From Candidatus Peribacteraceae bacterium (lineage in GTDB: Bacteria > Patescibacteriota > Gracilibacteria > Peribacterales > Peribacteraceae), in contig JAQVMW010000010.1 of the NCBI GenBank assembly GCA_028703445.1, positions 1 through 62,017 of the forward strand: a DNA stretch of 62,017 nt. Reading direction: 5' to 3'. The position numbers were made by a program, and so were the translations under genes. Numbering within the stretch: the stretch's first letter is position 1; every line of letters begins with the position of its first letter. The notes beneath the pieces were generated by a model, which had not been told where the DNA came from, searched no databases, and saw only the letters and a list, made by a program, of their open reading frames with translations. Positions 1 through 62,017 of this stretch are shown here, piece after piece.

Positions 1-3000
1 GGAGGACATCGGTCACCGTGACGTTCGTGGCATTCACCTGCGAGGTGTTGGTCACGGAGACTACGTACGTCAGGGTCGCACCGGGCAGTACAACTGTCTG
101 GTTATCCGTTTTACTGATTGTGAAAGTTGGTGTGGGGCACTGCACCGTTGTACTCACCGTCTGACTCGTGTTGTTGCTGCCATTCGGATCATTGCTCGTC
201 GAGACGGTCGCCGTGTTCTGAATCACTGCATTGCACGTCGCGGTGCTCGTCACATTGAAGGCAATGGTGAAGCTGCGGCTCTGACCTGCGGTCAGCGTGA
301 AGTTATTGCACAACACGCTCGAGCTGGTGCCATTGAGGACGCATTCCGGCGAGGAATTCGTCTGGTTGAAGGTGAAACCCGCGGGAATGACGTCACCGAT
401 CACAACATTCTGCGAAGCACTGGGACCGGCGTTGTACACCGTGACGGTGTAGAGCGCGATGCTGCCCTGTTGAGCAGTCATTGGTCCGGTCTTGATGATC
501 GAGAGATCCGCACTGGTCTGCGGAATCTGAATCGTTGTGGAATCTTGGGCAGTCTGACCGGCAACGGTTGCATAGTTTGTCAGAACTGCACCATGAGCGG
601 CCGTCTGGCTCACCACTCCCTGCACAGTCAGATGTTTCGTCGCACCGGCGGCAATGGAGAGATTCGACCAGGTGACGATTCCGCTTGAGGCTGTTCCGCC
701 GTCAGAAGCCGTAATGAAGGTCGTGAGGGTCGGGAGGACATCGGTCACCGTGACGTTCGTGGCATTCACCGCGGAGGTATTCGTCACGCTGATCATATAG
801 GTGAGCGTTTCGCCGGGTTGTGCAGTCGTGCGGCCATCGGTCTTACTGATCGTGAAGGTCGGATTGATGCACTGCACGGCTGTAGTCACCGTCTGGCTCA
901 GGTCGTTCACACAGTTCGGATCATTGGAGCCATGCACTTCTGCGTTATTGAGCAGGATTGCGCCGCAGGCGACGGAGATCGGAATCTGGAAGGCAAGCGT
1001 AAAGCTTTGGCTTTGTCCCTGAGCGAGCGTAATGCCGCTGCACGTTACTGTTCCGCTCGTCAGTGCGCACTGCGCAGATGATTGTTGTGGAAGGAACGTG
1101 AGACCTGTAGGAACGACATCCGTCACGGTGGCGTTCGGCTCGGTGCCCGGGCCGGCGTTGTAGACTGTGACCGTGTAGAGGATCGTACTGCCGAGTAGCG
1201 CAAGCTGCGGTCCGGTCTTGGTAATGGAAAGATCAGCCGTCACCGGTGTCTGTACGATCGTCTGATCCTGTGCGGAGATTCCTGCGACAGTGGCAGTATT
1301 CGTGATGATGGTTCCGTTCGTGGCGCTGTACTCCACCTGCACCGTTGCCGTCAGCGTCTTGGACATATGGGCGGGAATCGAGATGTTCTGCCAGGTAACG
1401 ATGTTGCTCGTCAACGTTCCTGCGTCCGAAGCGGAGAGGAAGGTGACGTTCGCGGGGAGCGCATCAGTCACTGTCACGTTCGAGTCGTTGCTATCCGAGG
1501 TATTCGTAACCGTGATGGCGTAAGAGAGAATCTCTCCTGGCTGGATTGCGGTACGGTTATCCGTCTTCGCAATCGCGAAAGTCGGTGCCGGACACGAGAG
1601 CTGAACCGAGGACTGGGAATAGTTATTGCCGCTGTTGGGATCAGTGCCCGAGAGCGCGGTCACGTTCGCCGTATTGGTGAGCGAGCGAGGCGTGCACGTT
1701 CCCTGATTGATCACGCGCGCCTGATAGCGAATGGTCGCCGTTTCGCCAGCGGCCATGGACGGACGTACACACACCAAGTGGTTTGCATCGCTCGATTGGC
1801 GGTAGCAGGAGAAGCCGTTCGTCTGCGTAAAGAGGACATCGAAGGCCACTCCGGCAGGCAGGGCATCGCCGATGACGACGTTCGAAGCGGCCTCTGGACC
1901 GCTGTTCGTCACCATGAGCGTGTACGAGACCGGGTCGCCGGTCATCACGGAAGACACATTGGCTGTCTTGGTGATTCCCAGGTCGGCGCTGAGTACCGGA
2001 CACTCGACCGTTGTGCTCACCGTCTGGCTCGTATTATTGGAGCCATTCTGATCGTTGCTGGTCGAGACGGTCGCGGTATTGCGGATCGTTGATCCGCAGC
2101 TGACGGTCGTTGGGACAGTGAAGGCAATCGTGAACGTCTTCGTCTGGCCGACTGCGAGCGAGAAGTTATTGCACAGCACAGATGTTCCCGCCCCATTGAG
2201 CAGACAATCGGTCGAGGAAAGTCCTCCATGGAAGGTGAGGCCCGACGGGATCACGTCCGCCACAACGGCATTTAAGGCGGTGGCCGTTCCGATATTCGTC
2301 ACGGTCACGGTGTAATTCACGGTATTCCCGCGGATGACCGTGGTCGGACCAGATTTCTGGATGGTGGCATCCGGATTCAGAATGACGTTGTACTCATCAT
2401 TATCCTGAGCACTGGAGCATCCGGGGTCATTCGGGTAATCGATGAGTTGGTCGCCGTCATTATCGATGCCATCGGAACACTGCGTAGTAATGCACTGCAC
2501 AGTGGTACTGACCGTCTGGCTCGTGTTGTTGCTGCCGTTCTGATCATTGCTGGTCGAGACGGTCGCGGTATTGCGGATCGTCGACCCGCAGCTGACGGTC
2601 GTTGGGACAGTGAATGCGATGGTGAAGTTCTTCGTCTGGCCTGCTGCCAGCGAGAAGTTATTGCAGAGGACACTCGTCCCGCCGCCATTGAGCAGACAGT
2701 CGGTCGAGGAGAGTCCGCCATGGAAGGTGAGCCCCGCGGGGATCACGTCCGCCACGACTGCATTCAAGGCCGTAGCCGTTCCGATATTCGTCACAATCAC
2801 GGTGTAACTCACGGTGCTTCCGCGATTGACGATCTGTGGGCCGGTCTTGGTGATCGAAAGATCCGGCGAGGCAGGATTCGATTCGTCGTTATCCTGCGCG
2901 GACGTGCAGCCGATATCACTCGGATAATCGATGGCGCCGTCCTGATCATTATCCACGCCATCCTGGCACTGGGCTTTGGGGAAAGTCTCGTCGTCATCTG

Positions 3001-6000
3001 TGGGCGAGGAACAGCTGAAGTCATTTGGATAGTCCGTAGCGCCGTCCTGGTCGTTATCCAGGTTGTCGGAGCACTGGGGCGTGATGCACTGCACGTTCGT
3101 GTTCCACTGGCTTCCGTTGTTCGCCGGATTCGTATCATTGCTCGTGGAAACCGTGGCGGTGTTCAGGATCGTCGAACCGCAGGCAATGCCCGAGGTGACG
3201 GTGAAGGCCACCGTGAATGTCCTCGTCTGGCCGACTGCCAGCGAGAAGTTATTGCACAGCACGCTGGTTCCGCCTCCGTTGAGCACGCATTCAGGGGAGG
3301 AGGAGCCGGAGACAAAGGTCAGACCGGCAGGGATGATGTCAGCTACCACGACGTTCTGTGCCGTGGCGGCGCCGATATTCGTCACAGTCACGGTGTAACT
3401 CACGGTATTCCCGCGAATGACCGTGGTCGGACCGGATTTCTGGATGGTGGCATCCGGATTCAAGACGACGTTATATTCGTCATTGTCCTGTTTAGAACTG
3501 CACCCCGGATCGGACGAGTAATCCGTCCGTCCGTCTCCGTCATTGTCGATTCCATCCTGGCACTGTGCTTTGGGATTCGTTTCATCATTATCGGTGGGGG
3601 AGTCGCAGCTGAAGTCATTGGGGTAGTCGGTGGCACCGTCCTGATCGTTATCGATGCCATCGGAGCACTGGGCGCAATTGACGGTCGTCACGATCCGGTC
3701 GCTCCAGTTGTTATCGCCGTGCGGATCGGGTGTAGAGACGTTCGCGTTCGCGCGGTTGGCTATCGTGGAGCCGCACGTGAAGGTGGAGGAGACTGCGAAG
3801 ACAATGTTGTAGGTTCGCGACTGTCCTGCTTGCAGGGAAATATTGTTGCAGAGCACTTCGGTGCCATTGAGGACGCAGTCGGGATCACTCTGTGACGCGC
3901 TGTAGGTGAGTCCGGCCATGGATTCGGGACGGTCCACCACGACGACGTTGTCGGAGCGCTGAGGCCCCAAGTTTGTGACGGTGAGCGTGTAGAGGATGTT
4001 CCCGCCGCGGTTGACGCTCTGCGGGCCGCTCTTCACGATCGTGATGTCGGCGGTGGGACACGAAACGGACGTGCTCACTTCGTTACTGTGATTGTTTGCG
4101 CTCACGGGATCCACGGAGGAGCTCGAGACATCCGCGGTATTGCGGATGGTGGCCCCGCAATTGAAGGAAGAGGGGACCGTATACGCAAGAGTGAAGGTGC
4201 GGATCTCTCCCGCGTTCAGGTTAAAGTTATTGCACAGCACGCTCGTTCCGGCGCCGTTCAGGATGCATCCTGCGGAAGAGCCGGCGGCGTTGAAGGTGAG
4301 ACCGAAGGGGATCACATCAGAGACCACGACGTTCGTTGCCGTGTTCGGCCCGGCATTCTCAACCGTGACGGTGTATGTGACGGTATCACCGCGCAGCACA
4401 GAGGAGGGTCCGGATTTCCGAATGGAAAGATCTGCCTGCGGTATTGGACACGTCACCGGCGTCGTCACCGTTGTGCTGGTGTTGTTGGCTGTTACGGGAT
4501 CGCCTTGGGAAGAGGAGACGGTTGCCTGATTCACGATCGCATTCGTCCCGCCGCATGGGAAGCCGGCAGGAACAGTGAACGCGATGGTGAAGGTGCGTGA
4601 CTGACCACTTGTCAGATTGAAGTTATTGCACAGCACGCTCGTCCCGTTGCCATTGAGCACGCAACTTGCAGTTGACTGTCCCGCATTGAAGATCAGGTTT
4701 GCAGGGATCACATCCGCGATCACGACGTTCGTTGCCGTCGCCGGGCCGTTATTCGTTGCTGTAACGGAGTAATGGATCACTCCGCCTGCGGTGACCGAAT
4801 TCTCGGTCGCTGTCTTCAAGACGGAGAGGTCCGCACCTTGCGGTCGGCAGTACCCGTTCTGACAGGTATCGGGGTTCGTACAGTCCGCATTGGTGGCACA
4901 ACGACAGGTAGAGGTTTGGGTGGCCGTCGGGCAGATGTTGTGCTCGTCATTGTCCTGCTTGCTCGAGCATCCCGGATCGGACGGGTAGTCCGTCCGTCCG
5001 TCTCCGTCATTGTCGATTCCATCCTGGCACTGGGCTTTGGGATTCGTTTCATCGTTATCCGTAGCGGAAGAGCAGCTGAAGTCATTCGGGTAGTCGGTGG
5101 CACCGTCCTGATCGTTATCGATGCCATCGGAGCACTGGGCGCACGTGATCGTATCGCTCACGGTATTGCTCCAGACTGCCGCGTGATTGGTGCTCACGAT
5201 TTGCGCGCGATTCTGCAGGAGAGTATTGCACGTGGTCGTCGGTGCAATGGCGAGTTTCATCCAGTAGGTGTGCTCCTCGCCCGGGTTGAGCATCCAGGGC
5301 GCGTGGCTGGGTTGGTCACAAACGACATTCGCTCCTGCGACGCGACAGGCGGGTGATCCTTCGATGAAGGTAAGATACGAGGGAATGGGATCGATCACCT
5401 GTACACCATTCGCTGTGCCGTTCCCTGTATTCTTAACGGTCACGAGGTAGCGGATCTGGTCACCGCGAGCCACCGGAATCCCCGCACCGGGCACGGTGCG
5501 TACTTTGGAGATCTGGAGGACCGGGAGAAGATTATCGGTGTTCTCGGAGTTGTCCGTCGGGTCGGTGCAGCCCGGATCCTGAGGGTAGTCGATCTTTCCA
5601 TCCTGGTCGTCATCGATGCCGTTATCACACTGGGGACCTGTGGAGTTCTTCTCGCTGTTGTCCTGCTTGCTCGAGCATCCCGGATCGGACGGGTAGTCCG
5701 TCCGTCCGTCTCCGTCATTGTCGATTCCATCCTGGCACTGGGCTTTGGGATTCGTTTCATCGTTATCCGTAGCGGAAGAGCAGCTGAAGTCATTCGGGTA
5801 GTCCGCGGCTCCATCCTGGTCGTTATCGATGCCATCGGAGCACTGGGCGACAGGACAGGGAGTTGATTGCCAGTCGATTCTCACAGCGAGATCATTCCAG
5901 TCCCAGTGCCACGTGGCGTCTTCCCACATGTAGCTGGTGGAATTGGTTCCGGACTGCGTGACATGCACGTGTTCTTTCCCATCCCCATTCAACGAGGCAT

Positions 6001-6373
6001 CCGAGTAGTAACATGCCGGAGATTCGCCATGTATGTAGGTGTAACATGTGTACTGACCGAGTGAAGAAAAGAGCTTTGGGATGTCACTGATCGTTCCGCT
6101 CTGTCCTTTCAAATCCGTTCCCTGCCTGTAAGGATATTTGGTGACCGTCCCGTTGCTGTTTTTGAAGTAGGCACCTATTTCCGTTAGCAAGGAAGTGCCG
6201 GCTTCCCCCACATTCGTCCATGTAAGGGACGTTGTTCCGCAGTCAGATGTACCCTGTCCGGCTGCTTCCTCCGGAAAAAATCTGATCAACGAACTCACTC
6301 CCGGCTGTGAGAGCAAAAGCAGAGACAGTGCAAATGTGGCGAAGAGTTTCTTCGCTTTCTCTATTTTTGCCAT
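1..6373 (-). CDS. giant secreted DUF11 / Ca-binding repeat protein (5' part, C-terminus outside window)
   Basis: The reading frame starts at 6373 and is still open at base 1, so at least 2,124 codons are present. Residues 1-26 (Lys-rich start, then a Leu-rich core) form a signal peptide or signal anchor. Five Cys-bounded acidic blocks of the form DGIDNDxDGxxDY, like thrombospondin type 3 or other Ca-binding repeats, lie near residues 178-281, 408-480, 896-968, 1101-1165 and 1298-1328. Between and after them are about twelve DUF11-like modules of roughly 125 residues, each opening near DLSITKTGP and carrying YTVTVTN and VLCNNF motifs. Such proteins are typically cell-surface stalks or adhesins; the role here is inferred. 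Several modules are near-identical at DNA level. No Shine-Dalgarno precedes the ATG. Confidence 0.9.
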   Translation of the reverse strand, partial: MAKIEKAKKLFATFALSLLLLSQPGVSSLIRFFPEEAAGQGTSDCGTTSLTWTNVGEAGTSLLTEIGAYFKNSNGTVTKYPYRQGTDLKGQSGTISDIPKLFSSLGQYTCYTYIHGESPACYYSDASLNGDGKEHVHVTQSGTNSTSYMWEDATWHWDWNDLAVRIDWQSTPCPVAQCSDGIDNDQDGAADYPNDFSCSSATDNDETNPKAQCQDGIDNDGDGRTDYPSDPGCSSKQDNSEKNSTGPQCDNGIDDDQDGKIDYPQDPGCTDPTDNSENTDNLLPVLQISKVRTVPGAGIPVARGDQIRYLVTVKNTGNGTANGVQVIDPIPSYLTFIEGSPACRVAGANVVCDQPSHAPWMLNPGEEHTYWMKLAIAPTTTCNTLLQNRAQIVSTNHAAVWSNTVSDTITCAQCSDGIDNDQDGATDYPNDFSCSSATDNDETNPKAQCQDGIDNDGDGRTDYPSDPGCSSKQDNDEHNICPTATQTSTCRCATNADCTNPDTCQNGYCRPQGADLSVLKTATENSVTAGGVIHYSVTATNNGPATATNVVIADVIPANLIFNAGQSTASCVLNGNGTSVLCNNFNLTSGQSRTFTIAFTVPAGFPCGGTNAIVNQATVSSSQGDPVTANNTSTTVTTPVTCPIPQADLSIRKSGPSSVLRGDTVTYTVTVENAGPNTATNVVVSDVIPFGLTFNAAGSSAGCILNGAGTSVLCNNFNLNAGEIRTFTLAYTVPSSFNCGATIRNTADVSSSSVDPVSANNHSNEVSTSVSCPTADITIVKSGPQSVNRGGNILYTLTVTNLGPQRSDNVVVVDRPESMAGLTYSASQSDPDCVLNGTEVLCNNISLQAGQSRTYNIVFAVSSTFTCGSTIANRANANVSTPDPHGDNNWSDRIVTTVNCAQCSDGIDNDQDGATDYPNDFSCDSPTDNDETNPKAQCQDGIDNDGDGRTDYSSDPGCSSKQDNDEYNVVLNPDATIQKSGPTTVIRGNTVSYTVTVTNIGAATAQNVVVADIIPAGLTFVSGSSSPECVLNGGGTSVLCNNFSLAVGQTRTFTVAFTVTSGIACGSTILNTATVSTSNDTNPANNGSQWNTNVQCITPQCSDNLDNDQDGATDYPNDFSCSSPTDDDETFPKAQCQDGVDNDQDGAIDYPSDIGCTSAQDNDESNPASPDLSITKTGPQIVNRGSTVSYTVIVTNIGTATALNAVVADVIPAGLTFHGGLSSTDCLLNGGGTSVLCNNFSLAAGQTKNFTIAFTVPTTVSCGSTIRNTATVSTSNDQNGSNNTSQTVSTTVQCITTQCSDGIDNDGDQLIDYPNDPGCSSAQDNDEYNVILNPDATIQKSGPTTVIRGNTVNYTVTVTNIGTATALNAVVADVIPSGLTFHGGLSSTDCLLNGAGTSVLCNNFSLAVGQTKTFTIAFTVPTTVSCGSTIRNTATVSTSNDQNGSNNTSQTVSTTVECPVLSADLGITKTANVSSVMTGDPVSYTLMVTNSGPEAASNVVIGDALPAGVAFDVLFTQTNGFSCYRQSSDANHLVCVRPSMAAGETATIRYQARVINQGTCTPRSLTNTANVTALSGTDPNSGNNYSQSSVQLSCPAPTFAIAKTDNRTAIQPGEILSYAITVTNTSDSNDSNVTVTDALPANVTFLSASDAGTLTSNIVTWQNISIPAHMSKTLTATVQVEYSATNGTIITNTATVAGISAQDQTIVQTPVTADLSITKTGPQLALLGSTILYTVTVYNAGPGTEPNATVTDVVPTGLTFLPQQSSAQCALTSGTVTCSGITLAQGQSQSFTLAFQIPISVACGAILLNNAEVHGSNDPNCVNDLSQTVTTAVQCINPTFTISKTDGRTTAQPGETLTYMISVTNTSAVNATNVTVTDVLPTLTTFITASDGGTASSGIVTWSNLSIAAGATKHLTVQGVVSQTAAHGAVLTNYATVAGQTAQDSTTIQIPQTSADLSIIKTGPMTAQQGSIALYTVTVYNAGPSASQNVVIGDVIPAGFTFNQTNSSPECVLNGTSSSVLCNNFTLTAGQSRSFTIAFNVTSTATCNAVIQNTATVSTSNDPNGSNNTSQTVSTTVQCPTPTFTISKTDNQTVVLPGATLTYVVSVTNTSQVNATNVTVTDVL
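4951..5095 (-). repeat. 145-bp perfect direct repeat, copy 1
   Basis: By eye this segment matches 5659-5803 base for base. It encodes two DGIDNDxDG Ca-binding-type blocks of the giant surface protein. A third, diverged copy lies near 3487-3635. Identity including third codon positions implies recent duplication or ongoing gene conversion. Confidence 0.85.
5659..5803 (-). repeat. 145-bp perfect direct repeat, copy 2
   Basis: Second copy of the block at 4951-5095, in the same reading frame, about 708 bp away. A likely site of intragenic recombination that would change module number. Confidence 0.85.
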
Positions 6374-6886
6374 AGCGGCAAGGGGGAAGAAGATGACAAG
6401 TGGACAATTGCCATAAAGGATCGAATATTACGTTAATATGTCTTAAAGTCAATCGAAATGCTTAGGAGTCAAACATGAGAATTTCGTTTTATCTCAGTCA
6501 AAAAAACTGCCTTTGTTAATAATGATTTACTTATTTGTCAATTTTAGAATTTAACAGTAAATACTGTGCTGAATTCTTCCGTGGATGAGAAGCATCACTC
6601 TCTATCTTCGGAGGGAGGGGATTCGGTGATATCAATACAATTCCTGCTCTATTTGCTGATTTGGACAAAGTGAAGATAAAGGGTATCTTTTGCCTGTTTT
6701 TCCGCCTTTCGCCGTGGGAAGTTCCCACCTTCGCCCGCTATGCGCGGGACCACGGCGGGCAAGCGCCCGTTCCTGCTATCATTGATCCAAATATTTTCGC
6801 ATCACGTTAGGGAGTCGCCAGGTGGCTCCTCGACTCCGCTCGGGGCATTCGCAGATTGTTCGTTCCCTCACCGTTCTTCTCATCTT
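6374..6886. other. intergenic region between the giant surface gene and tRNA-Gln
   Basis: No convincing gene. Bases 6420-6560 are strikingly AT-rich and probably hold promoter elements for the minus-strand surface gene. Bases 6710-6770 hold short GC-rich palindromes, e.g. GTGGGAA-G-TTCCCAC and CCCGC-TATGC-GCGGG. A tRNA-like remnant lies at 6808-6872. Confidence 0.6.
6808..6872 (+). pseudogene. possible decayed tRNA copy
   Basis: GGGAGTCGCCAGGTGGC at about 6810-6826 matches the 5' end of tRNA-Gln (GGGAGTCGCCAAGTGGT, from 6889) at 15 of 17 bases, and starts about 78 bases upstream, close to one tRNA length. A TTCGTTCC stretch and a short AGGGA/TCCCT pairing recall a T-arm and acceptor end, but no cloverleaf can be drawn. 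It may be a degenerate duplicate or a chance match. Confidence 0.3.
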
Positions 6887-6961
<75 letters not shown>

Positions 6962-7020
6962 AGTTGAATTCGAGTCGAGCAAGGAGCGCAGCGACGTAGC
7001 GAGACCGAAGATACTTGGCC

Positions 7021-7048
7021 CCGCACCCAAGCGAAGCGCGTGGTGCGG
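7021..7048 (+). terminator. GC-rich hairpin downstream of tRNA-Gln
   Basis: CCGCACC (7021-7027) pairs with GGTGCGG (7042-7048). Just upstream, GCCAAGT near the tRNA 3' end pairs with ACTTGGC near 7013-7019. No T-tract follows, so it may be a processing or rho-type end and not an intrinsic terminator. Confidence 0.4.
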
Positions 7049-7102
7049 CGGCCACTAGACAACGGTGCAAATAGATCCACATGCCTCTACAATGTTTCTT
7101 GT

Positions 7103-7453
7103 ATGAGTATTCGTACCATTGCCTATATCAATCATCATGATGATGACGAAGGGAGCTCAAGCCACACGGCAAGACTTGAAGATCTAACAGTTTTGCGCAT
7201 GCGCTCTGTGTCGGAGATTGATAGGGATCACCCGCCAGACCTGGTCATCGTGAGTCATCCATTAGAAGCCCACGAAGGCGTCATCGAATTGGTACGAGAT
7301 GTTCTAAGACATCGATGTTTGGTGATTTTCCGTTTTTGTAAGAAAGCGCATACCGACATTGGAAACCGGGATGGAATAGAGATTATTCGGCAATCAAGTG
7401 AAAGCATCACCCCGGGACTTATCATGGGCATTGAACAACGATACTCTCAATGA
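7103..7453 (+). CDS. hypothetical protein, 116 aa
   Basis: I do not recognise the family. The start at 7103 (MSIRTIAYIN) is chosen over an upstream ATG at 7040 because the upstream part overlaps the hairpin after tRNA-Gln and reads as non-protein. The N-terminus has an acidic HHDDDEG stretch. The centre (about residues 45-85) has alternating hydrophobic segments, DLVIVSHP and RHRCLVIFRF, that look like beta strands of a small alpha/beta fold such as a receiver-like or Rossmann-like domain, but no catalytic motif is visible. A bidirectional terminator follows at 7533. Confidence 0.6.
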   Translation: MSIRTIAYINHHDDDEGSSSHTARLEDLTVLRMRSVSEIDRDHPPDLVIVSHPLEAHEGVIELVRDVLRHRCLVIFRFCKKAHTDIGNRDGIEIIRQSSESITPGLIMGIEQRYSQ

Positions 7454-7532
7454 CCACAACCCACGTGCCTTCTGCCGGTTGCTGATTGCTCTTCAAAAAC
7501 CTCCAAAATCCTCTATGTGAAATTTTAACCAA

Positions 7533-7553
7533 AAGGGGCTTTTTAAGCCCCTT
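7533..7553. terminator. bidirectional intrinsic terminator
   Basis: AAGGGGCTT-TTT-AAGCCCCTT is a 9-bp perfect stem with a 3-nt loop, between the convergent genes ending at 7453 (+) and 7581 (-). A T-rich stretch follows on the minus strand (TTTTGGTT) and a weaker one on the plus strand. Confidence 0.85.
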
Positions 7554-7580
7554 CTGTCGCCGATGATGTCGAAGGTTGTC

Positions 7581-8189
7581 CTACTCTTCCGTTGAGTCCT
7601 GTCCGTCAAAGCCGTGCATGGGACCACGTCCGCGGCCGTCCTTCGGGGGAGTCGGAAGGGTCACTCCTTTCTCCGTGGCGATTTCCTGAATGGTCTTGCC
7701 GCCTTCGAGCGCCGCTTTGAGTTCATCGGTCGTCATGCCGAGTTCCTCGGCAATCTTGTCATTCATGGGACCGCGTCCCATCATCCCACCACGCATTCCT
7801 TGACCACGGCCTCCAAACGGCATCATGGCCGACTGCAGATCAGGATTGGCCTTCAGGGCGTCCTGGATTGTGGTGCGGTACGCCTCGTCGGCTGCACGCA
7901 TGGCTTCCTGTTGCGCAGTCTCATCCGTGAGGGCGGCTGCGGCAGTCAGCGCATTTCTATGCGTTTGCGTCGCGCTCTTCTGGATGGAAACCATCGCATC
8001 AACATTCGCGAGGAACGCGTCATCCCTCGCAATGCGGTCGGTGATGTTTTCCTGTTTCATGGCCGGCCGGCCGGTCCCCGTCGTTGTTGTGCCACTGAAT
8101 GCGGCGCTGGAACCTTGAGCCAGGAGCGGAACGGCAAGTGCCAGAATGGACATGCCGGATACGATTCCTAAGGTGAACTTATGCTTCAT
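7581..8189 (-). CDS. secreted small protein with C-terminal helix-turn 'LGMTTDELKAAL' module
   Basis: Residues 1-25 are a signal peptide with probable AxA-type cleavage near LLAQGSS, so the product is exported. Residues 45-125 are predicted helical and Ala/Gln-rich. A Gly/Met/Arg-rich linker (about 125-145) follows. Residues 148-178 carry LGMTTDELKAAL and KTIQEIATEKGV, a short helical repeat motif common in exported proteins of Firmicutes and Patescibacteria (DUF2680-like). There is a general resemblance to Spy/CpxP-type periplasmic proteins, without proof of homology. Function unknown. Confidence 0.7.
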   Translation of the reverse strand: MKHKFTLGIVSGMSILALAVPLLAQGSSAAFSGTTTTGTGRPAMKQENITDRIARDDAFLANVDAMVSIQKSATQTHRNALTAAAALTDETAQQEAMRAADEAYRTTIQDALKANPDLQSAMMPFGGRGQGMRGGMMGRGPMNDKIAEELGMTTDELKAALEGGKTIQEIATEKGVTLPTPPKDGRGRGPMHGFDGQDSTEE

Positions 8190-8396
8190 AGAATGAATGG
8201 GGAAAAAGAAGGAATTGAAATAAAACCGTATCGCGATGGCATCACTCTACGGGGCGGGTATTAACAGGCGATTAAGGGTTTCTACTGTTGATCAGGCACG
8301 CCAAGGGCAGAACTGTGCGTGGTACATTCGCTGATGTTCGCAGGATGAACCCCTGTTTTTGGCAACTGTGCCTCCGGACGTTTTATCCGGTTTTCC

Positions 8397-8425
8397 TTGC
8401 ACAGACCTTGCCCTTTCCCTACACT
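8397..8425 (+). promoter_or_regulatory. rplU promoter
   Basis: TTGCAC (8397-8402), 17-bp spacer, TACACT (8420-8425). The rplU ATG is only 9 nt after the -10 box, so the transcript should begin at or within about 2 nt of the start codon. Confidence 0.75.
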
Positions 8426-8434
8426 TTCGCGGTC

Positions 8435-8749
8435 ATGTTTGCGGTTGTGAAGATCGCCGGCTTTCAGGAGAAAGTTTCGGAGGGGATGAAACTGAAGGTT
8501 CCTTCGCTCGACGCCGAGCCCGGGAGCACCGTCACGTTCAAAGAAGTGTTGCTCACCGCGAAGAGTGAAGAAGATGTTTCTGTCGGTACACCGGTTGTTT
8601 CAGGAGCCTCCGTCGAGGCCAAGGTGCTCGCCCATGGCAAAGCAGACAAAATCCGCGTGTACAAGATGCGACGCCGCAAGCGTTACCGCCGACTCCACGG
8701 CCACCGCCAGGGGTTCACGGAAATCGAGGTGACGAAGATCTCTGTGTAA
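8435..8749 (+). CDS. rplU: 50S ribosomal protein L21
   Basis: 104 residues, the usual L21 length. It starts MFAVVKIAGFQ and carries the conserved IRVYKMRRRKRYRRLHGHRQ block near residues 72-91, which contacts 23S rRNA in the large subunit. The start at 8435 removes an unrelated upstream extension and sits 9 nt after a good -10 box, with no Shine-Dalgarno. rplU is normally followed by rpmA (L27); here an unknown gene follows and L27 is not in this window. Confidence 0.97.
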   Translation: MFAVVKIAGFQEKVSEGMKLKVPSLDAEPGSTVTFKEVLLTAKSEEDVSVGTPVVSGASVEAKVLAHGKADKIRVYKMRRRKRYRRLHGHRQGFTEIEVTKISV

Positions 8750-8795
8750 GGAAATCAAAGCGACCGAAGGTACCGAACAGGTGTTTTGTTGAGTC

Positions 8796-8824
8796 TTGAC
8801 CTCGGCGGATTGCACGCATATACC
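8796..8824 (+). promoter_or_regulatory. promoter of the gene at 8831
   Basis: TTGACC (8796-8801), 17-bp spacer, TATACC (8819-8824), then 6 nt and ATG. It is one of the clearest examples of a promoter placed for leaderless transcription and it fixes the start at 8831. Confidence 0.8.
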
Positions 8825-8830
8825 GTGCGC

Positions 8831-9355
8831 ATGATCGATATTAAGAATCAGCCTGATCAACTAGTAGAAGAGAATGCTGCCGAGAGAAAGGCACTGGAAG
8901 CCTGCGGCGGATTCGATACGTATCAGCAGTTGTTGCGCGGAGCGATCATTCAGAGGGCAAAGAGCATGACGATAGAAGATCTGATAAACCTCGACGCTGT
9001 GCTTACCCCGGAGGATCGAACGGATGGCTTGGAGCAAGGCTTTGTAGGTCTTATTTTTGGATTATGTCGCAAGCCACTCACGGGCGAGAATATTGGGAAT
9101 TTGGAAATGCCCCTTGGGATTGAACGAACGAGCGTTTTGTATCCAATACTCGAGCGGCATCTCACGATTGGCAAAGCCAGTGATCCGATTGGGCTTATGA
9201 TCGATCAAAGTGGCCAGGGCATGGATCGTCGCTCGGCGGAATTCATGAATCTCTTATCAGCCGCTTCCGCGGCGTCCGATGCTGAAATCACCCGGAGAAA
9301 GGATGAAACGAGGAAGGCAATGGCGGCTGCTGGCCTCGCCGAGTCGGCAGGCTAG
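8831..9355 (+). CDS. hypothetical protein, 174 aa
   Basis: Not recognised. The start at 8831 is set by the promoter 6 nt upstream. The sequence is mostly helical and charged, has no signal peptide or membrane segment, and ends in an Ala-rich helix (about residues 140-174). The 3' end overlaps the stop of the convergent tgt gene by 4 bases. It occupies the position where rpmA is often found after rplU, but it is far too long and not Lys/Gly-rich, so it is not L27. Confidence 0.65.
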   Translation: MIDIKNQPDQLVEENAAERKALEACGGFDTYQQLLRGAIIQRAKSMTIEDLINLDAVLTPEDRTDGLEQGFVGLIFGLCRKPLTGENIGNLEMPLGIERTSVLYPILERHLTIGKASDPIGLMIDQSGQGMDRRSAEFMNLLSAASAASDAEITRRKDETRKAMAAAGLAESAG

Positions 9356-10476
9356 GAGTGCCGTTCGATTTTCGCTCGTAGCTCTCGCATCATCTTGAGC
9401 GTCACACCCAAATTCTGCTTACAGGCAATGGTTTCGGCAAGTCGCTCATTCACTTTGAAAAGATGGTGCAGGTAACTTTTGAGATGTGTGCGGCTCAAGT
9501 CCGAAGGAGAATCGGGATCGATCGGCGCGTGATCTTCTTTGAACTTCGCGTTCGTGATGCGGAGGGCGGATCCGTCGGAGAGGAGGATCGTCCCGTGACG
9601 CGCTATACGCATCGGCAGCACGCAATCGAACATGTCGATGCCCAATTGCACGCACTGTCTGAGCTGGTGAATCACCCCGACCCCCATGAGGTAGCGGGGC
9701 TGCTCCGCAGGAAGCAGGGGAGTCAGCTCTCGCAGAACGCCGAGCATCTCCTCTTCGGTTTCGCCGACGGCGAGGCCTCCGAGGGCATACCCGTCGAAGC
9801 CGATTGCCTGCAGCTCCTCGATGCACTTTTTGCGCAGATCGAAGTGGAGTCCACCCTGCACGATGCCGAAGAGAAGGGGAATTCTTCCTCTCCCCCCACT
9901 CGCTGCGCTCGTTTCCCCCTCTCCCATGGAGAGGGGGCGAGAAGGACAGGAGAGTCGCTCGTGTGTCTCTTTGCACACCTTCGCCCACCGGAGCGTGCGG
10001 TCCACGGCAGTTTCGATTTCCCTGCGGGAAGCAGTCGAGGGCGGGCACTCGTCGAAGCACATGATGATATCCGAACCAAGTTTCCACTGGATCTTCGTCG
10101 CCTCCACTGGTCCCAGGAAGTGCAGACTGCCATCCGTGTGAGCGTGGAACTCGACGCCGCGGTCAGAGATGCGGCGCAGCCCCCGCAGCGAAAACACCTG
10201 GTAGCCGCCGCTGTCCGTGAGGATCGGACGGTTCCATCCGATGAACGCATGCAAGCCGCCTGCATCTGCAATGACATCTTCTCCGGGATGCAGGTGCAGA
10301 TGGTAGGTATTGCAGAGGAGGACTTGTGCCTGCAGGTCCGCAAGGTCCGTGTGCGTGATCCCGCGCATGGCACCGGCCGTAGCGACGGGGAAAAAGAACG
10401 GTGTTTCGATCAGGCCGTGATTGGTCTGAATAGTGCCGCGCCGCCCGAGGGGTGAGACCGCCTTCAACGTGAACAT
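9352..10476 (-). CDS. tgt: tRNA-guanine(34) transglycosylase, zinc ligands replaced
   Basis: Exchanges G34 of GUN anticodons for preQ1 or a related base in queuosine formation. Active-site features are present: TDSGG (Asp88), FDECPP (about 141-146), GIVQGG (about 204-209), GGLAVGE (about 233-239) and FDCVLP with nucleophile Asp284. Two oddities: residues about 176-199 are an extra segment encoded by a palindromic repeat, and the C-terminal CxCxxC zinc motif reads SxSxxS (Ser323, Ser325, Ser328), while the His pair at 337-338 is kept. The RNA-contacting PTRNAR motif is PMRIAR. A TACAAT box lies 7 nt before the ATG. The enzyme could be active with an altered, metal-free C-terminus, or be a divergent paralogue. 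Confidence 0.93.
   Translation of the reverse strand: MFTLKAVSPLGRRGTIQTNHGLIETPFFFPVATAGAMRGITHTDLADLQAQVLLCNTYHLHLHPGEDVIADAGGLHAFIGWNRPILTDSGGYQVFSLRGLRRISDRGVEFHAHTDGSLHFLGPVEATKIQWKLGSDIIMCFDECPPSTASRREIETAVDRTLRWAKVCKETHERLSCPSRPLSMGEGETSAASGGRGRIPLLFGIVQGGLHFDLRKKCIEELQAIGFDGYALGGLAVGETEEEMLGVLRELTPLLPAEQPRYLMGVGVIHQLRQCVQLGIDMFDCVLPMRIARHGTILLSDGSALRITNAKFKEDHAPIDPDSPSDLSRTHLKSYLHHLFKVNERLAETIACKQNLGVTLKMMRELRAKIERHS
9880..9951. repeat. REP-like palindrome inserted in frame within tgt
   Basis: The core CCCCCTCTCC (9915-9924), CAT, GGAGAGGGGG (9928-9937) is a perfect 10-bp inverted repeat of the same family as the element at 23121-23278. It adds about 24 codons to tgt without breaking the frame, between the FDECPP and GIVQGG motifs. 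Confidence 0.75.
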
Positions 10477-10551
10477 GGTGTGGATTGTAGGAGGCAGACG
10501 TCTGCAACCCTATATTTGCCTTGCGGAATTCGTCCATTGTGAACAAATATA

Positions 10552-10580
10552 TTGTACAAGTTCACGGTCCGCTCCATACT
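10552..10580 (+). promoter_or_regulatory. promoter of DoxX-like gene
   Basis: TTGTAC (10552-10557), 17-bp spacer, CATACT (10575-10580). GTGAAC at about 10540 and GTTCAC at about 10560 form an inverted repeat around TATATTGTA, overlapping the -35 box, so this could be an operator. The leader is about 20 nt. Confidence 0.5.
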
Positions 10581-10607
10581 GCAGTTCACTTCATTCCTTC
10601 CTCATCC

Positions 10608-11045
10608 ATGCAGATCAAACTGCCCCAGTGTCCTCTCTGTATCGTCGGATTCGTTGCACGTGTCAGCTTTGGGCTTTCACTGCTCTTCGTCGGTCTCGTT
10701 CATTACATGGCTTTCGAGTCCTTTGTGGGCATGGTGAATGAGGATCTCGCTGCGCTCTCGTTCCTCGGCACACTCTGGGCATACATCCTTCCCGCACTCA
10801 TGATCATTGGTGGAGCCCTGCTCGTGCTTGGGATGTTCACCGAAGTCGCTCTCTGGGCTTCCAGCATCGCCCTCGGTTCCATTCCCGCCGGCATGCTCTT
10901 CAAATCCGTCGCCTCGGGTCTGCCACTTTCGCAGACCATGGAACCGGCCATCAACGCACTCATCTGGCTCATCGCGCTCATCGTGATCACCAAAGTGTCA
11001 GGATGTGCAAGCGAAGGCGGCTGCTGCACATCTTCCAAGAAGTAG
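10608..11045 (+). CDS. DoxX-like membrane protein, 145 aa
   Basis: Four predicted membrane segments (about residues 9-29, 50-72, 78-98, 112-130) in the layout of the DoxX family. The N-terminal CPLC pair and C-terminal CASEGGCC cluster add five cysteines on the ends, suggesting thiol or metal chemistry. The start at 10608 (MQIKLPQCPLC) is preferred because the upstream extension covers the promoter. DoxX relatives act in respiration-linked or sulfur-related redox reactions; the substrate is unknown. It is transcribed away from tgt. Confidence 0.65.
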   Translation: MQIKLPQCPLCIVGFVARVSFGLSLLFVGLVHYMAFESFVGMVNEDLAALSFLGTLWAYILPALMIIGGALLVLGMFTEVALWASSIALGSIPAGMLFKSVASGLPLSQTMEPAINALIWLIALIVITKVSGCASEGGCCTSSKK

Positions 11046-11060
11046 TCTTGAACTAGGTAT

Positions 11061-11160
11061 GTCATGGTGAGCCTGTCATTCCGCGTTCTTCGACTCCCCG
11101 TCCGTACCGGACAACGTCCGGGCGGGCGCTCGGGATGACACAGCTAGGTTCAGGATGACA
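11061..11160. repeat. dispersed GTCATGGTGAGC-type repeat, copy 1
   Basis: Contains GTCATGGTGAGC and later CTCGGGATGAC and CAGGATGAC, the same elements seen at 20706-20768 and 32079-32181. Outer GTCAT/ATGAC ends and an inner CCGGACAACGTCCGG pairing give it hairpin potential. It lies between convergent genes (DoxX-like and clpP). It is a non-autonomous, REP- or MITE-like element with no ORF. Confidence 0.7.
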
Positions 11161-11164
11161 GTGC

Positions 11165-11812
11165 TTAGACTGGCTTCTTCGTCAGGATCCGGTCGATGAG
11201 GCCGTACTTCAGAGCCTCCTCAGCCGAGAGAAACTTGTCACGCTCGGTGTCGGCCGTAACCTGCTCAAGGGACTTGCCGGTGTGCCTCGCGATCATCTCA
11301 TTCAAGATCTTCTTCGTCTGGATGATGTGATCGGCATGAATCGCGATATCCGTGGCCTGCCCTTCGGTGCCCCCTAGGGGCTGGTGAATCATGATTTCGG
11401 AGTGTTCGAGCGCGAACCGCTTCCCCTTGGCGCCACCCATCAGGATGATCGCCCCGCCGCTGGCCGCCATTCCCAGACAGACCGTCGAAATATCCGGCTG
11501 CACGTACTGCATGGTGTCGTACATCGCCATGGTAGACGTCACCTGACCGCCCGGGGAGTTCACGTACAGGATGATGTCCTTCTTCGAGTTCTCTTTCTCC
11601 AAAAACAGAAACTGCGCAATGATGGAATTCGCCACATCATCGTTGATCGCCGTGCCGAGGAAGACCACGCGGTCCTCGAGAAGCCGCGAGTAGATGTCGT
11701 ACACGCGCTCACCGAACTGCGTCTTCTCGATCACGGTCGGGATGATGAAGTTCTGCGGAGTCAGGTTGCCGCGGGCGATCTTGTCGGCGATCGAGGAGAG
11801 TTTTGGATGCAT
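11165..11812 (-). CDS. clpP: ATP-dependent Clp protease proteolytic subunit
   Basis: 215 residues, normal ClpP size. Catalytic triad Ser118 (GMAASGG), His143 (MIHQPLGG) and Asp192 (ERDKF) are all present. Residues 75-90 carry the conserved VNSPGG oxyanion segment. The Met that normally follows the active Ser is Gly here. It forms the barrel protease that works with ClpX or ClpC, neither of which is in the window. The region upstream of the ATG is a TTAGGG-type array. Confidence 0.97.
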
Positions 11813-11826
11813 GTGGAGAGGGGAAG

Positions 11827-11880
11827 GGTTAGGAGTAGGGTTAGGAGTAGGGTTAGGGTTAGGGTTAGGAGTAGGGGATT
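11827..11880. repeat. tandem TTAGGG/TTAGGAGTAGGG array
   Basis: Eight or so units of GGTTAGG or GAGTAGGG in tandem, just upstream of clpP (minus) and upstream of miaA (plus). No matching inverted arm is visible here, unlike related arrays at 19171 and 25741. The repeat resembles telomeric hexamers by sequence only; no chromosome end is implied. Confidence 0.8.
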
Positions 11881-12012
11881 GATTCTTAAAACCTCATAGC
11901 AATTATACTTCTTTTCGTGTTTTCCCGGCAGTTGGCGCGGCAGGGGGAATGTGGTGAGAAGAAATGTAAAGTAAACAAAACAATTCTGTGCAATGCGTCT
12001 CATCGGCCTATC

Positions 12013-12975
12013 ATGGAGCTGATGGAGATGTCAGGAATTCCGGACATTGCAGGGTTTTTGTCGGGTGCCAAAAGACCGCTTCTCGTCCTCGTAGGGCCGA
12101 CGGCAAGCGGCAAGACCGCGCTGTCCCTCTCGATCGTCGAAGAACTGCGTGCGCAGGGACACACCATAGAAATCATCAACGGCGACTCGCGGCAACTCTA
12201 TCGCCTACTCGATATCGGCACAGCAAAGATTCGTCCGGAAGAGATGCGCGGCATTCCGCATCACCTGATGGATGTGCTTGAGCCGAAGGAAGAGGTGACG
12301 GCGGCGTGGTACAAGAAAGAAGCGGAGCGGGTGATTGCCGCGCTTCATGCGAAGGGCGTCGTTCCGTTTCTCGTTGGCGGATCGATGCTCTACGTGAGCG
12401 CCATCATCGATAATCTGGAATTTGTTTCTCAAGCGGATCCGCTCCTGCGAGAGAAGCTCCGTCAGCAACTGAGTGCGAAAGGACCTGCCGCACTCTATGA
12501 ACAACTGCAGGAGCTGGATCCCGAAGGCGCGCTCTCGGTGGATTCACGGAATGCCGTGTATTTACTGCGAGCACTGGAAATCTGCCTCACGACCGGTATG
12601 CGTCTGCAGGATGCCAAGAAGAAGCGATCCTCACCCTATAATCTGTTCATCATGGGGCTTGATCTTAAGCACGAAGAACTTCAACAGAGAATCGCGCAGC
12701 GCGTGCGTGAGATGTTCGCCGTCGGGTGGGTGGAGGAAGTGCAGTCGCTTCTGAAGAAGGGATACACCGTCAATGATCCGGGCATGCAGAGTCACGGGTA
12801 TCGCGAAATCGCCGCTTTACTTCGCGACCATTCCGTTGAGGAGGTGAAAGTGGACCGGGAACTCCAGGAACGCATCGCAGCCTCCTCGCGTCAGTACGCA
12901 AAAAGGCAAATGACCTGGTGGCGTCATGATGCGCGCATTCACTGGATCAGCCCTCAGGCGACAAACCGTTCCTGA
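12013..12975 (+). CDS. miaA: tRNA dimethylallyltransferase
   Basis: Adds the isopentenyl group to A37 of tRNAs reading UNN codons. The P-loop GPTASGKT lies at residues 28-35, followed by NGDSRQLYRLLDIGTAK, the DSxQ motif and flanking sequence that bind the tRNA anticodon base. GGSMLYVSA and the C-terminal QYAKRQMTWW helix are typical. The start at 12013 (MELMEMSG) is chosen because the upstream extension is basic, Cys-rich and unlike MiaA. About 320 aa is normal length. The 3' end overlaps a minus-strand gene by 22 bases. Confidence 0.93.
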   Translation: MELMEMSGIPDIAGFLSGAKRPLLVLVGPTASGKTALSLSIVEELRAQGHTIEIINGDSRQLYRLLDIGTAKIRPEEMRGIPHHLMDVLEPKEEVTAAWYKKEAERVIAALHAKGVVPFLVGGSMLYVSAIIDNLEFVSQADPLLREKLRQQLSAKGPAALYEQLQELDPEGALSVDSRNAVYLLRALEICLTTGMRLQDAKKKRSSPYNLFIMGLDLKHEELQQRIAQRVREMFAVGWVEEVQSLLKKGYTVNDPGMQSHGYREIAALLRDHSVEEVKVDRELQERIAASSRQYAKRQMTWWRHDARIHWISPQATNRS

Positions 12976-13184
12976 CGCACGCCTTCTACCTTCGGCAGAC
13001 GACGTGCGAGATCGCCGAGGGCATTCCTCGTTTGTTCCACGACGTTCGTCCGTGCATTGATCATCTCCTGCTCGCGGGGAGCTTCGGCACGGGGAGGGCG
13101 AACCTCCTGCTGCGGTGCAGCATCCTTCGGCTGATCCATGAGGTTCTCTTTAGGCTGCTCGGGGACTTTCATCGGTTGCTTCAT
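12954..13184 (-). CDS. hypothetical protein, 76 aa
   Basis: A small, highly charged, Pro/Gln/Glu-rich protein without signal or membrane segment, probably disordered. It is the second gene of a minus-strand pair, 14 nt after the gene at 13199, and its end overlaps miaA by 22 bases. No family recognised. Confidence 0.5.
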   Translation of the reverse strand: MKQPMKVPEQPKENLMDQPKDAAPQQEVRPPRAEAPREQEMINARTNVVEQTRNALGDLARRLPKVEGVRQERFVA

Positions 13185-13198
13185 GAGTGGAGAGGGGA

Positions 13199-13585
13199 TC
13201 AGAACTTGAAAACGTCGTGCGTCTCTTCGATGCGCTGCTTCATCTGCCAGAGGTACTCGATCATCGACTGCAGCTCCGGCGACTCATCCGGCGTCTTCTT
13301 CGAGAGACGGAACGAAACGATGTGCCCGAGCAGGTTCGCGATATTGACGAGGGCGAGATCCACCTTGCCCTTCCACATCTCATCAAGTCGGTTATAGATC
13401 TCCATCTTGAGGAACGATTGTGGCTTTGAGACATCGATCTCCCCGCTGTCCAGCATCCGGAGGATCTGCTTCATGAACGTCTCGTACTCCTCGCCCATCT
13501 TCGCACCGACAGATTGACCTACCTTCTTCTGCTGCTCTTCGGAGAGCGGATGCTGCTGCCCGATGGTCTGGAGGAAATCTGTCAT
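13199..13585 (-). CDS. hypothetical helical protein, 128 aa
   Basis: Not recognised. Predicted all-helical and soluble, with a Gln-rich N-terminus (EEQQKKVGQSVG) and conserved-looking WKGKVDLALVNIANLLGHIVSFRL in the middle. An AGGGAG stretch 4-9 nt before the ATG may act as a ribosome-binding site, and a TAGAAT box lies 12 nt before the start. It is first of a two-gene unit with 12954-13184 and divergent from rarA. Confidence 0.6.
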   Translation of the reverse strand: MTDFLQTIGQQHPLSEEQQKKVGQSVGAKMGEEYETFMKQILRMLDSGEIDVSKPQSFLKMEIYNRLDEMWKGKVDLALVNIANLLGHIVSFRLSKKTPDESPELQSMIEYLWQMKQRIEETHDVFKF

Positions 13586-13637
13586 AGAACTCCCTTCATT
13601 CTATCATATTTCCCCCTGCTGAGCTACGTGTGGTGAG

Positions 13638-13700
13638 GCTTGTTGGTTTATTCGCTTGTTGGTTCTCTCTCCATCCCAAACAGCTAATAAGCTAAAAAGC
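13638..13700. repeat. imperfect inverted repeat of GCTTGTTGG-type words
   Basis: Arm 13638-13663 (GCTTGTTGG repeated twice with an insert) pairs with arm 13677-13700 (AGCTAATAAGCTAAAAAGC) at about 17 of 24 positions. It lies between the divergent genes at 13585 (-) and rarA (+). Confidence 0.55.
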
Positions 13701-13728
13701 TTCTCAAAACCTGTTATCCTATCCACGG

Positions 13729-15027
13729 ATGCCAACACTTGATTCCGCACCGCTGGCCTACCGTCTCCGTCCGAGAACCCTCGAGGAATTCGTGGGACAG
13801 GAACATGTCATGGGGAAGGGGAGCATGCTGCGCACGGCGATCGAAGCGGACACACTCTCCTCAGTGATTCTGTCGGGGCCGCCTGGCACGGGCAAGACGA
13901 CGCTCGCCAAGATCGTGGCGGAGCGGACGAAGGCGCACTTCGTACAGATCAATGCAGTATTGAGCGGCGTCAAAGAACTGCGGGAAGTCTGTGCCGAGGC
14001 AGAGCGGCTCTTCACGGGACTCAGGCAGCGTACCGTGCTCTTCATCGACGAGATCCACCGGTTCAACAAGAGTCAGCAGGATGCCCTGCTGCCGTACGTG
14101 GAGAGCGGCACAGTTATCCTCATCGGCGCGACCACCGAGAATCCGTACTTCGAAGTGAACTCGGCCCTGGTCTCGCGCTCGCAGGTGACGCTGCTCCGCC
14201 CTCTCGAACAGGCAGACCTGCTGACGATTCTCAACCGCGCACTTACGGATGAACGGGGTCTGAACGGAAAAGTGCAGGTGGAACAAAAAGCACTGGAACG
14301 GATAGCGCTCCTCGCGAACGGAGATGCGCGCATCGCGCTGAATCTGCTCGAGATGGCCGTGCTCACGGCCGGCAAGAAATTGTCGATGAAGGAAATCGAT
14401 GCGCTCTTCCGTGAGCGGGGCAAACGCTACGACGCGAGCGGCGAGGAGCACTACAACTCTGTTTCCGCTTTCATCAAGAGCATGCGCGGGAGCGACTGCG
14501 ATGCCGCACTCCTGTGGATGTTCAAGATGCTGGCCGGTGGAGAAGAGCCGCGGTTCCTCTTTCGACGCATGGCGATTTTCGCGAGTGAGGACGTCGGCAA
14601 CGCCGATCCCCGAGCGCTGCAAATGGTGGTCGCCGCCTGGCAGGCCTTCGAGTTCGTGGGGCTGCCCGAAGGGGAATTTTTCCTCGCCCATGCCTGCGTC
14701 TACTTGAGTCAAGCGCCCAAATCAAATGCGATCACGCGTGCCATGTCCGGTGCACGAGAGATCATTCGATCCTCACCGACACTCGAAGTGCCGCTGCATT
14801 TACGCAATGCACCCATCAAGGGGATGGCCGATCAGGGATATCACAAGGGCTATCAGTATCCGCACGATGATGCGCAGGGTGTTGTTCAGGAGCAGTACTT
14901 TCCGATCGGCATTGCGCCGCGCTCGTTCTACGAACCGACGGATCGTGGATTTGAACGGGAAGTGCAGGAGAGACTGCAGCACGTTCGGGCAATTGTCAGA
15001 AAACAGCCGCAAATAAGGAGTAAGTAA
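13729..15027 (+). CDS. rarA: replication-associated recombination ATPase RarA/MgsA
   Basis: An AAA+ clamp-loader-like ATPase acting at stalled forks. Walker A SGPPGTGKTT lies at residues 49-58, Walker B FIDEIHRFNK near 105-114, sensor 1 ATTENP near 137-142. The C-terminal tetramerisation domain carries ASEDVGNADP and YLSQAPKSNA, diagnostic for the RarA/WRNIP1 family. 432 aa is normal. A TATCCT box lies 8 nt before the ATG, with no Shine-Dalgarno. Confidence 0.95.
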   Translation: MPTLDSAPLAYRLRPRTLEEFVGQEHVMGKGSMLRTAIEADTLSSVILSGPPGTGKTTLAKIVAERTKAHFVQINAVLSGVKELREVCAEAERLFTGLRQRTVLFIDEIHRFNKSQQDALLPYVESGTVILIGATTENPYFEVNSALVSRSQVTLLRPLEQADLLTILNRALTDERGLNGKVQVEQKALERIALLANGDARIALNLLEMAVLTAGKKLSMKEIDALFRERGKRYDASGEEHYNSVSAFIKSMRGSDCDAALLWMFKMLAGGEEPRFLFRRMAIFASEDVGNADPRALQMVVAAWQAFEFVGLPEGEFFLAHACVYLSQAPKSNAITRAMSGAREIIRSSPTLEVPLHLRNAPIKGMADQGYHKGYQYPHDDAQGVVQEQYFPIGIAPRSFYEPTDRGFEREVQERLQHVRAIVRKQPQIRSK

Positions 15028-15042
15028 TGAAAATAGAAGTAT

Positions 15043-15071
15043 TTCACATATACAATAATATATTGTATAAT
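15043..15071 (+). promoter_or_regulatory. promoter with overlapping palindromic operator
   Basis: TTCACA (15043-15048), 17-bp spacer, TATAAT (15066-15071). A perfect 9-bp inverted repeat TATACAATA-ATA-TATTGTATA (15049-15069) fills the spacer and most of the -10 box, so a bound dimer would block RNA polymerase. Confidence 0.75.
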
Positions 15072-15081
15072 ATCAGAAACC

Positions 15082-15684
15082 ATGATGCACACCAACACGC
15101 ACTCCATCGCACTCGCTCTCCGCCACTTCGCGCACGATCACGACGAATTGCCGGCATTTCATGCGGGGTATCTCGTCCTGACCGTCATCGCTGCTGCCAT
15201 TCTGAATTTGGGAACATTCGCCTTGCTCATTGTCGCGCATATTTCTCTCGACATCGTCAAGTATCGTGATGTCCATCACCTGTCATGGAAACACACATTG
15301 GAGGGAACTGTTCGTGAGAGTCTGCTGGACATGCTGCTGCTCAGCATCGCGCTCACACTCTCCCTCTACTTACACCACACCATCGGTATCATTGCTGTGA
15401 GCGGCGTCATGCGCGCTGATTTGACCATCGCGCGGTTTGCGGGCGTCTTCCTGCCCAAGGTTGAAATCCTGCATCGGTTTCTCTCGGTGCTCCTGAATAT
15501 CGGCGAGCACATACGCACGTTGCATGAACGGCTGGGAAAGGCTCTGGCTTCTGGCGAACGCCTGTTCATCTTCCTGCTGGTCGTTTCTCTTGTCCTGTTG
15601 TTCGCTGCGCCTGCTGTTCTGGATATCTCTTTTTCTTCCTTTGTTGCGACGCTGTCAAACGAGCTGATTCCGTGGAGGATTTAG
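15082..15684 (+). CDS. His-rich membrane protein, 200 aa
   Basis: Four or five predicted membrane segments (about residues 30-52, 78-96, 104-120, 162-182) and several His-rich stretches near the N-terminus (HFAHDHDELPAFH) and at VHHLSWKH and LHH. No family recognised. His clusters suggest metal or haem contact, which is inference. The start is ATG 15082 or 15085. The gene is driven by the strong operator-bearing promoter 10 nt upstream and lies convergent to a ZIP-type metal transporter. Its stop codon is the first word of a repeat array. Confidence 0.6.
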   Translation: MMHTNTHSIALALRHFAHDHDELPAFHAGYLVLTVIAAAILNLGTFALLIVAHISLDIVKYRDVHHLSWKHTLEGTVRESLLDMLLLSIALTLSLYLHHTIGIIAVSGVMRADLTIARFAGVFLPKVEILHRFLSVLLNIGEHIRTLHERLGKALASGERLFIFLLVVSLVLLFAAPAVLDISFSSFVATLSNELIPWRI

Positions 15685-15707
15685 CAGCTCCTTAGCTGAT
15701 CAGCTGA

Positions 15708-15800
15708 TTAGCTTCTTGGGTTTGTCGTATCATTCCCACTCATGTGTATTTTACTCTCCACCTCCATTCCTAAAAAGTTAGAAGTTACAAACTAAGAAGC
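15708..15800. terminator. long-loop inverted repeat between convergent genes
   Basis: TTAGCTTCTTGGGTTTGT (15708-15725) pairs with ACAAACTAAGAAGC (15787-15800) with two mismatches and a loop of about 60 nt. The stops of both flanking genes (15684 and 15785) are at or inside the arms or the word array leading to them. A terminator or mRNA 3'-end role is likely. Confidence 0.5.
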
Positions 15801-16546
15801 TTCAAGAGTTGCATCACTCCCACGCCGACGAGGATTGTGACGAGCTGAAAAAACGCATACGAAGGACGGGATTCTTTGTGCAGTTCGGGAATGAGATCCG
15901 ACCCTGCAAGGTAGAGGAAATTCCCGGCGGCCAGCGGGAGCAGCACCCATTCGAGAAACGGAACGGACCGTGCCGAGAAGAGGACGATCGTCGCTCCCAG
16001 AAAAGCGATACAAGCCGTGAAGAAATTGAGCAGAAGTGCGCGTCGCACGGAGAATCCACTGAAGAGCAGGATGGCAAAATCGCCGATTTCCTGCGGGATT
16101 TCGTGCAGCAGAACAGCAATCGTCGTGGCAATGCCGATCTGCGGACTGATGAGGTAACTGCCAGCAATCAGGGCGCCATCGATGAAATTATGCAGTCCGT
16201 CCCCGACGAGATTCATGATGCCGACGGGATGGATGTGCCCGCTTCGTTCCGGCAGTGCGGAACAGTGACAGTGGCGCCAGTGGACGCCTTTCTCGATGAC
16301 GAAGGAAAGCAGTATGCCCGCAAGGACCAGAAGGAACTGCGTGGTGATCTCCGACGACTGCACAGCCATCTCGGGAAAGATGTGAATGAACACATCGCCA
16401 AGGAGCGCACCTGTGGAAAACGCGATGAAGGTGAGGAGCAGGCGCCGTATCAGATGTTCACTCAGGACGAATGTCGTCATACCGATGAGGGACACTGCGC
16501 TTACGATGAACACGCTGAGGAGACTTGCAAGGATGGGGGAATTCAT
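15785..16546 (-). CDS. ZIP-family metal transporter
   Basis: Divalent metal (Zn/Fe/Mn) uptake or release across the membrane. Eight membrane segments are visible over 253 aa. Metal-site signatures: GDGLHNFIDG in segment 4 (about residues 114-123) and HEIPQEIGDF in segment 5 (about 147-156). A His/Cys-rich loop, WRHCHCS, lies near residue 90. Family assignment is firm, the metal is unknown. It is convergent with the His-rich membrane protein gene. Confidence 0.9.
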   Translation of the reverse strand: MNSPILASLLSVFIVSAVSLIGMTTFVLSEHLIRRLLLTFIAFSTGALLGDVFIHIFPEMAVQSSEITTQFLLVLAGILLSFVIEKGVHWRHCHCSALPERSGHIHPVGIMNLVGDGLHNFIDGALIAGSYLISPQIGIATTIAVLLHEIPQEIGDFAILLFSGFSVRRALLLNFFTACIAFLGATIVLFSARSVPFLEWVLLPLAAGNFLYLAGSDLIPELHKESRPSYAFFQLVTILVGVGVMQLLKLLSL

Positions 16547-16627
16547 AAGACGTAGGACGTAAGCTATACGATAGAAGCCTAAAGCTTATTATTGACAGTT
16601 TATAGCCTCTTCCCTTTATCTTCCACT

Positions 16628-17644
16628 TCAAAAAGGAGGTCCCTCCGGAAATAACTCCTTCTCCGTTTTTCGCGCTTCGTCGTACCAGGCATTCGATTCC
16701 CGCAGTCTGCCTAGATGGCTGTAGCGCTCGGTAAAGTCGCGCAAGCGCTCCTCCAGACTCACCACATCATCCAGCTTCACGCGCTTGTCGGCGTAGTAGA
16801 GCAGGCGCTGCTCCGTGGTAATACGGGTGGAATCCGCGAGCGTGAGGCCGTGCACGCGCACGATCTCGGCGAGCTCGGGAAATCCCTTTCCAGTGAGAAA
16901 CTTGGCAACAGCTGCTTCGTGCCGCAGCCCCGGATACTGTGCCTTTATCTCCTCCCACTTCCGCGCATGCAGAGGATGGATTTCCCGTTCCCTGTGAGCC
17001 GTACCCCTGTGGAAATCGACGAAACGGAACAAATCATGTACCGCCCCTGCAGCACGCAGAGCCGCAAGGCGGACAATGTACCCACGCTCCTGAAACGCTT
17101 CTCCGAACCGAACCGCCGTTTGTGCCACCGCATCGCAGTGACGACCGATCAAATGGGGGAGGAAGCATTCCTCTCGCCATGCATTCACCTGATCGAGCGA
17201 GGGAATAGCGATATCCGCAAAGGACACCTGAAGGTCTCTGCCGTGCCCATCCTGATGTTCTGCGAGCGCGATCGAGATGGATTCCCCGTCTACTGGAGTT
17301 GCCAGCCGGTCCGCCCACTCGATGCAGCGGATACCATGGTGACGCTCCGATGAGTGGATGAAGTGCATGGCTTCTTTCGGCGTGAGCCGATACAGATCGA
17401 TGTGCAGAAGTTCCCCGAAGTGTTCAAGGGGATAGCGCTGCTCCAGCGCGTACGTGGGACTCGTGAGCCTCTGTGGAATACCCAGTGCCTGCCCCAATCC
17501 CTGCAAAAATGTGGTCTTGCCAGCCCCCAAGGATCCGGTCAGCAAAATCGTCACCGGAACGTGGTAGAGCGTAGAAGCGAGTGATGCCCCTGCAGAAAGG
17601 GTCATTTCGGCATCTGTAAGCCAAAGAGAGACCGAATCAGACAT
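16628..17644 (-). CDS. tsaE: TsaE-HD domain fusion protein
   Basis: Residues 1-150 are TsaE, the ATPase that powers threonylcarbamoyl-adenosine formation at A37 of tRNAs reading ANN: Walker A LTGSLGAGKTT (35-45), SPTYALEQRY and HIDLYRL. Ordinary TsaE proteins end near 150 aa. Here about 190 residues follow that look like an HD-type phosphohydrolase: an initial His (HCDAVAQTA), AVHDLFRFVDF as the HD pair, and a later HEAAVAKFL. A TATAAT box lies 7 nt before the ATG. A fused HD domain is not part of the usual TsaBDE system; its substrate is unknown. Confidence 0.85.
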   Translation of the reverse strand: MSDSVSLWLTDAEMTLSAGASLASTLYHVPVTILLTGSLGAGKTTFLQGLGQALGIPQRLTSPTYALEQRYPLEHFGELLHIDLYRLTPKEAMHFIHSSERHHGIRCIEWADRLATPVDGESISIALAEHQDGHGRDLQVSFADIAIPSLDQVNAWREECFLPHLIGRHCDAVAQTAVRFGEAFQERGYIVRLAALRAAGAVHDLFRFVDFHRGTAHREREIHPLHARKWEEIKAQYPGLRHEAAVAKFLTGKGFPELAEIVRVHGLTLADSTRITTEQRLLYYADKRVKLDDVVSLEERLRDFTERYSHLGRLRESNAWYDEARKTEKELFPEGPPF

Positions 17645-17672
17645 TGACGAAATTATAGCATAATGTTATTAT
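17644..17672. promoter_or_regulatory. divergent promoter pair for tsaE-HD and M23 peptidase
   Basis: Plus strand: TTGACG (17644-17649), 17-bp spacer, TATTAT (17667-17672), for the gene at 17697. Minus strand: TATAAT (17657-17652) with 7 nt to the ATG at 17644. The two promoters overlap, so polymerase binding would compete. Confidence 0.65.
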
Positions 17673-17696
17673 AGTTTCAGACAAACATCCAACTTT

Positions 17697-19172
17697 ATGA
17701 CCCATCTGGTTTCGAGAAAAACGCTTGGCTTCCACGCCACACCGTTGCACCGTGCTGCGGAGCCTCATGCGTTCCACTATCTGGCGCAGCGCACGTCTTT
17801 CTGGGTGGCGATTCTCTCGCTCCTGGCATTCGTGACCGGAAACATGATCGGGCAGCATGGGTGGCAGGTGTTCTGGAAATCCGTGATGGGACGCGACGAT
17901 GATAGTCTGATCGTCTACACGGGCACAGTCACGCCCATTGCCCTCGTTCCCGATTACGTCCGCTGGTACCGGTACGGCGGCAATCCACAGGAACACAGCT
18001 TCCGCGAGGTGCCACAGGACTTCCTGATTCCTCTGCCGCCCTATACCTCTGCACTCAATGACGAGACGGCGCGCGTGATCTATTCGGTCAGCTACATGGG
18101 TTCGTACACAACGGGTAAGGAGAACTCCGGCAGCCACCCTGCCGTGGATATTCGTGTTCCCATCGGTACACCGGTACGTTCCATCGCAAGCGGCATCGTC
18201 AGTGAAGTGAAAGATGCGACTGGTTTCGGCAAAACCATTGTCATTCGGCACCCGAATATTCCCGACCCTTCACGTCCGACCCAAACGACCGTGCTCTTCA
18301 GCAACTACGCCCACTTGAGCACTCTGTTCGTGAAACCCGGAGACTACGTCTCGAAGGGCGAGCAGATCGCGCTCTCGGGGATGACCGGCGACGCCACGGG
18401 CCCGCACTTGCACTTCCAGATCGACCGCAGTGATGCCCCCTGGCACCCCTACTGGCCATTTACTTCCGAGGAATTGCGGGCAGCAGGATACTCCACCACC
18501 GATGCGATCAACCGCGGCTTCCATGCCGACCGTGGAACGTCCTTCACGGTGAATCCACTGCTGTACGTGCAGGCAAGCTACGCTCCGGCACTCACGATCG
18601 TGGATGCCGGCGCATCGAGTGTCCGATCTTCAGCCTCCTCCAGTATCGCAAGCCAGACCTGGCTCTCGCGCGTGCAGTCCCGCGTAGCGCAGCGCAGAGC
18701 ACGCCTTACGGTGGCTTCCACGACGACTGTGGCCGTACATGAAGCGGCAAGTTCCTCGAGCAGTTCGTCCGAACATGAGCCCGAATCCTCGCTGCCCGTC
18801 GCCACAGGAGAAGTGGTGCAACGGCGCGAAGTGGTGGTGAGCCGTGACGAGGCGTTGCCACCGGCCGTGGGAACACCTGTCTCGTCTGTAGAAATTACGC
18901 ATGACGGCTCCTACTCCGACCGCGGATGGGAACGTGTGCGCCTGACTCTGCTGGATGACAATGGAAACGTTGTGACGTCCCCGATGCTCACGCGCGACAT
19001 CGTGCTCAGGGCATCCTTCGGCAGTGCGGACTTTCAGCCCGATACCCTCTCGGTTTTGGACTTCTCGAACGGCCGTGCCGAGGTCAGCGTGCTGCCGCAC
19101 GGTCGGCGTACGCTGGTCATCGAGGCCATACCGTTCGGCACGCAAAGCCAGCCGATGCGATATATCAAATAG
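17697..19172 (+). CDS. M23-family (LytM-type) peptidase with membrane anchor
   Basis: A cell-wall endopeptidase or LytM-like activator. One membrane segment at about residues 33-52 leaves the rest outside. The M23 zinc site is complete: His147 and Asp151 (HPAVD) and HLH at 238-240, with GHPHLHF-like GPHLHFQ. Residues 305-390 are a Ser-rich low-complexity linker, followed by a C-terminal beta-rich domain (about 400-491), perhaps Ig-like. The TAG stop is the first word of a TTAGGG array. Confidence 0.9.
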   Translation: MTHLVSRKTLGFHATPLHRAAEPHAFHYLAQRTSFWVAILSLLAFVTGNMIGQHGWQVFWKSVMGRDDDSLIVYTGTVTPIALVPDYVRWYRYGGNPQEHSFREVPQDFLIPLPPYTSALNDETARVIYSVSYMGSYTTGKENSGSHPAVDIRVPIGTPVRSIASGIVSEVKDATGFGKTIVIRHPNIPDPSRPTQTTVLFSNYAHLSTLFVKPGDYVSKGEQIALSGMTGDATGPHLHFQIDRSDAPWHPYWPFTSEELRAAGYSTTDAINRGFHADRGTSFTVNPLLYVQASYAPALTIVDAGASSVRSSASSSIASQTWLSRVQSRVAQRRARLTVASTTTVAVHEAASSSSSSSEHEPESSLPVATGEVVQRREVVVSRDEALPPAVGTPVSSVEITHDGSYSDRGWERVRLTLLDDNGNVVTSPMLTRDIVLRASFGSADFQPDTLSVLDFSNGRAEVSVLPHGRRTLVIEAIPFGTQSQPMRYIK

Positions 19173-19269
19173 GGTTAGGGCGTAGGGTTAGGGTTAGGGC
19201 TGATTGGGTGAGGACTACGGGTTTTTTGCATTTCGTCTCCTTCCTATCCCTAACCGTAACCCTAACCCT
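19171..19269. repeat. inverted TTAGGG-word array between convergent genes
   Basis: Arm 19171-19199 (AGGGTTAGGG units) pairs with arm 19246-19269 (CCCTAACC units) over about 23 bp with few mismatches; loop about 46 nt. The plus-strand stop TAG (19170-19172) and minus-strand stop TAG (19264-19262) both fall inside the arms. It probably acts as a bidirectional terminator. Confidence 0.8.
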
Positions 19270-19606
19270 TCTTCTCCAACAACCCGTGATAATCCTCCAT
19301 CCTCAACACATGAATCGCCGGTTCCTCGTAGGGATGAACGTTCAGAATAGCCTCCAGGACATTCTTCAGGTCTTCCTCTTTGACGACGGTTTCGATCCGC
19401 TCCTCCTCAACTTCTGTCAGTGTTCCAACGGAGCCAATGGCGGGCTTGGCGTCTTTGAGCGGCCGAAAACGGCCCGTCCCTTTGCCCGAGAATGAACAGC
19501 TGTCGTAGTTGCCGATCCTGCCCGCTCCAGCTTTCGCCATCGCAAAACGAACATTCTGTGCTGCTTTCGTGGGAACGTAGACGATGAGGTGGTAGAACGA
19601 AGGGAT
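19262..19606 (-). CDS. NIF3/YqfO-type PII-like domain protein, non-canonical start
   Basis: The only ATG (19540) begins at MAKAGAGRIGNY, but the frame stays open upstream and reads FYHLIVYVPTKAAQNVRFA, exactly the first strand of the small alpha/beta domain found inside NIF3/YqfO proteins. The rest carries GAGRIGNYDSC, FRPLKDAKP, IGSVG and HPYEEP. No ATG, GTG or TTG precedes the strand; ATC at 19606, 4 nt after the stop of the upstream gene, is a candidate for a coupled rare start. About 114 aa, so this is the stand-alone domain without the NIF3 metal-binding halves. Confidence 0.7.
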   Translation of the reverse strand: MPSFYHLIVYVPTKAAQNVRFAMAKAGAGRIGNYDSCSFSGKGTGRFRPLKDAKPAIGSVGTLTEVEEERIETVVKEEDLKNVLEAILNVHPYEEPAIHVLRMEDYHGLLEKKG

Positions 19607-19610
19607 AGGA

Positions 19611-20699
19611 TTAGGGGGTAGGGCGCAGGGATGTTCTTCCTGAATAGATCGAGAGCAGGAGCATGATCAGAAAGAGCGCCAGTGCGGCCAGGAATTTTTC
19701 CAAAGTCGAGAGGAAGAGCGCCGTGATGCCGAACGAGGTGCCGAGGAATGCCGTGAGCGTGATGATCTGCCACTCGTTCCAGCCTTGCTTCAGTAACCGG
19801 TGATGCAGGTGCTCATTCTGCACATCGCCCGCGAAAATGGATTTTCCCTTGAGAATCCGGCGCACGATCACGAGGAAAGAATCGATGAGGGGAACACCCA
19901 GCACGAGAAACCCAGTGGCCACCTTGCCGCCCGTGAAAATCGTGAGCACGCCCAGCAGGAGCCCGAAGAACATGGCACCCGTGTCGCCGATGAGAGCCAG
20001 GGGACCGGGTCGGTCAAAGAGCAGGCAGGCTAATGCGATACCCGCGAGGGCGAACGAAATCAGACCGAGCGAAAAATCCCCCACGCGGTCGCTCAAGGAG
20101 AGGAGGCCAATGGTCACAAAACCTAGCACGGAGAGCACGCTCACCTGCCCACGGATGCCGTCGAACCAGTTCAAGGCATTCATGGTGAGGCCGAGCCAGA
20201 GCACCGTAAAGAGCATGCCAAAGAGGGAGGGGTTATCGAGCACCGCAATCGGGAGCGTGAAGGTATGGAGCGGAATCACGTCCGTTGCCATGATGGATGC
20301 CAGAGGATTCGTGAGGGTATAAATGCGCGTTCCCGTGAGGAAGATCACGAGCGCGACGACGATTTGCGTGAGGAGTCGGAGCGAGGAGGGGAGGGGACGG
20401 CGGTCATCCAGGAAAGTAATGATCGTGAGGAGCACGGTGCCCGCGATCAGTCCGCATGCCTGCTTAGACCAAGGCTTGAGGGCGAGAGTAGATTCGAAGG
20501 TTGCGAAGAACGCTAGAAATGCGATCACGGCGAGGATGCCGGTGGGGTAGGGAATGCGCGCACGCGTAAGGCCGTAACGTTCGGGGAAGTCCAAAAGACC
20601 CCACTTCGGAAAAAGTTTGAGCGCGAGCAGGTACAGGATCACCGTGAACATGAAAGTGACAAGACTCGTCCATGCGATGATTTGCGTGGCTGTGCTCAT
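19611..20699 (-). CDS. WecA/MraY-type polyprenyl-phosphate sugar-1-phosphate transferase
   Basis: Starts lipid-linked glycan synthesis by moving a sugar-1-phosphate from a UDP-sugar to undecaprenyl phosphate. About ten membrane segments over 362 aa. Family motifs: DDRRPL (about 97-102), NALNWFDGIRG (about 175-185), GDTGAMFFG (about 236-244) and the cytoplasmic HLHHRLL loop (about 296-302) that marks the WecA/TagO branch more than MraY. The C-terminal LRPTP and stop are encoded by a CCCTA-type repeat. Substrate not predictable. Confidence 0.9.
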   Translation of the reverse strand: MSTATQIIAWTSLVTFMFTVILYLLALKLFPKWGLLDFPERYGLTRARIPYPTGILAVIAFLAFFATFESTLALKPWSKQACGLIAGTVLLTIITFLDDRRPLPSSLRLLTQIVVALVIFLTGTRIYTLTNPLASIMATDVIPLHTFTLPIAVLDNPSLFGMLFTVLWLGLTMNALNWFDGIRGQVSVLSVLGFVTIGLLSLSDRVGDFSLGLISFALAGIALACLLFDRPGPLALIGDTGAMFFGLLLGVLTIFTGGKVATGFLVLGVPLIDSFLVIVRRILKGKSIFAGDVQNEHLHHRLLKQGWNEWQIITLTAFLGTSFGITALFLSTLEKFLAALALFLIMLLLSIYSGRTSLRPTP

Positions 20700-20705
20700 A
20701 TATAA

Positions 20706-20768
20706 GTGTCATGGTGAGCACTGTCGAACCATGGCACGTCATCCTTCGACAGAGCTCAGGATGACAAT
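20706..20768. repeat. dispersed GTCATGGTGAGC-type repeat, copy 2
   Basis: Reads GTCATGGTGAGC, a few bases, CGAACCATGGCAC, then GTCATCCTTCGACAGAGC and CAGGATGAC. Both halves are inverted repeats (GTCATGGT/ACCATGGC and GTCATCCT/AGGATGAC). Related to 11061 and 32079. It lies between divergent genes. Confidence 0.75.
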
Positions 20769-20789
20769 ACTCTATGGCATACTCCTCCT

Positions 20790-21110
20790 ATGACCAAGCC
20801 CCGAACCTCCCCCAATCGCGAACTCTACGGCATCATCGGGCACGTTCCCGATGCTTCCAAAATCCTCAAAGAGTGGAATGCGCACTTTCGCGAGCAGGAG
20901 ATGGATGCCTCGATGGATGTGTATCCCACGACGGAAAATAACCTGCCGGAGCGCTTGAGCGAAATGTTCCACTTCGACCGCCGCGGATACATCGTGGGAA
21001 AGGATCTGCAGAAGAAGATCATTCCGCTCTTAGACCACGTGGAACCCGAGGCGCGGAGAAGGGGAGTGACATTCGTTGTCAACAAAGGCGGGGTGCTTTT
21101 TGGTATGTAG
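20790..21110 (+). CDS. stand-alone shikimate dehydrogenase N-domain-like protein
   Basis: 106 aa aligning by eye with the substrate-binding half of AroE: ELYGIIGH opening, WNAHFREQEMDASMDVYP, NLPERL, GYIVGKDLQKKIIPLLD and a C-terminal VTFVVNKGGVLFG that recalls the AroE NTVVN..G.L.G stretch. The NAD(P)-binding half is absent and the next 780 bases hold no protein gene, so shikimate dehydrogenase activity is unlikely. CATACT lies 6 nt before the ATG. Confidence 0.5.
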   Translation: MTKPRTSPNRELYGIIGHVPDASKILKEWNAHFREQEMDASMDVYPTTENNLPERLSEMFHFDRRGYIVGKDLQKKIIPLLDHVEPEARRRGVTFVVNKGGVLFGM

Positions 21111-21115
21111 AAAAA

Positions 21116-21151
21116 GAGTCTCAGATGGCGCAAGGTGTCCACCTAAGACTC
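21116..21151 (-). terminator. intrinsic terminator, mainly minus strand
   Basis: GAGTCTCAG (21116-21124) pairs with CTAAGACTC (21143-21151) with one G-U pair. On the minus strand it is followed by TTTTTC. On the plus strand, after the gene ending at 21110, only a weak T-rich stretch follows. Confidence 0.75.
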
Positions 21152-21572
21152 TCTCTTCGTGCGACTCACAGCGTAACCCACTGCAATAAAATGGTGAGCC
21201 GCGAAGCCCAAGGCCCAGGGCTTATTCGAAGTCGAACGTCGTTGCCTGTTTCATGAGACAATTCCTCCAACAATAAGGTGAAAGGATCGAAGGTTTGCCC
21301 AGAAGGGCACAACAACGCTGTCGAAAGTATGCGCTTTTCATCTCTCCCTGCAAGAAGTCAGCTCAACATATTCCTTGGCGAATTGTTAAAGCTGGCGCGG
21401 AAGATCGAGTGACCCTCCGCGCCCTGCTGCAGCGCATCAGTCTCGTAGACCTATCGCTGCATAGTAGAGGTGGACGAGAAGACAAACCACTGTGTGTCTG
21501 CCATAGGGCCAACCTCCACAGAAAGAAAGGAAATAGGTGACCACGAAGTATGGTCACTGAAACCAGTGTACC

Positions 21573-21609
21573 AAAAAAAGGAGCCTGCTGGAGTGAACCA
21601 ACAGACCCC
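21573..21609 (-). terminator. intrinsic terminator with seven-T tract, minus strand
   Basis: The stem is GGAGCCTGCTGG (21580-21591) with CCAACAGACCCCC (21598-21610), loop AGTGAA, G-U pairs tolerated. On the minus strand it is followed by seven T (21579-21573). No protein gene lies upstream on that strand, which implies a non-coding or very short-ORF transcript. Confidence 0.8.
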
Positions 21610-21893
21610 CTTCGTTCGCTGTGCGAGTCAGAGAGATCCGGCTTGTTCCTCCCACCCGACGGTTTCGGCGTGGAGGACGAATCAGCTCTCGCTCGCTCAA
21701 CCCATGAGCTTGCGGGTTTAGGCGAACGTGAAGGCCGCGAGTCGTCGCATGATTGTGTCCCCTTTACGGAAACAGGATCGATCGAAACGCTCACATCCGG
21801 TGAGCACGCGGTTACGATCAGCATTCTATGTTGCCGCAGTCATGTCAACCTCACTCGACTCGAATTCGCCTCCGGAATCAGTACACTTTTGCC

Positions 21894-23108
21894 ATGCGCT
21901 ACCTCCTCCTCAAAGAAGCGAAACTGAAAGGGAAACGCGTGCTCGTGCGCGTCGATCACAACATCGAAACGGATGCCGGCGGAAAGCTCAAGAGTGACAA
22001 GAAGATGCGCGCATCACTTCCCACGCTCCAACTCCTCCTCAAGATGGGGGCGCGATTGATTCTCATGACGCACGTCGGCAGGCCCAAAGGCAAGCCGGAT
22101 CCCAAGCTCTCGACCAGGATGGCCGCCGAGCACCTCAAGACGCTTCTGCCCGGCGTGCGCATCACGCACACGACGGATGTCGTCGGTTCGCAGGTGGCGA
22201 AGCTGGCCTCGGCGCTGAAAGACGGAGAGATCCTGTACCTCGAGAATGTCCGCTTCTCACCGGAGGAGGAGGGGAGCCCGAGCGAGCAGACCGCATTTGG
22301 TCAAGCGCTCGCCGCGCTCGCCGACGCCTACGTCAACGACGCATTCGCGTCCTGCCATACGTACGAGGAGGCGAGCACTTGCGCCGTCGCCCGTCTGCTC
22401 CCGGCCTATCCCGGCCCGGGTTTGCTGCAGGAGTCACAGATGCTCGCTTCAGTGCTTGATGACCCGCGCCGTCCCGTCACCCTCATCATCAGCGGGGCAA
22501 AGATGGAAACGAAGATTCCGGTCATTCGATCCTTCCTGCACAAAGGGGATGACATTCTTCTGGGCGGCTGCATCGCCAACACGTTCATCGCCGCGCGCGG
22601 ATTTGAAGTGGGTACTTCCAAGTACGAGGAGGATCAAGTCGAGCGGGCTCAGGAACTCATGCTGGAGGGGGAGAAAGTTGCGCTTGCCGACATTCATGTG
22701 CCCCGGGACGTGGTCGTGGCGACGGAGGCGACGGAGGCGGCCACAAAACTGGATTTGCCGCTTGAGAACGTTGCAGGAGACATGATGGTTCTGGATGTCG
22801 GAAAGGTAACGATCGAGCGCTACAAAAAGATCATCGAGAAATCCGGCACGATCATCTGGAACGGACCCTTGGGTATGTACGAGCTCAATCGCTTCTCGCA
22901 TGGCACCAAGCGCATTGCCGAGGCTATCGTTGAAGCGACGAACAAGGGCGCTATTTCCATCATCGGGGGAGGAGACACGATCGACTTCCACATGAAGTAC
23001 AAGTATCCGATGGACGGCTACACCTTCGTGAGCACGGGCGGCGGCGCCATGCTCGAGATGCTCTCCGGCGAAGAGATGCCGGCATTGAAGGCGCTGGAGA
23101 AGAAGTGA
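21894..23108 (+). CDS. pgk: phosphoglycerate kinase
   Basis: ATP-generating glycolytic step from 1,3-bisphosphoglycerate. 404 aa. Key blocks: LVRVDHNIE (substrate loop, usually VRVDFNVP), THVGRPKGK (about 61-69), NVRFSPEE, ISGAKMETKI (usually GGAKVxDKI), WNGPLGMYE and GGGDTI near the C-terminus. The start at 21894 lies 6 nt after TACACT, so a leaderless mRNA is likely; the upstream 22-codon extension is rejected. Confidence 0.96.
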   Translation: MRYLLLKEAKLKGKRVLVRVDHNIETDAGGKLKSDKKMRASLPTLQLLLKMGARLILMTHVGRPKGKPDPKLSTRMAAEHLKTLLPGVRITHTTDVVGSQVAKLASALKDGEILYLENVRFSPEEEGSPSEQTAFGQALAALADAYVNDAFASCHTYEEASTCAVARLLPAYPGPGLLQESQMLASVLDDPRRPVTLIISGAKMETKIPVIRSFLHKGDDILLGGCIANTFIAARGFEVGTSKYEEDQVERAQELMLEGEKVALADIHVPRDVVVATEATEAATKLDLPLENVAGDMMVLDVGKVTIERYKKIIEKSGTIIWNGPLGMYELNRFSHGTKRIAEAIVEATNKGAISIIGGGDTIDFHMKYKYPMDGYTFVSTGGGAMLEMLSGEEMPALKALEKK

Positions 23109-23120
23109 AGAGAAATATTG

Positions 23121-23278
23121 CCTCACCCCCCAACCCCCTCTCCCCACCCACCCAACGCCAACGGGAGAGGGGGCGTACTCTTTCTGTTTTCTAAGCTTTT
23201 TCAGAACGACAAACGTGTGCCCCCTCTCCATGCAGGAATCGTGGCAGGGTTGGAGAGGGGGAGAGGGGGTGAGGCAGG
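23121..23278. repeat. REP-like doublet of CCCCCTCTCC palindromes
   Basis: The outer arms CCTCACCCCC (near 23121) and GGGGGTGAGG (near 23275) are inverted. Nested inside are CCCCCTCTCC/GAGAGGGGG at about 23138-23174 and CCCCTCTCCA/TGGAGAGGGG at about 23220-23262. The whole is about 155 bp, with no ORF of its own. The same palindrome core sits inside tgt at 9915-9937. Confidence 0.8.
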
Positions 23279-23336
23279 CAGGCAGGGATGGTCACCGGCA
23301 CCCAACAATGTCACAATAGAGCGCCACATCTTTACG

Positions 23337-24926
23337 ATGGAACCGCTCATCGTCCTCATCCCTTCGGAAGGGGAGTCCTGGAGTGCGTTTGTCCGGCGTG
23401 CTGCCGAGACCAACGGCGAACTCCTGCTCCTCCTCTCCACCCTCGAGGGTCCGCTCCTCAAAGACCGCTCCGAGCAGCGGAAGTTCTACGAGGCGCTGCA
23501 GGCCGTTCGCAGCCGCGTACGGGTCGCCACCAAGCGCTCGCCACTCATCGCAGCAGCCCGTCTGCACGGTTTTCGCGTTCTCACATCTACGCAGGAGGTG
23601 AAATTCGTGCTCGAAGGGCATCCCGCCCGCGAAGAGGCGCTGCGTGAATTTTCCCCTCACCTGTGGCGCCAGAAGCTCCGATCACAGCTGCAGGGCATGG
23701 GGATTCTGTCGCTTCCCAAATTACGCATCTGGATCTTCATCTTCGTGAGCACGGGGCTCTTCCTCTTCGTGCTCTTTCGGCTGCTCCCTTCGGCCGAGAT
23801 CCGGGTAAAACCGCGGGAGGATACCGTCACGCACACCGTGAATATCTTCCTCGTGCAGACCGGCGCACTGACGCAGGTGCCCGACAGAGTGCGCACCATG
23901 CCCCTCAAACCCGTACAGGTGAAGGTGACGCGTACGATGACATTCGATCGCATCAGCCAGGAATTCAGCGGTGTCGGCGCCCGGGTACCCATGACGGTGA
24001 TCAACACGACCAAGGAGCCGTACTCCTTCCGCAAGGGGACGAGGCTCAGTAACCAGGCAGGCATCGTCTTCCGCATCGCAGAATCAGTTCTCCTTGAGCC
24101 GGGTCAGCGTGTAACGGTAATGGCGGAGGCTGATCCTTTGGATTTGTATGGTCAGATCGTGGGGCAGCGGGGCAACGTGCCCGCGGGACGCAAGTGGGAG
24201 TTCGTGGGGTTACCGCCGACCGAGAAATCCTTGGTCTACGCCGAGAATCTCGTCACCGCATCGGGAGGCGTGACATCTTCGCGCACCGTCCTCACCAAGG
24301 ACGATCTGAAATTGGCCCGCAAGCAGTTGGAGAGCGAGCTCCTGCTTATGGCCAAACAGATGGCGGACGAGGAGAAGACGCTCTGGAACGCCCAGCATGC
24401 CGATGAGCAACTCGAGATGCTCTACTACGACGAGCTCACGACCACCCGTTACGAGAATTTCGTCCTCCCGACGGAATTCGTGGGGCAGATCGTATCGTCC
24501 GTCCCCGTGGAGGGCACCATCGTCTACACCACCTATGGCTACGACACGAAGGCGGTCTTAAATCTCCTCATCGCGGAACTCACGGCGCATGTCCGGGCGG
24601 AGCGGCGCTTACTCCGAGAGAGTCTCACCTTAACCCGCCTCGTAGCGCACGTCATCGATTACGCCGATGACCTGTCGTGGATCAAGATCACGGTGGATCT
24701 CTCGGGCACGGAGCAGTTCATCTTGGATCCTCTCAGCCCCACTGGCGCGCAATTCGCCAAAAAGGTACGTGAGAAGGTGACGGGACTCCCCGTGGAGGAT
24801 GCCCTGCGCATCATCAAGAACCTGCCGGAAGTGGATCAGGTGGAGATCTCGATCTGGCCTCCGTGGAGCCCAAAACTCCCTCCCATCCCCACGCACATCT
24901 ACGTTGAACCCGTCCAAAGCTTATGA
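23337..24926 (+). CDS. membrane-anchored baseplate J-like protein, 529 aa
   Basis: Residues 1-110 form a soluble, cytoplasmic alpha/beta domain. One membrane segment lies near 129-150 (IWIFIFVSTGLFLFVLF). The large outer part (about 155-529) includes MTVINTTKEPYSFRKGTRLS, IVFRIAESVLLEPGQRVTV and GLPPTEKSLVYAENLVTASGG, the pattern of baseplate J/gp47-type domains found in contractile-injection baseplates and in many Patescibacteria envelope proteins. No tail or baseplate genes flank it, so an envelope role is more likely than a phage. The start at 23337 excludes the upstream repeat-encoded extension. It overlaps the next gene by 4 bases. Confidence 0.6.
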   Translation: MEPLIVLIPSEGESWSAFVRRAAETNGELLLLLSTLEGPLLKDRSEQRKFYEALQAVRSRVRVATKRSPLIAAARLHGFRVLTSTQEVKFVLEGHPAREEALREFSPHLWRQKLRSQLQGMGILSLPKLRIWIFIFVSTGLFLFVLFRLLPSAEIRVKPREDTVTHTVNIFLVQTGALTQVPDRVRTMPLKPVQVKVTRTMTFDRISQEFSGVGARVPMTVINTTKEPYSFRKGTRLSNQAGIVFRIAESVLLEPGQRVTVMAEADPLDLYGQIVGQRGNVPAGRKWEFVGLPPTEKSLVYAENLVTASGGVTSSRTVLTKDDLKLARKQLESELLLMAKQMADEEKTLWNAQHADEQLEMLYYDELTTTRYENFVLPTEFVGQIVSSVPVEGTIVYTTYGYDTKAVLNLLIAELTAHVRAERRLLRESLTLTRLVAHVIDYADDLSWIKITVDLSGTEQFILDPLSPTGAQFAKKVREKVTGLPVEDALRIIKNLPEVDQVEISIWPPWSPKLPPIPTHIYVEPVQSL

Positions 24927-25684
24927 AGATTTCGCATCTCAAGAGGTTTCTGAAATGGCTTACCGCAGCGATAATTCTCGTGCCTCTGTTGGTTGCGGGA
25001 ACGCTCACGCTCATCGTGATATCTCATTTCGACGGAACAGCTCACCTGGAGGAGCAAGAGGGAGGGGGAGTGGCCCAGAACCACTCGCAAGGCTCGGGTT
25101 CGAGGCAAGTTTGCGGTATCGTGTTCGGAGCGGCGGTGCACAAGGGTTCGCTGCCCGGACCGGGGATTACGAGACGGGTCAAAACGGCCGCGCGTCTCTA
25201 CCAAGAAGGATTACTGCAACACATCATCCTCACCGGTGGCAAGGGGGAGCCGGGAGTGGCGAGCGAGGCGGAAGTGATGCGTGATGTAGCACTGGATGGC
25301 GGAATCGCGGCAGGGGACTTGACCCTCGAAAACAAGGCCAGATCCACGTGGGAGAACCTTCTGTACTCACGGCCCCTCACAGGCTCCTGTACGACCGTAA
25401 TTGGCATCTCGGACCGGTATCACCTCGCACGCATCACCTACCTGGCCTCTCAACAGGGATGGGAGGACATCCGTACCCTCCCCAGCGACTGGGACTCGAC
25501 CTGGCCATTCGAAATGAAGAGCATCGGCAGGGAAGTGGTCGCACTCCTCTACTACATGATCATCACGCACCTCTTTCCATTCGATGAGATTGCACAACAT
25601 GGCATCCCCGATGAGGTGGAACCGGATGTTCTTGGCTTTATGATCACAAAATCAGATCATTTGGTCTGTCAATTGATTTGTTAA
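24923..25684 (+). CDS. YdcF/SanA-like (DUF218) membrane protein
   Basis: One N-terminal membrane segment (about residues 12-33), then the DUF218 fold: GAAVHKGSLPGPG, RLYQEGLLQHIILTGGKGE, SEAEVMRDVALDGGI, LENKARSTWENL and SDRYHLAR. The family (SanA, ElyC, YdcF) acts in envelope maintenance, and ElyC affects undecaprenyl-phosphate use. It overlaps the upstream baseplate-J-like gene (ATGA-type), so the two are co-transcribed and probably both act at the envelope. Confidence 0.8.
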   Translation: MKISHLKRFLKWLTAAIILVPLLVAGTLTLIVISHFDGTAHLEEQEGGGVAQNHSQGSGSRQVCGIVFGAAVHKGSLPGPGITRRVKTAARLYQEGLLQHIILTGGKGEPGVASEAEVMRDVALDGGIAAGDLTLENKARSTWENLLYSRPLTGSCTTVIGISDRYHLARITYLASQQGWEDIRTLPSDWDSTWPFEMKSIGREVVALLYYMIITHLFPFDEIAQHGIPDEVEPDVLGFMITKSDHLVCQLIC

Positions 25685-25740
25685 CATAAAATGCATTATG
25701 TTAATCGGGAGAGATGTGGATAACCCTCTCCCCTCTGTTA

Positions 25741-25835
25741 GGGCTAGGTATGAGGGTTAGGGTTAGGAAGGAATCTTCATGAGCTCCAAAGCACTGTTAT
25801 TACCACTCAATCCTAACCCTATCCCTATCCCCTAA
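25741..25835. repeat. inverted TTAGGG-word array before the Xer gene
   Basis: Arm 25741-25769 (AGGGTTAGGGTTAGG) pairs with arm 25809-25835 (TCCTAACCCTA and following units). At least 11 bp pair perfectly, more with mismatches. The second arm ends at the ATG of the recombinase gene, so it may affect its translation. Confidence 0.7.
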
Positions 25836-25836
25836 C

Positions 25837-26778
25837 ATGCCCAAGTCCCCCGCCCCGGCCGAAACTCCCCTCGAGAACGCCATTGAGCGGTACTTAGTGT
25901 TCCTGAGGAGCGAGCAGAACAAGTCCCCCCTGACGATAGAGTCCTACAGGAGGTCCCTGACCCTCTTTCAGCAATTATCGAAGCTCAACTCCCCTGCCGA
26001 AATCAACAAAGCCACCATCCGCATGTTCAAGAGTAATTTGCACATGTACCGAACGGCGCACGAACAGGAACTCGCCGTCCGGTCCAAGAACCACTACTTG
26101 ACGGTACTGCGTGCTTTCTTGCGATATCTTATTTCAGAGGAAGAGATGGATTGCTACCCGCCGGACCGCGTAACGCGCTTCAAAGAGGACCAACGCAAAG
26201 TGAAAGTCCTCTTCCACGACGAATTGGAACGCCTACTCGCCTCCCCCGATACCGAGACACGCAACGACAAGCGCGACAAAGCGATCCTGGAGCTCTTCTT
26301 CTCGACCGGCCTTCGCTTGGCCGAGCTTCGCAGCCTCAACCGCAAGGACTTGAACTTCCAGACGCGCGAAACATCTGTACGAGGCAAGCGCGGCAAAGTG
26401 CGTGTAGTCTTCCTTTCCGATCGCGCAACCGATGCCCTCAAGGCGTACTTGGAATCCCGGATGGATCACCTCACTCCCCTGTTCATCCGCAATCACGAGC
26501 AGGCACTCGAAGTCATGCCTCCGGGTGAGGAATATCGCCTGTCTCGCATCTCGATCTACAACATTGTGAAGAAGTACGCGCTGAAGGCAGGGATCGTCTC
26601 GGACCCCTCGCCGCATACCCTGCGCCACTCCTTCGCCACGGATTTACTGCGGAATGGGGCGGATTTGAGGTCAGTACAAGAAATGCTTGGACACAAAGAC
26701 CTCTCCACCACACAGATTTATACGCATGTGACAAACCCGCAGCTGAAGGAGGTGCATAGGAAATATCACGGGAAATAG
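25837..26778 (+). CDS. Xer-type tyrosine recombinase
   Basis: Site-specific recombinase of the XerC/XerD/XerA class. 313 aa with an N-terminal SAM-like core-binding domain (about 10-100) and a complete catalytic set: Arg160 (TGLRLAEL), Lys near 184-187, His260 and Arg263 (HTLRHSF), His286 (LGHKDLS) and nucleophile Tyr295 (QIYTHV). Resolution of chromosome dimers is the default role. It borders an accessory island, and a diverged copy of its last codons lies at 27396-27447, so it could also take part in, or simply mark, integration events here. Confidence 0.9.
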   Translation: MPKSPAPAETPLENAIERYLVFLRSEQNKSPLTIESYRRSLTLFQQLSKLNSPAEINKATIRMFKSNLHMYRTAHEQELAVRSKNHYLTVLRAFLRYLISEEEMDCYPPDRVTRFKEDQRKVKVLFHDELERLLASPDTETRNDKRDKAILELFFSTGLRLAELRSLNRKDLNFQTRETSVRGKRGKVRVVFLSDRATDALKAYLESRMDHLTPLFIRNHEQALEVMPPGEEYRLSRISIYNIVKKYALKAGIVSDPSPHTLRHSFATDLLRNGADLRSVQEMLGHKDLSTTQIYTHVTNPQLKEVHRKYHGK

Positions 26779-26877
26779 CATATTTTACAATGTTTAGCAT
26801 ATTGCTATCAGTCTCTCTCTCTTGCGTACAATGGCTACATCACGATGAGAGGGCACACCTAAGGTTCCGTCCGAAGG

Positions 26878-27110
26878 TTACTCCCTCTCGTTTTTGTATT
26901 CGAGTTTCTGACGCAAGGCACTGATATAGGCAAAGTACTTATGGAACTTCCGCAGGAGCGCGGAGTATTTTTGAGGATTGGGAATGAGCACATGCAAGAG
27001 TTTCCCGCGCTTTTCTAAGTATTCAATCAGGCAGTGAAAATCTCCATCGCCCGAGACGATGATCGCCTTGTCGTAATCCGAATATTCAATGGAGAAACCT
27101 GTTCTGTATT
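26878..27110 (-). pseudogene. 5'-truncated NYN/DUF88 (LabA-like) gene
   Basis: The minus frame ending TAA at 26878 reads YSDYDKAIIVSGDGDF, then LIEYLEKRGK, LLHVLIPNP and LRKFHKYFAYISALRQKLEY, the C-terminal half of NYN-domain proteins (PIN-like RNases). Upstream the frame meets a TAG within nine codons of the homology, and no start codon or N-terminal Asp-containing part exists. The gene was therefore cut at about 27105, at the start of the next segment. Confidence 0.75.
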
Positions 27111-27145
27111 GCTAGACCGAAAATGTTATTTTCCAAGTCCTGTTT

Positions 27146-27394
27146 ATGCATCCTCATGCCGAACAAGACATTGCAGAATTAGCTTGGGATGAGCCGACTG
27201 AGCCCACCGACAGGGACCCGTGGGCTGAGCCTGAGAACGACACACCCGACGGGACTCCCCTCCCTCCGGAAGTGAGTGCAGTGACCCGAGAGCACATTCG
27301 TTCCATATGGCCAGAGGGCGATGAATCGCAGAAGAACATCCTGGATTACGATGAACCAGAGATGCCCTCTGATTTTGATCATTGGGCGGATTAG
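27146..27394 (+). CDS. acidic hypothetical protein, 82 aa
   Basis: Very acidic and Pro-rich (repeated WDEPTEPTDRDPW- and PEDEP-like stretches), no signal peptide or membrane segment, probably disordered. Short acidic proteins of this type can be nucleic-acid mimics, but nothing specific supports that here. Its stop is directly followed by the displaced 3' end of the Xer gene. Confidence 0.45.
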   Translation: MHPHAEQDIAELAWDEPTEPTDRDPWAEPENDTPDGTPLPPEVSAVTREHIRSIWPEGDESQKNILDYDEPEMPSDFDHWAD

Positions 27395-27395
27395 G

Positions 27396-27447
27396 GGAAC
27401 GAACCCTCAAACTCAAAGAGGTGCACCGGAAATTTCATGGGAAGTAA
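27396..27447 (+). pseudogene. displaced 3' end of a Xer recombinase gene
   Basis: The segment reads TNPQ, one extra A, then LKEVHRKFHGK and stop, matching the last 15 codons of the intact gene (TNPQLKEVHRKYHGK, 26731-26778) with about 37 of 48 bases identical. Nothing upstream of TNPQ is homologous. TAGCATATT follows the intact gene (26776 and 26795) and recurs at 27482. It looks like an old gene end left behind when the segment 26779-27395 arrived. Confidence 0.7.
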
Positions 27448-27494
27448 ATGAGTGCAAATTGAAAATTCCCCACGCTGCGCATAGCATATTTCCT

Positions 27495-27722
27495 ATGAGT
27501 ATCTCCCACATCTTCCTACAGTACCTGATCACCTTCGGCTGGGCGCTGACCGGAGCAATTTCGATGGCTCTTTCACTCAGTATCCTCCTCAAGATCTTTT
27601 CGTGGATCACGCCCATCGATGAGTGGAAGGAAATTGAGAAAGGGAACATGAGCATGGCAATCGTCTTGGCAGCTGTGATCGTGGGCACTGCGCTGGTGAT
27701 CGGCTTTACGCTTTCGACGTGA
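27495..27722 (+). CDS. DUF350-like small membrane protein, 75 aa
   Basis: Two membrane segments (about residues 8-32 and 52-74). The loop [17 protein letters not shown] matches the polar E..KGN.A.A motif of DUF350/YjfL proteins, of which this would be a single repeat unit. Function of the family is unknown. The start at 27495 (MSISHIF) is chosen because upstream codons overlap the Xer remnant. It overlaps nothing and is followed 10 nt later by the excalibur gene. Confidence 0.6.
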
Positions 27723-27732
27723 CTTCTCGATC

Positions 27733-28101
27733 ATGAAAGTATCTTTCCGAATCATCTTCGGCATTGCCACGGCGCTACTCCTGTACTCCCCTCTCGCACT
27801 CGCGCACCCCGGCGGCACAGATGCCAATGGCTGCCATACGAACAAGAAAACCGGTGAGTACCACTGTCACGGTGGATCGGACACGGCTAAGTCGGCAAAG
27901 ACCGAAGCGAAAACCTCTGCGAAGACAGAGGCGAGAACCTCAGCAAACATCATTTGCAGCGCGAACATTTACAATTGTCCGGACTTCACCAGCCACAGTG
28001 AAGCTCAGGAGGTATACAAAGCATGCTTAGAGAAAGCAGGAAGCGACGTGCACGGTCTCGATGGAGATGATGATGGTGTCGCTTGCGAGGATTTGCCGTA
28101 A
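27733..28101 (+). CDS. secreted YHYH plus excalibur-domain protein
   Basis: A signal peptide (residues 1-24, cleavage after LALA) precedes [20 protein letters not shown], a YHYH-type metal-binding motif. A Lys/Ala/Thr-rich linker follows, then the excalibur Ca-binding domain: paired Cys residues and the terminal [11 protein letters not shown] loop. Such proteins are exported and bind Ca2+ or other divalent ions. The role here is unknown. Confidence 0.85.
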
Positions 28102-28121
28102 GAAAAGAAGAGAACAGAAAA

Positions 28122-28139
28122 GGTGTACATCTATACACC
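28122..28139. promoter_or_regulatory. GGTGTA-N6-TACACC dyad upstream of RM operon
   Basis: A perfect 6-bp inverted repeat with CATCTA spacer, 50 bases before the first ATG of the methyltransferase gene. The same dyad with a different spacer lies at the recA promoter (60007-60024), and a one-mismatch version at 42115-42132. Confidence 0.6.
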
Positions 28140-28156
28140 ACAATATTTCTTTCATG

Positions 28157-28187
28157 TTGCATTAGGAAAAATCCATACACCCTAATG
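28157..28187 (+). promoter_or_regulatory. promoter and second dyad for RM operon
   Basis: TTGCAT (28157-28162), 18-bp spacer, CCTAAT (28181-28186). A perfect 7-bp inverted repeat CATTAGG-N14-CCTAATG (28160-28187) covers both boxes, suggesting autoregulation, for example by the methyltransferase itself. No C-protein gene is present. The inferred mRNA start is close to 28193, which favours the ATG at 28217. Confidence 0.55.
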
Positions 28188-28189
28188 AG

Positions 28190-28999
28190 ATGAAAAACTG
28201 TGCTACATTAAGCTACATGAAATATCCTAGTGATTTTTTGAATAGAATCGTCTGCGGCGATTGCATTGAAGTTATGCAGAAAATTCCTGATAAAAGTGTG
28301 GATCTTGTTGTTACTTCACCACCTTACAATCTCAAAAATTCTACTGGTAATGGAATGAAAGATGGCAGAGGAGGAAAATGGTCAAATGCCGCATTGATTA
28401 ATGGCTACTCTCATCATAACGATGCCATGCCTCATGATAAGTATGTAAAATGGCAGCGAGATTGTCTGACTGAAATGTATAGAGTAATTAGAGATGACGG
28501 AGCCATTTTCTATAATCATAAATGGCGAGTCCAAAATGGATTACTTCAAGACAGACAGGATATTGTCGCCGGATTTCCTGTAAGACAGATCATTATCTGG
28601 AAACGAAAAGGTGGCATTAATTTTAATCCCGGGTATTTCTTACCAACTTATGAAGTAATTTATCTAATTGCAAAATCAGAATTCAAGTTAGCGCCCAAAG
28701 CCAATGCCTATGGAGATGTTTGGGAGTTTACGCAAGAAATGGATAATCCACACCCGGCTGCCTTCCCTCTTTCATTAATTGATCGCATCATTTCCTCTAC
28801 AGAAGCTCGAATTGTCCTCGATCCCTTTATGGGTTCAGGAACAACCGCCGTTGCAGCACAATTTCTCGGGAGAGATTATATCGGAATCGAATTATCACCA
28901 GATTATTGCACTATGGCCGAGGAGCGGCTTGGTCTTGTATCCACTCAAAGAAAACCTTGTGTGTCACTACGAAGGCAGCTTTCTCTCCTTCATGCATAA
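28190..28999 (+). CDS. type II DNA methyltransferase (beta-class, probable N4-cytosine)
   Basis: Modifies the recognition site of the partner endonuclease using SAM. Motif IV TSPPYNL (about residues 44-50 from the first ATG) precedes motif I DPFMGSGTT near the C-terminus, the permuted beta-class order. SPPY with an MvaI/BcnI-type partner fits N4-cytosine methylation of a CC-W/S-GG-like site; this is inferred. Start ATG at 28190 or 28217 (MKYPSDF). It is AT-richer than its neighbours, a sign of transfer, and the endonuclease gene follows after 2 bases. Confidence 0.88.
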   Translation: MKNCATLSYMKYPSDFLNRIVCGDCIEVMQKIPDKSVDLVVTSPPYNLKNSTGNGMKDGRGGKWSNAALINGYSHHNDAMPHDKYVKWQRDCLTEMYRVIRDDGAIFYNHKWRVQNGLLQDRQDIVAGFPVRQIIIWKRKGGINFNPGYFLPTYEVIYLIAKSEFKLAPKANAYGDVWEFTQEMDNPHPAAFPLSLIDRIISSTEARIVLDPFMGSGTTAVAAQFLGRDYIGIELSPDYCTMAEERLGLVSTQRKPCVSLRRQLSLLHA

Positions 29000-29001
29000 C
29001 T

Positions 29002-29787
29002 ATGAAAATATTTACAAAAGAATCTCTTATAAAACAACTCCTTCAAATTACTCAAAAAGGCTGGATTCCCAGCGGACGACATGGAAACAGCGGAGGTATT
29101 GGCAACACATTAGAAGATCTATTGGGAATTACTGAAAATAATCTACCCATTCCAAACGCGGCAGAATGGGAATTGAAAACGCAACGTCTCAACTCTGCTT
29201 CGTTAACCACTTTGTTTCATATTGAGCCGTCTCCAAGGGCTTTAAATTTTGTGCCTGCAATTCTTTTACTGAAGTATGGCTGGGCACATAAAGAGGCAGG
29301 AAAAAAATATCCAAAATCTGAAATGAGCTTTCGGCAGACAATCAATGGACTCTCAAGAAGTGACCGCGGCTTCATGGTAAAAATTGATAGAAATGAGCGT
29401 AAGGTTTTAATTTCTTTTGATGCTACCAAAGCGTCGAAAAAGCACGCAAAATGGTTAAAGTCAGTTCATAAGAAAGTTGGGTTAGGAGAATTAAACCCTC
29501 AACCCTATTGGGGCTTTGATGATTTAAGAAATAAGGCAGGAACAAAATTGCTCAATTCGTTCTATGTTCAGGCAAAGGCAAAGAAAGAAAATGGAAAGGA
29601 GTTCTTTAAATATGAAAAAATCATGATGCTTCAGGGTTTTAATTTTGATGGATTTTTGAAAGCAATTGAACAAACAAAGTTGCTTGTAGATTTTGATGCA
29701 CGCACTGGACACAATCACGGCACTAAGTTTCGACTTCGACAGAATTGTCTTCCGATGCTGTATAAGAAAGTTACAATTATTGCTTAG
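29002..29787 (+). CDS. MvaI/BcnI-family type II restriction endonuclease
   Basis: The N-terminus carries SGRHGNSGGIGNTLEDLLGI and ENNLPIPNAAEWELKTQR, the conserved block of MvaI/BcnI enzymes in which the Glu/Asp and ExK residues (ELK) form the metal-binding active site. LTTLFHIEPSP follows as in the family. These enzymes act as monomers and nick each strand of CCWGG (MvaI) or CCSGG (BcnI). About 262 aa matches their size. AT-rich codon use, shared with the methyltransferase, marks the pair as recently acquired. Confidence 0.85.
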   Translation: MKIFTKESLIKQLLQITQKGWIPSGRHGNSGGIGNTLEDLLGITENNLPIPNAAEWELKTQRLNSASLTTLFHIEPSPRALNFVPAILLLKYGWAHKEAGKKYPKSEMSFRQTINGLSRSDRGFMVKIDRNERKVLISFDATKASKKHAKWLKSVHKKVGLGELNPQPYWGFDDLRNKAGTKLLNSFYVQAKAKKENGKEFFKYEKIMMLQGFNFDGFLKAIEQTKLLVDFDARTGHNHGTKFRLRQNCLPMLYKKVTIIA

Positions 29788-29829
29788 TAAAATCGTACTT
29801 ACGAATGGACATAAGGTTTTTGCATTTTT

Positions 29830-29883
29830 CTACTGCACCCTCCTCCCCACCTCCCCAATACACTCCGGCCCCACCCCGCAACA
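29830..29883 (-). pseudogene. displaced 3' end of a homocysteine methyltransferase-like gene
   Basis: The minus frame reads CCCGVGPECIGEVGRRVQ and TAG (29832-29830), matching the end of the intact gene at 31145 (CCGAGPECIREVNERIKHL). About 35 bases (29848-29883 versus 31169-31204) match with three or four differences; homology stops abruptly at 29884. It parallels the displaced Xer end at 27396 and marks the left edge of the toxin-antitoxin segment. Confidence 0.7.
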
Positions 29884-29914
29884 GCAACTGTATGTTAGAA
29901 TCTACAACAAAGTA

Positions 29915-29942
29915 TTGACTAAATTGATGACATCTCTATAAT
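29915..29942 (+). promoter_or_regulatory. strong promoter of the toxin-antitoxin operon
   Basis: TTGACT (29915-29920), 16-bp spacer, consensus TATAAT (29937-29942), 26 nt before the antitoxin ATG. It is one of the best sigma70-type promoters in the window. Confidence 0.8.
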
Positions 29943-29968
29943 GAAGCTACTTCCTCCCCTCTCTCAAC

Positions 29969-30760
29969 ATGCCTCACATCCTCACCGTTTTGCGAGCAAA
30001 GCATGGTTTCACACAGGAGCAACTTGCAGAGGCGATCGGCGTATCGCGTCAGCACCTTGCCAAGGTAGAGCAGGGAGAAGCGGATCTCAAACTGGCACAG
30101 GCGCGTGCGTGCGCGGAGCTCTTTGGCATTTCTGTGGATGCTCTCTCGCTCGGAGAACTCCCTGCTGCCAAAGATGTGGTTCTGAAGAAACCATCCAAAG
30201 AACGGGGAAAGGATGTACCCCAGGAACGCGACCCGCGACCGCAGATCACCGTGAAACCGGAAAATGTAGAGAAGTTCAAAGAAGTCCTTCTCTATGTTTT
30301 GGGCAAAGTCGGGGCATTCCCCAATGTGGGCAAAACCGTGCTCTTCAAATTGCTCTACTTCATCGACTTCGATCACTACGAGAAATACGAAGAGCAGATC
30401 ATCGGGGCTACGTACCAAAAGGAGGCCTACGGTCCTCTTCCGGTGGAATTCGCGGCCATCGTAGGACGCATGATCAAGAATGGAGAATTGCAGGAGATTC
30501 GTGGAAAGTATTTTGACCATGAACAGATTAAATACCTGCCGTTGCGAAAGCCAAACTTAGATGGATTTAATGCAAATGAGACAAAGACCATTGATGAAGT
30601 GCTGAAGAAATACGGCGGAAAGTCAGCAACAGAAATCAGTGACATCGCTCATAGGGATACTCCGTGGAAGGTGCACGATATGCACGAGATCATCGATTAC
30701 GAATCAGTCTTCTTCCGCGATGCGGCTTTTTCCGTCCGCGATGATCATGACGAATTATAG
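29969..30760 (+). CDS. XRE-HTH plus Panacea (DUF4065) antitoxin
   Basis: Residues 1-60 are an XRE/Cro helix-turn-helix (TQEQLAEAIGVSRQHLAKVEQG) that should repress its own promoter. After a charged linker, residues about 105-240 are a Panacea/DUF4065 domain: LFKLLYFIDFDHYEKY, TYQKEAYGPLPVEF and IAHRDTPWK. Panacea domains are known to neutralise many unrelated toxins. The gene overlaps the small downstream gene by 14-20 bases, the classic arrangement of a toxin-antitoxin operon. Confidence 0.88.
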   Translation: MPHILTVLRAKHGFTQEQLAEAIGVSRQHLAKVEQGEADLKLAQARACAELFGISVDALSLGELPAAKDVVLKKPSKERGKDVPQERDPRPQITVKPENVEKFKEVLLYVLGKVGAFPNVGKTVLFKLLYFIDFDHYEKYEEQIIGATYQKEAYGPLPVEFAAIVGRMIKNGELQEIRGKYFDHEQIKYLPLRKPNLDGFNANETKTIDEVLKKYGGKSATEISDIAHRDTPWKVHDMHEIIDYESVFFRDAAFSVRDDHDEL

Positions 30761-31103
30761 TTTCTTCGGCCCTGCGGAACATGATTTTGACAGGTTACTG
30801 AAGAAGTACCGGACACTCCCCGCTGATCTGGAGCGCTTCTGCAAATTCACGCTGAAGTTGGAGGAGGAGAAGGGCTTTCCTGCTTCGAACAAGAACTATT
30901 GCCTGCTCAAAGCAACGGAATCCTGCTCTCTCTACAAAGCACGCATTCCCTGTGTTTCACTGAGAGGAAACAAATTGCGTTTAGTCTACGCGCGTCACAA
31001 ACAATCCATCGAATTCATCGTCATTGAGCTCTATCCAAAAAATGAGAAAGGCAGAGAAGATCAGGAACGCATTGCCGCCTACCTGAAGCAAAATCAACAC
31101 TAG
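30741..31103 (+). CDS. RelE/HigB-like toxin of Panacea system
   Basis: About 120 aa (ATG 30741 or 30747). The C-terminal half resembles RelE/ParE-superfamily folds: LLKATESCSLYKARIPC, then SLRGNKLRLVYARH and IEFIVIELYPKNEKGREDQERI, with basic and Tyr residues in the usual strand positions. Such proteins cut mRNA on the ribosome or bind gyrase. Pairing with the overlapping XRE-Panacea gene supports the toxin call; the target is not predictable. Confidence 0.7.
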   Translation: MIMTNYSFFGPAEHDFDRLLKKYRTLPADLERFCKFTLKLEEEKGFPASNKNYCLLKATESCSLYKARIPCVSLRGNKLRLVYARHKQSIEFIVIELYPKNEKGREDQERIAAYLKQNQH

Positions 31104-31144
31104 CGAATCCGCAGCCAGACATTCACAGCCAGGAACGGCTGCTG

Positions 31145-32053
31145 CTATAGGTGTTTGATCCGCTCGTTCACCTCCCTGATACACTCCGGCCCCGCCCCGC
31201 AACACCCACCCACCACCGTCGCTCCCGCATCGATGCAAAGCTCTACTCCATCCGCAAACTGCTCCGGAATCATATCGTAGGTTGAGGCTTCGCCGTGCGG
31301 CTGGCCGGCATTGGGCTGCGCGATGATGGGCACCCTCTCTACTGCTGTTTTCATGGCCATGACTACCCACGCCATCTGATACATCAGGAACTTGCTGCAA
31401 TTGGTTCCTACTGAGTCCGCTCCCCCATCCTCAAGCTGCTGCGCGCACTGCGAAAGGCGATCGCCATTCAGCGTCCGAATGCCCTTGTTCATGGTGTAGT
31501 AGGACATCGAAACGATCACGGGCTTGTCGGTCACCTCGCGACAGGCATCGAGGGCGAGCAGCGCCTCGCGCAGGCTCGTCATGGTCTCGATGATCAGGCC
31601 ATCCGTCGCCTCTTCGGCAAGGACCTGCGCCTGCGCCATATACGCTGCCCGTACCGCTCCATCGTTCATCAGAGGATCCATGTCGAACACCCGTCCGGTG
31701 GGTCCCATGCCGCCCAGCACAAAGTGGTCTTTTCCCGCAACCTCCCGCGCCAGCGCAACGCCCACGCGATTCAGGAAATCCAGATCAGGTTTGTCGCGCA
31801 CGGCGGCGTGTGTGAGCCTGTTTAAGAGAAAGGTATTCGTGGTGATGGCCTGCGCCCCCGCCTTCAGGTAGGCATCGTGTATGGCGATCACTTTTCCGGG
31901 ATGCTTCTGATTGACGTCACTTTGTCCCTGCAGGCCATGTTTATCGAGCTCCGTCCCCATGGCGCCGTCGAGGAGGAGGATGCGGCCGGAAGCGAGCGTT
32001 TCGCCTAGATCCATAAAGGGACTGAATCTAGCGACTTTTAGCCTCCCTGTCAT
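31145..32053 (-). CDS. homocysteine S-methyltransferase-like protein
   Basis: A single S-methyl-transferase domain of the MmuM/MetH-N family: DGAMGTELDKHG (about residues 28-39), ITTNTFLLNR, GTNCSK and the zinc-ligand GGCCGAGPECI at the C-terminus, with the expected Cys of GTNC and the CC pair. It transfers a methyl group to homocysteine from S-methylmethionine or, in MetH, via methyl-cobalamin; no cobalamin or folate domains are attached. A start at 32014 (MDLGETL) is also possible. Its 3' end is duplicated at 29830. Confidence 0.85.
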   Translation of the reverse strand: MTGRLKVARFSPFMDLGETLASGRILLLDGAMGTELDKHGLQGQSDVNQKHPGKVIAIHDAYLKAGAQAITTNTFLLNRLTHAAVRDKPDLDFLNRVGVALAREVAGKDHFVLGGMGPTGRVFDMDPLMNDGAVRAAYMAQAQVLAEEATDGLIIETMTSLREALLALDACREVTDKPVIVSMSYYTMNKGIRTLNGDRLSQCAQQLEDGGADSVGTNCSKFLMYQMAWVVMAMKTAVERVPIIAQPNAGQPHGEASTYDMIPEQFADGVELCIDAGATVVGGCCGAGPECIREVNERIKHL

Positions 32054-32078
32054 GAAAAATCAGCTTCGAATACGCGTG

Positions 32079-32181
32079 TCATGGTGAGCCCTGTCTGCCC
32101 GCCGTAGCTCGCAAGCGAAGGCTGGGTCGAACCATGACACTGAGACCGTGTCGTCCCTCGACAGAGCTCGGGATGACACCG
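32079..32181. repeat. dispersed GTCATGGTGAGC-type repeat, copy 3
   Basis: Reads GTCATGGTGAGC, an insert (CTCGCAAGCGAAGG palindrome), GGTCGAACCATGACAC, then GTCCCTCGACAGAGCTCGGGATGAC. Same two half-elements as at 20706, with a longer middle. It lies upstream of the homocysteine methyltransferase-like gene. Confidence 0.75.
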
Positions 32182-32252
32182 ACAGAGATCCTGAGAGACT
32201 CTGAACCGGCTGGCGGCTCCTGCAATTTGCATTCGTGAACAATCGCGGCGAA

Positions 32253-32284
32253 GCGCTGGGTGGCTCTGACGGGCCCCAGCGCTG
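32253..32284. repeat. GC-rich hairpin AGCGCTGGG/CCCAGCGCT
   Basis: Nine perfect base pairs with a 14-nt loop, extended by flanking GCGGC/GCCGC after a small internal loop. No T-tract follows. It may stabilise an mRNA end or be another small palindromic element. Confidence 0.55.
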
Positions 32285-32314
32285 CAGCCGCACCACTGAA
32301 GGGAAAAGAGAGTT

Positions 32315-32348
32315 CGTGAGAGAGAAACCGCTAGGTTTCTCTCTCACG
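32315..32348 (-). terminator. 15-bp perfect hairpin after the gene at 32349
   Basis: CGTGAGAGAGAAACC-GCTA-GGTTTCTCTCTCACG abuts the stop of the minus-strand gene. No strict T-tract follows (AACTCTCTTTT), so 3'-end protection is as likely as termination. Confidence 0.65.
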
Positions 32349-32612
32349 CTATTTCGTCGCCATGTTCCACGCTGTGGCGAAGAGCCAGCCCACGACGTAC
32401 CCGACCACGAACGTCATGATGATGAGGACGATCGCCCGGGTGAAGGAGAAGGCGTCGACCGTGATGCCCGTGGTGAGCATGTGCATGCGGAAGACAAAAT
32501 CCAGGACCGTCTGCGCAAAGCCCGTAAAAACGAGCGCGGCCCAGAGCAGATGAATAAAGCCGAGAAGCCCGCCCAGGGCAAGGCCGGTGGTGTGGGGGGA
32601 GAGATGGTTCAT
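32349..32612 (-). CDS. small two-segment membrane protein (DUF5676-like)
   Basis: 87 aa with hydrophobic segments at about residues 9-36 and 55-82, separated by a short loop. The layout and the terminal GWLFATAWN resemble DUF5676 membrane proteins, but the match is by eye. Divergent from the gene at 32662, with promoters probably sharing the 50-bp gap. Confidence 0.5.
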   Translation of the reverse strand: MNHLSPHTTGLALGGLLGFIHLLWAALVFTGFAQTVLDFVFRMHMLTTGITVDAFSFTRAIVLIIMTFVVGYVVGWLFATAWNMATK

Positions 32613-32661
32613 AGCAACTGCACACTATACTCCTCTTTTCTTTCGCGTATACTTTCGCATC

Positions 32662-33045
32662 ATGGAACTCCAAACCTTCACCATCATCATCGGCCTTTTC
32701 ATTCTTTTGCTTGCTCTTCCGCTCCTTATTTCAGGTGAGAAAACCTTTGCCTTCGTGCAGGAACTTCTGCGCAATGAGTGGCACCTGCGCTGTGTGGGCG
32801 CGGTCATCGTCGTGATCACGGTCCTCACGTTAAAGCAGAATTATTCAATCGGAACGGATGCTGCAGGGCTGATCCGCATCGTGGCGTGGCTCGGGCTCAT
32901 CAAGGGCCTCACCGCTGCGTGGTTCCCGGCGAAGCTTGTCAGCCTGACCAACAAGGTCTTCGACGACGCCGGCACGCGCCCTGTCCTTGCAGTCGTGGCG
33001 ATCGCAATCGGCGCCCTGCTGCTCTACGGGTCAGAGCTGGTGTAA
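32662..33045 (+). CDS. four-segment membrane protein, 127 aa
   Basis: Hydrophobic segments at about residues 5-25, 43-60, 70-90 and 105-122. No catalytic motif and no family recognised. TATACT lies 8 nt before the ATG. The 3' end overlaps the convergent small gene by 22 bases. Confidence 0.6.
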   Translation: MELQTFTIIIGLFILLLALPLLISGEKTFAFVQELLRNEWHLRCVGAVIVVITVLTLKQNYSIGTDAAGLIRIVAWLGLIKGLTAAWFPAKLVSLTNKVFDDAGTRPVLAVVAIAIGALLLYGSELV

Positions 33046-33224
33046 TCAAGCGGTTCGACCTCCATGTTCACCGGAAATCCTCCCGCAAGCACTCTGCGGC
33101 GAATCGTGGTGAGTGCCGCTGCAATGGGGGGATCCTGCCAGCGCGCAGTGTCACGAATGGCTGTAAATGATGCCTCGGCTGCGGTGAAGTAGTGGGCGTA
33201 GGGATCAATCTCTTTGTCAGACAT
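33024..33224 (-). CDS. hypothetical protein, 66 aa
   Basis: Small soluble protein (MSDKEIDPYAHYF start). The start at 33224 is chosen over 33266 because the longer form would overlap the upstream gene and has an unlikely Cys-rich N-terminus. It lies 38 nt after the gene at 33263 on the same strand. No family recognised. Confidence 0.45.
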   Translation of the reverse strand: MSDKEIDPYAHYFTAAEASFTAIRDTARWQDPPIAAALTTIRRRVLAGGFPVNMEVEPLDYTSSDP

Positions 33225-33262
33225 AATGCAGGCAGAGTAGCAGATGTGAAAAATGTTTCTCC

Positions 33263-34348
33263 TCATGCTTCCTTCTTCTTCTTGCCGTTCCCGGCCACAA
33301 ATGCTTTGAGTTCGGCCGCGAGCCAGACCGTCAAAAACTGATTGAAGTGCTCGCCGCCCGCGGGGTCGAAATCGCGCACGCGCTCCGGCAGCAGACGCAT
33401 AGCCTCGCGACGTACGGCGCTCTTGCCGCCACGGAACGAACTGAGGCCATCTGTTTTATCTACGACACCATTTGCGAGAGGATAGTGCTTCTCTACAATT
33501 GCTTTTACCGCCTGGTCGAATTGATCCTGCGCGACGGGAATCTGATACGTAGATTTTGCCCAATCGCAGAAGCGCCGCTTCCGCTCGATTTCCGACTGCC
33601 GTTCCGGCGCCAACGTAGCGACCATAGGGGAAGATTGAGGGGGATCTCGTCGCGGCTTCGGAGTTGCGGAAGGTGCGGGACGGACGGGCTTTGCTGCTGG
33701 CGCGGCTGCGGGGAGGGGCGAAGGCGAATCCGTCGTAACTGCGGGTGAGGCAACGACGGGAGACGACGCGGGAGCCTCTTCCGGCGCAGGCTCCCTGCCG
33801 ATGAAGCTCAAGAGCAATTCTATCGACGTCTGTTTGGGGAGGTCCACTTTCCCCACTGCGAGACAGTGCTGCATGGCGGCAATCACGAGCGGCCGTGCGA
33901 AGGATGGAAAATCCGTGCCATGGCACGAAGGATCGAAGTTCCAGGCGCATGCCATGACTGCGCGAAATCCGGCGGTCCTCACATCATTCAAACAGATGCG
34001 ACGACTGCTCTTTTGAAATATCTTCCTGGCCATATGTTCCATCCACCGTCTATGCATGGTGATGATGTTGCCTTGCACGGCGTACGGGGCGTCGCCGGGG
34101 ATGCCGTGCTCGGCCGCCCACTGCATAAGCGCGATCTCACGCGGGCTTGGGATGCGCGGATGTTCATACTCGTCGAGCTTTGCACGCACCGCCCTGCGCA
34201 AGTGATCCATGCCCAAGAACACTCTGTCGCTCTGGCTCTGCCGCGCCAACTCCTGCATTTCGGACATACATTCGCTGAGCGTCAGGAGAGCCTGATGCCT
34301 CGGGTCCACGGGCTCTTTCGGCGGTGTTGCCGGTTCGCTCTCGACCAT
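33263..34348 (-). CDS. protein with sigma70 region 2-like segment, 361 aa
   Basis: Residues about 105-175 recall sigma70 region 2: a helix RRWMEHMARKIF, then ICLNDVRTAGFRAVMACAWNFDP (compare DLVQEGNLGLLEALEHFDP of the sigma factor at 53106) and FPSFARPLVIAAMQ (compare RFSSYAYFWAERFM). No region 4 helix-turn-helix is seen. Residues 195-265 are Pro/Ala/Ser-rich, and the basic C-terminus ends GKKKKEA. It could be a decayed or repurposed sigma or anti-sigma-like factor. The start at 34348 avoids an unlikely hydrophobic extension. Confidence 0.5.
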   Translation of the reverse strand: MVESEPATPPKEPVDPRHQALLTLSECMSEMQELARQSQSDRVFLGMDHLRRAVRAKLDEYEHPRIPSPREIALMQWAAEHGIPGDAPYAVQGNIITMHRRWMEHMARKIFQKSSRRICLNDVRTAGFRAVMACAWNFDPSCHGTDFPSFARPLVIAAMQHCLAVGKVDLPKQTSIELLLSFIGREPAPEEAPASSPVVASPAVTTDSPSPLPAAAPAAKPVRPAPSATPKPRRDPPQSSPMVATLAPERQSEIERKRRFCDWAKSTYQIPVAQDQFDQAVKAIVEKHYPLANGVVDKTDGLSSFRGGKSAVRREAMRLLPERVRDFDPAGGEHFNQFLTVWLAAELKAFVAGNGKKKKEA

Positions 34349-34575
34349 AGCGGCGCACTCTAGCCCATGTTTCAAATGGGAAGCAAGGCTATTGGAAAGC
34401 CTGATTCCTGCGTACGCATCAATAGGAATAATACCCATTCGATTTTTATCTACTTTGTGCTAGTCTCAGCCACTTTTCCGCTCCTTCACACCACCTCTCG
34501 TAGGGAGTCATCTGGTTCTTTCGTTCAACAAACGGAGGGGCCGGTTCCCCTCCCTACTCTCACAGGAGAACTGAC

Positions 34576-34935
34576 ATGTCCGGACGAGCGCAGACGCTGA
34601 GGTGGGGCGGCATGCCCCACAGCCTCGAGCTACTTGAGAATGAGATCGGTCGTCTTTACATACGGCTTACAGTGTGTAAGCCAAATCGGACGCAGATCCT
34701 GACCGTTGATGATTTTCCTGATGACGTCCATTTGGATGACATTCTCCAGGCATGGGAACGCCAGGGAAACCAATGGCACGATCTCTTCAAGCCGTTCAAC
34801 GACGGCTGTCGATTCTCCGTTGTCCGAGTCATCGACATCGGACGTCACCGATTGCTCTGGCATGTTCTTCATGAGAATAACTGTCCGCAAGATGCGCTTC
34901 AGATTCTGCTGAAGCCGCAGGATGTGGCTCTATGA
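34576..34935 (+). CDS. hypothetical protein, 119 aa, with Shine-Dalgarno
   Basis: AGGAGA lies 6 nt before the ATG, unusual in this window. The protein is soluble, alpha/beta-like, with LEIGRLYIRL, DDILQAWERQ and VVRVIDIGRHRLLWHVL. No family recognised. A 7-bp hairpin GGAGGGG/CCCCTCC (about 34535-34555) sits in the leader upstream of the Shine-Dalgarno. Confidence 0.55.
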   Translation: MSGRAQTLRWGGMPHSLELLENEIGRLYIRLTVCKPNRTQILTVDDFPDDVHLDDILQAWERQGNQWHDLFKPFNDGCRFSVVRVIDIGRHRLLWHVLHENNCPQDALQILLKPQDVAL

Positions 34936-35147
34936 GGGGATACGGGGGTGGCGCACATCAGCTGTGCCATCTCCGTTTCCTATACGTCAGGAACAATGGT
35001 CAAATACTTGAAAATTCACAGAAACGTTTCACAACGCTCCACGCTCTTTCACACTTCCAGCCACTCGTTCCCTGCATTTTTGTGGAGCAATCCACGAAAG
35101 AGCAGAGCGTGAGTGGCCCCTATCCCAAGTCCCCCCAGGAGTACGGC

Positions 35148-35369
35148 ATGAAAAACCTAACCCAGAAGCCGGACCATGTGTTCAAGACACATGAGAGCCT
35201 GCAAGCCATGGATCGGCAGGAACGCCATCGTCTCAAGCGATGGCTCGACGACTGCTTCGCGCAGAAGAAGATTCTGCCCCTTCCGGCCGAAGAACACTTC
35301 GTCCCGACCCCTCCTCCCCCGCCACCGTCGGAACGTCCGAGCAGGTACGGCGGCCACTGGTGGGACTGA
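35148..35369 (+). CDS. small hypothetical protein, 73 aa
   Basis: MKNLTQKPDHVFK start with AGGAG 6 nt upstream. Charged helix (residues 18-40), then a poly-Pro stretch and a C-terminal RYGGHWWD. An ATG at 34932 in the same frame gives a 145-aa form whose extra part looks random. A strong terminator follows at 35382. Confidence 0.5.
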   Translation: MKNLTQKPDHVFKTHESLQAMDRQERHRLKRWLDDCFAQKKILPLPAEEHFVPTPPPPPPSERPSRYGGHWWD

Positions 35370-35381
35370 TAGCCGAACGCT

Positions 35382-35427
35382 CCGCAGGACACCCGAACAC
35401 GATGTTCGGATCCTGCGGGTCATTTTA
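35382..35427. terminator. bidirectional two-stem terminator
   Basis: The outer stem CCGCAGGA (35382-35389) pairs with TCCTGCGG (35411-35418); the inner CCGAACA (35393-35399) pairs with TGTTCGG (35403-35409). GTCATTTTA follows on the plus strand. It lies between convergent genes. Confidence 0.8.
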
Positions 35428-36234
35428 GACGATCGTCTCTTCCGATTCCGACGTGGGTTCGAAAGATTTCACCAGGTCCGTGATGGCGTGCGCCAGATCC
35501 AAAATGCGCTTGGTGCGCGCGGGGAACCACGCTTCCACCCACTCCTGCCGCTGCGCGTACGAGATATCCCCTTCCGTTGGCGTATGAATCGCGCCTTTGG
35601 ATACGAGATTCATGGAAGAGATCGTGCTCACGTCCTCCTCGATTTTGCCCTTCAGGCACACCCCGATCGCCGCACGATGCCCCTTCTCCTCGAGGCTCTT
35701 TCTGGTCACCTCCATGCCGCGGGTGAAGAACAGGTGGATGCAGTCGCACGCGTGGCGCGGGAGCAGGTTTAAGATCGAGAACGCGGTGAACCCCGTGAAG
35801 AGCACGTCATCCACGATGGCGATGGACTTGGACGTCACTGCCTTTTTGATCTGCTCCTCGATCGAAACATCGGTCTTGCTCTTGAGGACGTGGCTGCCAT
35901 CTTCCTGCTCGTAGCGCGTGATATCCAGACGGTGGATAGTGGGGAAACACCCCCAGCGTCTGTTGAGTAACCTCGCCAAAACCTCACCCTTGCGCCCGAA
36001 GCCCAGCGTCACGTCAAATGACCCGGGAGGCGGGAAGAATTGCAGGTAGAGCGAACCCAACTCCTCCTCCAGCGTCCCCATGCGCACATTCTTTTCGGCG
36101 GCGATGTGCGCGATGAAATCCGTCGCCAGCTGGTACTCGTACGAATCAATGCCGAACCGGTGCCGCACGTGCGGGAGCAGGTTCTCGTGGACGTACAGAA
36201 GTTTCGGTGTTGGGATCTTGTACGGGGCTGCCAT
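35425..36234 (-). CDS. PRTase-type (phosphoribosyltransferase) domain protein
   Basis: Residues about 150-165 carry SIAIVDDVLFTGFTAF, a PRPP-binding loop (DDVxxTG). A preceding TLGFGRKGEVLARLL recalls the substrate side of type I PRTases. 269 aa is long for a simple PRTase, with an extra N-terminal helical part (about 1-60). Base specificity is not predictable; a regulatory PRTase-fold role is possible. The start at 36234 (MAAPYKIP) lies 9 nt after TATTCT. Confidence 0.7.
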   Translation of the reverse strand: MAAPYKIPTPKLLYVHENLLPHVRHRFGIDSYEYQLATDFIAHIAAEKNVRMGTLEEELGSLYLQFFPPPGSFDVTLGFGRKGEVLARLLNRRWGCFPTIHRLDITRYEQEDGSHVLKSKTDVSIEEQIKKAVTSKSIAIVDDVLFTGFTAFSILNLLPRHACDCIHLFFTRGMEVTRKSLEEKGHRAAIGVCLKGKIEEDVSTISSMNLVSKGAIHTPTEGDISYAQRQEWVEAWFPARTKRILDLAHAITDLVKSFEPTSESEETIV

Positions 36235-36301
36235 GTCAAAAGGAGAATAGCGCATTCCGGCTTGAGCTGTCTCTCTTCTTACGAACAAGTTCCATCGGTA
36301 T

Positions 36302-37831
36302 TCAGCGCCCAGCTACAGGCGGCCAAAGCGTCCCCTGCCCCGTCACCACGTAGTCGGCGGATACTCCCTCGGGGAGGAAGCGGAAGGACGCGCGCTCATC
36401 CGACGAAAGGTAAATTTGTGCGAGGTGCGACGGGAGCACGTTGTGCCCGGCATAGTCGAATCCCGTGGTCCGGCCGAGCGGCACATCGGTGATCGTGACC
36501 ACGCGCGTGCCCCACGTGTTCCTAAGGAGGGACGTGAGATCCTGCACGTACGCGTCGCGCACGCGGGCAAATCCTTTGGTGTAATCGGAGGCGTACGATT
36601 CGAGCAGAGAGATGCGTTGAAGGTTCCCGAGAAGCACTGCGGCGCCGAAGAGCACCAGGACAGTCGCAAGTCCCACCCGTACCATCGGGCGTCTCTTCGG
36701 CGGACGGACGGAGGTGAGCAGCGTCGTGAGCAGCGCGGCCGCCGGGATCGCCGGAACGTAGAAGTAGCGCGCCCGCGTGACGAACCAATCCGTGGTGAGT
36801 CCCTGCGAGAGATCCGGAAGAATCGGCGGGGCGTACAGGAGCACGGTCCACGCAGCGAAGAGCAGGATGGGCATCCAGCATCCCCGACGCCTGGGGAGCA
36901 GAAGAAGAACGAACAGGAGGCCTAAGGGCACGAGGCGGATCGTGATCGGCATGGCCGCGGCGTGCAGCAAAAGTACGGAGGGATTCGCACCGATGAAATA
37001 CCCCGTCATGGAGTGACCGAATCCCTCGAAGAGGCCGAGGAACAGCCACTGTCCCGCACGGAAAAGGTGTAGAAACGCCGCACGCAATCCCGTTCCGCTC
37101 AGGAAGTACACATTGGAATGCGCGTAGAGAAAATACTGCAAACACACGTAGACCAGGCAGAGCGCAAATAGGGATGCAATCGTCCACGCTGCGCGCTTCG
37201 CCGGCACGCGGATGTGCTTCTCATCGGTGGATTTGAGGAAGAAGTAGAGCAGGACGAGGACGAACGGGAGCTCCATCCCGAGCGCGCTCGAAAAGGGCAT
37301 GCCGATCTGCGCGACCAGTGTTGCCAGCAGGAACCGCCGCTTGCCCGTTCGCAGGTACGAAAAGAACGCGAAGAGGGCGACCAAGAGGAAGAACGCGGCG
37401 AGCATCTTCATCTGTGCGGACATCCACATGGCGGTGCGCCAATGGCTGGCCGAGAGGGCGAAGAAGGCGCCCGTGAGCAGCCCCGACCACTGCGACTTGA
37501 AGAGCCGGCTAAAGAAAACCACGACGAGCGCGGTAGTGAGCAAGTGAAGCAGCAGGGAGACGAAGTGATAGCCCTGCGCTTCCGTGCCGAAGAGGGCGTA
37601 CTCCATCGTCCACAGGAGTTTGGTCACCGGAATCAGGTACTTGCCAGAGCCCGTGAAGAAGAAGCGGGCATCCCACTGCTGGCCAGCGAGTGCGGCGAGC
37701 ACGTGGTAGTCGTCGCTCATGAAAGGATGCGAGAGACTGGGAGCGAAAGCCACGAATATGGCAAACACAAGCAGAGCGCAGGCGAAGACGAACAGACGTT
37801 TTTGCCGGAGGAAAGAGATGTCCCGTTCCAT
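36302..37831 (-). CDS. GT-C-type polytopic membrane protein, 509 aa
   Basis: About ten to eleven membrane segments. The first outer loop after segment 1 has FMSDDYHVLAAL, an acidic pair in the place where PMT/ArnT-like (GT-C) glycosyltransferases keep catalytic acidic residues. The C-terminal 110 residues form a soluble domain. It probably transfers sugars from polyprenyl-phosphate carriers outside the membrane. It lies 67 nt upstream of the PRTase-like gene on the same strand. Confidence 0.65.
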   Translation of the reverse strand: MERDISFLRQKRLFVFACALLVFAIFVAFAPSLSHPFMSDDYHVLAALAGQQWDARFFFTGSGKYLIPVTKLLWTMEYALFGTEAQGYHFVSLLLHLLTTALVVVFFSRLFKSQWSGLLTGAFFALSASHWRTAMWMSAQMKMLAAFFLLVALFAFFSYLRTGKRRFLLATLVAQIGMPFSSALGMELPFVLVLLYFFLKSTDEKHIRVPAKRAAWTIASLFALCLVYVCLQYFLYAHSNVYFLSGTGLRAAFLHLFRAGQWLFLGLFEGFGHSMTGYFIGANPSVLLLHAAAMPITIRLVPLGLLFVLLLLPRRRGCWMPILLFAAWTVLLYAPPILPDLSQGLTTDWFVTRARYFYVPAIPAAALLTTLLTSVRPPKRRPMVRVGLATVLVLFGAAVLLGNLQRISLLESYASDYTKGFARVRDAYVQDLTSLLRNTWGTRVVTITDVPLGRTTGFDYAGHNVLPSHLAQIYLSSDERASFRFLPEGVSADYVVTGQGTLWPPVAGR

Positions 37832-37896
37832 ATCCGGGAGGTCATTGTACAGCACTGCCGCACGTTTTCGCCTCTCCTCGTCTTCCCTTCTGCCTC

Positions 37897-38247
37897 TTAC
37901 GTTACTTCGATGTCGTTCCTGAGCCGCTGCGAAACGTCTCTGAGACCAAAAACGGCGTTCTGTGCTTGTTGTTTCCGATAGAAGATATTGGTTCGCCCCT
38001 GCAGTAGCACCTCCGTACTGGTCACCTTCACTCGAAGGTTGCGTATCGTGTTATCGGTTGCCCTCCGCACCGCACGTTCGATCCGCGCAGCCAAGTTCTC
38101 CAATTCAGCGCTGACTTCGGGTGGTACCTGTTCTCTCGCACGTGCACCCGCTTGTCCCCGAATGCCCGCGACTTGTCGATCCTGCAGAGCGGACGGAGTC
38201 TCTCCTGAAAGATGTTCTGGCGTCCGGGTTTCTTCGTTCTGCGTCAT
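37897..38247 (-). CDS. BON-like small protein, 116 aa
   Basis: The N-terminal half is Gln/Arg/Glu-rich and probably disordered. Residues 50-116 read IERAVRRATDNTIRNLRVKV and VLLQGRTNIFYRKQQAQNAV, the alpha-beta-beta pattern of a BON domain. No signal peptide, so cytoplasmic. Start at 38247 (MTQNEETR) preferred. Confidence 0.5.
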   Translation of the reverse strand: MTQNEETRTPEHLSGETPSALQDRQVAGIRGQAGARAREQVPPEVSAELENLAARIERAVRRATDNTIRNLRVKVTSTEVLLQGRTNIFYRKQQAQNAVFGLRDVSQRLRNDIEVT

Positions 38248-38319
38248 AGTAGGATGATTCCCTGTTCTCCCTGACCAGTCAAGGATACAAACCAGTTTCA
38301 AACAACCATTTCGATTCCT

Positions 38320-38592
38320 TCAGCTTCTTCTCCGCGCCTTCAGCTTTTCGTACCATTCGTAATAGGCATCACCCAAATTCCCCACGAACCGCGCCGTAAC
38401 GCGCAACGAGCGCTTGACCAGCGGAAGGACGCCTTTCTTCGGCATCGCTGGTTCCGGCTGGTCACCCATCTGCTTCAATTTCCGGCTCCCCCACGCGATC
38501 ACCAAGTCCGTGAGGTGCTGTACGGTCGCGAATGTCTGCCCCAGCGCGCGCGCCACGGGCTCTCTGCCGTCGCTCTTCGGACGATGCAGCAT
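38320..38592 (-). CDS. hypothetical basic protein, 90 aa
   Basis: A helical, basic protein (pI clearly high) without motif. It lies 9 nt after the EF-Tu-domain-2-like gene on the same strand and may be co-expressed with it. Confidence 0.45.
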   Translation of the reverse strand: MLHRPKSDGREPVARALGQTFATVQHLTDLVIAWGSRKLKQMGDQPEPAMPKKGVLPLVKRSLRVTARFVGNLGDAYYEWYEKLKARRRS

Positions 38593-38601
38593 GAAAAGGA
38601 T

Positions 38602-39033
38602 TTAAACCGGGAGGATGAGCGTTCCCTCATCGGCCACCTCATCCACCTTCATGCCGACCTCCTGCCCCTTGGCGGCGGAGGTAATAGGCGTGTGGTTGAC
38701 CTGCAGGGATTCCACTTTCTGCTCGAAGATATGATTCCCGTGCTTGAGGCGGATCGTATCGCCCAGACGGATGGTCTCGTTGACCGCGATCACGGCGACG
38801 CCGATGTGATCGTAGTAGTGCGTCACCTTGCCGATCACTTGCTCGGCGATCTTCGCAACGAGCTTCTTCTTGGCCACAGTGATCTTCTTCGTCGCCTTGG
38901 CCTTGGCCTTCTTCACTTTCCTTATCTTCCTTACTTTCTTTACCTTCCCTACCTTCTTTACCTTCTTCACTATTTTCATTTTCCTCTTCGTCACTTTCGT
39001 GGACTTCTTCTTGGTGCGGGATTTCTTGGCCAT
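38602..39033 (-). CDS. translation elongation factor-like protein (EF-Tu domain 2 fold) with Lys-rich head
   Basis: Residues 1-60 are almost all Lys, Val, Arg and Thr, a nucleic-acid-binding tail. Residues 65-143 (IGKVTHYYDHIGVAVI, LGDTIRLKHG, VESLQVNHTPITSAAKGQEVG, EGTLILPV) match the beta-barrel of EF-Tu domain 2 found as a small stand-alone protein in archaea and Patescibacteria, often with peptidase U32. No GTPase domain. Probably RNA- or ribosome-associated. Confidence 0.75.
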   Translation of the reverse strand: MAKKSRTKKKSTKVTKRKMKIVKKVKKVGKVKKVRKIRKVKKAKAKATKKITVAKKKLVAKIAEQVIGKVTHYYDHIGVAVIAVNETIRLGDTIRLKHGNHIFEQKVESLQVNHTPITSAAKGQEVGMKVDEVADEGTLILPV

Positions 39034-39144
39034 GAGAGATGGGGGGGAAAGGACAATCGGATTCTAGCCCTGCCTGCAAGCGGAGCAAACCTTTCATTTT
39101 TTTCGCTACGGTAAGCCAAGAAATGATCTGGTAGAGTATTCGGC

Positions 39145-40038
39145 ATGTCCCACCTGCCTCCCCTACGACGCATCCGCACCTTCGTCCTCACGCTTCTTGC
39201 CGTGAGCTACCTGTTCGTCTTGCTCTACTTCCTCTTTGGCGGGCAATGGCAAATGCCCGGCGCACTCATCGTGGCAGTGGCATACATGTTCCTGCCCCTC
39301 CTGGTTTCGCTCGTCTTCGTCCGCTTCGTCCATAGAGAACCGCTGCGCCCTGCGTTACGGATGTCGTTCCGTTTCAACCGATGGTGGCTCGTGGCGTGGG
39401 TGTTCCCGCCGGTGTACGCACTCCTGACGTTTTTCATCAACCTGGTGATGCCCGGCGTTTCGTTCGCACCGGGCATGGAAGGAATGCTCGAGCGCTACGG
39501 CTCCTCACTCACCGGAGAACAACTCGTTGCCATGCAGGAACAGCTTGCCTCATCCCCGTGGATGCCCGTGATTCTCGGGCTTCTGGGCGGCATGGTCGCC
39601 GGGATAACAGTGAATGCCATCGCCGCGTTCGGCGAAGAGGCGGGCTGGCGCGGATACCTGCTGAGGCACCTGCTGCCACTCGGTTTCTGGCGGGCTTCAC
39701 TCATCATCGGCACGGTCTGGGGTCTCTGGCACGCGCCTCTGATCCTGCTCGGACACAATTACCCTGAGCATCCGTTTCTTGGCGTCTTCATGATGACGCT
39801 CTGGACGATTCTCTTAACTCCGGTCCTCAATTACATCACCCTGCGCGCCAAGTCCGTTTTCGCCGCCGCGATCTTCCACGGCACGCTGAATGGCACACTG
39901 GGACTCTCCATTCTATATCTCAGGGGCGGCAGTGACCTCACTGCGGGCGCGACGGGGGTCGCAGGCATGCTGGCGCTGGGCGTCATGAACCTGCTCCTGT
40001 GGCATGGCATGAAAAAGCACCATCTCCCAGTTGTCTGA
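39145..40038 (+). CDS. CPBP-family intramembrane protease
   Basis: Eight or so membrane segments. The CPBP (Abi/Rce1-like) motifs are complete: EEAGWRGYL (about residues 171-179), WHAPLILLGHN (about 196-206) and FHGTLNGTLG (about 249-258). These Glu and His residues bind the catalytic water or metal. Bacterial members are linked to bacteriocin immunity or membrane-protein processing. TAGAGT lies 7 nt before the ATG. Confidence 0.88.
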   Translation: MSHLPPLRRIRTFVLTLLAVSYLFVLLYFLFGGQWQMPGALIVAVAYMFLPLLVSLVFVRFVHREPLRPALRMSFRFNRWWLVAWVFPPVYALLTFFINLVMPGVSFAPGMEGMLERYGSSLTGEQLVAMQEQLASSPWMPVILGLLGGMVAGITVNAIAAFGEEAGWRGYLLRHLLPLGFWRASLIIGTVWGLWHAPLILLGHNYPEHPFLGVFMMTLWTILLTPVLNYITLRAKSVFAAAIFHGTLNGTLGLSILYLRGGSDLTAGATGVAGMLALGVMNLLLWHGMKKHHLPVV

Positions 40039-40102
40039 AAGACGGTGCGGTGTGGTATCGGTACGAGACAGACCTTGGCATTCCATGCCTTTTTCCTTGT
40101 GA

Positions 40103-40657
40103 CTAGTAACAACGCAGTTCACGGGGCGGATCCGAATAATGGAGCCGCCTCACGTACATCCGATGATGGAAAGCGCCGCTCCCAATACAGTCGGCGACAA
40201 CCTTTCCGTCGCGGAGATAGAGCTGCCCCGACGTTTGGTGCCACGCGCAGTCATGGCAGCGCAGGCTGCCGACCGCGGGCGTCTGCGCGATTGCGCAGAC
40301 ACCTTCGATCATCGTCCCGTCACGCCACTCCTGCTGATCGGGCGGAAGCATCCAGTCATGGATGGCCAGCCACTCGATCCAGTAGGGGCGAAAGACGTTC
40401 ACGACACCTCTGCTGAGGTGCGACCCGCAGTCCCAGAAGACGATCGGGAACACGAGCGTGACGCCACGGATTACCCGCTCCTCTTCGCAGAGGTGACGCG
40501 GGTAATCGTTTTTGTCGATTCCCAACGGAAGGGCAAACCCTTCCGGGAACCACGGGAAATCCGAACCATTGAAGAGCAGTGTGGAGACACGCCTGCTGGT
40601 GCGATTCCTGAGTACTTCTCCCAGTTCGACCGCATCGAGTAGTAAAAAGGGCCTCAT
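40103..40657 (-). CDS. hypothetical protein, 184 aa
   Basis: Not recognised. Trp-rich central part (WIEWLAIHDWMLPP) and a CHDC pair near residue 133 that could bind metal. No signal peptide. Flanked by a CPBP protease gene (convergent) and malic enzyme (divergent). Confidence 0.5.
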   Translation of the reverse strand: MRPFLLLDAVELGEVLRNRTSRRVSTLLFNGSDFPWFPEGFALPLGIDKNDYPRHLCEEERVIRGVTLVFPIVFWDCGSHLSRGVVNVFRPYWIEWLAIHDWMLPPDQQEWRDGTMIEGVCAIAQTPAVGSLRCHDCAWHQTSGQLYLRDGKVVADCIGSGAFHHRMYVRRLHYSDPPRELRCY

Positions 40658-40824
40658 GGCTTTTTAACCTCCTGTGCTGCCAAAGACCGTCTAACCGATA
40701 CCGACTGCGACAGTAGAAGAAGTGATGTGAGAACGTCTAGTGAAGTTCACACTCTTTTGCCGGTTTCCCGGTGATGGAATCGATCCATCCTTGTATACTC
40801 GCGTTCCATTCTCCTCTCACGCGA

Positions 40825-41979
40825 ATGTCCTACGACGACTCTTCTCTTGAACTCCATGCAAAGATGCGGGGAAAATTGCGCGTGGAAACCACCGTCCCTC
40901 TCGAAACGAAAGATGATCTTGCGCGCGCCTACACCCCCGGCGTGGCCGCTCCCTGCCGCGCGATTGCCAAAGACCCCGAGGCCGTGTGGCGTTACACCAT
41001 CAAGTCGCACACGGTCGCCGTGATCACCGACGGGTCAGCCGTCCTGGGCCTCGGCAACATCGGAGCCAAGGCCTCGCTTCCCGTGATGGAGGGCAAGTGT
41101 GCGCTCTTCAAGAAGTTCGCCGACATCGATGCCTTTCCCATCGCACTCGAGACGCAGAACGTGGAGGAGATCGTGCGGATCATTGCGGCGATCGCGCCGG
41201 TGTTCGGCGGCATCAACCTGGAGGATATTTCGGCGCCGCGTTGCATCCAGATCGAGCAGCGGCTTTCGTCTCTCCTCGCTATCCCCGTCTTCCACGATGA
41301 CCAGCATGGTACGGCTACGGTGGTGCTGGCCGGGCTCCTCAATGCCGCGAAGGTGGTGGACAAGGATCTCTCAAAGATGAAGATTGTCGTCTCGGGTGCA
41401 GGCGCGGCCGGCTCCGCGATCGTCCGCCTGCTCCACTCGTACGGCGTCGGCGACATCATCGTTACGGATTCCAAAGGGGTCGTCACAGCGCACCGTGAGG
41501 ATATGGGATGGCTCAAGAACCTGCTGGCGTCTTTCACCAACAAGAGTGATGCGTGCTGCCTGCTCTATGACGCGCTGAAGGGGGCGGATGCTTTTGTCGG
41601 TGTCAGTAAGCCCGGTGTGCTCAAGCCCGAGATGATCGCGGTCATGGCGCCGCATCCCATCGTCTTCGCCCTCGCCAATCCCGACCCCGAGATGATGCCG
41701 GACGAGGCGAAGCAGGCAGGTGCAGCGGTCGTGGCGACCGGGAGAAGCGATTACCCGAACCAACTCAATAACGTGCTCGTGTTCCCGGGCATTTTTCGCG
41801 GCGCACTGGATGGCCGCATCCGGCGCATCACGCCCGGGATGATGGTTGCCGCTGCGGAGGCGCTTGCCCGCCTCGTCCCCTCTCCCACAGCGGAGAATAT
41901 CATTCCTCCAGTATTTGAGCCTCGAGTCGTGGAAGTCGTGTCGACGGCAGTGAAGAATGCCGGGCAAAGATCGCAGTGA
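40825..41979 (+). CDS. malic enzyme (NAD(P)-dependent)
   Basis: Oxidative decarboxylation of malate to pyruvate. About 384 aa, the short bacterial form. Conserved: AYTPGVAAPC (Tyr of the active site), VITDGSAVLGLGNIG, LEDISAPRC (metal ligands), FHDDQHGTATV, VVSGAGAAGSA (Rossmann Gly motif) and ALANPDPEM. There is no C-terminal phosphotransacetylase domain. The start at 40825 (MSYDDSSLELH) fits the family; TATACT lies further upstream. Confidence 0.93.
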   Translation: MSYDDSSLELHAKMRGKLRVETTVPLETKDDLARAYTPGVAAPCRAIAKDPEAVWRYTIKSHTVAVITDGSAVLGLGNIGAKASLPVMEGKCALFKKFADIDAFPIALETQNVEEIVRIIAAIAPVFGGINLEDISAPRCIQIEQRLSSLLAIPVFHDDQHGTATVVLAGLLNAAKVVDKDLSKMKIVVSGAGAAGSAIVRLLHSYGVGDIIVTDSKGVVTAHREDMGWLKNLLASFTNKSDACCLLYDALKGADAFVGVSKPGVLKPEMIAVMAPHPIVFALANPDPEMMPDEAKQAGAAVVATGRSDYPNQLNNVLVFPGIFRGALDGRIRRITPGMMVAAAEALARLVPSPTAENIIPPVFEPRVVEVVSTAVKNAGQRSQ

Positions 41980-42059
41980 GCGGACGGCGATCGCACAACA
42001 TCACGTCGGTTTTTTCGCTTGGAGTATCCGATGCTCCATTGAAATTTTTTCTGATCCCA

Positions 42060-42132
42060 GAAAGAAAATCGTGGGATCGAACACTGTTTGGGATCGAAAG
42101 GCTTGCATCCAAATGGTGTACGAGTGTACACT
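42060..42132 (+). promoter_or_regulatory. complex regulatory region before small gene 42139
   Basis: GATCCCA near 42054 and TGGGATC at 42073 form an inverted repeat; TGGGATCGAA is then repeated directly at 42089. The promoter is TTGCAT (42103-42108), 18-bp spacer, TACACT (42127-42132). The dyad GGTGTA-CGAGTG-TACACT (42115-42132) overlaps the -10 box. The ATG is 6 nt further on. Confidence 0.6.
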
Positions 42133-42138
42133 GTATCC

Positions 42139-42369
42139 ATGCCTCCCGAGATGCTCAATAGCAGGCCAACCTCCGCACTTTCCACGGTCCGGATCGACTG
42201 TTCAAGATCACCCGAAACGGCACTGACGGGCGTATTGGAGTGGGTTTCCGCATTCCCCAACTGTTCGGATCTGCACATCGTTCTCCCCTCACTGCGCGGT
42301 CAGCCCTCTCATCGGCAAGCTCTCTTGAGCCTGCAGCGACTGGGGTGCCGCGTCACGTCCAAGAACTAA
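42139..42369 (+). CDS. hypothetical protein, 76 aa, under SOS-like dyad
   Basis: MPPEMLNSRPTSAL start at 42139, 6 nt after the -10 box. Soluble, alpha/beta-like, with VLEWVSAFPNCSDLHIVLPSL and ALLSLQRLGCRV. No family recognised. The shared operator with recA makes a DNA-damage-inducible role possible, e.g. a small regulator, but this is inference from the promoter only. Confidence 0.5.
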   Translation: MPPEMLNSRPTSALSTVRIDCSRSPETALTGVLEWVSAFPNCSDLHIVLPSLRGQPSHRQALLSLQRLGCRVTSKN

Positions 42370-42436
42370 TTATGTGTTCCTTTTCTGTAACGGAAGCCCT
42401 CTCTCCCACGTTCCTACAAGTGTAATCACCTCTTCT

Positions 42437-42595
42437 ATGCCTCGCGATACCCGCAATATCGGCCTCGCCTTCCTCCTCTCGGCATTGATCGTCGTAGGGG
42501 TGGCGACGGCATGCAGTCTGCTCTTCGCCCCGATTGGGACAACGGCAACGGCTTCGGATTGCCAGCAGCACTACACGGTGGCCTGCCTGATCTAA
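42437..42595 (+). CDS. small single-span membrane protein, 52 aa
   Basis: A basic N-terminus then one hydrophobic segment (about residues 9-33, containing VGVATACSLLF) and a short outer tail with two Cys. It could be a membrane peptide or a lipoprotein-like form. Not recognised. Confidence 0.4.
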   Translation: MPRDTRNIGLAFLLSALIVVGVATACSLLFAPIGTTATASDCQQHYTVACLI

Positions 42596-42610
42596 AGATC
42601 AGATACAACT

Positions 42611-43771
42611 TTAACAAATTCTTAAAACAATTTTAATAAATTTCCGCTTCCCCACCTGCACAATTCCCTCCTCGATCCCCTGCTCTATTGATTGAATAAC
42701 TTTATTGTTCATCTTTACGCCTCCCTGCTCGATCACACGGCGTGCTTCGGACTTACTGGCAACGAGCTTGGATGACACCAGAACATCGATGAGTGCCGTC
42801 CCATTCTTCACCTTCACCTCGGGAACATCCTCGGGGAGTCCCTTGTCTTTGAAGACGCGGTTGAATGACTCTTCCGCTTTGGTTGCGGCATTTTTGCCGT
42901 GGTAGAGCGTAACGATCTCTCGGGCCAAGCGTGCCTTTGCGTCTCGCGGATTCCCGCCCAGAATTTTCTTCACCTCTCCCATCGGAACATCGGTGCAGCA
43001 CTCGAAATAGGTTTCCATCAAATCATCTTTGACGCTCATAACTTTGCCGAACATGTCGGCTGGTTCATCCTCCAGATACACGCAGTTGTTATACGTCTTA
43101 CTCATCTTGCGTCCGTCCGTTCCCTCGATGAGCCGCGTTGTGAGTGCGAACTTTTCGCGCTTGCCATAGGCCGCCTGCAGCGTCCTGCCGCAGAGAATGT
43201 TGAAGAGCTGGTCGTTGCCGCCCAGCTCGCAGTCCACGTCCAGCATCACAGAGTCGTACCCCTGCATGAGAGGGTACAGGAACTCGTGCACACCGATGGG
43301 TTTGCCCTCCGCTATGCGGCGGGCGAACATCTCGCGATCCAGCATCTGCTGCACCGTGACGTTACTCGCCAGCGCAACGATCTCGTCAAATCTGAGCTTG
43401 CCCAGCCACTCGTGGTTGTAGACGATCTTCACCTTCGCGAAATCGAGGATTTTGGCCGCCTGCTTCTTGTAGGTCTGAAAGTTCTCTTCCACCTTTGCGA
43501 GCGTGAGCGGTTCGCGAAGCGTGTCGCGGCCGGAGGGATCACCAATCGTCGCCGTAAAACTGCCGATCAGAAAGATCACCTCGTGCCCGGCCTCCTGAAA
43601 TGCCTTGAGCTTTCGAAGCGGCACCGAGTGCCCGATGTGGAGCTTGGCGCCCGTCGGATCAATACCGAGGTAGATGCGGATCGGCTTGCCGCTCTTGAGC
43701 TTTTTCTCGGCAAGATCGCGCGGGACAACGGTTTCAACGGCACGGGTGAGGAGGTCAGATGGTGAGGACAT
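42611..43771 (-). CDS. tyrS: tyrosine-tRNA ligase
   Basis: Class I synthetase charging tRNA-Tyr. HIGH-type motif LHIGHS (about residues 45-50), GSFTATIGDPSG, the Tyr-binding segment YPLMQGYDSVMLDVDCELGG split by normal spacing, KMSKT (GRKMSKTYNN, about 225-234) and a C-terminal S4 domain (about 325-386). Length and order are of the TyrRS long type. The start at 43771 (MSSPSDLL) lies 9 nt after TACTCT. Confidence 0.95.
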   Translation of the reverse strand: MSSPSDLLTRAVETVVPRDLAEKKLKSGKPIRIYLGIDPTGAKLHIGHSVPLRKLKAFQEAGHEVIFLIGSFTATIGDPSGRDTLREPLTLAKVEENFQTYKKQAAKILDFAKVKIVYNHEWLGKLRFDEIVALASNVTVQQMLDREMFARRIAEGKPIGVHEFLYPLMQGYDSVMLDVDCELGGNDQLFNILCGRTLQAAYGKREKFALTTRLIEGTDGRKMSKTYNNCVYLEDEPADMFGKVMSVKDDLMETYFECCTDVPMGEVKKILGGNPRDAKARLAREIVTLYHGKNAATKAEESFNRVFKDKGLPEDVPEVKVKNGTALIDVLVSSKLVASKSEARRVIEQGGVKMNNKVIQSIEQGIEEGIVQVGKRKFIKIVLRIC

Positions 43772-43949
43772 ATTGCCGAAAGAGTACAACAGAGTGCCCG
43801 AAGGCGATAGCCCGCCCGATTCGCACTGACCACCCTCTCTTCCCTAGTATCCTTTTCGCATGGAGAATGGCGAGTCTCTCTGGCCGCATGAGACACCTCC
43901 TTCATTTTCCGCTTATCATTCCCCACGCAAAAAGAGCTAGACTGCTGCC

Positions 43950-44909
43950 ATGCCGACGTTTCCCGTCCCTGAGCGCCATCGCCTCGACGTGTTCCTCGCC
44001 GAAGCGGCTTCAACCAGCCGCGTGAAGGCCGGCGCGCTCGTGCGCGGCGGGAGTGTCCTCTTGAACGGACGGGTCGTCCTCAAACCCGCGCACCTGGTCC
44101 ATCCGGGCGACACGGTGGAAGTCACCGGGAGCGGAGAACGGGCGTCCGAGAGCCATGTCACACCGGTCGATCTGAAGCTTGCGATCCTCTATGAGGATGA
44201 AGCGTGCCTCGTCATCCAAAAGCCGGCGGGCATCGCCATGCATCCCGCACCGGGAATCGCGAAGGATGAACCGACGATTCTCAACGGCATCGCGCACCTT
44301 TTCTTGAAGCAGCGCGGGAAGCTTCCCGCGCTGCCCTTTGCGGCTTCTTCCGTTCTCGTGCACCGGCTCGACCGCGACACCACAGGATGCGTGCTCATCG
44401 CCAAGACGCCGCAGGCGCACACGGCATTGCAGAAACAGTTCAAAGATCGGACGATCCGCAAAACCTATCTTGCCGTTGTCGCGGGGATTCCAAAGGAACA
44501 CGAGGCGCACATCGATGCCCCGATCGGCCGCCACGTCTCGCAGCGGACGAAAATGTCCGTCATGGGAGCGACGCACTCGCGGAGCGCGCAGACGACCTAC
44601 CACGTCCTCTCTGCGAAGAACGGCGCCGCGCTCCTCGCCTGCGATCTGCACACCGGGCGCACGCACCAGATTCGCGTGCACGTAAGCGCCATCGGACATC
44701 CCGTGCTCGGAGACGAAACCTACGCATCACCGCAGAGTGCACGCCTCGCAGAAGAGAAACACATTGACAGTCTCTGTCTGCATGCCTGGAAACTCACGTT
44801 CCGTTCCCCTGGATCGAAAAAGCAAACAACCGTTGTCGCTCCGCTGACCCCTCTCTTCAAAAAGACCCTGCGCACGATGTCACTTACGCTCCCGACCAAG
44901 GAAGAGTAG
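43950..44909 (+). CDS. RluA/RluD-family 23S rRNA pseudouridine synthase
   Basis: N-terminal S4 domain (about residues 8-65) and catalytic domain with HRLDRDTTGCVLIAKT, where Asp of LDRDT is the catalytic residue, then LHTGRTHQIRVHV and DETYA. About 319 aa, standard for RluD. Exact uridine targets are not predictable. TAGACT lies 6 nt before the ATG. The nitroreductase gene follows after 1 base. Confidence 0.92.
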   Translation: MPTFPVPERHRLDVFLAEAASTSRVKAGALVRGGSVLLNGRVVLKPAHLVHPGDTVEVTGSGERASESHVTPVDLKLAILYEDEACLVIQKPAGIAMHPAPGIAKDEPTILNGIAHLFLKQRGKLPALPFAASSVLVHRLDRDTTGCVLIAKTPQAHTALQKQFKDRTIRKTYLAVVAGIPKEHEAHIDAPIGRHVSQRTKMSVMGATHSRSAQTTYHVLSAKNGAALLACDLHTGRTHQIRVHVSAIGHPVLGDETYASPQSARLAEEKHIDSLCLHAWKLTFRSPGSKKQTTVVAPLTPLFKKTLRTMSLTLPTKEE

Positions 44910-44910
44910 C

Positions 44911-45513
44911 ATGAAGATTCCACCCATGGACTACCCACACAAGTCTGCTCCGGCGGATGTGCCCATTCTCGAGGCGCTGCGCGAACGCTGGAGTCCATAC
45001 GCATTCAGTGACCGTCCGGTGGAGAATGACAAAATCCGCACCCTCTTCGAGGCCGCGCGGTGGGCGCCCAGCAGCTTCAACGAGCAACCGTGGCGTTACG
45101 TATACGCGACCAAGACCGACGGAGAGGCACGCGAACGACTCGAGTCCCTCCTCATGCCCGGGAATGCATGGGCAAAGAGTGCTTTCCTTCTCGCCGTGAG
45201 CTTCGCCAAAAAGACCTTCACTTTTAACGGCAAAGAGAACCGTCATGGCCTGCACGATACGGGCGCGGCCTCGGCCTACCTCGCGGCCCAGTGTCCGGCC
45301 CTGGGCTTAGTCGCGCACCAGATGGCAGGATTCAAAGTGGACGAAGCCGTTTCCCTCCTCGGCGTTCCCGCGGATTTTGTGCCGGGTTCCATGATCGCCG
45401 TTGGATATCCGGGAAACCCCAAGGATTTAGATCCGAAATCGCAGGAACGGGAAAATGCACCACGCGAGAGAAAACCGCAGAAGGAGTTTGTGTTTAGGGG
45501 GAACATGAAGTAA
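44911..45513 (+). CDS. nitroreductase-family flavoprotein
   Basis: FMN-dependent reductase fold: RWSPYAFSDRPV and ARWAPSSFNEQPWRYV carry the FMN phosphate-binding Arg, Ser and Asn residues, and the C-terminal VAVGYPGNP contacts FMN. 200 aa, typical dimeric form. The physiological substrate is unknown. One base separates it from the pseudouridine synthase stop, so the two are co-transcribed. Confidence 0.88.
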   Translation: MKIPPMDYPHKSAPADVPILEALRERWSPYAFSDRPVENDKIRTLFEAARWAPSSFNEQPWRYVYATKTDGEARERLESLLMPGNAWAKSAFLLAVSFAKKTFTFNGKENRHGLHDTGAASAYLAAQCPALGLVAHQMAGFKVDEAVSLLGVPADFVPGSMIAVGYPGNPKDLDPKSQERENAPRERKPQKEFVFRGNMK

Positions 45514-45523
45514 TGGGAATACA

Positions 45524-45551
45524 TTGACAGAGTCTGCGAAGCGGACAGAAT
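45524..45551 (+). promoter_or_regulatory. lemA-TPM operon promoter
   Basis: Consensus TTGACA (45524-45529), 16-bp spacer, CAGAAT (45546-45551). The leader of about 105 nt contains a hairpin CACCAT-CGC-ATGGTG near 45570-45585 and ends in GGGAGG 8 nt before the lemA ATG. Confidence 0.65.
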
Positions 45552-45665
45552 ACTCTCTCGTTCCTTCTCACCATCGCATGGTGGGAGAAACCACTGGGCT
45601 GACACACTTCGTTTCAGTCCTGCGTTTCTCTCACGATTGGGCTTTGTCCCGGGAGGTATGAGTCT

Positions 45666-46271
45666 ATGAGAACGTTCGCATTGGTTTGTTTGGGAGGCTT
45701 GGTGGTCTTGGCGCTTCTGATGCTCTGGATCCTCTTCGGCTGGTGGGGGACGTACAGCGCTCTCAACACCGCCAACGTGGATCAGCAGAAGCTGTGGGGG
45801 AATGTGGAGTCCGCGATGCAGCGGAGAATGGACCTCATTCCCAATCTCGTGAGCACCGTCAGGGGCTACGCGAAACACGAGAGTACCGTCTTCACGGCGG
45901 TAACCGAGGCGAGAGCGAAAGTCGGGAAGGTCGACTTCGGTAAGGCCGCTTCGGATCCGAAGGAGATGGCCAAGTTGAAGGCGGCGGAGAGCGAGCTCTC
46001 CGGTGCTCTGAGTCGCTTGTTGGTGATTGCGGAGAATTACCCGCAGTTGAAAGCCAACGAAGGATTCCTGCAGCTCCAGTCTCAGTTAGAGGGGACGGAG
46101 AATAGGATCGCCGTTGCGCGTGATCGCTACAACGAAGGTGTGGGAACGTACAACAAGATCACCACGGGGCTCTTCTCCAAGGTCGTTGCGAGTTTTCACG
46201 GCTTCAAGCCGGCAGAGTTCTTCAAAGCCGATGAGAAAGCCAAAGAAACTCCGAAGGTCAGCTTCGAATGA
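45666..46271 (+). CDS. lemA: LemA family protein
   Basis: One N-terminal membrane segment (about residues 5-27), then the LemA helical domain: SAMQRRMDLIPNLVSTVRGY and AESELSGALSRLLVIAENYP, with RYNEGVGTYN near 150-159. 201 aa. Function is not settled; LemA is often paired with a TPM-domain protein, as here (27 nt downstream). A clear Shine-Dalgarno (GGGAGG) precedes the ATG. Confidence 0.93.
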   Translation: MRTFALVCLGGLVVLALLMLWILFGWWGTYSALNTANVDQQKLWGNVESAMQRRMDLIPNLVSTVRGYAKHESTVFTAVTEARAKVGKVDFGKAASDPKEMAKLKAAESELSGALSRLLVIAENYPQLKANEGFLQLQSQLEGTENRIAVARDRYNEGVGTYNKITTGLFSKVVASFHGFKPAEFFKADEKAKETPKVSFE

Positions 46272-46298
46272 TTCCAAGGACAAGAAAGGAGACATGTC

Positions 46299-47117
<819 letters not shown>

Positions 47118-47143
47118 ACACTCCCCTATCGTGAGAAAAACTG

Positions 47144-47178
47144 AGGCGGCTTCAAGCACTTGGAGCCGCCTTTTCTTT
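47144..47178 (+). terminator. intrinsic terminator of lemA-TPM operon
   Basis: AGGCGGCT (47144-47151) pairs with AGCCGCCT (47164-47171), extended inward by CAAG/CTTG, followed by TTTTCTTTC. Confidence 0.9.
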
Positions 47179-47223
47179 CGAGGCACTTCCAAGAAAAGAG
47201 CCTCTTCTCCCGGTCCTAAGAAA

Positions 47224-49047
47224 CTAATACGTCACCGTATACGTCGTCGTGTCGAGGATCTCGCCCTTCGCATTCCGCGCGTTGATGCGGTAGGTATTCA
47301 CCCCTCTCTTCAGCGTGCCGAGCGCGGGATCGGCGATGTAGTTCCAGAAGGTCTTGCCCGGAGTGTAGAGACGCAACTTGTACCCGTTCACCCATACGCT
47401 CGCAGTATCGGACGGAGTCGACCCCTCAATCAGAAAGGCGCTGCCCGTGGAGGTAAATTGCGTTCCCGGAAACGGACCGGTCACCAGCACCGTTCCGGGT
47501 TTGAGTGCCGCATTCTTGGGCAAATCCTCTTCGGAAGTGACCTCGGAGGAGGCGCCGCTGGAGGCACTGCCGACATTGATGACTCCTTCGCCCTCGCCGC
47601 CCAGCACAATCGTGAGGGTGGCCGGCTCGCTCTTCTTGCCTGCATCGTTGATGGCATACACATTGAAGACGTTCTCTCCCTCACGGAAATTGTCGAGCTT
47701 GGTCGAAGCCAGATACGTCCACGTCGTATCCTCGGGCTTGAAGATCTGCAGACGGTAGTCATTGACGATGATGCCATTTGTCCCGGGAGGGGCCGAGCCG
47801 GTGATCGCAATCTCCGTGCGCTGCGTGCGGTATGTCTGCCCCGTTGCAGCCGGGCTTGTGATGGCGGGTGATGACGGCGGTTTGAGATCACGCGTGACCT
47901 GGCGCACGGCCGTCTCAAGCACGGATCCCTGCTGATCGACAGCCTCGACGGTGATCGTCACGGTGTTCTCGTCGGGAAGAGAGAGCTCGATCAAGAACGT
48001 GCGATCGGATGCCAGACTGGCCTGGTAGCCGTTCACCCGGACGACGCTGACTTTGCTTCCCACGACGCCTTTCACGCTTACCGTTCCCGTGCGTACCGTC
48101 GTGTTATTCGCAGGGCTCACAACGGAGAGTTCCGCTCCTTCTTCAACCGTCAGTCCCGATCCGGTCCCAACCGGACCCTTGGGATGCTGCGTCAAGTAGA
48201 GGGATCGGCTCTCCTCAACGAACGCGGGAACGGAGGCCAGCGACCCGATCGCGGAACGGTACTGATAGAGATCCGTGTTGGGATCGAAATTTTCCGGAAG
48301 TGCAAACTGCTGCCCCTCACCCACGATCACCGGGACCACCGCTCCGGGAATAGCGAGCTTGATGCCGAGCCCTGCGGCGGAGTACACGGTGACGGATCGA
48401 AGCCCGATTACGGCATCCGTCGCGCGGGGAATGTCGAAACCGATCCCGCTCGCCGCCTCGATCGTCCGTAGCACGGATCCGGTGAAGGACGGCGAAACAG
48501 GGGTCGAAACCCACACTTGACCAGATGAGAGACGGATGGAGAGCAGAGATTTTTCCGTCTTGAGATCGCTCTTGAGCACCGCAGCTTCCGTCTGGTCGCC
48601 GAGCCGAATGACCGTCCCGTCGAAGAACGTGAGCGCGGCTCTGCCATTCGCACTCGTCTTCACGCGGTCGGAGGCATAGAGCTTCATATCGTTCTGCGCG
48701 GATGCAAACTCCTTGTCATCCAGTGAAACCTGCGCGGAACCCTGACGTTCCATCGTGAGCACGACGGCCGTCTGACGCGCATGGTTCCCGAGCCCAATCC
48801 TGTCCATCAACCATGATCCGGCGAAGTACAGAATCACCAAAGCCAGGATGACCCCGATGGTCGGTCTCAATGCCCTGCGCAGCGGCGAGGGTTCCGCGAG
48901 AGCGAAATGATTCCGGCGGTGTCGGTAGTAGAGCACAGGGATGAGCGTGATTGGTCTGCCATGGTACGTGTAAGAGCGCCTCGGAAGCAAGGCCAACTCG
49001 GCAGAGAAGGTATTGAAGGTCTGGGAGGTACAGAAGGTACAGAACAC
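47224..49047 (-). CDS. FecR-domain membrane protein with Ig-like repeats
   Basis: One membrane segment (about residues 63-82) after a short basic cytoplasmic part. Residues 90-230 form a FecR-like domain: RVKTSANGRAALTFFDGTVIRLGDQT and LLSIRLSSGQVWVST. Three Ig-like modules follow, about 320-400, 400-500 and 515-607, each with VNGY or VNDY patterns. The outer part probably binds envelope components. The first 25 codons lie in a repeat array, so the true start may be downstream; no good alternative ATG exists before the membrane segment. Confidence 0.8.
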   Translation of the reverse strand: MFCTFCTSQTFNTFSAELALLPRRSYTYHGRPITLIPVLYYRHRRNHFALAEPSPLRRALRPTIGVILALVILYFAGSWLMDRIGLGNHARQTAVVLTMERQGSAQVSLDDKEFASAQNDMKLYASDRVKTSANGRAALTFFDGTVIRLGDQTEAAVLKSDLKTEKSLLSIRLSSGQVWVSTPVSPSFTGSVLRTIEAASGIGFDIPRATDAVIGLRSVTVYSAAGLGIKLAIPGAVVPVIVGEGQQFALPENFDPNTDLYQYRSAIGSLASVPAFVEESRSLYLTQHPKGPVGTGSGLTVEEGAELSVVSPANNTTVRTGTVSVKGVVGSKVSVVRVNGYQASLASDRTFLIELSLPDENTVTITVEAVDQQGSVLETAVRQVTRDLKPPSSPAITSPAATGQTYRTQRTEIAITGSAPPGTNGIIVNDYRLQIFKPEDTTWTYLASTKLDNFREGENVFNVYAINDAGKKSEPATLTIVLGGEGEGVINVGSASSGASSEVTSEEDLPKNAALKPGTVLVTGPFPGTQFTSTGSAFLIEGSTPSDTASVWVNGYKLRLYTPGKTFWNYIADPALGTLKRGVNTYRINARNAKGEILDTTTYTVTY

Positions 49048-49113
49048 AAATGCGTATCAAAAAATATATTGCCTCCCCACCTCACTTACTTCCCTTACCT
49101 TCCTTACCTCTAC
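49004..49113. repeat. inverted array of GAAGGTA-type words
   Basis: Arm 49004-49044 (GAAGGTATTGAAGGT, GGAGGTACAGAAGGTACAG) pairs imperfectly with arm 49072-49113 (CTTACTTCCCTTACC, TTCCTTACCTCTACC). It overlaps the presumed first codons of the FecR-like gene. Confidence 0.55.
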
Positions 49114-49220
49114 CGCGTCACCCGATCCATCCGGCTCCGCTCTGCTTCGCCGAGATTTCTCTCACGTGTGTCTCGTAACCGAAACAATGCAACAGAACGG
49201 GGCACTTCAAATGAAGAACC

Positions 49221-50366
49221 TCACCGTGTTACGCGATCCACCTCGGATTGCACGGTGATCCGCTGCTTCACCAACCCATCCCCCATTTCGCGCATCGAAA
49301 CATAGCCCTGCTTGCGGGCCTGCTGTTCGATGGAAGTTGCTGATTCGTTCGCGAGGATCAGATTCTGGATTTCCGGCGTTGCCTGCAGGAGTTCCGCGAT
49401 GACGGTGCGACCGCCGAAGGATGCACTGTCCGCGGGATCCGCTTTCGCCCCCTCCTCCTGCAGTTCCTTTCTGAGCGTACGCACGAGACGTTGCGCCATC
49501 ACTCCACGCAGCGCCGGAGCGAACGTGTAGGGGCTGACGCCCATGGAGAGCAGGCGCGGAATGGCCTCGATTGCGGAATTGGTATGCAGAGTCGAGAGCA
49601 CGAGGTGACCGGTGAGCGAGGCATCGATGGCCGTCTGCGCCGTCTCAAGGTCGCGGATCTCACCCACGAGAATGACGTTGGGATCGTGGCGCAGAATGGA
49701 GCGCAACCCCGAGGCGAAGGTGTAATCGTGCGAGGCATCCATCTGGCTCTGCACGATGCCGCCGATCTCGTACTCAATCGGGTCCTCCAGCGTGATGATG
49801 TGGCGGTGCGTGCCGATGAGGGTCTTTAGGAGCGCGTAGAGCGTGGTCGTCTTGCCCGAACCCGTGGGACCGGTGATGAGGAAGAGTCCGTTGGCCACCT
49901 TCATCATATCGGACAACTTGCCGGACATCGCATCGGGGAATCCCAGTTCTTTGAGTGCGACGATGCCGCGTTTGGGATCGAGGAAACGCAGCGTGATGGC
50001 CTCGCCGAAGCGCGAAGGAATCGTGGCAACACGAATATTGACCGTTCGACTTCGCTCACGGCCTTCGGCGGTTCCCCCTTGTGTATCTTTCTCTGTGACG
50101 TCGAAGACGAGCTGTCCATCCTGCGGGATATTCGTGATATTCATCTTGAGTTTGGATGCGAACTTCACATGTCGCAAAAAATCCGTGTACACCGCCTGCG
50201 AAATATGCGCGAGCAGCTCCAGCACTCCGTGCAGACGCACCTCAAAGCGGACGAATTCCTTCTCCGGCGAACAGTGCAGGTCCGAAATGCCCTGCGCCAC
50301 GCACTGCTGTTCGAGCGTGTCCAAGAGCGTCTTGCCGTCCATCTGCTCCCATGAATTTGCAGCCAT
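49221..50366 (-). CDS. compact PilB/GspE-type secretion ATPase
   Basis: Drives assembly of type IV pilus-like or type II-like systems. Walker A ITGPTGSGKTTTLYALL (about residues 162-178), Asp box EDPIEYEIGGIVQSQ, Walker B PNVILVGEIRDLETA (about 228-242) and His box GHLVLSTLHTN. The usual C-terminal tetracysteine zinc loop after AQRLVRTLR is missing, as is the N-terminal extension, giving 381 aa. TATAAT lies 6 nt before the ATG. Functional link with the prepilin-headed protein at 46299 is possible. Confidence 0.9.
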   Translation of the reverse strand: MAANSWEQMDGKTLLDTLEQQCVAQGISDLHCSPEKEFVRFEVRLHGVLELLAHISQAVYTDFLRHVKFASKLKMNITNIPQDGQLVFDVTEKDTQGGTAEGRERSRTVNIRVATIPSRFGEAITLRFLDPKRGIVALKELGFPDAMSGKLSDMMKVANGLFLITGPTGSGKTTTLYALLKTLIGTHRHIITLEDPIEYEIGGIVQSQMDASHDYTFASGLRSILRHDPNVILVGEIRDLETAQTAIDASLTGHLVLSTLHTNSAIEAIPRLLSMGVSPYTFAPALRGVMAQRLVRTLRKELQEEGAKADPADSASFGGRTVIAELLQATPEIQNLILANESATSIEQQARKQGYVSMREMGDGLVKQRITVQSEVDRVTR

Positions 50367-50407
50367 CGGTACATTATAGCAGAAATTCGCCTGTTCGGCT
50401 ATCGGTC

Positions 50408-50512
50408 AAAGATGCCGACGATGCCGAGGAGACCGACGATACCGACGAGTCTTCTATTGTCCATTTCCTCGGCATCCTCGGACTCTTCGGTTTCCTCGGC
50501 TTCCTCCCGATT
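50408..50512. repeat. inverted array of GATGCCGA/CCGAGGA words
   Basis: Arm 50408-50448 (GATGCCGACGATGCCGAGGA and further units) pairs with arm 50463-50512 (CTCGGCATCCTCGGACTC and further units); loop about 15 nt. It lies between the divergent pilB-like and PBP genes. Confidence 0.7.
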
Positions 50513-50567
50513 TGTCCATTCCACTCCACTCCACTCAACACGCGGCTCTCCCTATACTGAAGCGCCC

Positions 50568-53096
50568 ATGCACACGTACCGATTACCTTCCGAGAGCCAG
50601 CGCAACCGCACCATCGAGCAGCGGATGCTCATCGTGCATGTGCTGCTCGGACTCGCCGGCCTGATCATCCTGGCACGCCTCTTGGAGCTTCAACTCCTCA
50701 GGGGAGATGAATATCGTTCCTACGCGCAGGCGCAGCACTACGGCGGCGTGGTGCTTCCTGCACGGCGCGGAGAAATTCTCTCGCAGAGCAGCAAGACGAA
50801 TGAGACGAGCATCCTGGCCACCAACACGACCTTGGATCTCCTCTACGTCGATCCCCTCATCGTCGACAATCCGGTGATGGTGGCGGAAAAGCTCGCCGAC
50901 CTCCTGGTCACTCCCGAGGTGCATGCCGCGTGCATCGCCGGGTCCGCGCTCTGCCCGCATGAGCTCACGAATGATTACGCGGCGGCTTTCGATCCCATGG
51001 TGCGCATGGATGCGTTGCTCTCCTCTCCCCTGTTCGAGCCGCTCCCCAATGACCTGCCACCGCCCTTGGCTTCCGATCTTCCCGATTTGACCGAGGTGCG
51101 CAGGCGGTTCGCCCGCTCCATCGAGGAACGCATTGCCGTGAAGCGCGTGACCTTCGTCCCGCTCCTGTACGGGGCGAACAAAGTGCAGATGGCGGCCGTG
51201 GAAGAATTGGGCATTCCCGGCATCAGCGTGCAGCAGGACACGCAGCTGGTCTCTGCGGATCCGGAGCAGGTCAACCAATCCCAGCTCGCAGCGATCGCAC
51301 GCAAGCTCGCAGATCCCCTCGGCAAGGATCCCGTGGTGCTGCGGGATTTACTGCGCTCGAGACCGCTGCGCTACGTTTCCATCATGCGCAAGCTTTCTCC
51401 CTCCGTTTCCCTGCACGTCAAAGAGCTCCTCCAACAATCATCGCAGGAGACACTGGCGCGCAAGAAAGCCGCCGGGTCAGTAGAGGAGGCCGAACGGATC
51501 GCGGATCCCCTCCGGTGCATCGCCCTGATCGCCGAGCACTGGCGCTACTATCCCGACGGGACCGTCGGTTCGCACGTCGTCGGATTCCTGAATCCCACGC
51601 AGGAAGCCCAGTACGGCATCGAGCGCACCTTCGATCCGCAGCTCCGTGGGCAGGAAGGACTGATCTCGACGGTGAGTGACCCCAGCGGCGGGCAGATCCT
51701 CACGGCGGATCAGCGCATCGTCGATCCGAAAGACGGAGACACCATTATCCTGACAATTGACCGTGCCATCCAAAAGGAAGTCGAAACGATCATGGATGCC
51801 GCCGTCAAGAACGCAGATGCCGACAGCGGGCAGGCGATCATTCTGGATCCCGAGACCGGACGCATCCTCGCGATGGTGAATGCCCCGCTCTTTGACTCGA
51901 ACGACTACGGCGCCGTCTTTGAGAAAGTCCCCATGGTCCTCTCACCGGAACAACAGAAACAGATCGTGGTGGAGCTCTATCATCCCGACACGCGCGCTTT
52001 CATCCTCAAGGCGTACGTGGATGATGTCTTCACAGAGGCAGGACGCGTCGCGCTCTCGCCCGAGAAGCAGAAGAAGCTCGCCGAGATTGAAGCGCTCTAC
52101 AACCTGAAGGATATCGTCCGCTACTACCTCTACCTCGGGGAAACGACGCGCATCGAGCTTTTCCCCACCGAGCGACCGGAGGTGTGGCTCAAATTCAAGA
52201 ACGGCATCGGCGTGGGCGCCTACCTGAATCGCTCCGTGCAGGCGGTGTACGAGCCCGGTTCCGTGATGAAACCCGTTACGATGGCCATCGCGATCGACCA
52301 GGGTGAGGTGACACCGAACGACATCTACGATGATTCCGGTCCCGTGAAGGTGGATGAGTACACGATTCAGAACGCGCTCTTCAAGTACTATGGCAAAGTC
52401 ACGCTGACCAACTGCCTGGAGTTCTCCATCAATACCTGCATGACGTCCGTCTCGGCCAAACTGGGCCGCAAGCTCTTCTACAGAGCTTTGGACCGTTTCG
52501 GCTTCGGGCACATCACAGGAGTGGAACTGGAAGACGAACTTCCCGGGGAACTGCGACCGTGGAAAAATTGGAGCAACGCGCTTCTCGCCACCTCTGCCTA
52601 CGGTCAGGGTCTCTCCGCCACTCCACTGCAAATGGTCACGGCCTTCGCGGCGCTCGCCAACAACGGCAAGCTCATGAAGCCCATGGTCATCGATCGCACA
52701 ATCCGGCCGGACGGCACCGTGGAACGGACGCAGCCCAAAGTCATCGACCAGGTCATCACCCCCGAGACCGCGGCGACGATCACGGCCATGTTGGTGAGTT
52801 CGGTCAATAACGGCTACGCCAAGTCCGCCAAGGTGCCGGGGTACCGCATGGCCGGCAAGACCGGCACGAGCCAGATCGCCGGCCCGGGCGGCAAGTACGA
52901 GACCGGCACGGGATCCGTGATCACCTCCTTCGCCGGCTACGCGCCCGCCAACCATCCAAAATTCGTCGTGCTTGTAAAATTCGACCGCCCCAAGGCCCGC
53001 GGCAAGGAGCTCGGCGTGCAATCCGCGGCGCCGGTGTTCAAAGACATCGCGACGTTCCTGTTCCGGTACTACGGGATTCCGCCGGATGAGAAATAA
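50568..53096 (+). CDS. class B penicillin-binding protein (FtsI/PBP2-like) with insertion
   Basis: A peptidoglycan transpeptidase. N-terminal membrane segment (about 22-42), PBP dimerisation domain (ARRGEIL near 66-72), then transpeptidase motifs: SxxK as GSVMK (Ser near 565), SIN near 619-621 and KTGTSQ near 764. About 100 residues (about 450-550) are inserted between NAPLFDSNDYG and NRSVQAVYEPGS, where related PBPs have a few residues. 842 aa is long for the class. TATACT lies 9 nt before the ATG at 50568; the upstream Ser-rich extension is rejected. Confidence 0.93.
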   Translation: MHTYRLPSESQRNRTIEQRMLIVHVLLGLAGLIILARLLELQLLRGDEYRSYAQAQHYGGVVLPARRGEILSQSSKTNETSILATNTTLDLLYVDPLIVDNPVMVAEKLADLLVTPEVHAACIAGSALCPHELTNDYAAAFDPMVRMDALLSSPLFEPLPNDLPPPLASDLPDLTEVRRRFARSIEERIAVKRVTFVPLLYGANKVQMAAVEELGIPGISVQQDTQLVSADPEQVNQSQLAAIARKLADPLGKDPVVLRDLLRSRPLRYVSIMRKLSPSVSLHVKELLQQSSQETLARKKAAGSVEEAERIADPLRCIALIAEHWRYYPDGTVGSHVVGFLNPTQEAQYGIERTFDPQLRGQEGLISTVSDPSGGQILTADQRIVDPKDGDTIILTIDRAIQKEVETIMDAAVKNADADSGQAIILDPETGRILAMVNAPLFDSNDYGAVFEKVPMVLSPEQQKQIVVELYHPDTRAFILKAYVDDVFTEAGRVALSPEKQKKLAEIEALYNLKDIVRYYLYLGETTRIELFPTERPEVWLKFKNGIGVGAYLNRSVQAVYEPGSVMKPVTMAIAIDQGEVTPNDIYDDSGPVKVDEYTIQNALFKYYGKVTLTNCLEFSINTCMTSVSAKLGRKLFYRALDRFGFGHITGVELEDELPGELRPWKNWSNALLATSAYGQGLSATPLQMVTAFAALANNGKLMKPMVIDRTIRPDGTVERTQPKVIDQVITPETAATITAMLVSSVNNGYAKSAKVPGYRMAGKTGTSQIAGPGGKYETGTGSVITSFAGYAPANHPKFVVLVKFDRPKARGKELGVQSAAPVFKDIATFLFRYYGIPPDEK

Positions 53097-53105
53097 AGAA
53101 GAGTA

Positions 53106-54011
53106 TCACAATATTTGTTCCACGATGAGATCGGGTATCTGCTCTCCCGGTGAATCAAGTCGTTCCAACATGACTGTTCGGAGTTTATCCAGAGCTCGTT
53201 TTCTGTGCTTATTGATCGTTGACATACTGACTTTGAACTTTCGTGCAAGCTCGGATCCGGTTTTCGTATTATTTTCGATGAAATCGAACGAGCCGATGAG
53301 GTACTGCACCTCGCACTCAGTAAGAGTGTCTTCCATCAGCTGCACGAGGTATCGGCGTCGCAAATCATTCTGTTCGCGCTCAATTGCAATCACCTGTGGC
53401 CGTCGCACACCATCCATCTTCGATGCTTCCTGATACGCACTCGCCTCAGTATCACGCTCAAGGGCGGCACCGCGAATGGTCATCATTACCTGATCGAAAT
53501 TGCCCTTGTATCCGATTCTTCGCGCCACAGCTTCATCAGAAATCAGTCCGCCCTTCTCCTGCAACTCACGACGGGCGCGGTTCCAACGCTCCGGAAGACC
53601 TCTAGCCCATGCTGGAACAGTAATCATTTTGGTATGGGAGAGAGCTGTAAGCATGAATCGTTCCGCCCAAAAATATGCGTAAGACGAGAAACGCGTTTTA
53701 AACGATGGATCGAAATGCTCCAACGCTTCGAGGAGACCGAGATTTCCTTCCTGAACGAGATCCTCAAAAGGAAGCCCGCGGTCGCAATAATCCAGGGCGA
53801 TGTCGGCGACAAGACGCAGATTTGCGTGAACCAGATCATTCCCTGCACTCCTGTCGCCATTTTTCCATCTTTCGAAAAGAACCAATTCCTCCTCATTCGT
53901 GAGGATAGGAATAGCACGGATATCCCGATAATAGAGATCAATGTCCCCAAGCACGCGTTCACTGCCGGAACGGAATTGCTCTCTGCCATTGACCTGATGG
54001 TGATTTGCCAT
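53106..54011 (-). CDS. RNA polymerase sigma70-family factor, 301 aa
   Basis: Region 1.2 (DIDLYYRDIRAIPILTNEEE, about residues 23-42), region 2 with ANLRLVADIALDYCDRGLPF, DLVQEGNLGLLEALEHFDP and RFSSYAYFWAERFM (about 61-125), region 3 (about 135-180) and region 4 with ELARKFKVSMSTINKHRKRA (about 255-275). The lack of region 1.1 and the length suggest an alternative (group 2/3) sigma. The region 2.4 and 4.2 residues differ from RpoD, so a distinct promoter class is likely. G+C is lower than in neighbours. ATG at 54020 is an alternative start. Confidence 0.9.
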   Translation of the reverse strand: MANHHQVNGREQFRSGSERVLGDIDLYYRDIRAIPILTNEEELVLFERWKNGDRSAGNDLVHANLRLVADIALDYCDRGLPFEDLVQEGNLGLLEALEHFDPSFKTRFSSYAYFWAERFMLTALSHTKMITVPAWARGLPERWNRARRELQEKGGLISDEAVARRIGYKGNFDQVMMTIRGAALERDTEASAYQEASKMDGVRRPQVIAIEREQNDLRRRYLVQLMEDTLTECEVQYLIGSFDFIENNTKTGSELARKFKVSMSTINKHRKRALDKLRTVMLERLDSPGEQIPDLIVEQIL

Positions 54012-54141
54012 GAGGGACAAGTTCTTTACCGAAACTCCCTTCCCCGGTCAAGGGTCTAAGGGGTCACTCTGACTCGTGCTTGTGTTGATTCTCACCGAGG
54101 AAACAACGCACTTTCTCTTGCTGTTTTCTCTTTATATTCGG

Positions 54142-54435
54142 ATGAAACGTGTCCACAATGCCACCGAAATGTCACCTGAACACTTTGAACAACGCAGGAA
54201 AAGGGGCTATGCCCGCTACAACAAAGAAACTGGCGTCCATGCGCTGGCGTACACCCGTGAGTCCGTCACGATCCGACATGTCATTGATCAGAATGTTCCC
54301 GGGGACATCATAGGGCTAGAGACGCGGATCACCCGTCTCGCCTCTCTGCATCCAACGCCCCAAAGGCAAGCTGAACTGCGCATCTTGCGCCAGAGGCTTG
54401 TCGTCATGAAGAAAGTGCGTAGTGAAATCCGGTAG
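54142..54435 (+). CDS. hypothetical protein, 97 aa
   Basis: Basic, mainly helical (EHFEQRRKRGYARYN; ITRLASLHPTPQRQAELRILRQRL). The C-terminal part looks like a small coiled coil. The start at 54142 (MKRVHNATEM) drops a hydrophobic extension that overlaps a promoter-like TATATT. Divergent from the sigma factor gene. No family recognised. Confidence 0.5.
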   Translation: MKRVHNATEMSPEHFEQRRKRGYARYNKETGVHALAYTRESVTIRHVIDQNVPGDIIGLETRITRLASLHPTPQRQAELRILRQRLVVMKKVRSEIR

Positions 54436-54457
54436 TCTCGCCCTTGGTCTATCGGAA

Positions 54458-54817
54458 TCACGATTGTCCTGTCTTCGGCGCCGAATATTCTGCATCAATC
54501 GCCGTCATTCTTTCTCGAAACGCCTCCACATCCTCCCTCGCGCGGTACCACTGCAGCGCCACTCCGAGTCTTCGCAACTTCTCCTGCGGAGACTGATCGC
54601 CATAGATTTCATCGATCCGCGCAAATCCTCTTTCGAATTGCGGGACCAGTTGCCGAAAATGCTGAGGATTGATTCTCTGCTCCTGCAAGATCAGAAGCAC
54701 CAGTGCACGATCGTCGGCAGAGAGAGTAGAAAAGGACTGTGCCGCGTCATCTGGATGGTTTACAAGAGGGAATTCCATTGCAAAATTGGTTATTTCACCG
54801 TTACTGATTTTGCCCAT
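54458..54817 (-). CDS. hypothetical protein, 119 aa
   Basis: Soluble helical protein with LSADDRALVLLILQEQRINP and LRRLGVALQWYRAREDVEAF. No family recognised. It lies 35 nt downstream of glmS on the same strand; a fragment of the dispersed repeat (CGACAGGCTCAGGG, about 54821) sits in the gap. Confidence 0.5.
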   Translation of the reverse strand: MGKISNGEITNFAMEFPLVNHPDDAAQSFSTLSADDRALVLLILQEQRINPQHFRQLVPQFERGFARIDEIYGDQSPQEKLRRLGVALQWYRAREDVEAFRERMTAIDAEYSAPKTGQS

Positions 54818-54852
54818 TCGACAGGCTCAGGGCAAAAAGCGTGGAGCGGAAG

Positions 54853-56625
54853 TCATTTAACTGTGACGCTTTTTGCCAGATTCCGGGGCATATCGGGATC
54901 CTTTCCCCGCTTCACCGCGAGGAAGTACGCCAGCACCTGCACGGGAATGATGTTCACGATGGCCTGCGCCGTGTCGACATCCGGCACTTTGATCCACTCG
55001 TCGAAGACTTCGTGCCGCTCCGGGGCGATGCCAATAATGAAACCGCCGCGCGCCTTGAGCTCGATGGCATTCGAGATGATATCGGTACGCACCTCGTCAT
55101 TCCCCACGAGCGCGATGCAGGGCGTGCCCTTCTCGATCAGGGCGATGGGGCCGTGCTTGAGCTCTCCGCCGGCGAACCCCTCCGCGTGCACGTAGCTCAC
55201 CTCTTGGATCTTGATCGCGCTCTCCAGCGCCATGGGGTAATTCCAGCCCTTGCCGATGATGTAGAGGTCGGAGCTCTCCTGAATGTGCTCGGCGATTGTC
55301 TCGACGAATTCGGTGTAGCGCGGGTTCAGCATGTCGTTGATGGCGGCCGCAGTCTCGAGGAGCCGCGTGCGTCCCTTGGGGAGCTTGTCGATCATGGCGT
55401 AGGCGATGAGCAGCAGGACGGCCATCTGACCTGTGAGTGCTTTCGTCGAAGCCACTGCCCGCTCCGGGCCAGCATTGATGTGCAGCGTGAAATCCGCCTC
55501 ACGCGCAATGGTGGATCCTTCTGCATTCACAATGGCGAGCACCTTCGCCCCCTTTCCCTTGGCGATCTTCATCGCCTCGAGCGTATCCGCCGTCTCGCCG
55601 CTCTGGCTCACGGCGATCAGCAGGCTCTGGGGCTTTAAGAACCGGTGGTACAGCTTGAATTCACTGGCCGGCGCGAAATTGACGTGGTGACCTGCGATGA
55701 CGGAGAAGAAATACTCCGCCGCCATGCACGCCTTGGCCGCCGTGCCGCACCCCACGAGGAACGTGCCCTGCGCCTCACCGATTGCACGGGCGAGCGTCTC
55801 GATCTGTTCGATATCCTGATTCACCGCCCGCGCAATGGACTGCTTCTGCTCCATAATCTCTTTGAGCATGAAGTGCTCGTACTCCCCCTTCTGCGCCTCG
55901 GCATTGGACCAGGTAATGGCAATCTCACGCTTGATGCGCTCCTGCCCTGTCTGCAGATCCGAGAAAAGGATGCTTTGGCCATCCGTCACCACCATCTCGC
56001 CGTCATCGAGGTACTGCACCGTCGTCGTGGCATTCATGAACGCCGGCGTATCGGAGGCGATAAAGTAGCCATCCGCGGCAACCCCGACGATGAGCGGGGA
56101 ACCCGTGCGCGCCGCAACGAGCAGCGGGAAATCTGTGTGCATGACCACGATACCGTAGCGCCCTTCGAACCGGAGACACGCCCGGCGCACGGCCGCGGCA
56201 AAATCCTGTTCGGTCTTCATCTCTTCCTCAATAAGGTGCGGAATGACTTCGGTGTCGGTGGTGGAAACGAACGTGTGTCCTTTGGCCTTCAGATCCTCGC
56301 GCAGCGCCTCGAAGTTCTCAATGATGCCGTTGAGCACCACGACGATTTTGCCGTCACAACTGACATGCGGATGTGCATTCACCTGCGTGACGCCGCCATG
56401 TGTGGCCCAGCGGGTGTGTGCCATGGCAAGCGAGCTTTGTTTCAGAAACTCCTCGGGATTTACCGTACTGATCTTGCCGATATCCTTGCGGATTGCGATG
56501 CCGTCCGCGATCTTGCAGGCCACTCCCCACGAGTCGTATCCGCGGTATTCCAGGCGTTTGAGACCCTCTACAACGAGAAAACCTGCATCCGTCCTCTTGC
56601 CGACATATCCAATGATTCCGCACAT
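54853..56625 (-). CDS. glmS: glutamine-fructose-6-phosphate aminotransferase
   Basis: Makes glucosamine-6-phosphate for peptidoglycan precursors. The start at 56625 places Cys2 (MCGIIGYVG) as the N-terminal nucleophile after Met removal; the upstream 68 codons are word-repeat sequence. Glutaminase part (1-230) with HTRWATHGG and TDTEVIPHLI, then two SIS domains: YFFSVIAGHH, QSGETADTL (Ser of the phosphate loop) and ESAIKIQEVSYVHAEG, ending PRNLAKSVTV as in all GlmS. 590 aa is normal. Confidence 0.97.
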   Translation of the reverse strand: MCGIIGYVGKRTDAGFLVVEGLKRLEYRGYDSWGVACKIADGIAIRKDIGKISTVNPEEFLKQSSLAMAHTRWATHGGVTQVNAHPHVSCDGKIVVVLNGIIENFEALREDLKAKGHTFVSTTDTEVIPHLIEEEMKTEQDFAAAVRRACLRFEGRYGIVVMHTDFPLLVAARTGSPLIVGVAADGYFIASDTPAFMNATTTVQYLDDGEMVVTDGQSILFSDLQTGQERIKREIAITWSNAEAQKGEYEHFMLKEIMEQKQSIARAVNQDIEQIETLARAIGEAQGTFLVGCGTAAKACMAAEYFFSVIAGHHVNFAPASEFKLYHRFLKPQSLLIAVSQSGETADTLEAMKIAKGKGAKVLAIVNAEGSTIAREADFTLHINAGPERAVASTKALTGQMAVLLLIAYAMIDKLPKGRTRLLETAAAINDMLNPRYTEFVETIAEHIQESSDLYIIGKGWNYPMALESAIKIQEVSYVHAEGFAGGELKHGPIALIEKGTPCIALVGNDEVRTDIISNAIELKARGGFIIGIAPERHEVFDEWIKVPDVDTAQAIVNIIPVQVLAYFLAVKRGKDPDMPRNLAKSVTVK

Positions 56626-56651
56626 GTAGGAAATGGCTTGGGAATGGGAAG

Positions 56652-56679
56652 ATTCTATTGATTTACGCCAAAGAGTCAA
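56652..56679 (-). promoter_or_regulatory. glmS promoter
   Basis: Minus strand: TTGACT (56679-56674), 16-bp spacer, TAGAAT (56657-56652), 26 nt before the glmS ATG. No ribozyme-like (glmS riboswitch) core is seen in the short leader. Confidence 0.65.
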
Positions 56680-56685
56680 TGAAAC

Positions 56686-56797
56686 GAGCTTCTTAGCTTG
56701 TTGGTTGATTAGCTGTTTGGCTTGTTGGCTTATTGTGAAGCAAGGGTCTTTTCGGGAAGACCGAACAAGCCAACAACCCAACAACCAAACAAGCTTC
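56686..56797. repeat. inverted array of CTTGTTGG words
   Basis: Arm 56686-56731 (GCTTGTTGGTTGATTAGC, TTGGCTTGTTGGC) pairs imperfectly with arm 56763-56797 (CAAGCCAACAACCCAACAAC). In the loop is a perfect small hairpin GGTCTT-TTCGGG-AAGACC. It lies between divergent glmS and rpsT. Confidence 0.7.
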
Positions 56798-56852
56798 GTA
56801 ATTCCATCTTTTCCTTGCAATTGCCCCATACGATCACTACCCTGACGCAGCT

Positions 56853-57125
56853 ATGCCACTTACGTCTGCAGCCATCAAAGCCATGCGCCAGAGCGCCGCG
56901 AAGCGCGACGCGCGCCGTCCCTTCAAGACGCGCATGAAATCCGTGCTCCGCGATCTGACGGAACTGGCAAAGGCCGGCAAGAAGGAGGAGGCTATAAAAC
57001 TCCTGCCCGTCATCTATAAAGTCGTGGACACGGCTGCCAAGAAACACATCGTCCACTGGAAGAACGCCGCCCACAAGAAGTCTCACGCCGCCTCCCTGGT
57101 CGCCGCGTTAGGGAAGAAAAAGTAA
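56853..57125 (+). CDS. rpsT: 30S ribosomal protein S20
   Basis: 90 aa. Basic, helical, with SAAIKAMRQSAAKRDARRPF, KTRMKSVLRDL and the C-terminal HKKSHAASLVAAL typical of S20, which binds 16S rRNA. TACCCT lies 9 nt before the ATG. The stop overlaps the next start (TAATG), so it is coupled to ruvX. Confidence 0.95.
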   Translation: MPLTSAAIKAMRQSAAKRDARRPFKTRMKSVLRDLTELAKAGKKEEAIKLLPVIYKVVDTAAKKHIVHWKNAAHKKSHAASLVAALGKKK

Positions 57126-57472
57126 TGGCCCGCCTCCTCGCCCTCGATATCGGGACCAAACGCACAGGGGTGGCTTTTCTGGACGAAGACATCTCTATTC
57201 CCCTTCCGCTCGCAACACTCCATCACGAGAACGTCGCTACGCTGCTCTCGCAGCTCTCGACACTCATCGCGGAACGACACATCGATCGTTTGATTGTTGG
57301 ACTGCCTCTTCTGCCCTCCGGTCAGGAAGGGGCACAAGCCAGTCTTGTCCATTCCATCGCCGATCAAATGCAAGCGCTCGGCTGGCCCGTCACCCTGAAG
57401 GATGAGCGCTATACGACGCCCCGTGGCAAATCGGCTGATCCTGATGCTATTGCTGCATTAAATCTCCTTTGA
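57125..57472 (+). CDS. ruvX: Holliday junction resolvase-like protein RuvX (YqgF), compact
   Basis: RNase H-like fold acting in 16S rRNA 5'-end processing and/or as a putative resolvase. LALDIGTKRTGVAF (catalytic Asp), RLIVGLPLLPSG and LKDERYTT are present. The segment between DERYTT and the last Asp motif (DAIAAL) is about 15-20 residues shorter than usual, giving 115 aa. Overlap with rpsT suggests co-expression of ribosome-related genes. Confidence 0.85.
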   Translation: MARLLALDIGTKRTGVAFLDEDISIPLPLATLHHENVATLLSQLSTLIAERHIDRLIVGLPLLPSGQEGAQASLVHSIADQMQALGWPVTLKDERYTTPRGKSADPDAIAALNLL

Positions 57473-57502
57473 AAACGTTATTTCGAAGCATTGAGAAGAT
57501 GT

Positions 57503-57530
57503 TTGACAAGCTCAGAAAATTAACTAAAAT
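57503..57530 (+). promoter_or_regulatory. promoter of sigma4-HARE gene with long leader
   Basis: TTGACA (57503-57508), 16-bp spacer, TAAAAT (57525-57530). The presumed start is at 57770, giving a leader of about 230 nt, much longer than elsewhere in the window. The 57473-57769 gap holds no other gene I can support. Confidence 0.7.
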
Positions 57531-57769
57531 AGCATCCTTTACCTGTTCATTGAACACCACCGTTTTACCGGCAGATCGAAATCGCTCCCAAAGCAGTACG
57601 CAGAGAAATTGCCGCTTGGATGAGCGACGAAAATGACAGGTGACCCATGACGGGAATATTGGACTTTAGACAGACCGAGCAACATCTCGTCTCACTCGTC
57701 CACCCAAACCCTTCCTGCATCTTTTGTCTCTGTCAATGTTATGGTAAAACGAGGGATGTTCTTTCCCCC

Positions 57770-58885
57770 ATGTCGATGACCGCCCCCCAGGCTTCCTCCA
57801 CTGCCACTTCGCAACAGACACCCAGCCTTCCGCAGATCTCTCTTAATCTGCAGGAAATGCTCGACAATCTCTTCCTCGTCTTGACCGACAAGGAAGCGAC
57901 TGTGGTGAAGAGGCGGTTTGCGCTACAGGGCAACCAGAAGCAGACGCTCGAGCGCATCGGCAAGCAGTTCAATGTGACACGCGAGCGCATCCGCCAGATC
58001 GAGTCCATTGCCTTGAACAAGCTCAAGCGCACCGTGCGTACCACGCGCCTTGATGAGGTGAATAACCTCGCCAAAGGGATTTTACGCGTACACGGCGGTC
58101 TCATGCGCGAAGACGAACTCATCAGTTTGGTCCTTCGCCGCATCCAGGGGACGACGCAGATCGATGGAGCAGTGCTGCGCCTTTCCTACACCATTGACCA
58201 TGAAATGGCAGCTGGAAACCACAGCAATACATTCGTGCCCTTCTGGAGATTGGAGTCCCTCGCCATGGAGGACATCCTCCTCATCGTCAACAGCGTCACA
58301 AAGATCCTCAAGAAGCGTAAATCCTGCATGCAGGCCGACGAAATCGTTTCGGCCGTTCAATCCATGAATCTGTTCGAGGGTCGGGTGCCCAGCCGCGAGC
58401 TCATCCTCTCCTGCCTCAAGATCGACGAGCGATTGAAGGAGATCACGGAGGGTTGGGGGCTCACGGAGTGGAGGTTCGTTCGTCCGCGCTCGATCCGCGA
58501 TAAGGTGGAGATCATCCTCAAGAAATCCGGCGAGCCGCTGCACTTCATGGAAATCGCCAACCGCATCCGCGATGCGAAGTTCGACCACAAGAACGTCACG
58601 GTGCAAGCAGTCCACAACGAACTCATCCGCTATCCGCAGTTCGTCCTCGTGGGACGTGGCCTCTACGCCCTGAGCGAGTGGGGGTACGAGCCGGGCACCG
58701 TTGCCGACGTGATTGAGAAGATCCTTAAAGAGAAGGGGCCATTGAGCAAGAAAGAAATCATTGCCGAAGTCGCGAAGCAGCGCACCGTGAAGGTCGGCAC
58801 GATTTCCTTAAACCTCCAGAAGATGCCGTACTTCACCCGCGTGGGTCGCGCCGTTTACGCTTTTGACCCGAGCAAGAAGAAGTAA
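57770..58885 (+). CDS. sigma region 4 plus HARE-HTH protein
   Basis: Residues about 35-95 (from 57770) match sigma70 region 4: LTDKEATVVKRRFAL, QTLERIGKQFNVTRERIRQI and ALNKLKRTVR. No region 2 precedes it. The C-terminal half holds two winged-helix modules of HARE-HTH type: IRDKVEIILKKSGEPLHFME, IANRIRDAKFD, RGLYALSEWGY, and VADVIEKILKEKGPLSKKEI. HARE-HTH also occurs in the RNA polymerase delta subunit of Firmicutes. It may be a polymerase-bound regulator. An in-frame ATG at 57647 gives a longer, Cys-rich and less likely form. Confidence 0.85.
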   Translation: MSMTAPQASSTATSQQTPSLPQISLNLQEMLDNLFLVLTDKEATVVKRRFALQGNQKQTLERIGKQFNVTRERIRQIESIALNKLKRTVRTTRLDEVNNLAKGILRVHGGLMREDELISLVLRRIQGTTQIDGAVLRLSYTIDHEMAAGNHSNTFVPFWRLESLAMEDILLIVNSVTKILKKRKSCMQADEIVSAVQSMNLFEGRVPSRELILSCLKIDERLKEITEGWGLTEWRFVRPRSIRDKVEIILKKSGEPLHFMEIANRIRDAKFDHKNVTVQAVHNELIRYPQFVLVGRGLYALSEWGYEPGTVADVIEKILKEKGPLSKKEIIAEVAKQRTVKVGTISLNLQKMPYFTRVGRAVYAFDPSKKK

Positions 58886-58903
58886 GCTTCTCATCTGACT
58901 CCG

Positions 58904-58929
58904 AAAAGAGGCCTGTCCGACCTCTTTTT
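58904..58929 (+). terminator. intrinsic terminator after sigma4-HARE gene
   Basis: AAAAGAGG (58904-58911) pairs with CCTCTTTT (58921-58928) around a 9-nt loop. The T-run is part of the stem end, and a further T and TGTG follow. Confidence 0.75.
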
Positions 58930-58978
58930 GTGCACGCCTCCTTGCGAAGATGCCCGATCTGCGCAGAGAATAGTGAGG

Positions 58979-59806
58979 ATGAAGTCCCTCAATCGCCTCC
59001 TGCTTGCCGGTGCCTGTGCCCTCTTGTTTTCGGCATGCGGAAGCCAAACTCCTACGACCCATGACCTCCCCACTGGCATCCGGACCATGACCGGAACGCT
59101 CTTGCCCGCAGAGATATCTACGTTCCGTCGCGGCACGCATCTGCTTGAAACCAACGGGCAGCGCCTCTGTTTCGTCGAGAGCACGACGATCAACTTGCGC
59201 TCGTTCGAAGGGAAGACCGTGGTCATCCGAGGTGTCTTCGAACCCAATTCCGATCCAACACTCCTCCCCGTTTTAGTCACGCAGGATGTGACCGCAGTGG
59301 AGCAGGATTCTCATCTTCTCTCACTCCCTGCCTTCGGTCTCACCGGAAGCATCCCCCGCTCGTGGATCATCGCAACACAGAAGGATTTCACGGTTCTGCT
59401 GGTGGAGAACACTTCTGTTCCGCTCGTCACAATCACACTCAAGAAGCAGACTCCCCTGCCGACGAGCGGCGCGCCTTTCCTGATCTCGGGCCACCACGCC
59501 ACGCGCGAAGGTGGTTCCGGATCGCAGGAGGAGGCCACTTCCATCGAGCGAGGGGATGATCTGATCGTGATCACCTTCACTCCTCCCAAGGAATCCGAAG
59601 ACTCAGACCTGTTACGTGCGCAGTGGAGCGGATTTCTGACATCCCTCATTTTTACCGAAACGAGCAGTTCACAGGCTTCAAACGCTGCATCCGAGCGGAC
59701 TGCAGGTACGCCCTGCGGCGGCACGGCCGGTATCCTCTGTCCGGCAGGTGAGTACTGCGCCATTACGGACATGAAGGAGAACATCGGACACTGTAAGAAG
59801 ATATGA
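58979..59806 (+). CDS. lipoprotein, 275 aa
   Basis: Signal peptide with lipobox FSAC (residues 1-21), so exported and lipid-anchored. Beta-rich body with VVIRGVFEPNSDPTLLPVLV (OB-like) and a C-terminal Cys-rich stretch CGGTAGILCPAGEYCAI. No family recognised. The start at 58979 is required by the lipobox. The TGA stop is the first word of a GAGTTAT array. Confidence 0.75.
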   Translation: MKSLNRLLLAGACALLFSACGSQTPTTHDLPTGIRTMTGTLLPAEISTFRRGTHLLETNGQRLCFVESTTINLRSFEGKTVVIRGVFEPNSDPTLLPVLVTQDVTAVEQDSHLLSLPAFGLTGSIPRSWIIATQKDFTVLLVENTSVPLVTITLKKQTPLPTSGAPFLISGHHATREGGSGSQEEATSIERGDDLIVITFTPPKESEDSDLLRAQWSGFLTSLIFTETSSSQASNAASERTAGTPCGGTAGILCPAGEYCAITDMKENIGHCKKI

Positions 59807-59935
59807 GTTATGGGATATGAGTTATGAGTTACGAGTTTCGAGCTATGAGTTAAGGGTTTGGATGGATCGTACTCATGACTCACGACTCACGACCCAAGAC
59901 TCTCAACTCAAGACTCGCGACTCTCGGTGTACTAT
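59803..59935. repeat. inverted array of GAGTTAT / ACTCATG words
   Basis: Arm 59803-59855 (ATGAGTTATGGGATATGAG and further units) pairs with arm 59871-59927 (ACTCATGACTCACGACTC and further units). The upstream gene's TGA lies in the first word. The region separates the lipoprotein gene from recA. Confidence 0.75.
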
Positions 59936-59977
59936 CTTACACCATACCAATAATGAGCATTATGCAAGCAAATCTTT

Positions 59978-60006
59978 TTGATCTGCAGAATTCAAGGAGT
60001 TATGTT
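59978..60006 (+). promoter_or_regulatory. recA promoter
   Basis: TTGATC (59978-59983), 17-bp spacer, TATGTT (60001-60006). The inferred mRNA start lies inside the dyad at 60007-60024; the leader to 60052 is about 40 nt. Confidence 0.7.
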
Positions 60007-60024
60007 GGTGTACGAATTTACACC
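60007..60024. promoter_or_regulatory. GGTGTA-N6-TACACC dyad at recA (candidate SOS operator)
   Basis: A perfect 6-bp inverted repeat with CGAATT spacer, immediately after the -10 box. Its position suits a LexA-type repressor. The same dyad occurs at 28122-28139 and, with one mismatch, 42115-42132. No lexA gene is in the window. Confidence 0.65.
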
Positions 60025-60051
60025 TTTCTCCCCTCCTTCCCCACCAATACC

Positions 60052-61113
60052 ATGACGAAAGTAATCACTCCCAAAGTCGATATGATCATCCCGACGAAGG
60101 ACACAGCGCACGCTGCAACCAAGAATCCGAAGGAAGAAGCCCTCAAGGCCGCCCTCGTGCAGATCGAAAAACAGTACGGCGCCGGCGCCATCATGCGCAT
60201 GGGTGACGGACACGCCGTCAAGATCGAGTGCATCCCTTCCGGTGCAATCTCCCTCGACATCGCACTTGGGGGCGGCATCCCCAAAGGCCGCATCATCGAG
60301 ATCTACGGGCCCGAATCCTCGGGCAAGACCACCCTCGCGCTCCACGTGATCGCCCAGGCGCAGAAGCGCCGCGGCAAGGCGGCCTTCATCGATGCGGAAC
60401 ACGCACTGGATGTGCAGTACGCCAAGAAGATCGGTGTGGATATCGATGCACTCTTAGTCTCACAACCGGATGACGGCGAACAGGCACTCGAGATCACCGA
60501 AACACTCGTGCGTTCCGGCGGCATCGACCTCATCGTCGTGGATTCCGTGGCGGCCCTGACGCCGCGCGCGGAAATCGAAGGCATGATGGGCGACAGCCAT
60601 CTGGGTCTGCATGCCCGCTTGATGAGTCAGGCATTGCGTAAACTCACGGCCATCGTCAGTAAAACGAATACCTCCATCATCTTCATCAACCAGATGCGCA
60701 TGAAGATCGGCGTGATGTTCGGCAATCCCGAGACCACCACGGGCGGCAATGCCCTCAAGTTCTACGCTTCCGTCCGCCTGGATGTGCGCCGCATCGATAA
60801 AATTCTGGAGAAAGGCGAAGGCGATCAGGAAATCGTCGGCAACCGCACCCGCGTCAAAGTCGTGAAGAACAAAATCGCCCCGCCCTTCCGGCAGGCCGAA
60901 TTCGACATTCTCTACGCCAAAGGCATCAACCGCGAAGGGGATCTTTTGGATCTCGGCGTGAGGTACGGCATCATCGAGAAATCCGGTACGCACTTCCGCT
61001 ACGGCGAAGATGCCCTCGGACAGGGCCGCGCAGCTGCCTGTCTTATTCTCGCAGAACAACCGAAGCTCATAGAGAAACTGGAAAAGGAAGTCCGGAAGGC
61101 AGCGGAAATTTAA
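60052..61113 (+). CDS. recA: recombinase RecA
   Basis: DNA strand exchange and SOS co-protease. Walker [10 protein letters not shown] at residues 86-94, Walker [11 protein letters not shown], loop L1 [22 protein letters not shown] split by normal spacing, loop L2 [21 protein letters not shown] region and C-terminal domain. 353 aa. The start at 60052 ([10 protein letters not shown]) fits the family; upstream ATGs lie in the repeat array or the operator region. Confidence 0.97.
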
Positions 61114-61149
61114 GGAATAGTGAGAGAAAAGGTCTATACTGAGGATCAC

Positions 61150-61677
61150 ATGGCTGATCCTCCCTTTTCTCCGCAAGAACTCTACAAAGGCCACGGCTGG
61201 CAAATTATGAAAGAAGAAGCCTCGCTTCCAGACGGTCGTGTGAAAAGAACTGCACGTGCGCACCGACATGACAGCGTCCATATCCTGGCATTTACGCAGG
61301 ATGGCAATATCCTCATGATCCGGGAATTCCGTCCGTTCTACCATGATTTCATCTGGATGGTCCCAAGCGGAAAGATGGATAAGGAACAGGAGCCACGAGT
61401 TGCCGCTCAACGTGAGCTTCAAGAAGAAACGGGCTTTTCTGCTAAAACTATTGAACCCTACTGTCGATGTCGACACTCAGAAATACTGGAACAGCAAAAT
61501 CATATCTTCATTGCTCATCATCTGAAGCCAGATCCCCTTCCTCAAGACAAAAATGAGCTTATTGAATTACATGAGATGCCCGTTTCAGAGGCGATCGATC
61601 GCGTTCTGGCCAGTTCCGTGATTCACACCGTGAGCGCATTCGCGCTGCTGCGCTACGCCCGGGAACACGGCGAATGA
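61150..61677 (+). CDS. NUDIX hydrolase
   Basis: The Nudix box is complete: G..........REL.EETG within GKMDKEQEPRVAAQ and RELQEETGF (about residues 74-96). The preceding ILMIREFRPF and WMVPSGK suit the ADP-ribose pyrophosphatase-like group. 175 aa. Probable role is hydrolysis of ADP-ribose or a related nucleoside diphosphate derivative. TATACT lies 9 nt before the ATG. The TGA stop sits at the start of a hairpin array. Confidence 0.9.
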   Translation: MADPPFSPQELYKGHGWQIMKEEASLPDGRVKRTARAHRHDSVHILAFTQDGNILMIREFRPFYHDFIWMVPSGKMDKEQEPRVAAQRELQEETGFSAKTIEPYCRCRHSEILEQQNHIFIAHHLKPDPLPQDKNELIELHEMPVSEAIDRVLASSVIHTVSAFALLRYAREHGE

Positions 61678-61753
61678 AGGACTAAAGGAAAAGGACCAAG
61701 AGGAAAGGGCGGAGATAGCAATTTTGTTCTTCATCCTTAGTCCTTTTCCCTTC
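61673..61753. repeat. inverted array of AAGGACTAA / GGAAAAGGAC words
   Basis: Arm 61673-61696 pairs with arm 61730-61753; GGAAAAGGAC/GTCCTTTTCC and AAGGACTAA/TTAGTCCTT are perfect. It lies between convergent genes and includes the stop of the NUDIX gene. Confidence 0.75.
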
Positions 61754-61850
61754 GTCGTGCTTTCCACATTCACTCCACAATTCACCAGCACTTCAGATCT
61801 CATTTCACTGTGTCATCAAGCGGGTTTGATTGCCGGGAACGCTGCGGGCA

Positions 61851-62017
61851 CTACAATCTGAGTCCCATGGCAGCGCCCACTCCCACCACCTCATGACCAA
61901 TGAACATTTCATAGTCACGTCCTATTTCCCACAGATTCTTTCTACCGGCAATATATCGATCTAATGCTAATTGATTCCTATCATCAACAGACAATTTGTC
62001 CCATTCTTCCGTAGTCA
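61851..62017 (-). CDS. C-terminal end of an unidentified protein (gene continues beyond window)
   Basis: The minus frame open from the window edge to TAG (61853-61851) reads EEWDKLSVDDRNQLALDRYI, then KNLWEIGRDYEMFIGHEVVG and ends AAMGLRL. The DRNQLALDRY..WEIGRDYE.FIG pattern recalls the N-terminal part of some Mrr-like/restriction-endonuclease-fold proteins, in which a nuclease domain would follow; here a stop comes soon after, so it may be truncated. AT-richer than neighbours. Only 55 codons are visible. Confidence 0.5.
   Translation of the reverse strand, partial: TTEEWDKLSVDDRNQLALDRYIAGRKNLWEIGRDYEMFIGHEVVGVGAAMGLRL

Follow-up and report, generated by a model that had tools for sequence, protein, structure and literature searches.

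Sites and genes in the window

The window (the whole stretch of DNA analyzed, 62,017 nucleotides) comes from a member of Candidatus Peribacteraceae, a family of the phylum Peregrinibacteriota, Patescibacteria, whose members are tiny and uncultured. The genome has 1.37 Mb in 23 contigs and is 98.75% complete. The window carries recA, a type II restriction-modification (RM) operon, and a small gene for a 76-aa protein, each preceded by one or two copies of an 18-bp dyad. The features are as follows.

28122-28139: RM operon box, GGTGTACATCTATACACC; perfect dyad, PWM score 19.8
28140-28162, plus strand: module at the RM operon box, ACAATATTT ... TTGCAT
28190-28999, plus strand: methyltransferase gene M (N6_N4_Mtase; PF01555, E 6e-40)
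29002-29787, plus strand: restriction endonuclease gene R, MvaI/BcnI family (PF15515, E 2e-65)
42103-42132, plus strand: promoter of the 76-aa gene, with -35 TTGCAT (42103-42108), 18 bp, and -10 TACACT (42127-42132); conserved in relatives
42115-42132: 76-aa gene box, GGTGTACGAGTGTACACT; one mismatch (last base T), PWM score 21.0
42139-42369, plus strand: 76-aa small gene, conserved, of no known family
59926-59943: recA box 1 (distal), GGTGTACTATCTTACACC; perfect dyad, PWM score 22.6
59944-59970, plus strand: module at recA box 1, an A/T-rich stretch, then TGCAA
59978-60006, plus strand: recA promoter as read from the sequence, with -35 TTGATC (59978-59983), 17 bp, and -10 TATGTT (60001-60006)
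60007-60024: recA box 2 (proximal), GGTGTACGAATTTACACC; perfect dyad, PWM score 23.2
60052-61113, plus strand: recA (TIGR02012, 522 bits), ATG at 60052

An earlier note on this DNA had reported the dyad GGTGTA-N6-TACACC at 60007-60024, 28122-28139, and 42115-42132. All three coordinates are confirmed, but the window has four sites, the one at 59926-59943 before recA having been overlooked. The dyad itself is real; the description of it as two GGTGTA half-sites around unrelated spacers is slightly off, since position 7 is C in all four window sites and the motif is therefore 7+4+7 rather than 6+6+6. With up to two mismatches to the dyad the window has 6 matches, compared to 0.69 expected from shuffles (maximum of 100 shuffles, 3). 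The perfect dyad occurs three times in the whole genome, always within the window, where about 0.08 copies would be expected genome-wide if the four bases were equally frequent.

A matrix built from 93 distinct sites gives the refined consensus GGTGnAC-N4-GTnCACC, with GGTGTACGATCGTACACC as its best form. Position 5 of the half-site is loosely held (T 57%, G 20%, A 18%), and the supposedly free spacer is partly constrained. The four window sites, two of which belong to the training set, score 19.8 to 23.2 (training median, 20.6); the next-best window site scores 12.2, about the same as the best of the reversed control (12.0). In the whole genome, GGTGKAC-N4-GTMCACC with no or one mismatch is found only at lexA, recA (two sites), comM/yraN (two sites), an intron homing endonuclease gene, the RM operon, and the 76-aa gene, and a further site, upstream of rmuC, scores 19.4. 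A site at C11:159476 (GGTGTACGGTATTACATC, score 14.2) was set aside because it lies inside an open reading frame, and the pattern at three mismatches (109 matches versus 156 in the control) was dropped, such weak matches carrying no signal.

The exact motif occurs at 43 sites in 57 genomes of the family, compared to 3 matches of the reversed pattern. A sample of 242 genomes from across the class comprised 44 Peribacteraceae and 198 others; in it, the motif was found in 24 of the family genomes (36 sites; reversed control, 3; 12-fold) and in only two of the others (2 sites; control, 6), which is not above the control. Above the control level, the motif is restricted in this sample to Candidatus Peribacteraceae. 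Random occurrence genome-wide had been named beforehand as an outcome that would count against a regulatory site; instead, the motif is far above chance in both the genome and the family.

The lexA and recA promoters

The lexA gene of this genome (C17:7525-8127, minus strand) was recognized by the S24 peptidase domain and the LexA DNA-binding domain that it encodes, both of which are intact. The sequence has the Ala-Gly site and the Ser/Lys residues of a LexA that cleaves itself. The protein scores 142 bits against TIGR00498 and is 98% identical to the LexA of a Candidatus Peribacter record. The presence of the motif upstream of lexA had also been named beforehand as a test, and it is present as a pair: the lexA promoter reads TGGATACGATCGTACACC-TATGAT-GGTGGACGGTTGTCCCCC, with the boxes 24 bp apart around TATGAT. 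The layout TTGAC, box, TATnAT, box recurs in 26 of 28 oriented family loci, with the boxes 24 to 25 bp apart and flanking the -10 element.

The recA gene likewise has two boxes, 77 to 84 bp apart, in 29 of 30 family loci. The proximal box of the window begins directly after the -10 element TATGTT and so covers the likely transcription start; this corrects the earlier placement of the dyad on the recA start site, the ATG being at 60052. The aligned family loci have TTGAC at the place of the -35 element. Immediately upstream of the distal box, at 59806-59920, there are degenerate repeats (gagttatgagttacgag / gactcacgactcacgac) that are not seen in the recA loci of relatives with which the window was aligned.

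Exact family sites are also found at comM/yraN (a divergent pair), priA, ssb/yraN, and rmuC; these targets are repair genes, and we count them for the LexA reading. The product of L117 is RmuC and not RNase Y. Error-prone polymerase genes (dinB, umuDC) are called core to the SOS regulon in PMC8565304; none was seen beside the 43 exact family sites. The expectation that the motif would also mark other damage genes is borne out for lexA; among the genes near exact sites there was no dinB, umuD, uvrA, or ruvAB.

A LexA with an S24 domain, boxes at both lexA and recA, over-representation, and nearness to gene starts are all features of a LexA regulon. The paired sites at lexA and recA and the non-random occurrence of the motif support the suggestion that the dyad is the LexA box of this lineage, and we regard it as very probably the operator of Peribacteraceae LexA, a candidate whose binding by LexA we infer from the sequences. 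A LexA dimer on GGTGnAC-N4-GTnCACC would cover promoter elements at lexA, recA, comM/yraN, rmuC, the 76-aa gene, and accessory genes. DNA damage would load RecA onto single strands; LexA, which RecA filaments inactivate, would then cleave itself, and the genes of the regulon would be released; the box-bearing genes would in this way be damage inducible.

The LexA operator of Gram-positive bacteria (Firmicutes/Actinobacteria) is CGAAC-N4-GTTCG. The Peribacteraceae motif resembles it in being a palindrome with half-sites four bases apart, in overlapping promoters, and in the autoregulation of lexA and recA that it implies. It differs in its half-site, GGTGnAC, in which position 5 is free and the GGTG extension is conserved. 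It is not simply GAAC-N4-GTTC: the half-sites are spaced alike, but T prevails at position 5, and GAAC is just one of the forms that occur. The LexA operator of Balneolaeota is similarly a lineage-specific motif derived from promoter comparison, but it is a direct repeat, TTACACATATTTTWTACATA, rather than a palindrome (PMC7739468).

Boxes at methyltransferase genes

Methyltransferase genes of the 57 genomes were listed above Pfam cut-offs, and most of their loci were examined. About 14 of these genes carry a box just upstream, and M is always the gene next to the box. The methyltransferase loci, 252 kb in all, contain 16 distinct boxes, where Markov shuffles predict 0.7 and the reversed control has 3. 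Box scores at these loci are bimodal, either at least 13 or mostly below 5. The boxed C5 enzymes have the partners LlaMI (L162), EcoRII (L163 and L164), NgoFVII (L165), and Bse634I (L175), and boxes also precede two related C5 genes, L169 and L166, the latter box being weak. Boxed N6/N4 enzymes are those of the window, L197, L132, L123, L124, L092, and L214, and there is a box before one large Mod-like gene (L201).

In the window, the adjacent methyltransferase and restriction endonuclease genes at 28190-29787 constitute a type II RM system, in which comparison with orthologues places the true start of M perhaps at the ATG at 28217. This island has 38.6% GC against 56% for the window, of which it is the lowest 1.6-kb stretch, and the sister species G028 has no such methyltransferase, so the island seems to have been acquired. 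In genome G008 the same RM system has the box AGTGTACAATCGTACACC upstream of M, and the same pair in genus g9 (L197) also has a box before M; two orthologues of the M gene (L138 and L139) have none. No small HTH controller gene lies between the box and M or between M and R, and the same box stands at lexA and recA, which is not the arrangement of an operon under C-protein control. The suggestion that the RM system is under damage control is strengthened, at the level of sequence, by the recurrence of the box at unrelated RM systems.

The orientation of the endonuclease gene varies. In the window and in the loci of G008, G047, G038, and G053, R is downstream of M in the same direction. In L162 (LlaMI) and L175 (Bse634I) M and the endonuclease gene converge, and the latter has no box within the sequence examined, so that M alone would be controlled; the partner genes in L169 and L166 are probably convergent and box-less as well. 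It may be that the methyltransferase boxes precede the promoter and do not overlap it, and repression by LexA from such a position is not obvious.

A further module, ACAAyATTT-N8/9-yGCA, follows on the right-hand side of the distal recA box and likewise at most methyltransferase boxes, including those in L162, L163, L164, L197, L132, and L214. The GCA/TCAA element at +16 to +21 is present at all 28 recA box 1 sites and at 10 of 14 methyltransferase sites, compared to 0 to 4 sites per group elsewhere. The module does not occur at comM, the 76-aa genes, or the accessory genes, and it occurs only rarely at the proximal recA box and the lexA boxes. We considered that it might be a leftward promoter and rejected this, the spacing of 12 to 15 bp being too short. 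The occurrence of one module at both recA box 1 and the methyltransferases argues that the methyltransferase operators are not random matches. At the boxes that have it, LexA would act either alone or with a second factor.

Alternative readings of the boxes

More than one reading of these sites can be considered. A different dimeric regulator, such as an RM C protein or another damage regulator, might own the operator and merely happen to act at recA. The extra module common to recA box 1 and the methyltransferase boxes hints at a second factor, and an HTH/SocA gene (29969-30757) adjoins the RM operon of the window. In addition, searches of the two genomes of genus g3 (G002, which is 97% complete, and G041) did not find LexA or an S24 protein, and yet this genus has perfect boxes at a methyltransferase gene (L123 and L124) and at least one recA box; either lexA is missing from the assemblies through a gap or the boxes are maintained in the absence of LexA (the loci concerned are L103, L123, L124, and L125). 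Against another regulator, the tightest and most conserved double box sits at lexA itself, around the -10 element in 26 of 28 loci, and no C-protein gene is apparent in the box-bearing RM loci examined. In more distant Peregrinibacteria (L191 and L196, whose LexA proteins are 42 to 43% identical), the promoter layout is the same and the operator is GGTGAG-N6-CTCACC, in which the outer arms of the family operator are kept and the inner bases have changed along with the protein. Another owner of the operator is, in our judgment, very improbable. The palindrome in L191 and L196, GGTGAGTGAACGCTCACC, is located between TTGAC and the -10 element some 55 bp upstream of lexA and is likely a step in the evolution of the LexA operator.

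The sites at lexA, recA, and the 76-aa gene could be LexA boxes while those at methyltransferases are look-alikes, or cargo without regulatory effect such as remnants of a conserved insertion site. Many methyltransferases, among them most large Mod-type and phage-like ones, have no box, no other stretch of the window has a GC content as low as that of the RM island, and the module shared by most boxed methyltransferases might mark the edge of a mobile cassette. However, that same module is found at recA, which is not mobile, and the boxes of unrelated RM families, which stand 28 to 104 bp before the start of M, score high and have diverged in their spacers. We consider it improbable that the methyltransferase sites are without function.

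Possible purpose and relation to known systems

If the methyltransferase boxes are LexA operators, a feedback can be envisaged in which a restriction enzyme would cut an under-methylated chromosome, the resulting break would free the methyltransferase promoter from LexA, and the extra methylation would then stop further cutting. Type II endonucleases that cut an unprotected chromosome do induce SOS (PMC11324026, PMC3874152). That self-cutting serves to induce more methylation is our best guess at the purpose, which we put forward tentatively. We would give a similarly guarded hearing to the broader proposal, in which host LexA controls many unrelated type II RM systems and operators of the recA-distal type have been gained by methyltransferase genes to form a host-run safety loop. 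With such a loop, a small genome could acquire restriction systems and retain them.

Phage infection can trigger SOS. The purpose might accordingly be to arm a defense by damage- or infection-induced restriction rather than to feed back on methylation, and the same-direction M-R operons of the window, G008, G047, G038, and G053 would induce both genes. The convergent pairs in L162 and L175, and probably L169 and L166, would instead induce only M, and induced restriction seems to us a rather unlikely purpose.

The feedback reading shares with C-protein control and methyltransferase autorepression (PMC3874152) the aim of balancing M and R, but in Peribacteraceae the candidate controller is a global regulator of the host, its damage repressor, which would act on M. 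The passages searched in PMC3874152 and PMC12707154 do not mention type II RM under LexA control. A literature search found no reports on LexA in Peregrinibacteria or on a LexA box at type II restriction genes; a 2017 study of Patescibacteria was outside that search. Sanchez-Osuna, Barbe and Erill (doi 10.1111/1462-2920.13826) are said to have described in that year the LexA regulon of Patescibacteria, the same superphylum and the same question.

The E. coli gene symE lies within a restriction island. It is LexA controlled (PMC1891008, PMC3874152), as the genes discussed here would be, but its product is a toxin, whereas in Peribacteraceae the target would be a methyltransferase. The new part is the candidate SOS control of type II methyltransferases.

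The motif provides uncultured Patescibacteria with a well-supported candidate SOS operator, and the predicted regulon, made up of repair genes, many RM methyltransferases, a conserved small protein, and an intron homing endonuclease, is unlike the textbook one. Should the methyltransferases indeed be controlled in this way, the sensing of DNA damage would be linked directly to the marking of self and non-self, boxes at DNA-modification genes would tie bacterial immunity to DNA damage, and the survival of a host that has newly acquired a type II RM system would have a general explanation.

The 76-aa gene and accessory genes

The box of the 76-aa gene overlays the -10 element TACACT, which lies inside it. 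The last base of this site does differ from the dyad, as the earlier note had said, but this is not decay: 19 of 20 orthologous loci retain the box, with T as the final base in nearly all, and this conserved T completes the -10 element. The ATG falls at the expected transcript start, and the mRNA is probably leaderless. Relatives of the gene occur in 40 of the 57 family genomes at a loose threshold, and 18 aligned members share D20, W35, L65, G69, C70, and V72. None of the 18 has a convincing Pfam match, and a similarity to STAS domains (E 0.009) was supported by neither Pfam nor the fold search. The predicted structure is a small alpha/beta fold, beta-alpha-beta-alpha-beta, of moderate confidence (pLDDT 76.6), for which Foldseek gave no match at E 0.001 or better; the best Z, 5.0, was to unrelated folds, and no convincing match to a SulA/YneA-type division inhibitor was among the Pfam and fold-search results. 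Our guess is that the protein would be a damage-induced regulator of growth or division, and its family, a new candidate group of small SOS proteins, lends itself to a test for division arrest.

The gene directly after the RM operon, at 29969-30757, encodes HTH and SocA/Panacea domains and is possibly an antitoxin-like element.

Exact sites also precede genes with Bro-N and RhuM-Fic domains and four-helix-bundle genes, the latter fold having been assigned by eye. Several accessory genes have their start codon immediately next to the box, an arrangement suggestive of leaderless mRNAs. Four genes of the Bro-N or RhuM-Fic type (L096, L127, L128, and L119) have a perfect box ending 1 bp before the ATG. 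At C12:6207-6224 (L022) and L094:1501-1518 the box abuts the start of a LAGLIDADG-like ORF in an apparent 23S rRNA intron, an assignment that rests on inspection of the sequence and applies in two genera; this intron homing endonuclease is possibly damage inducible.
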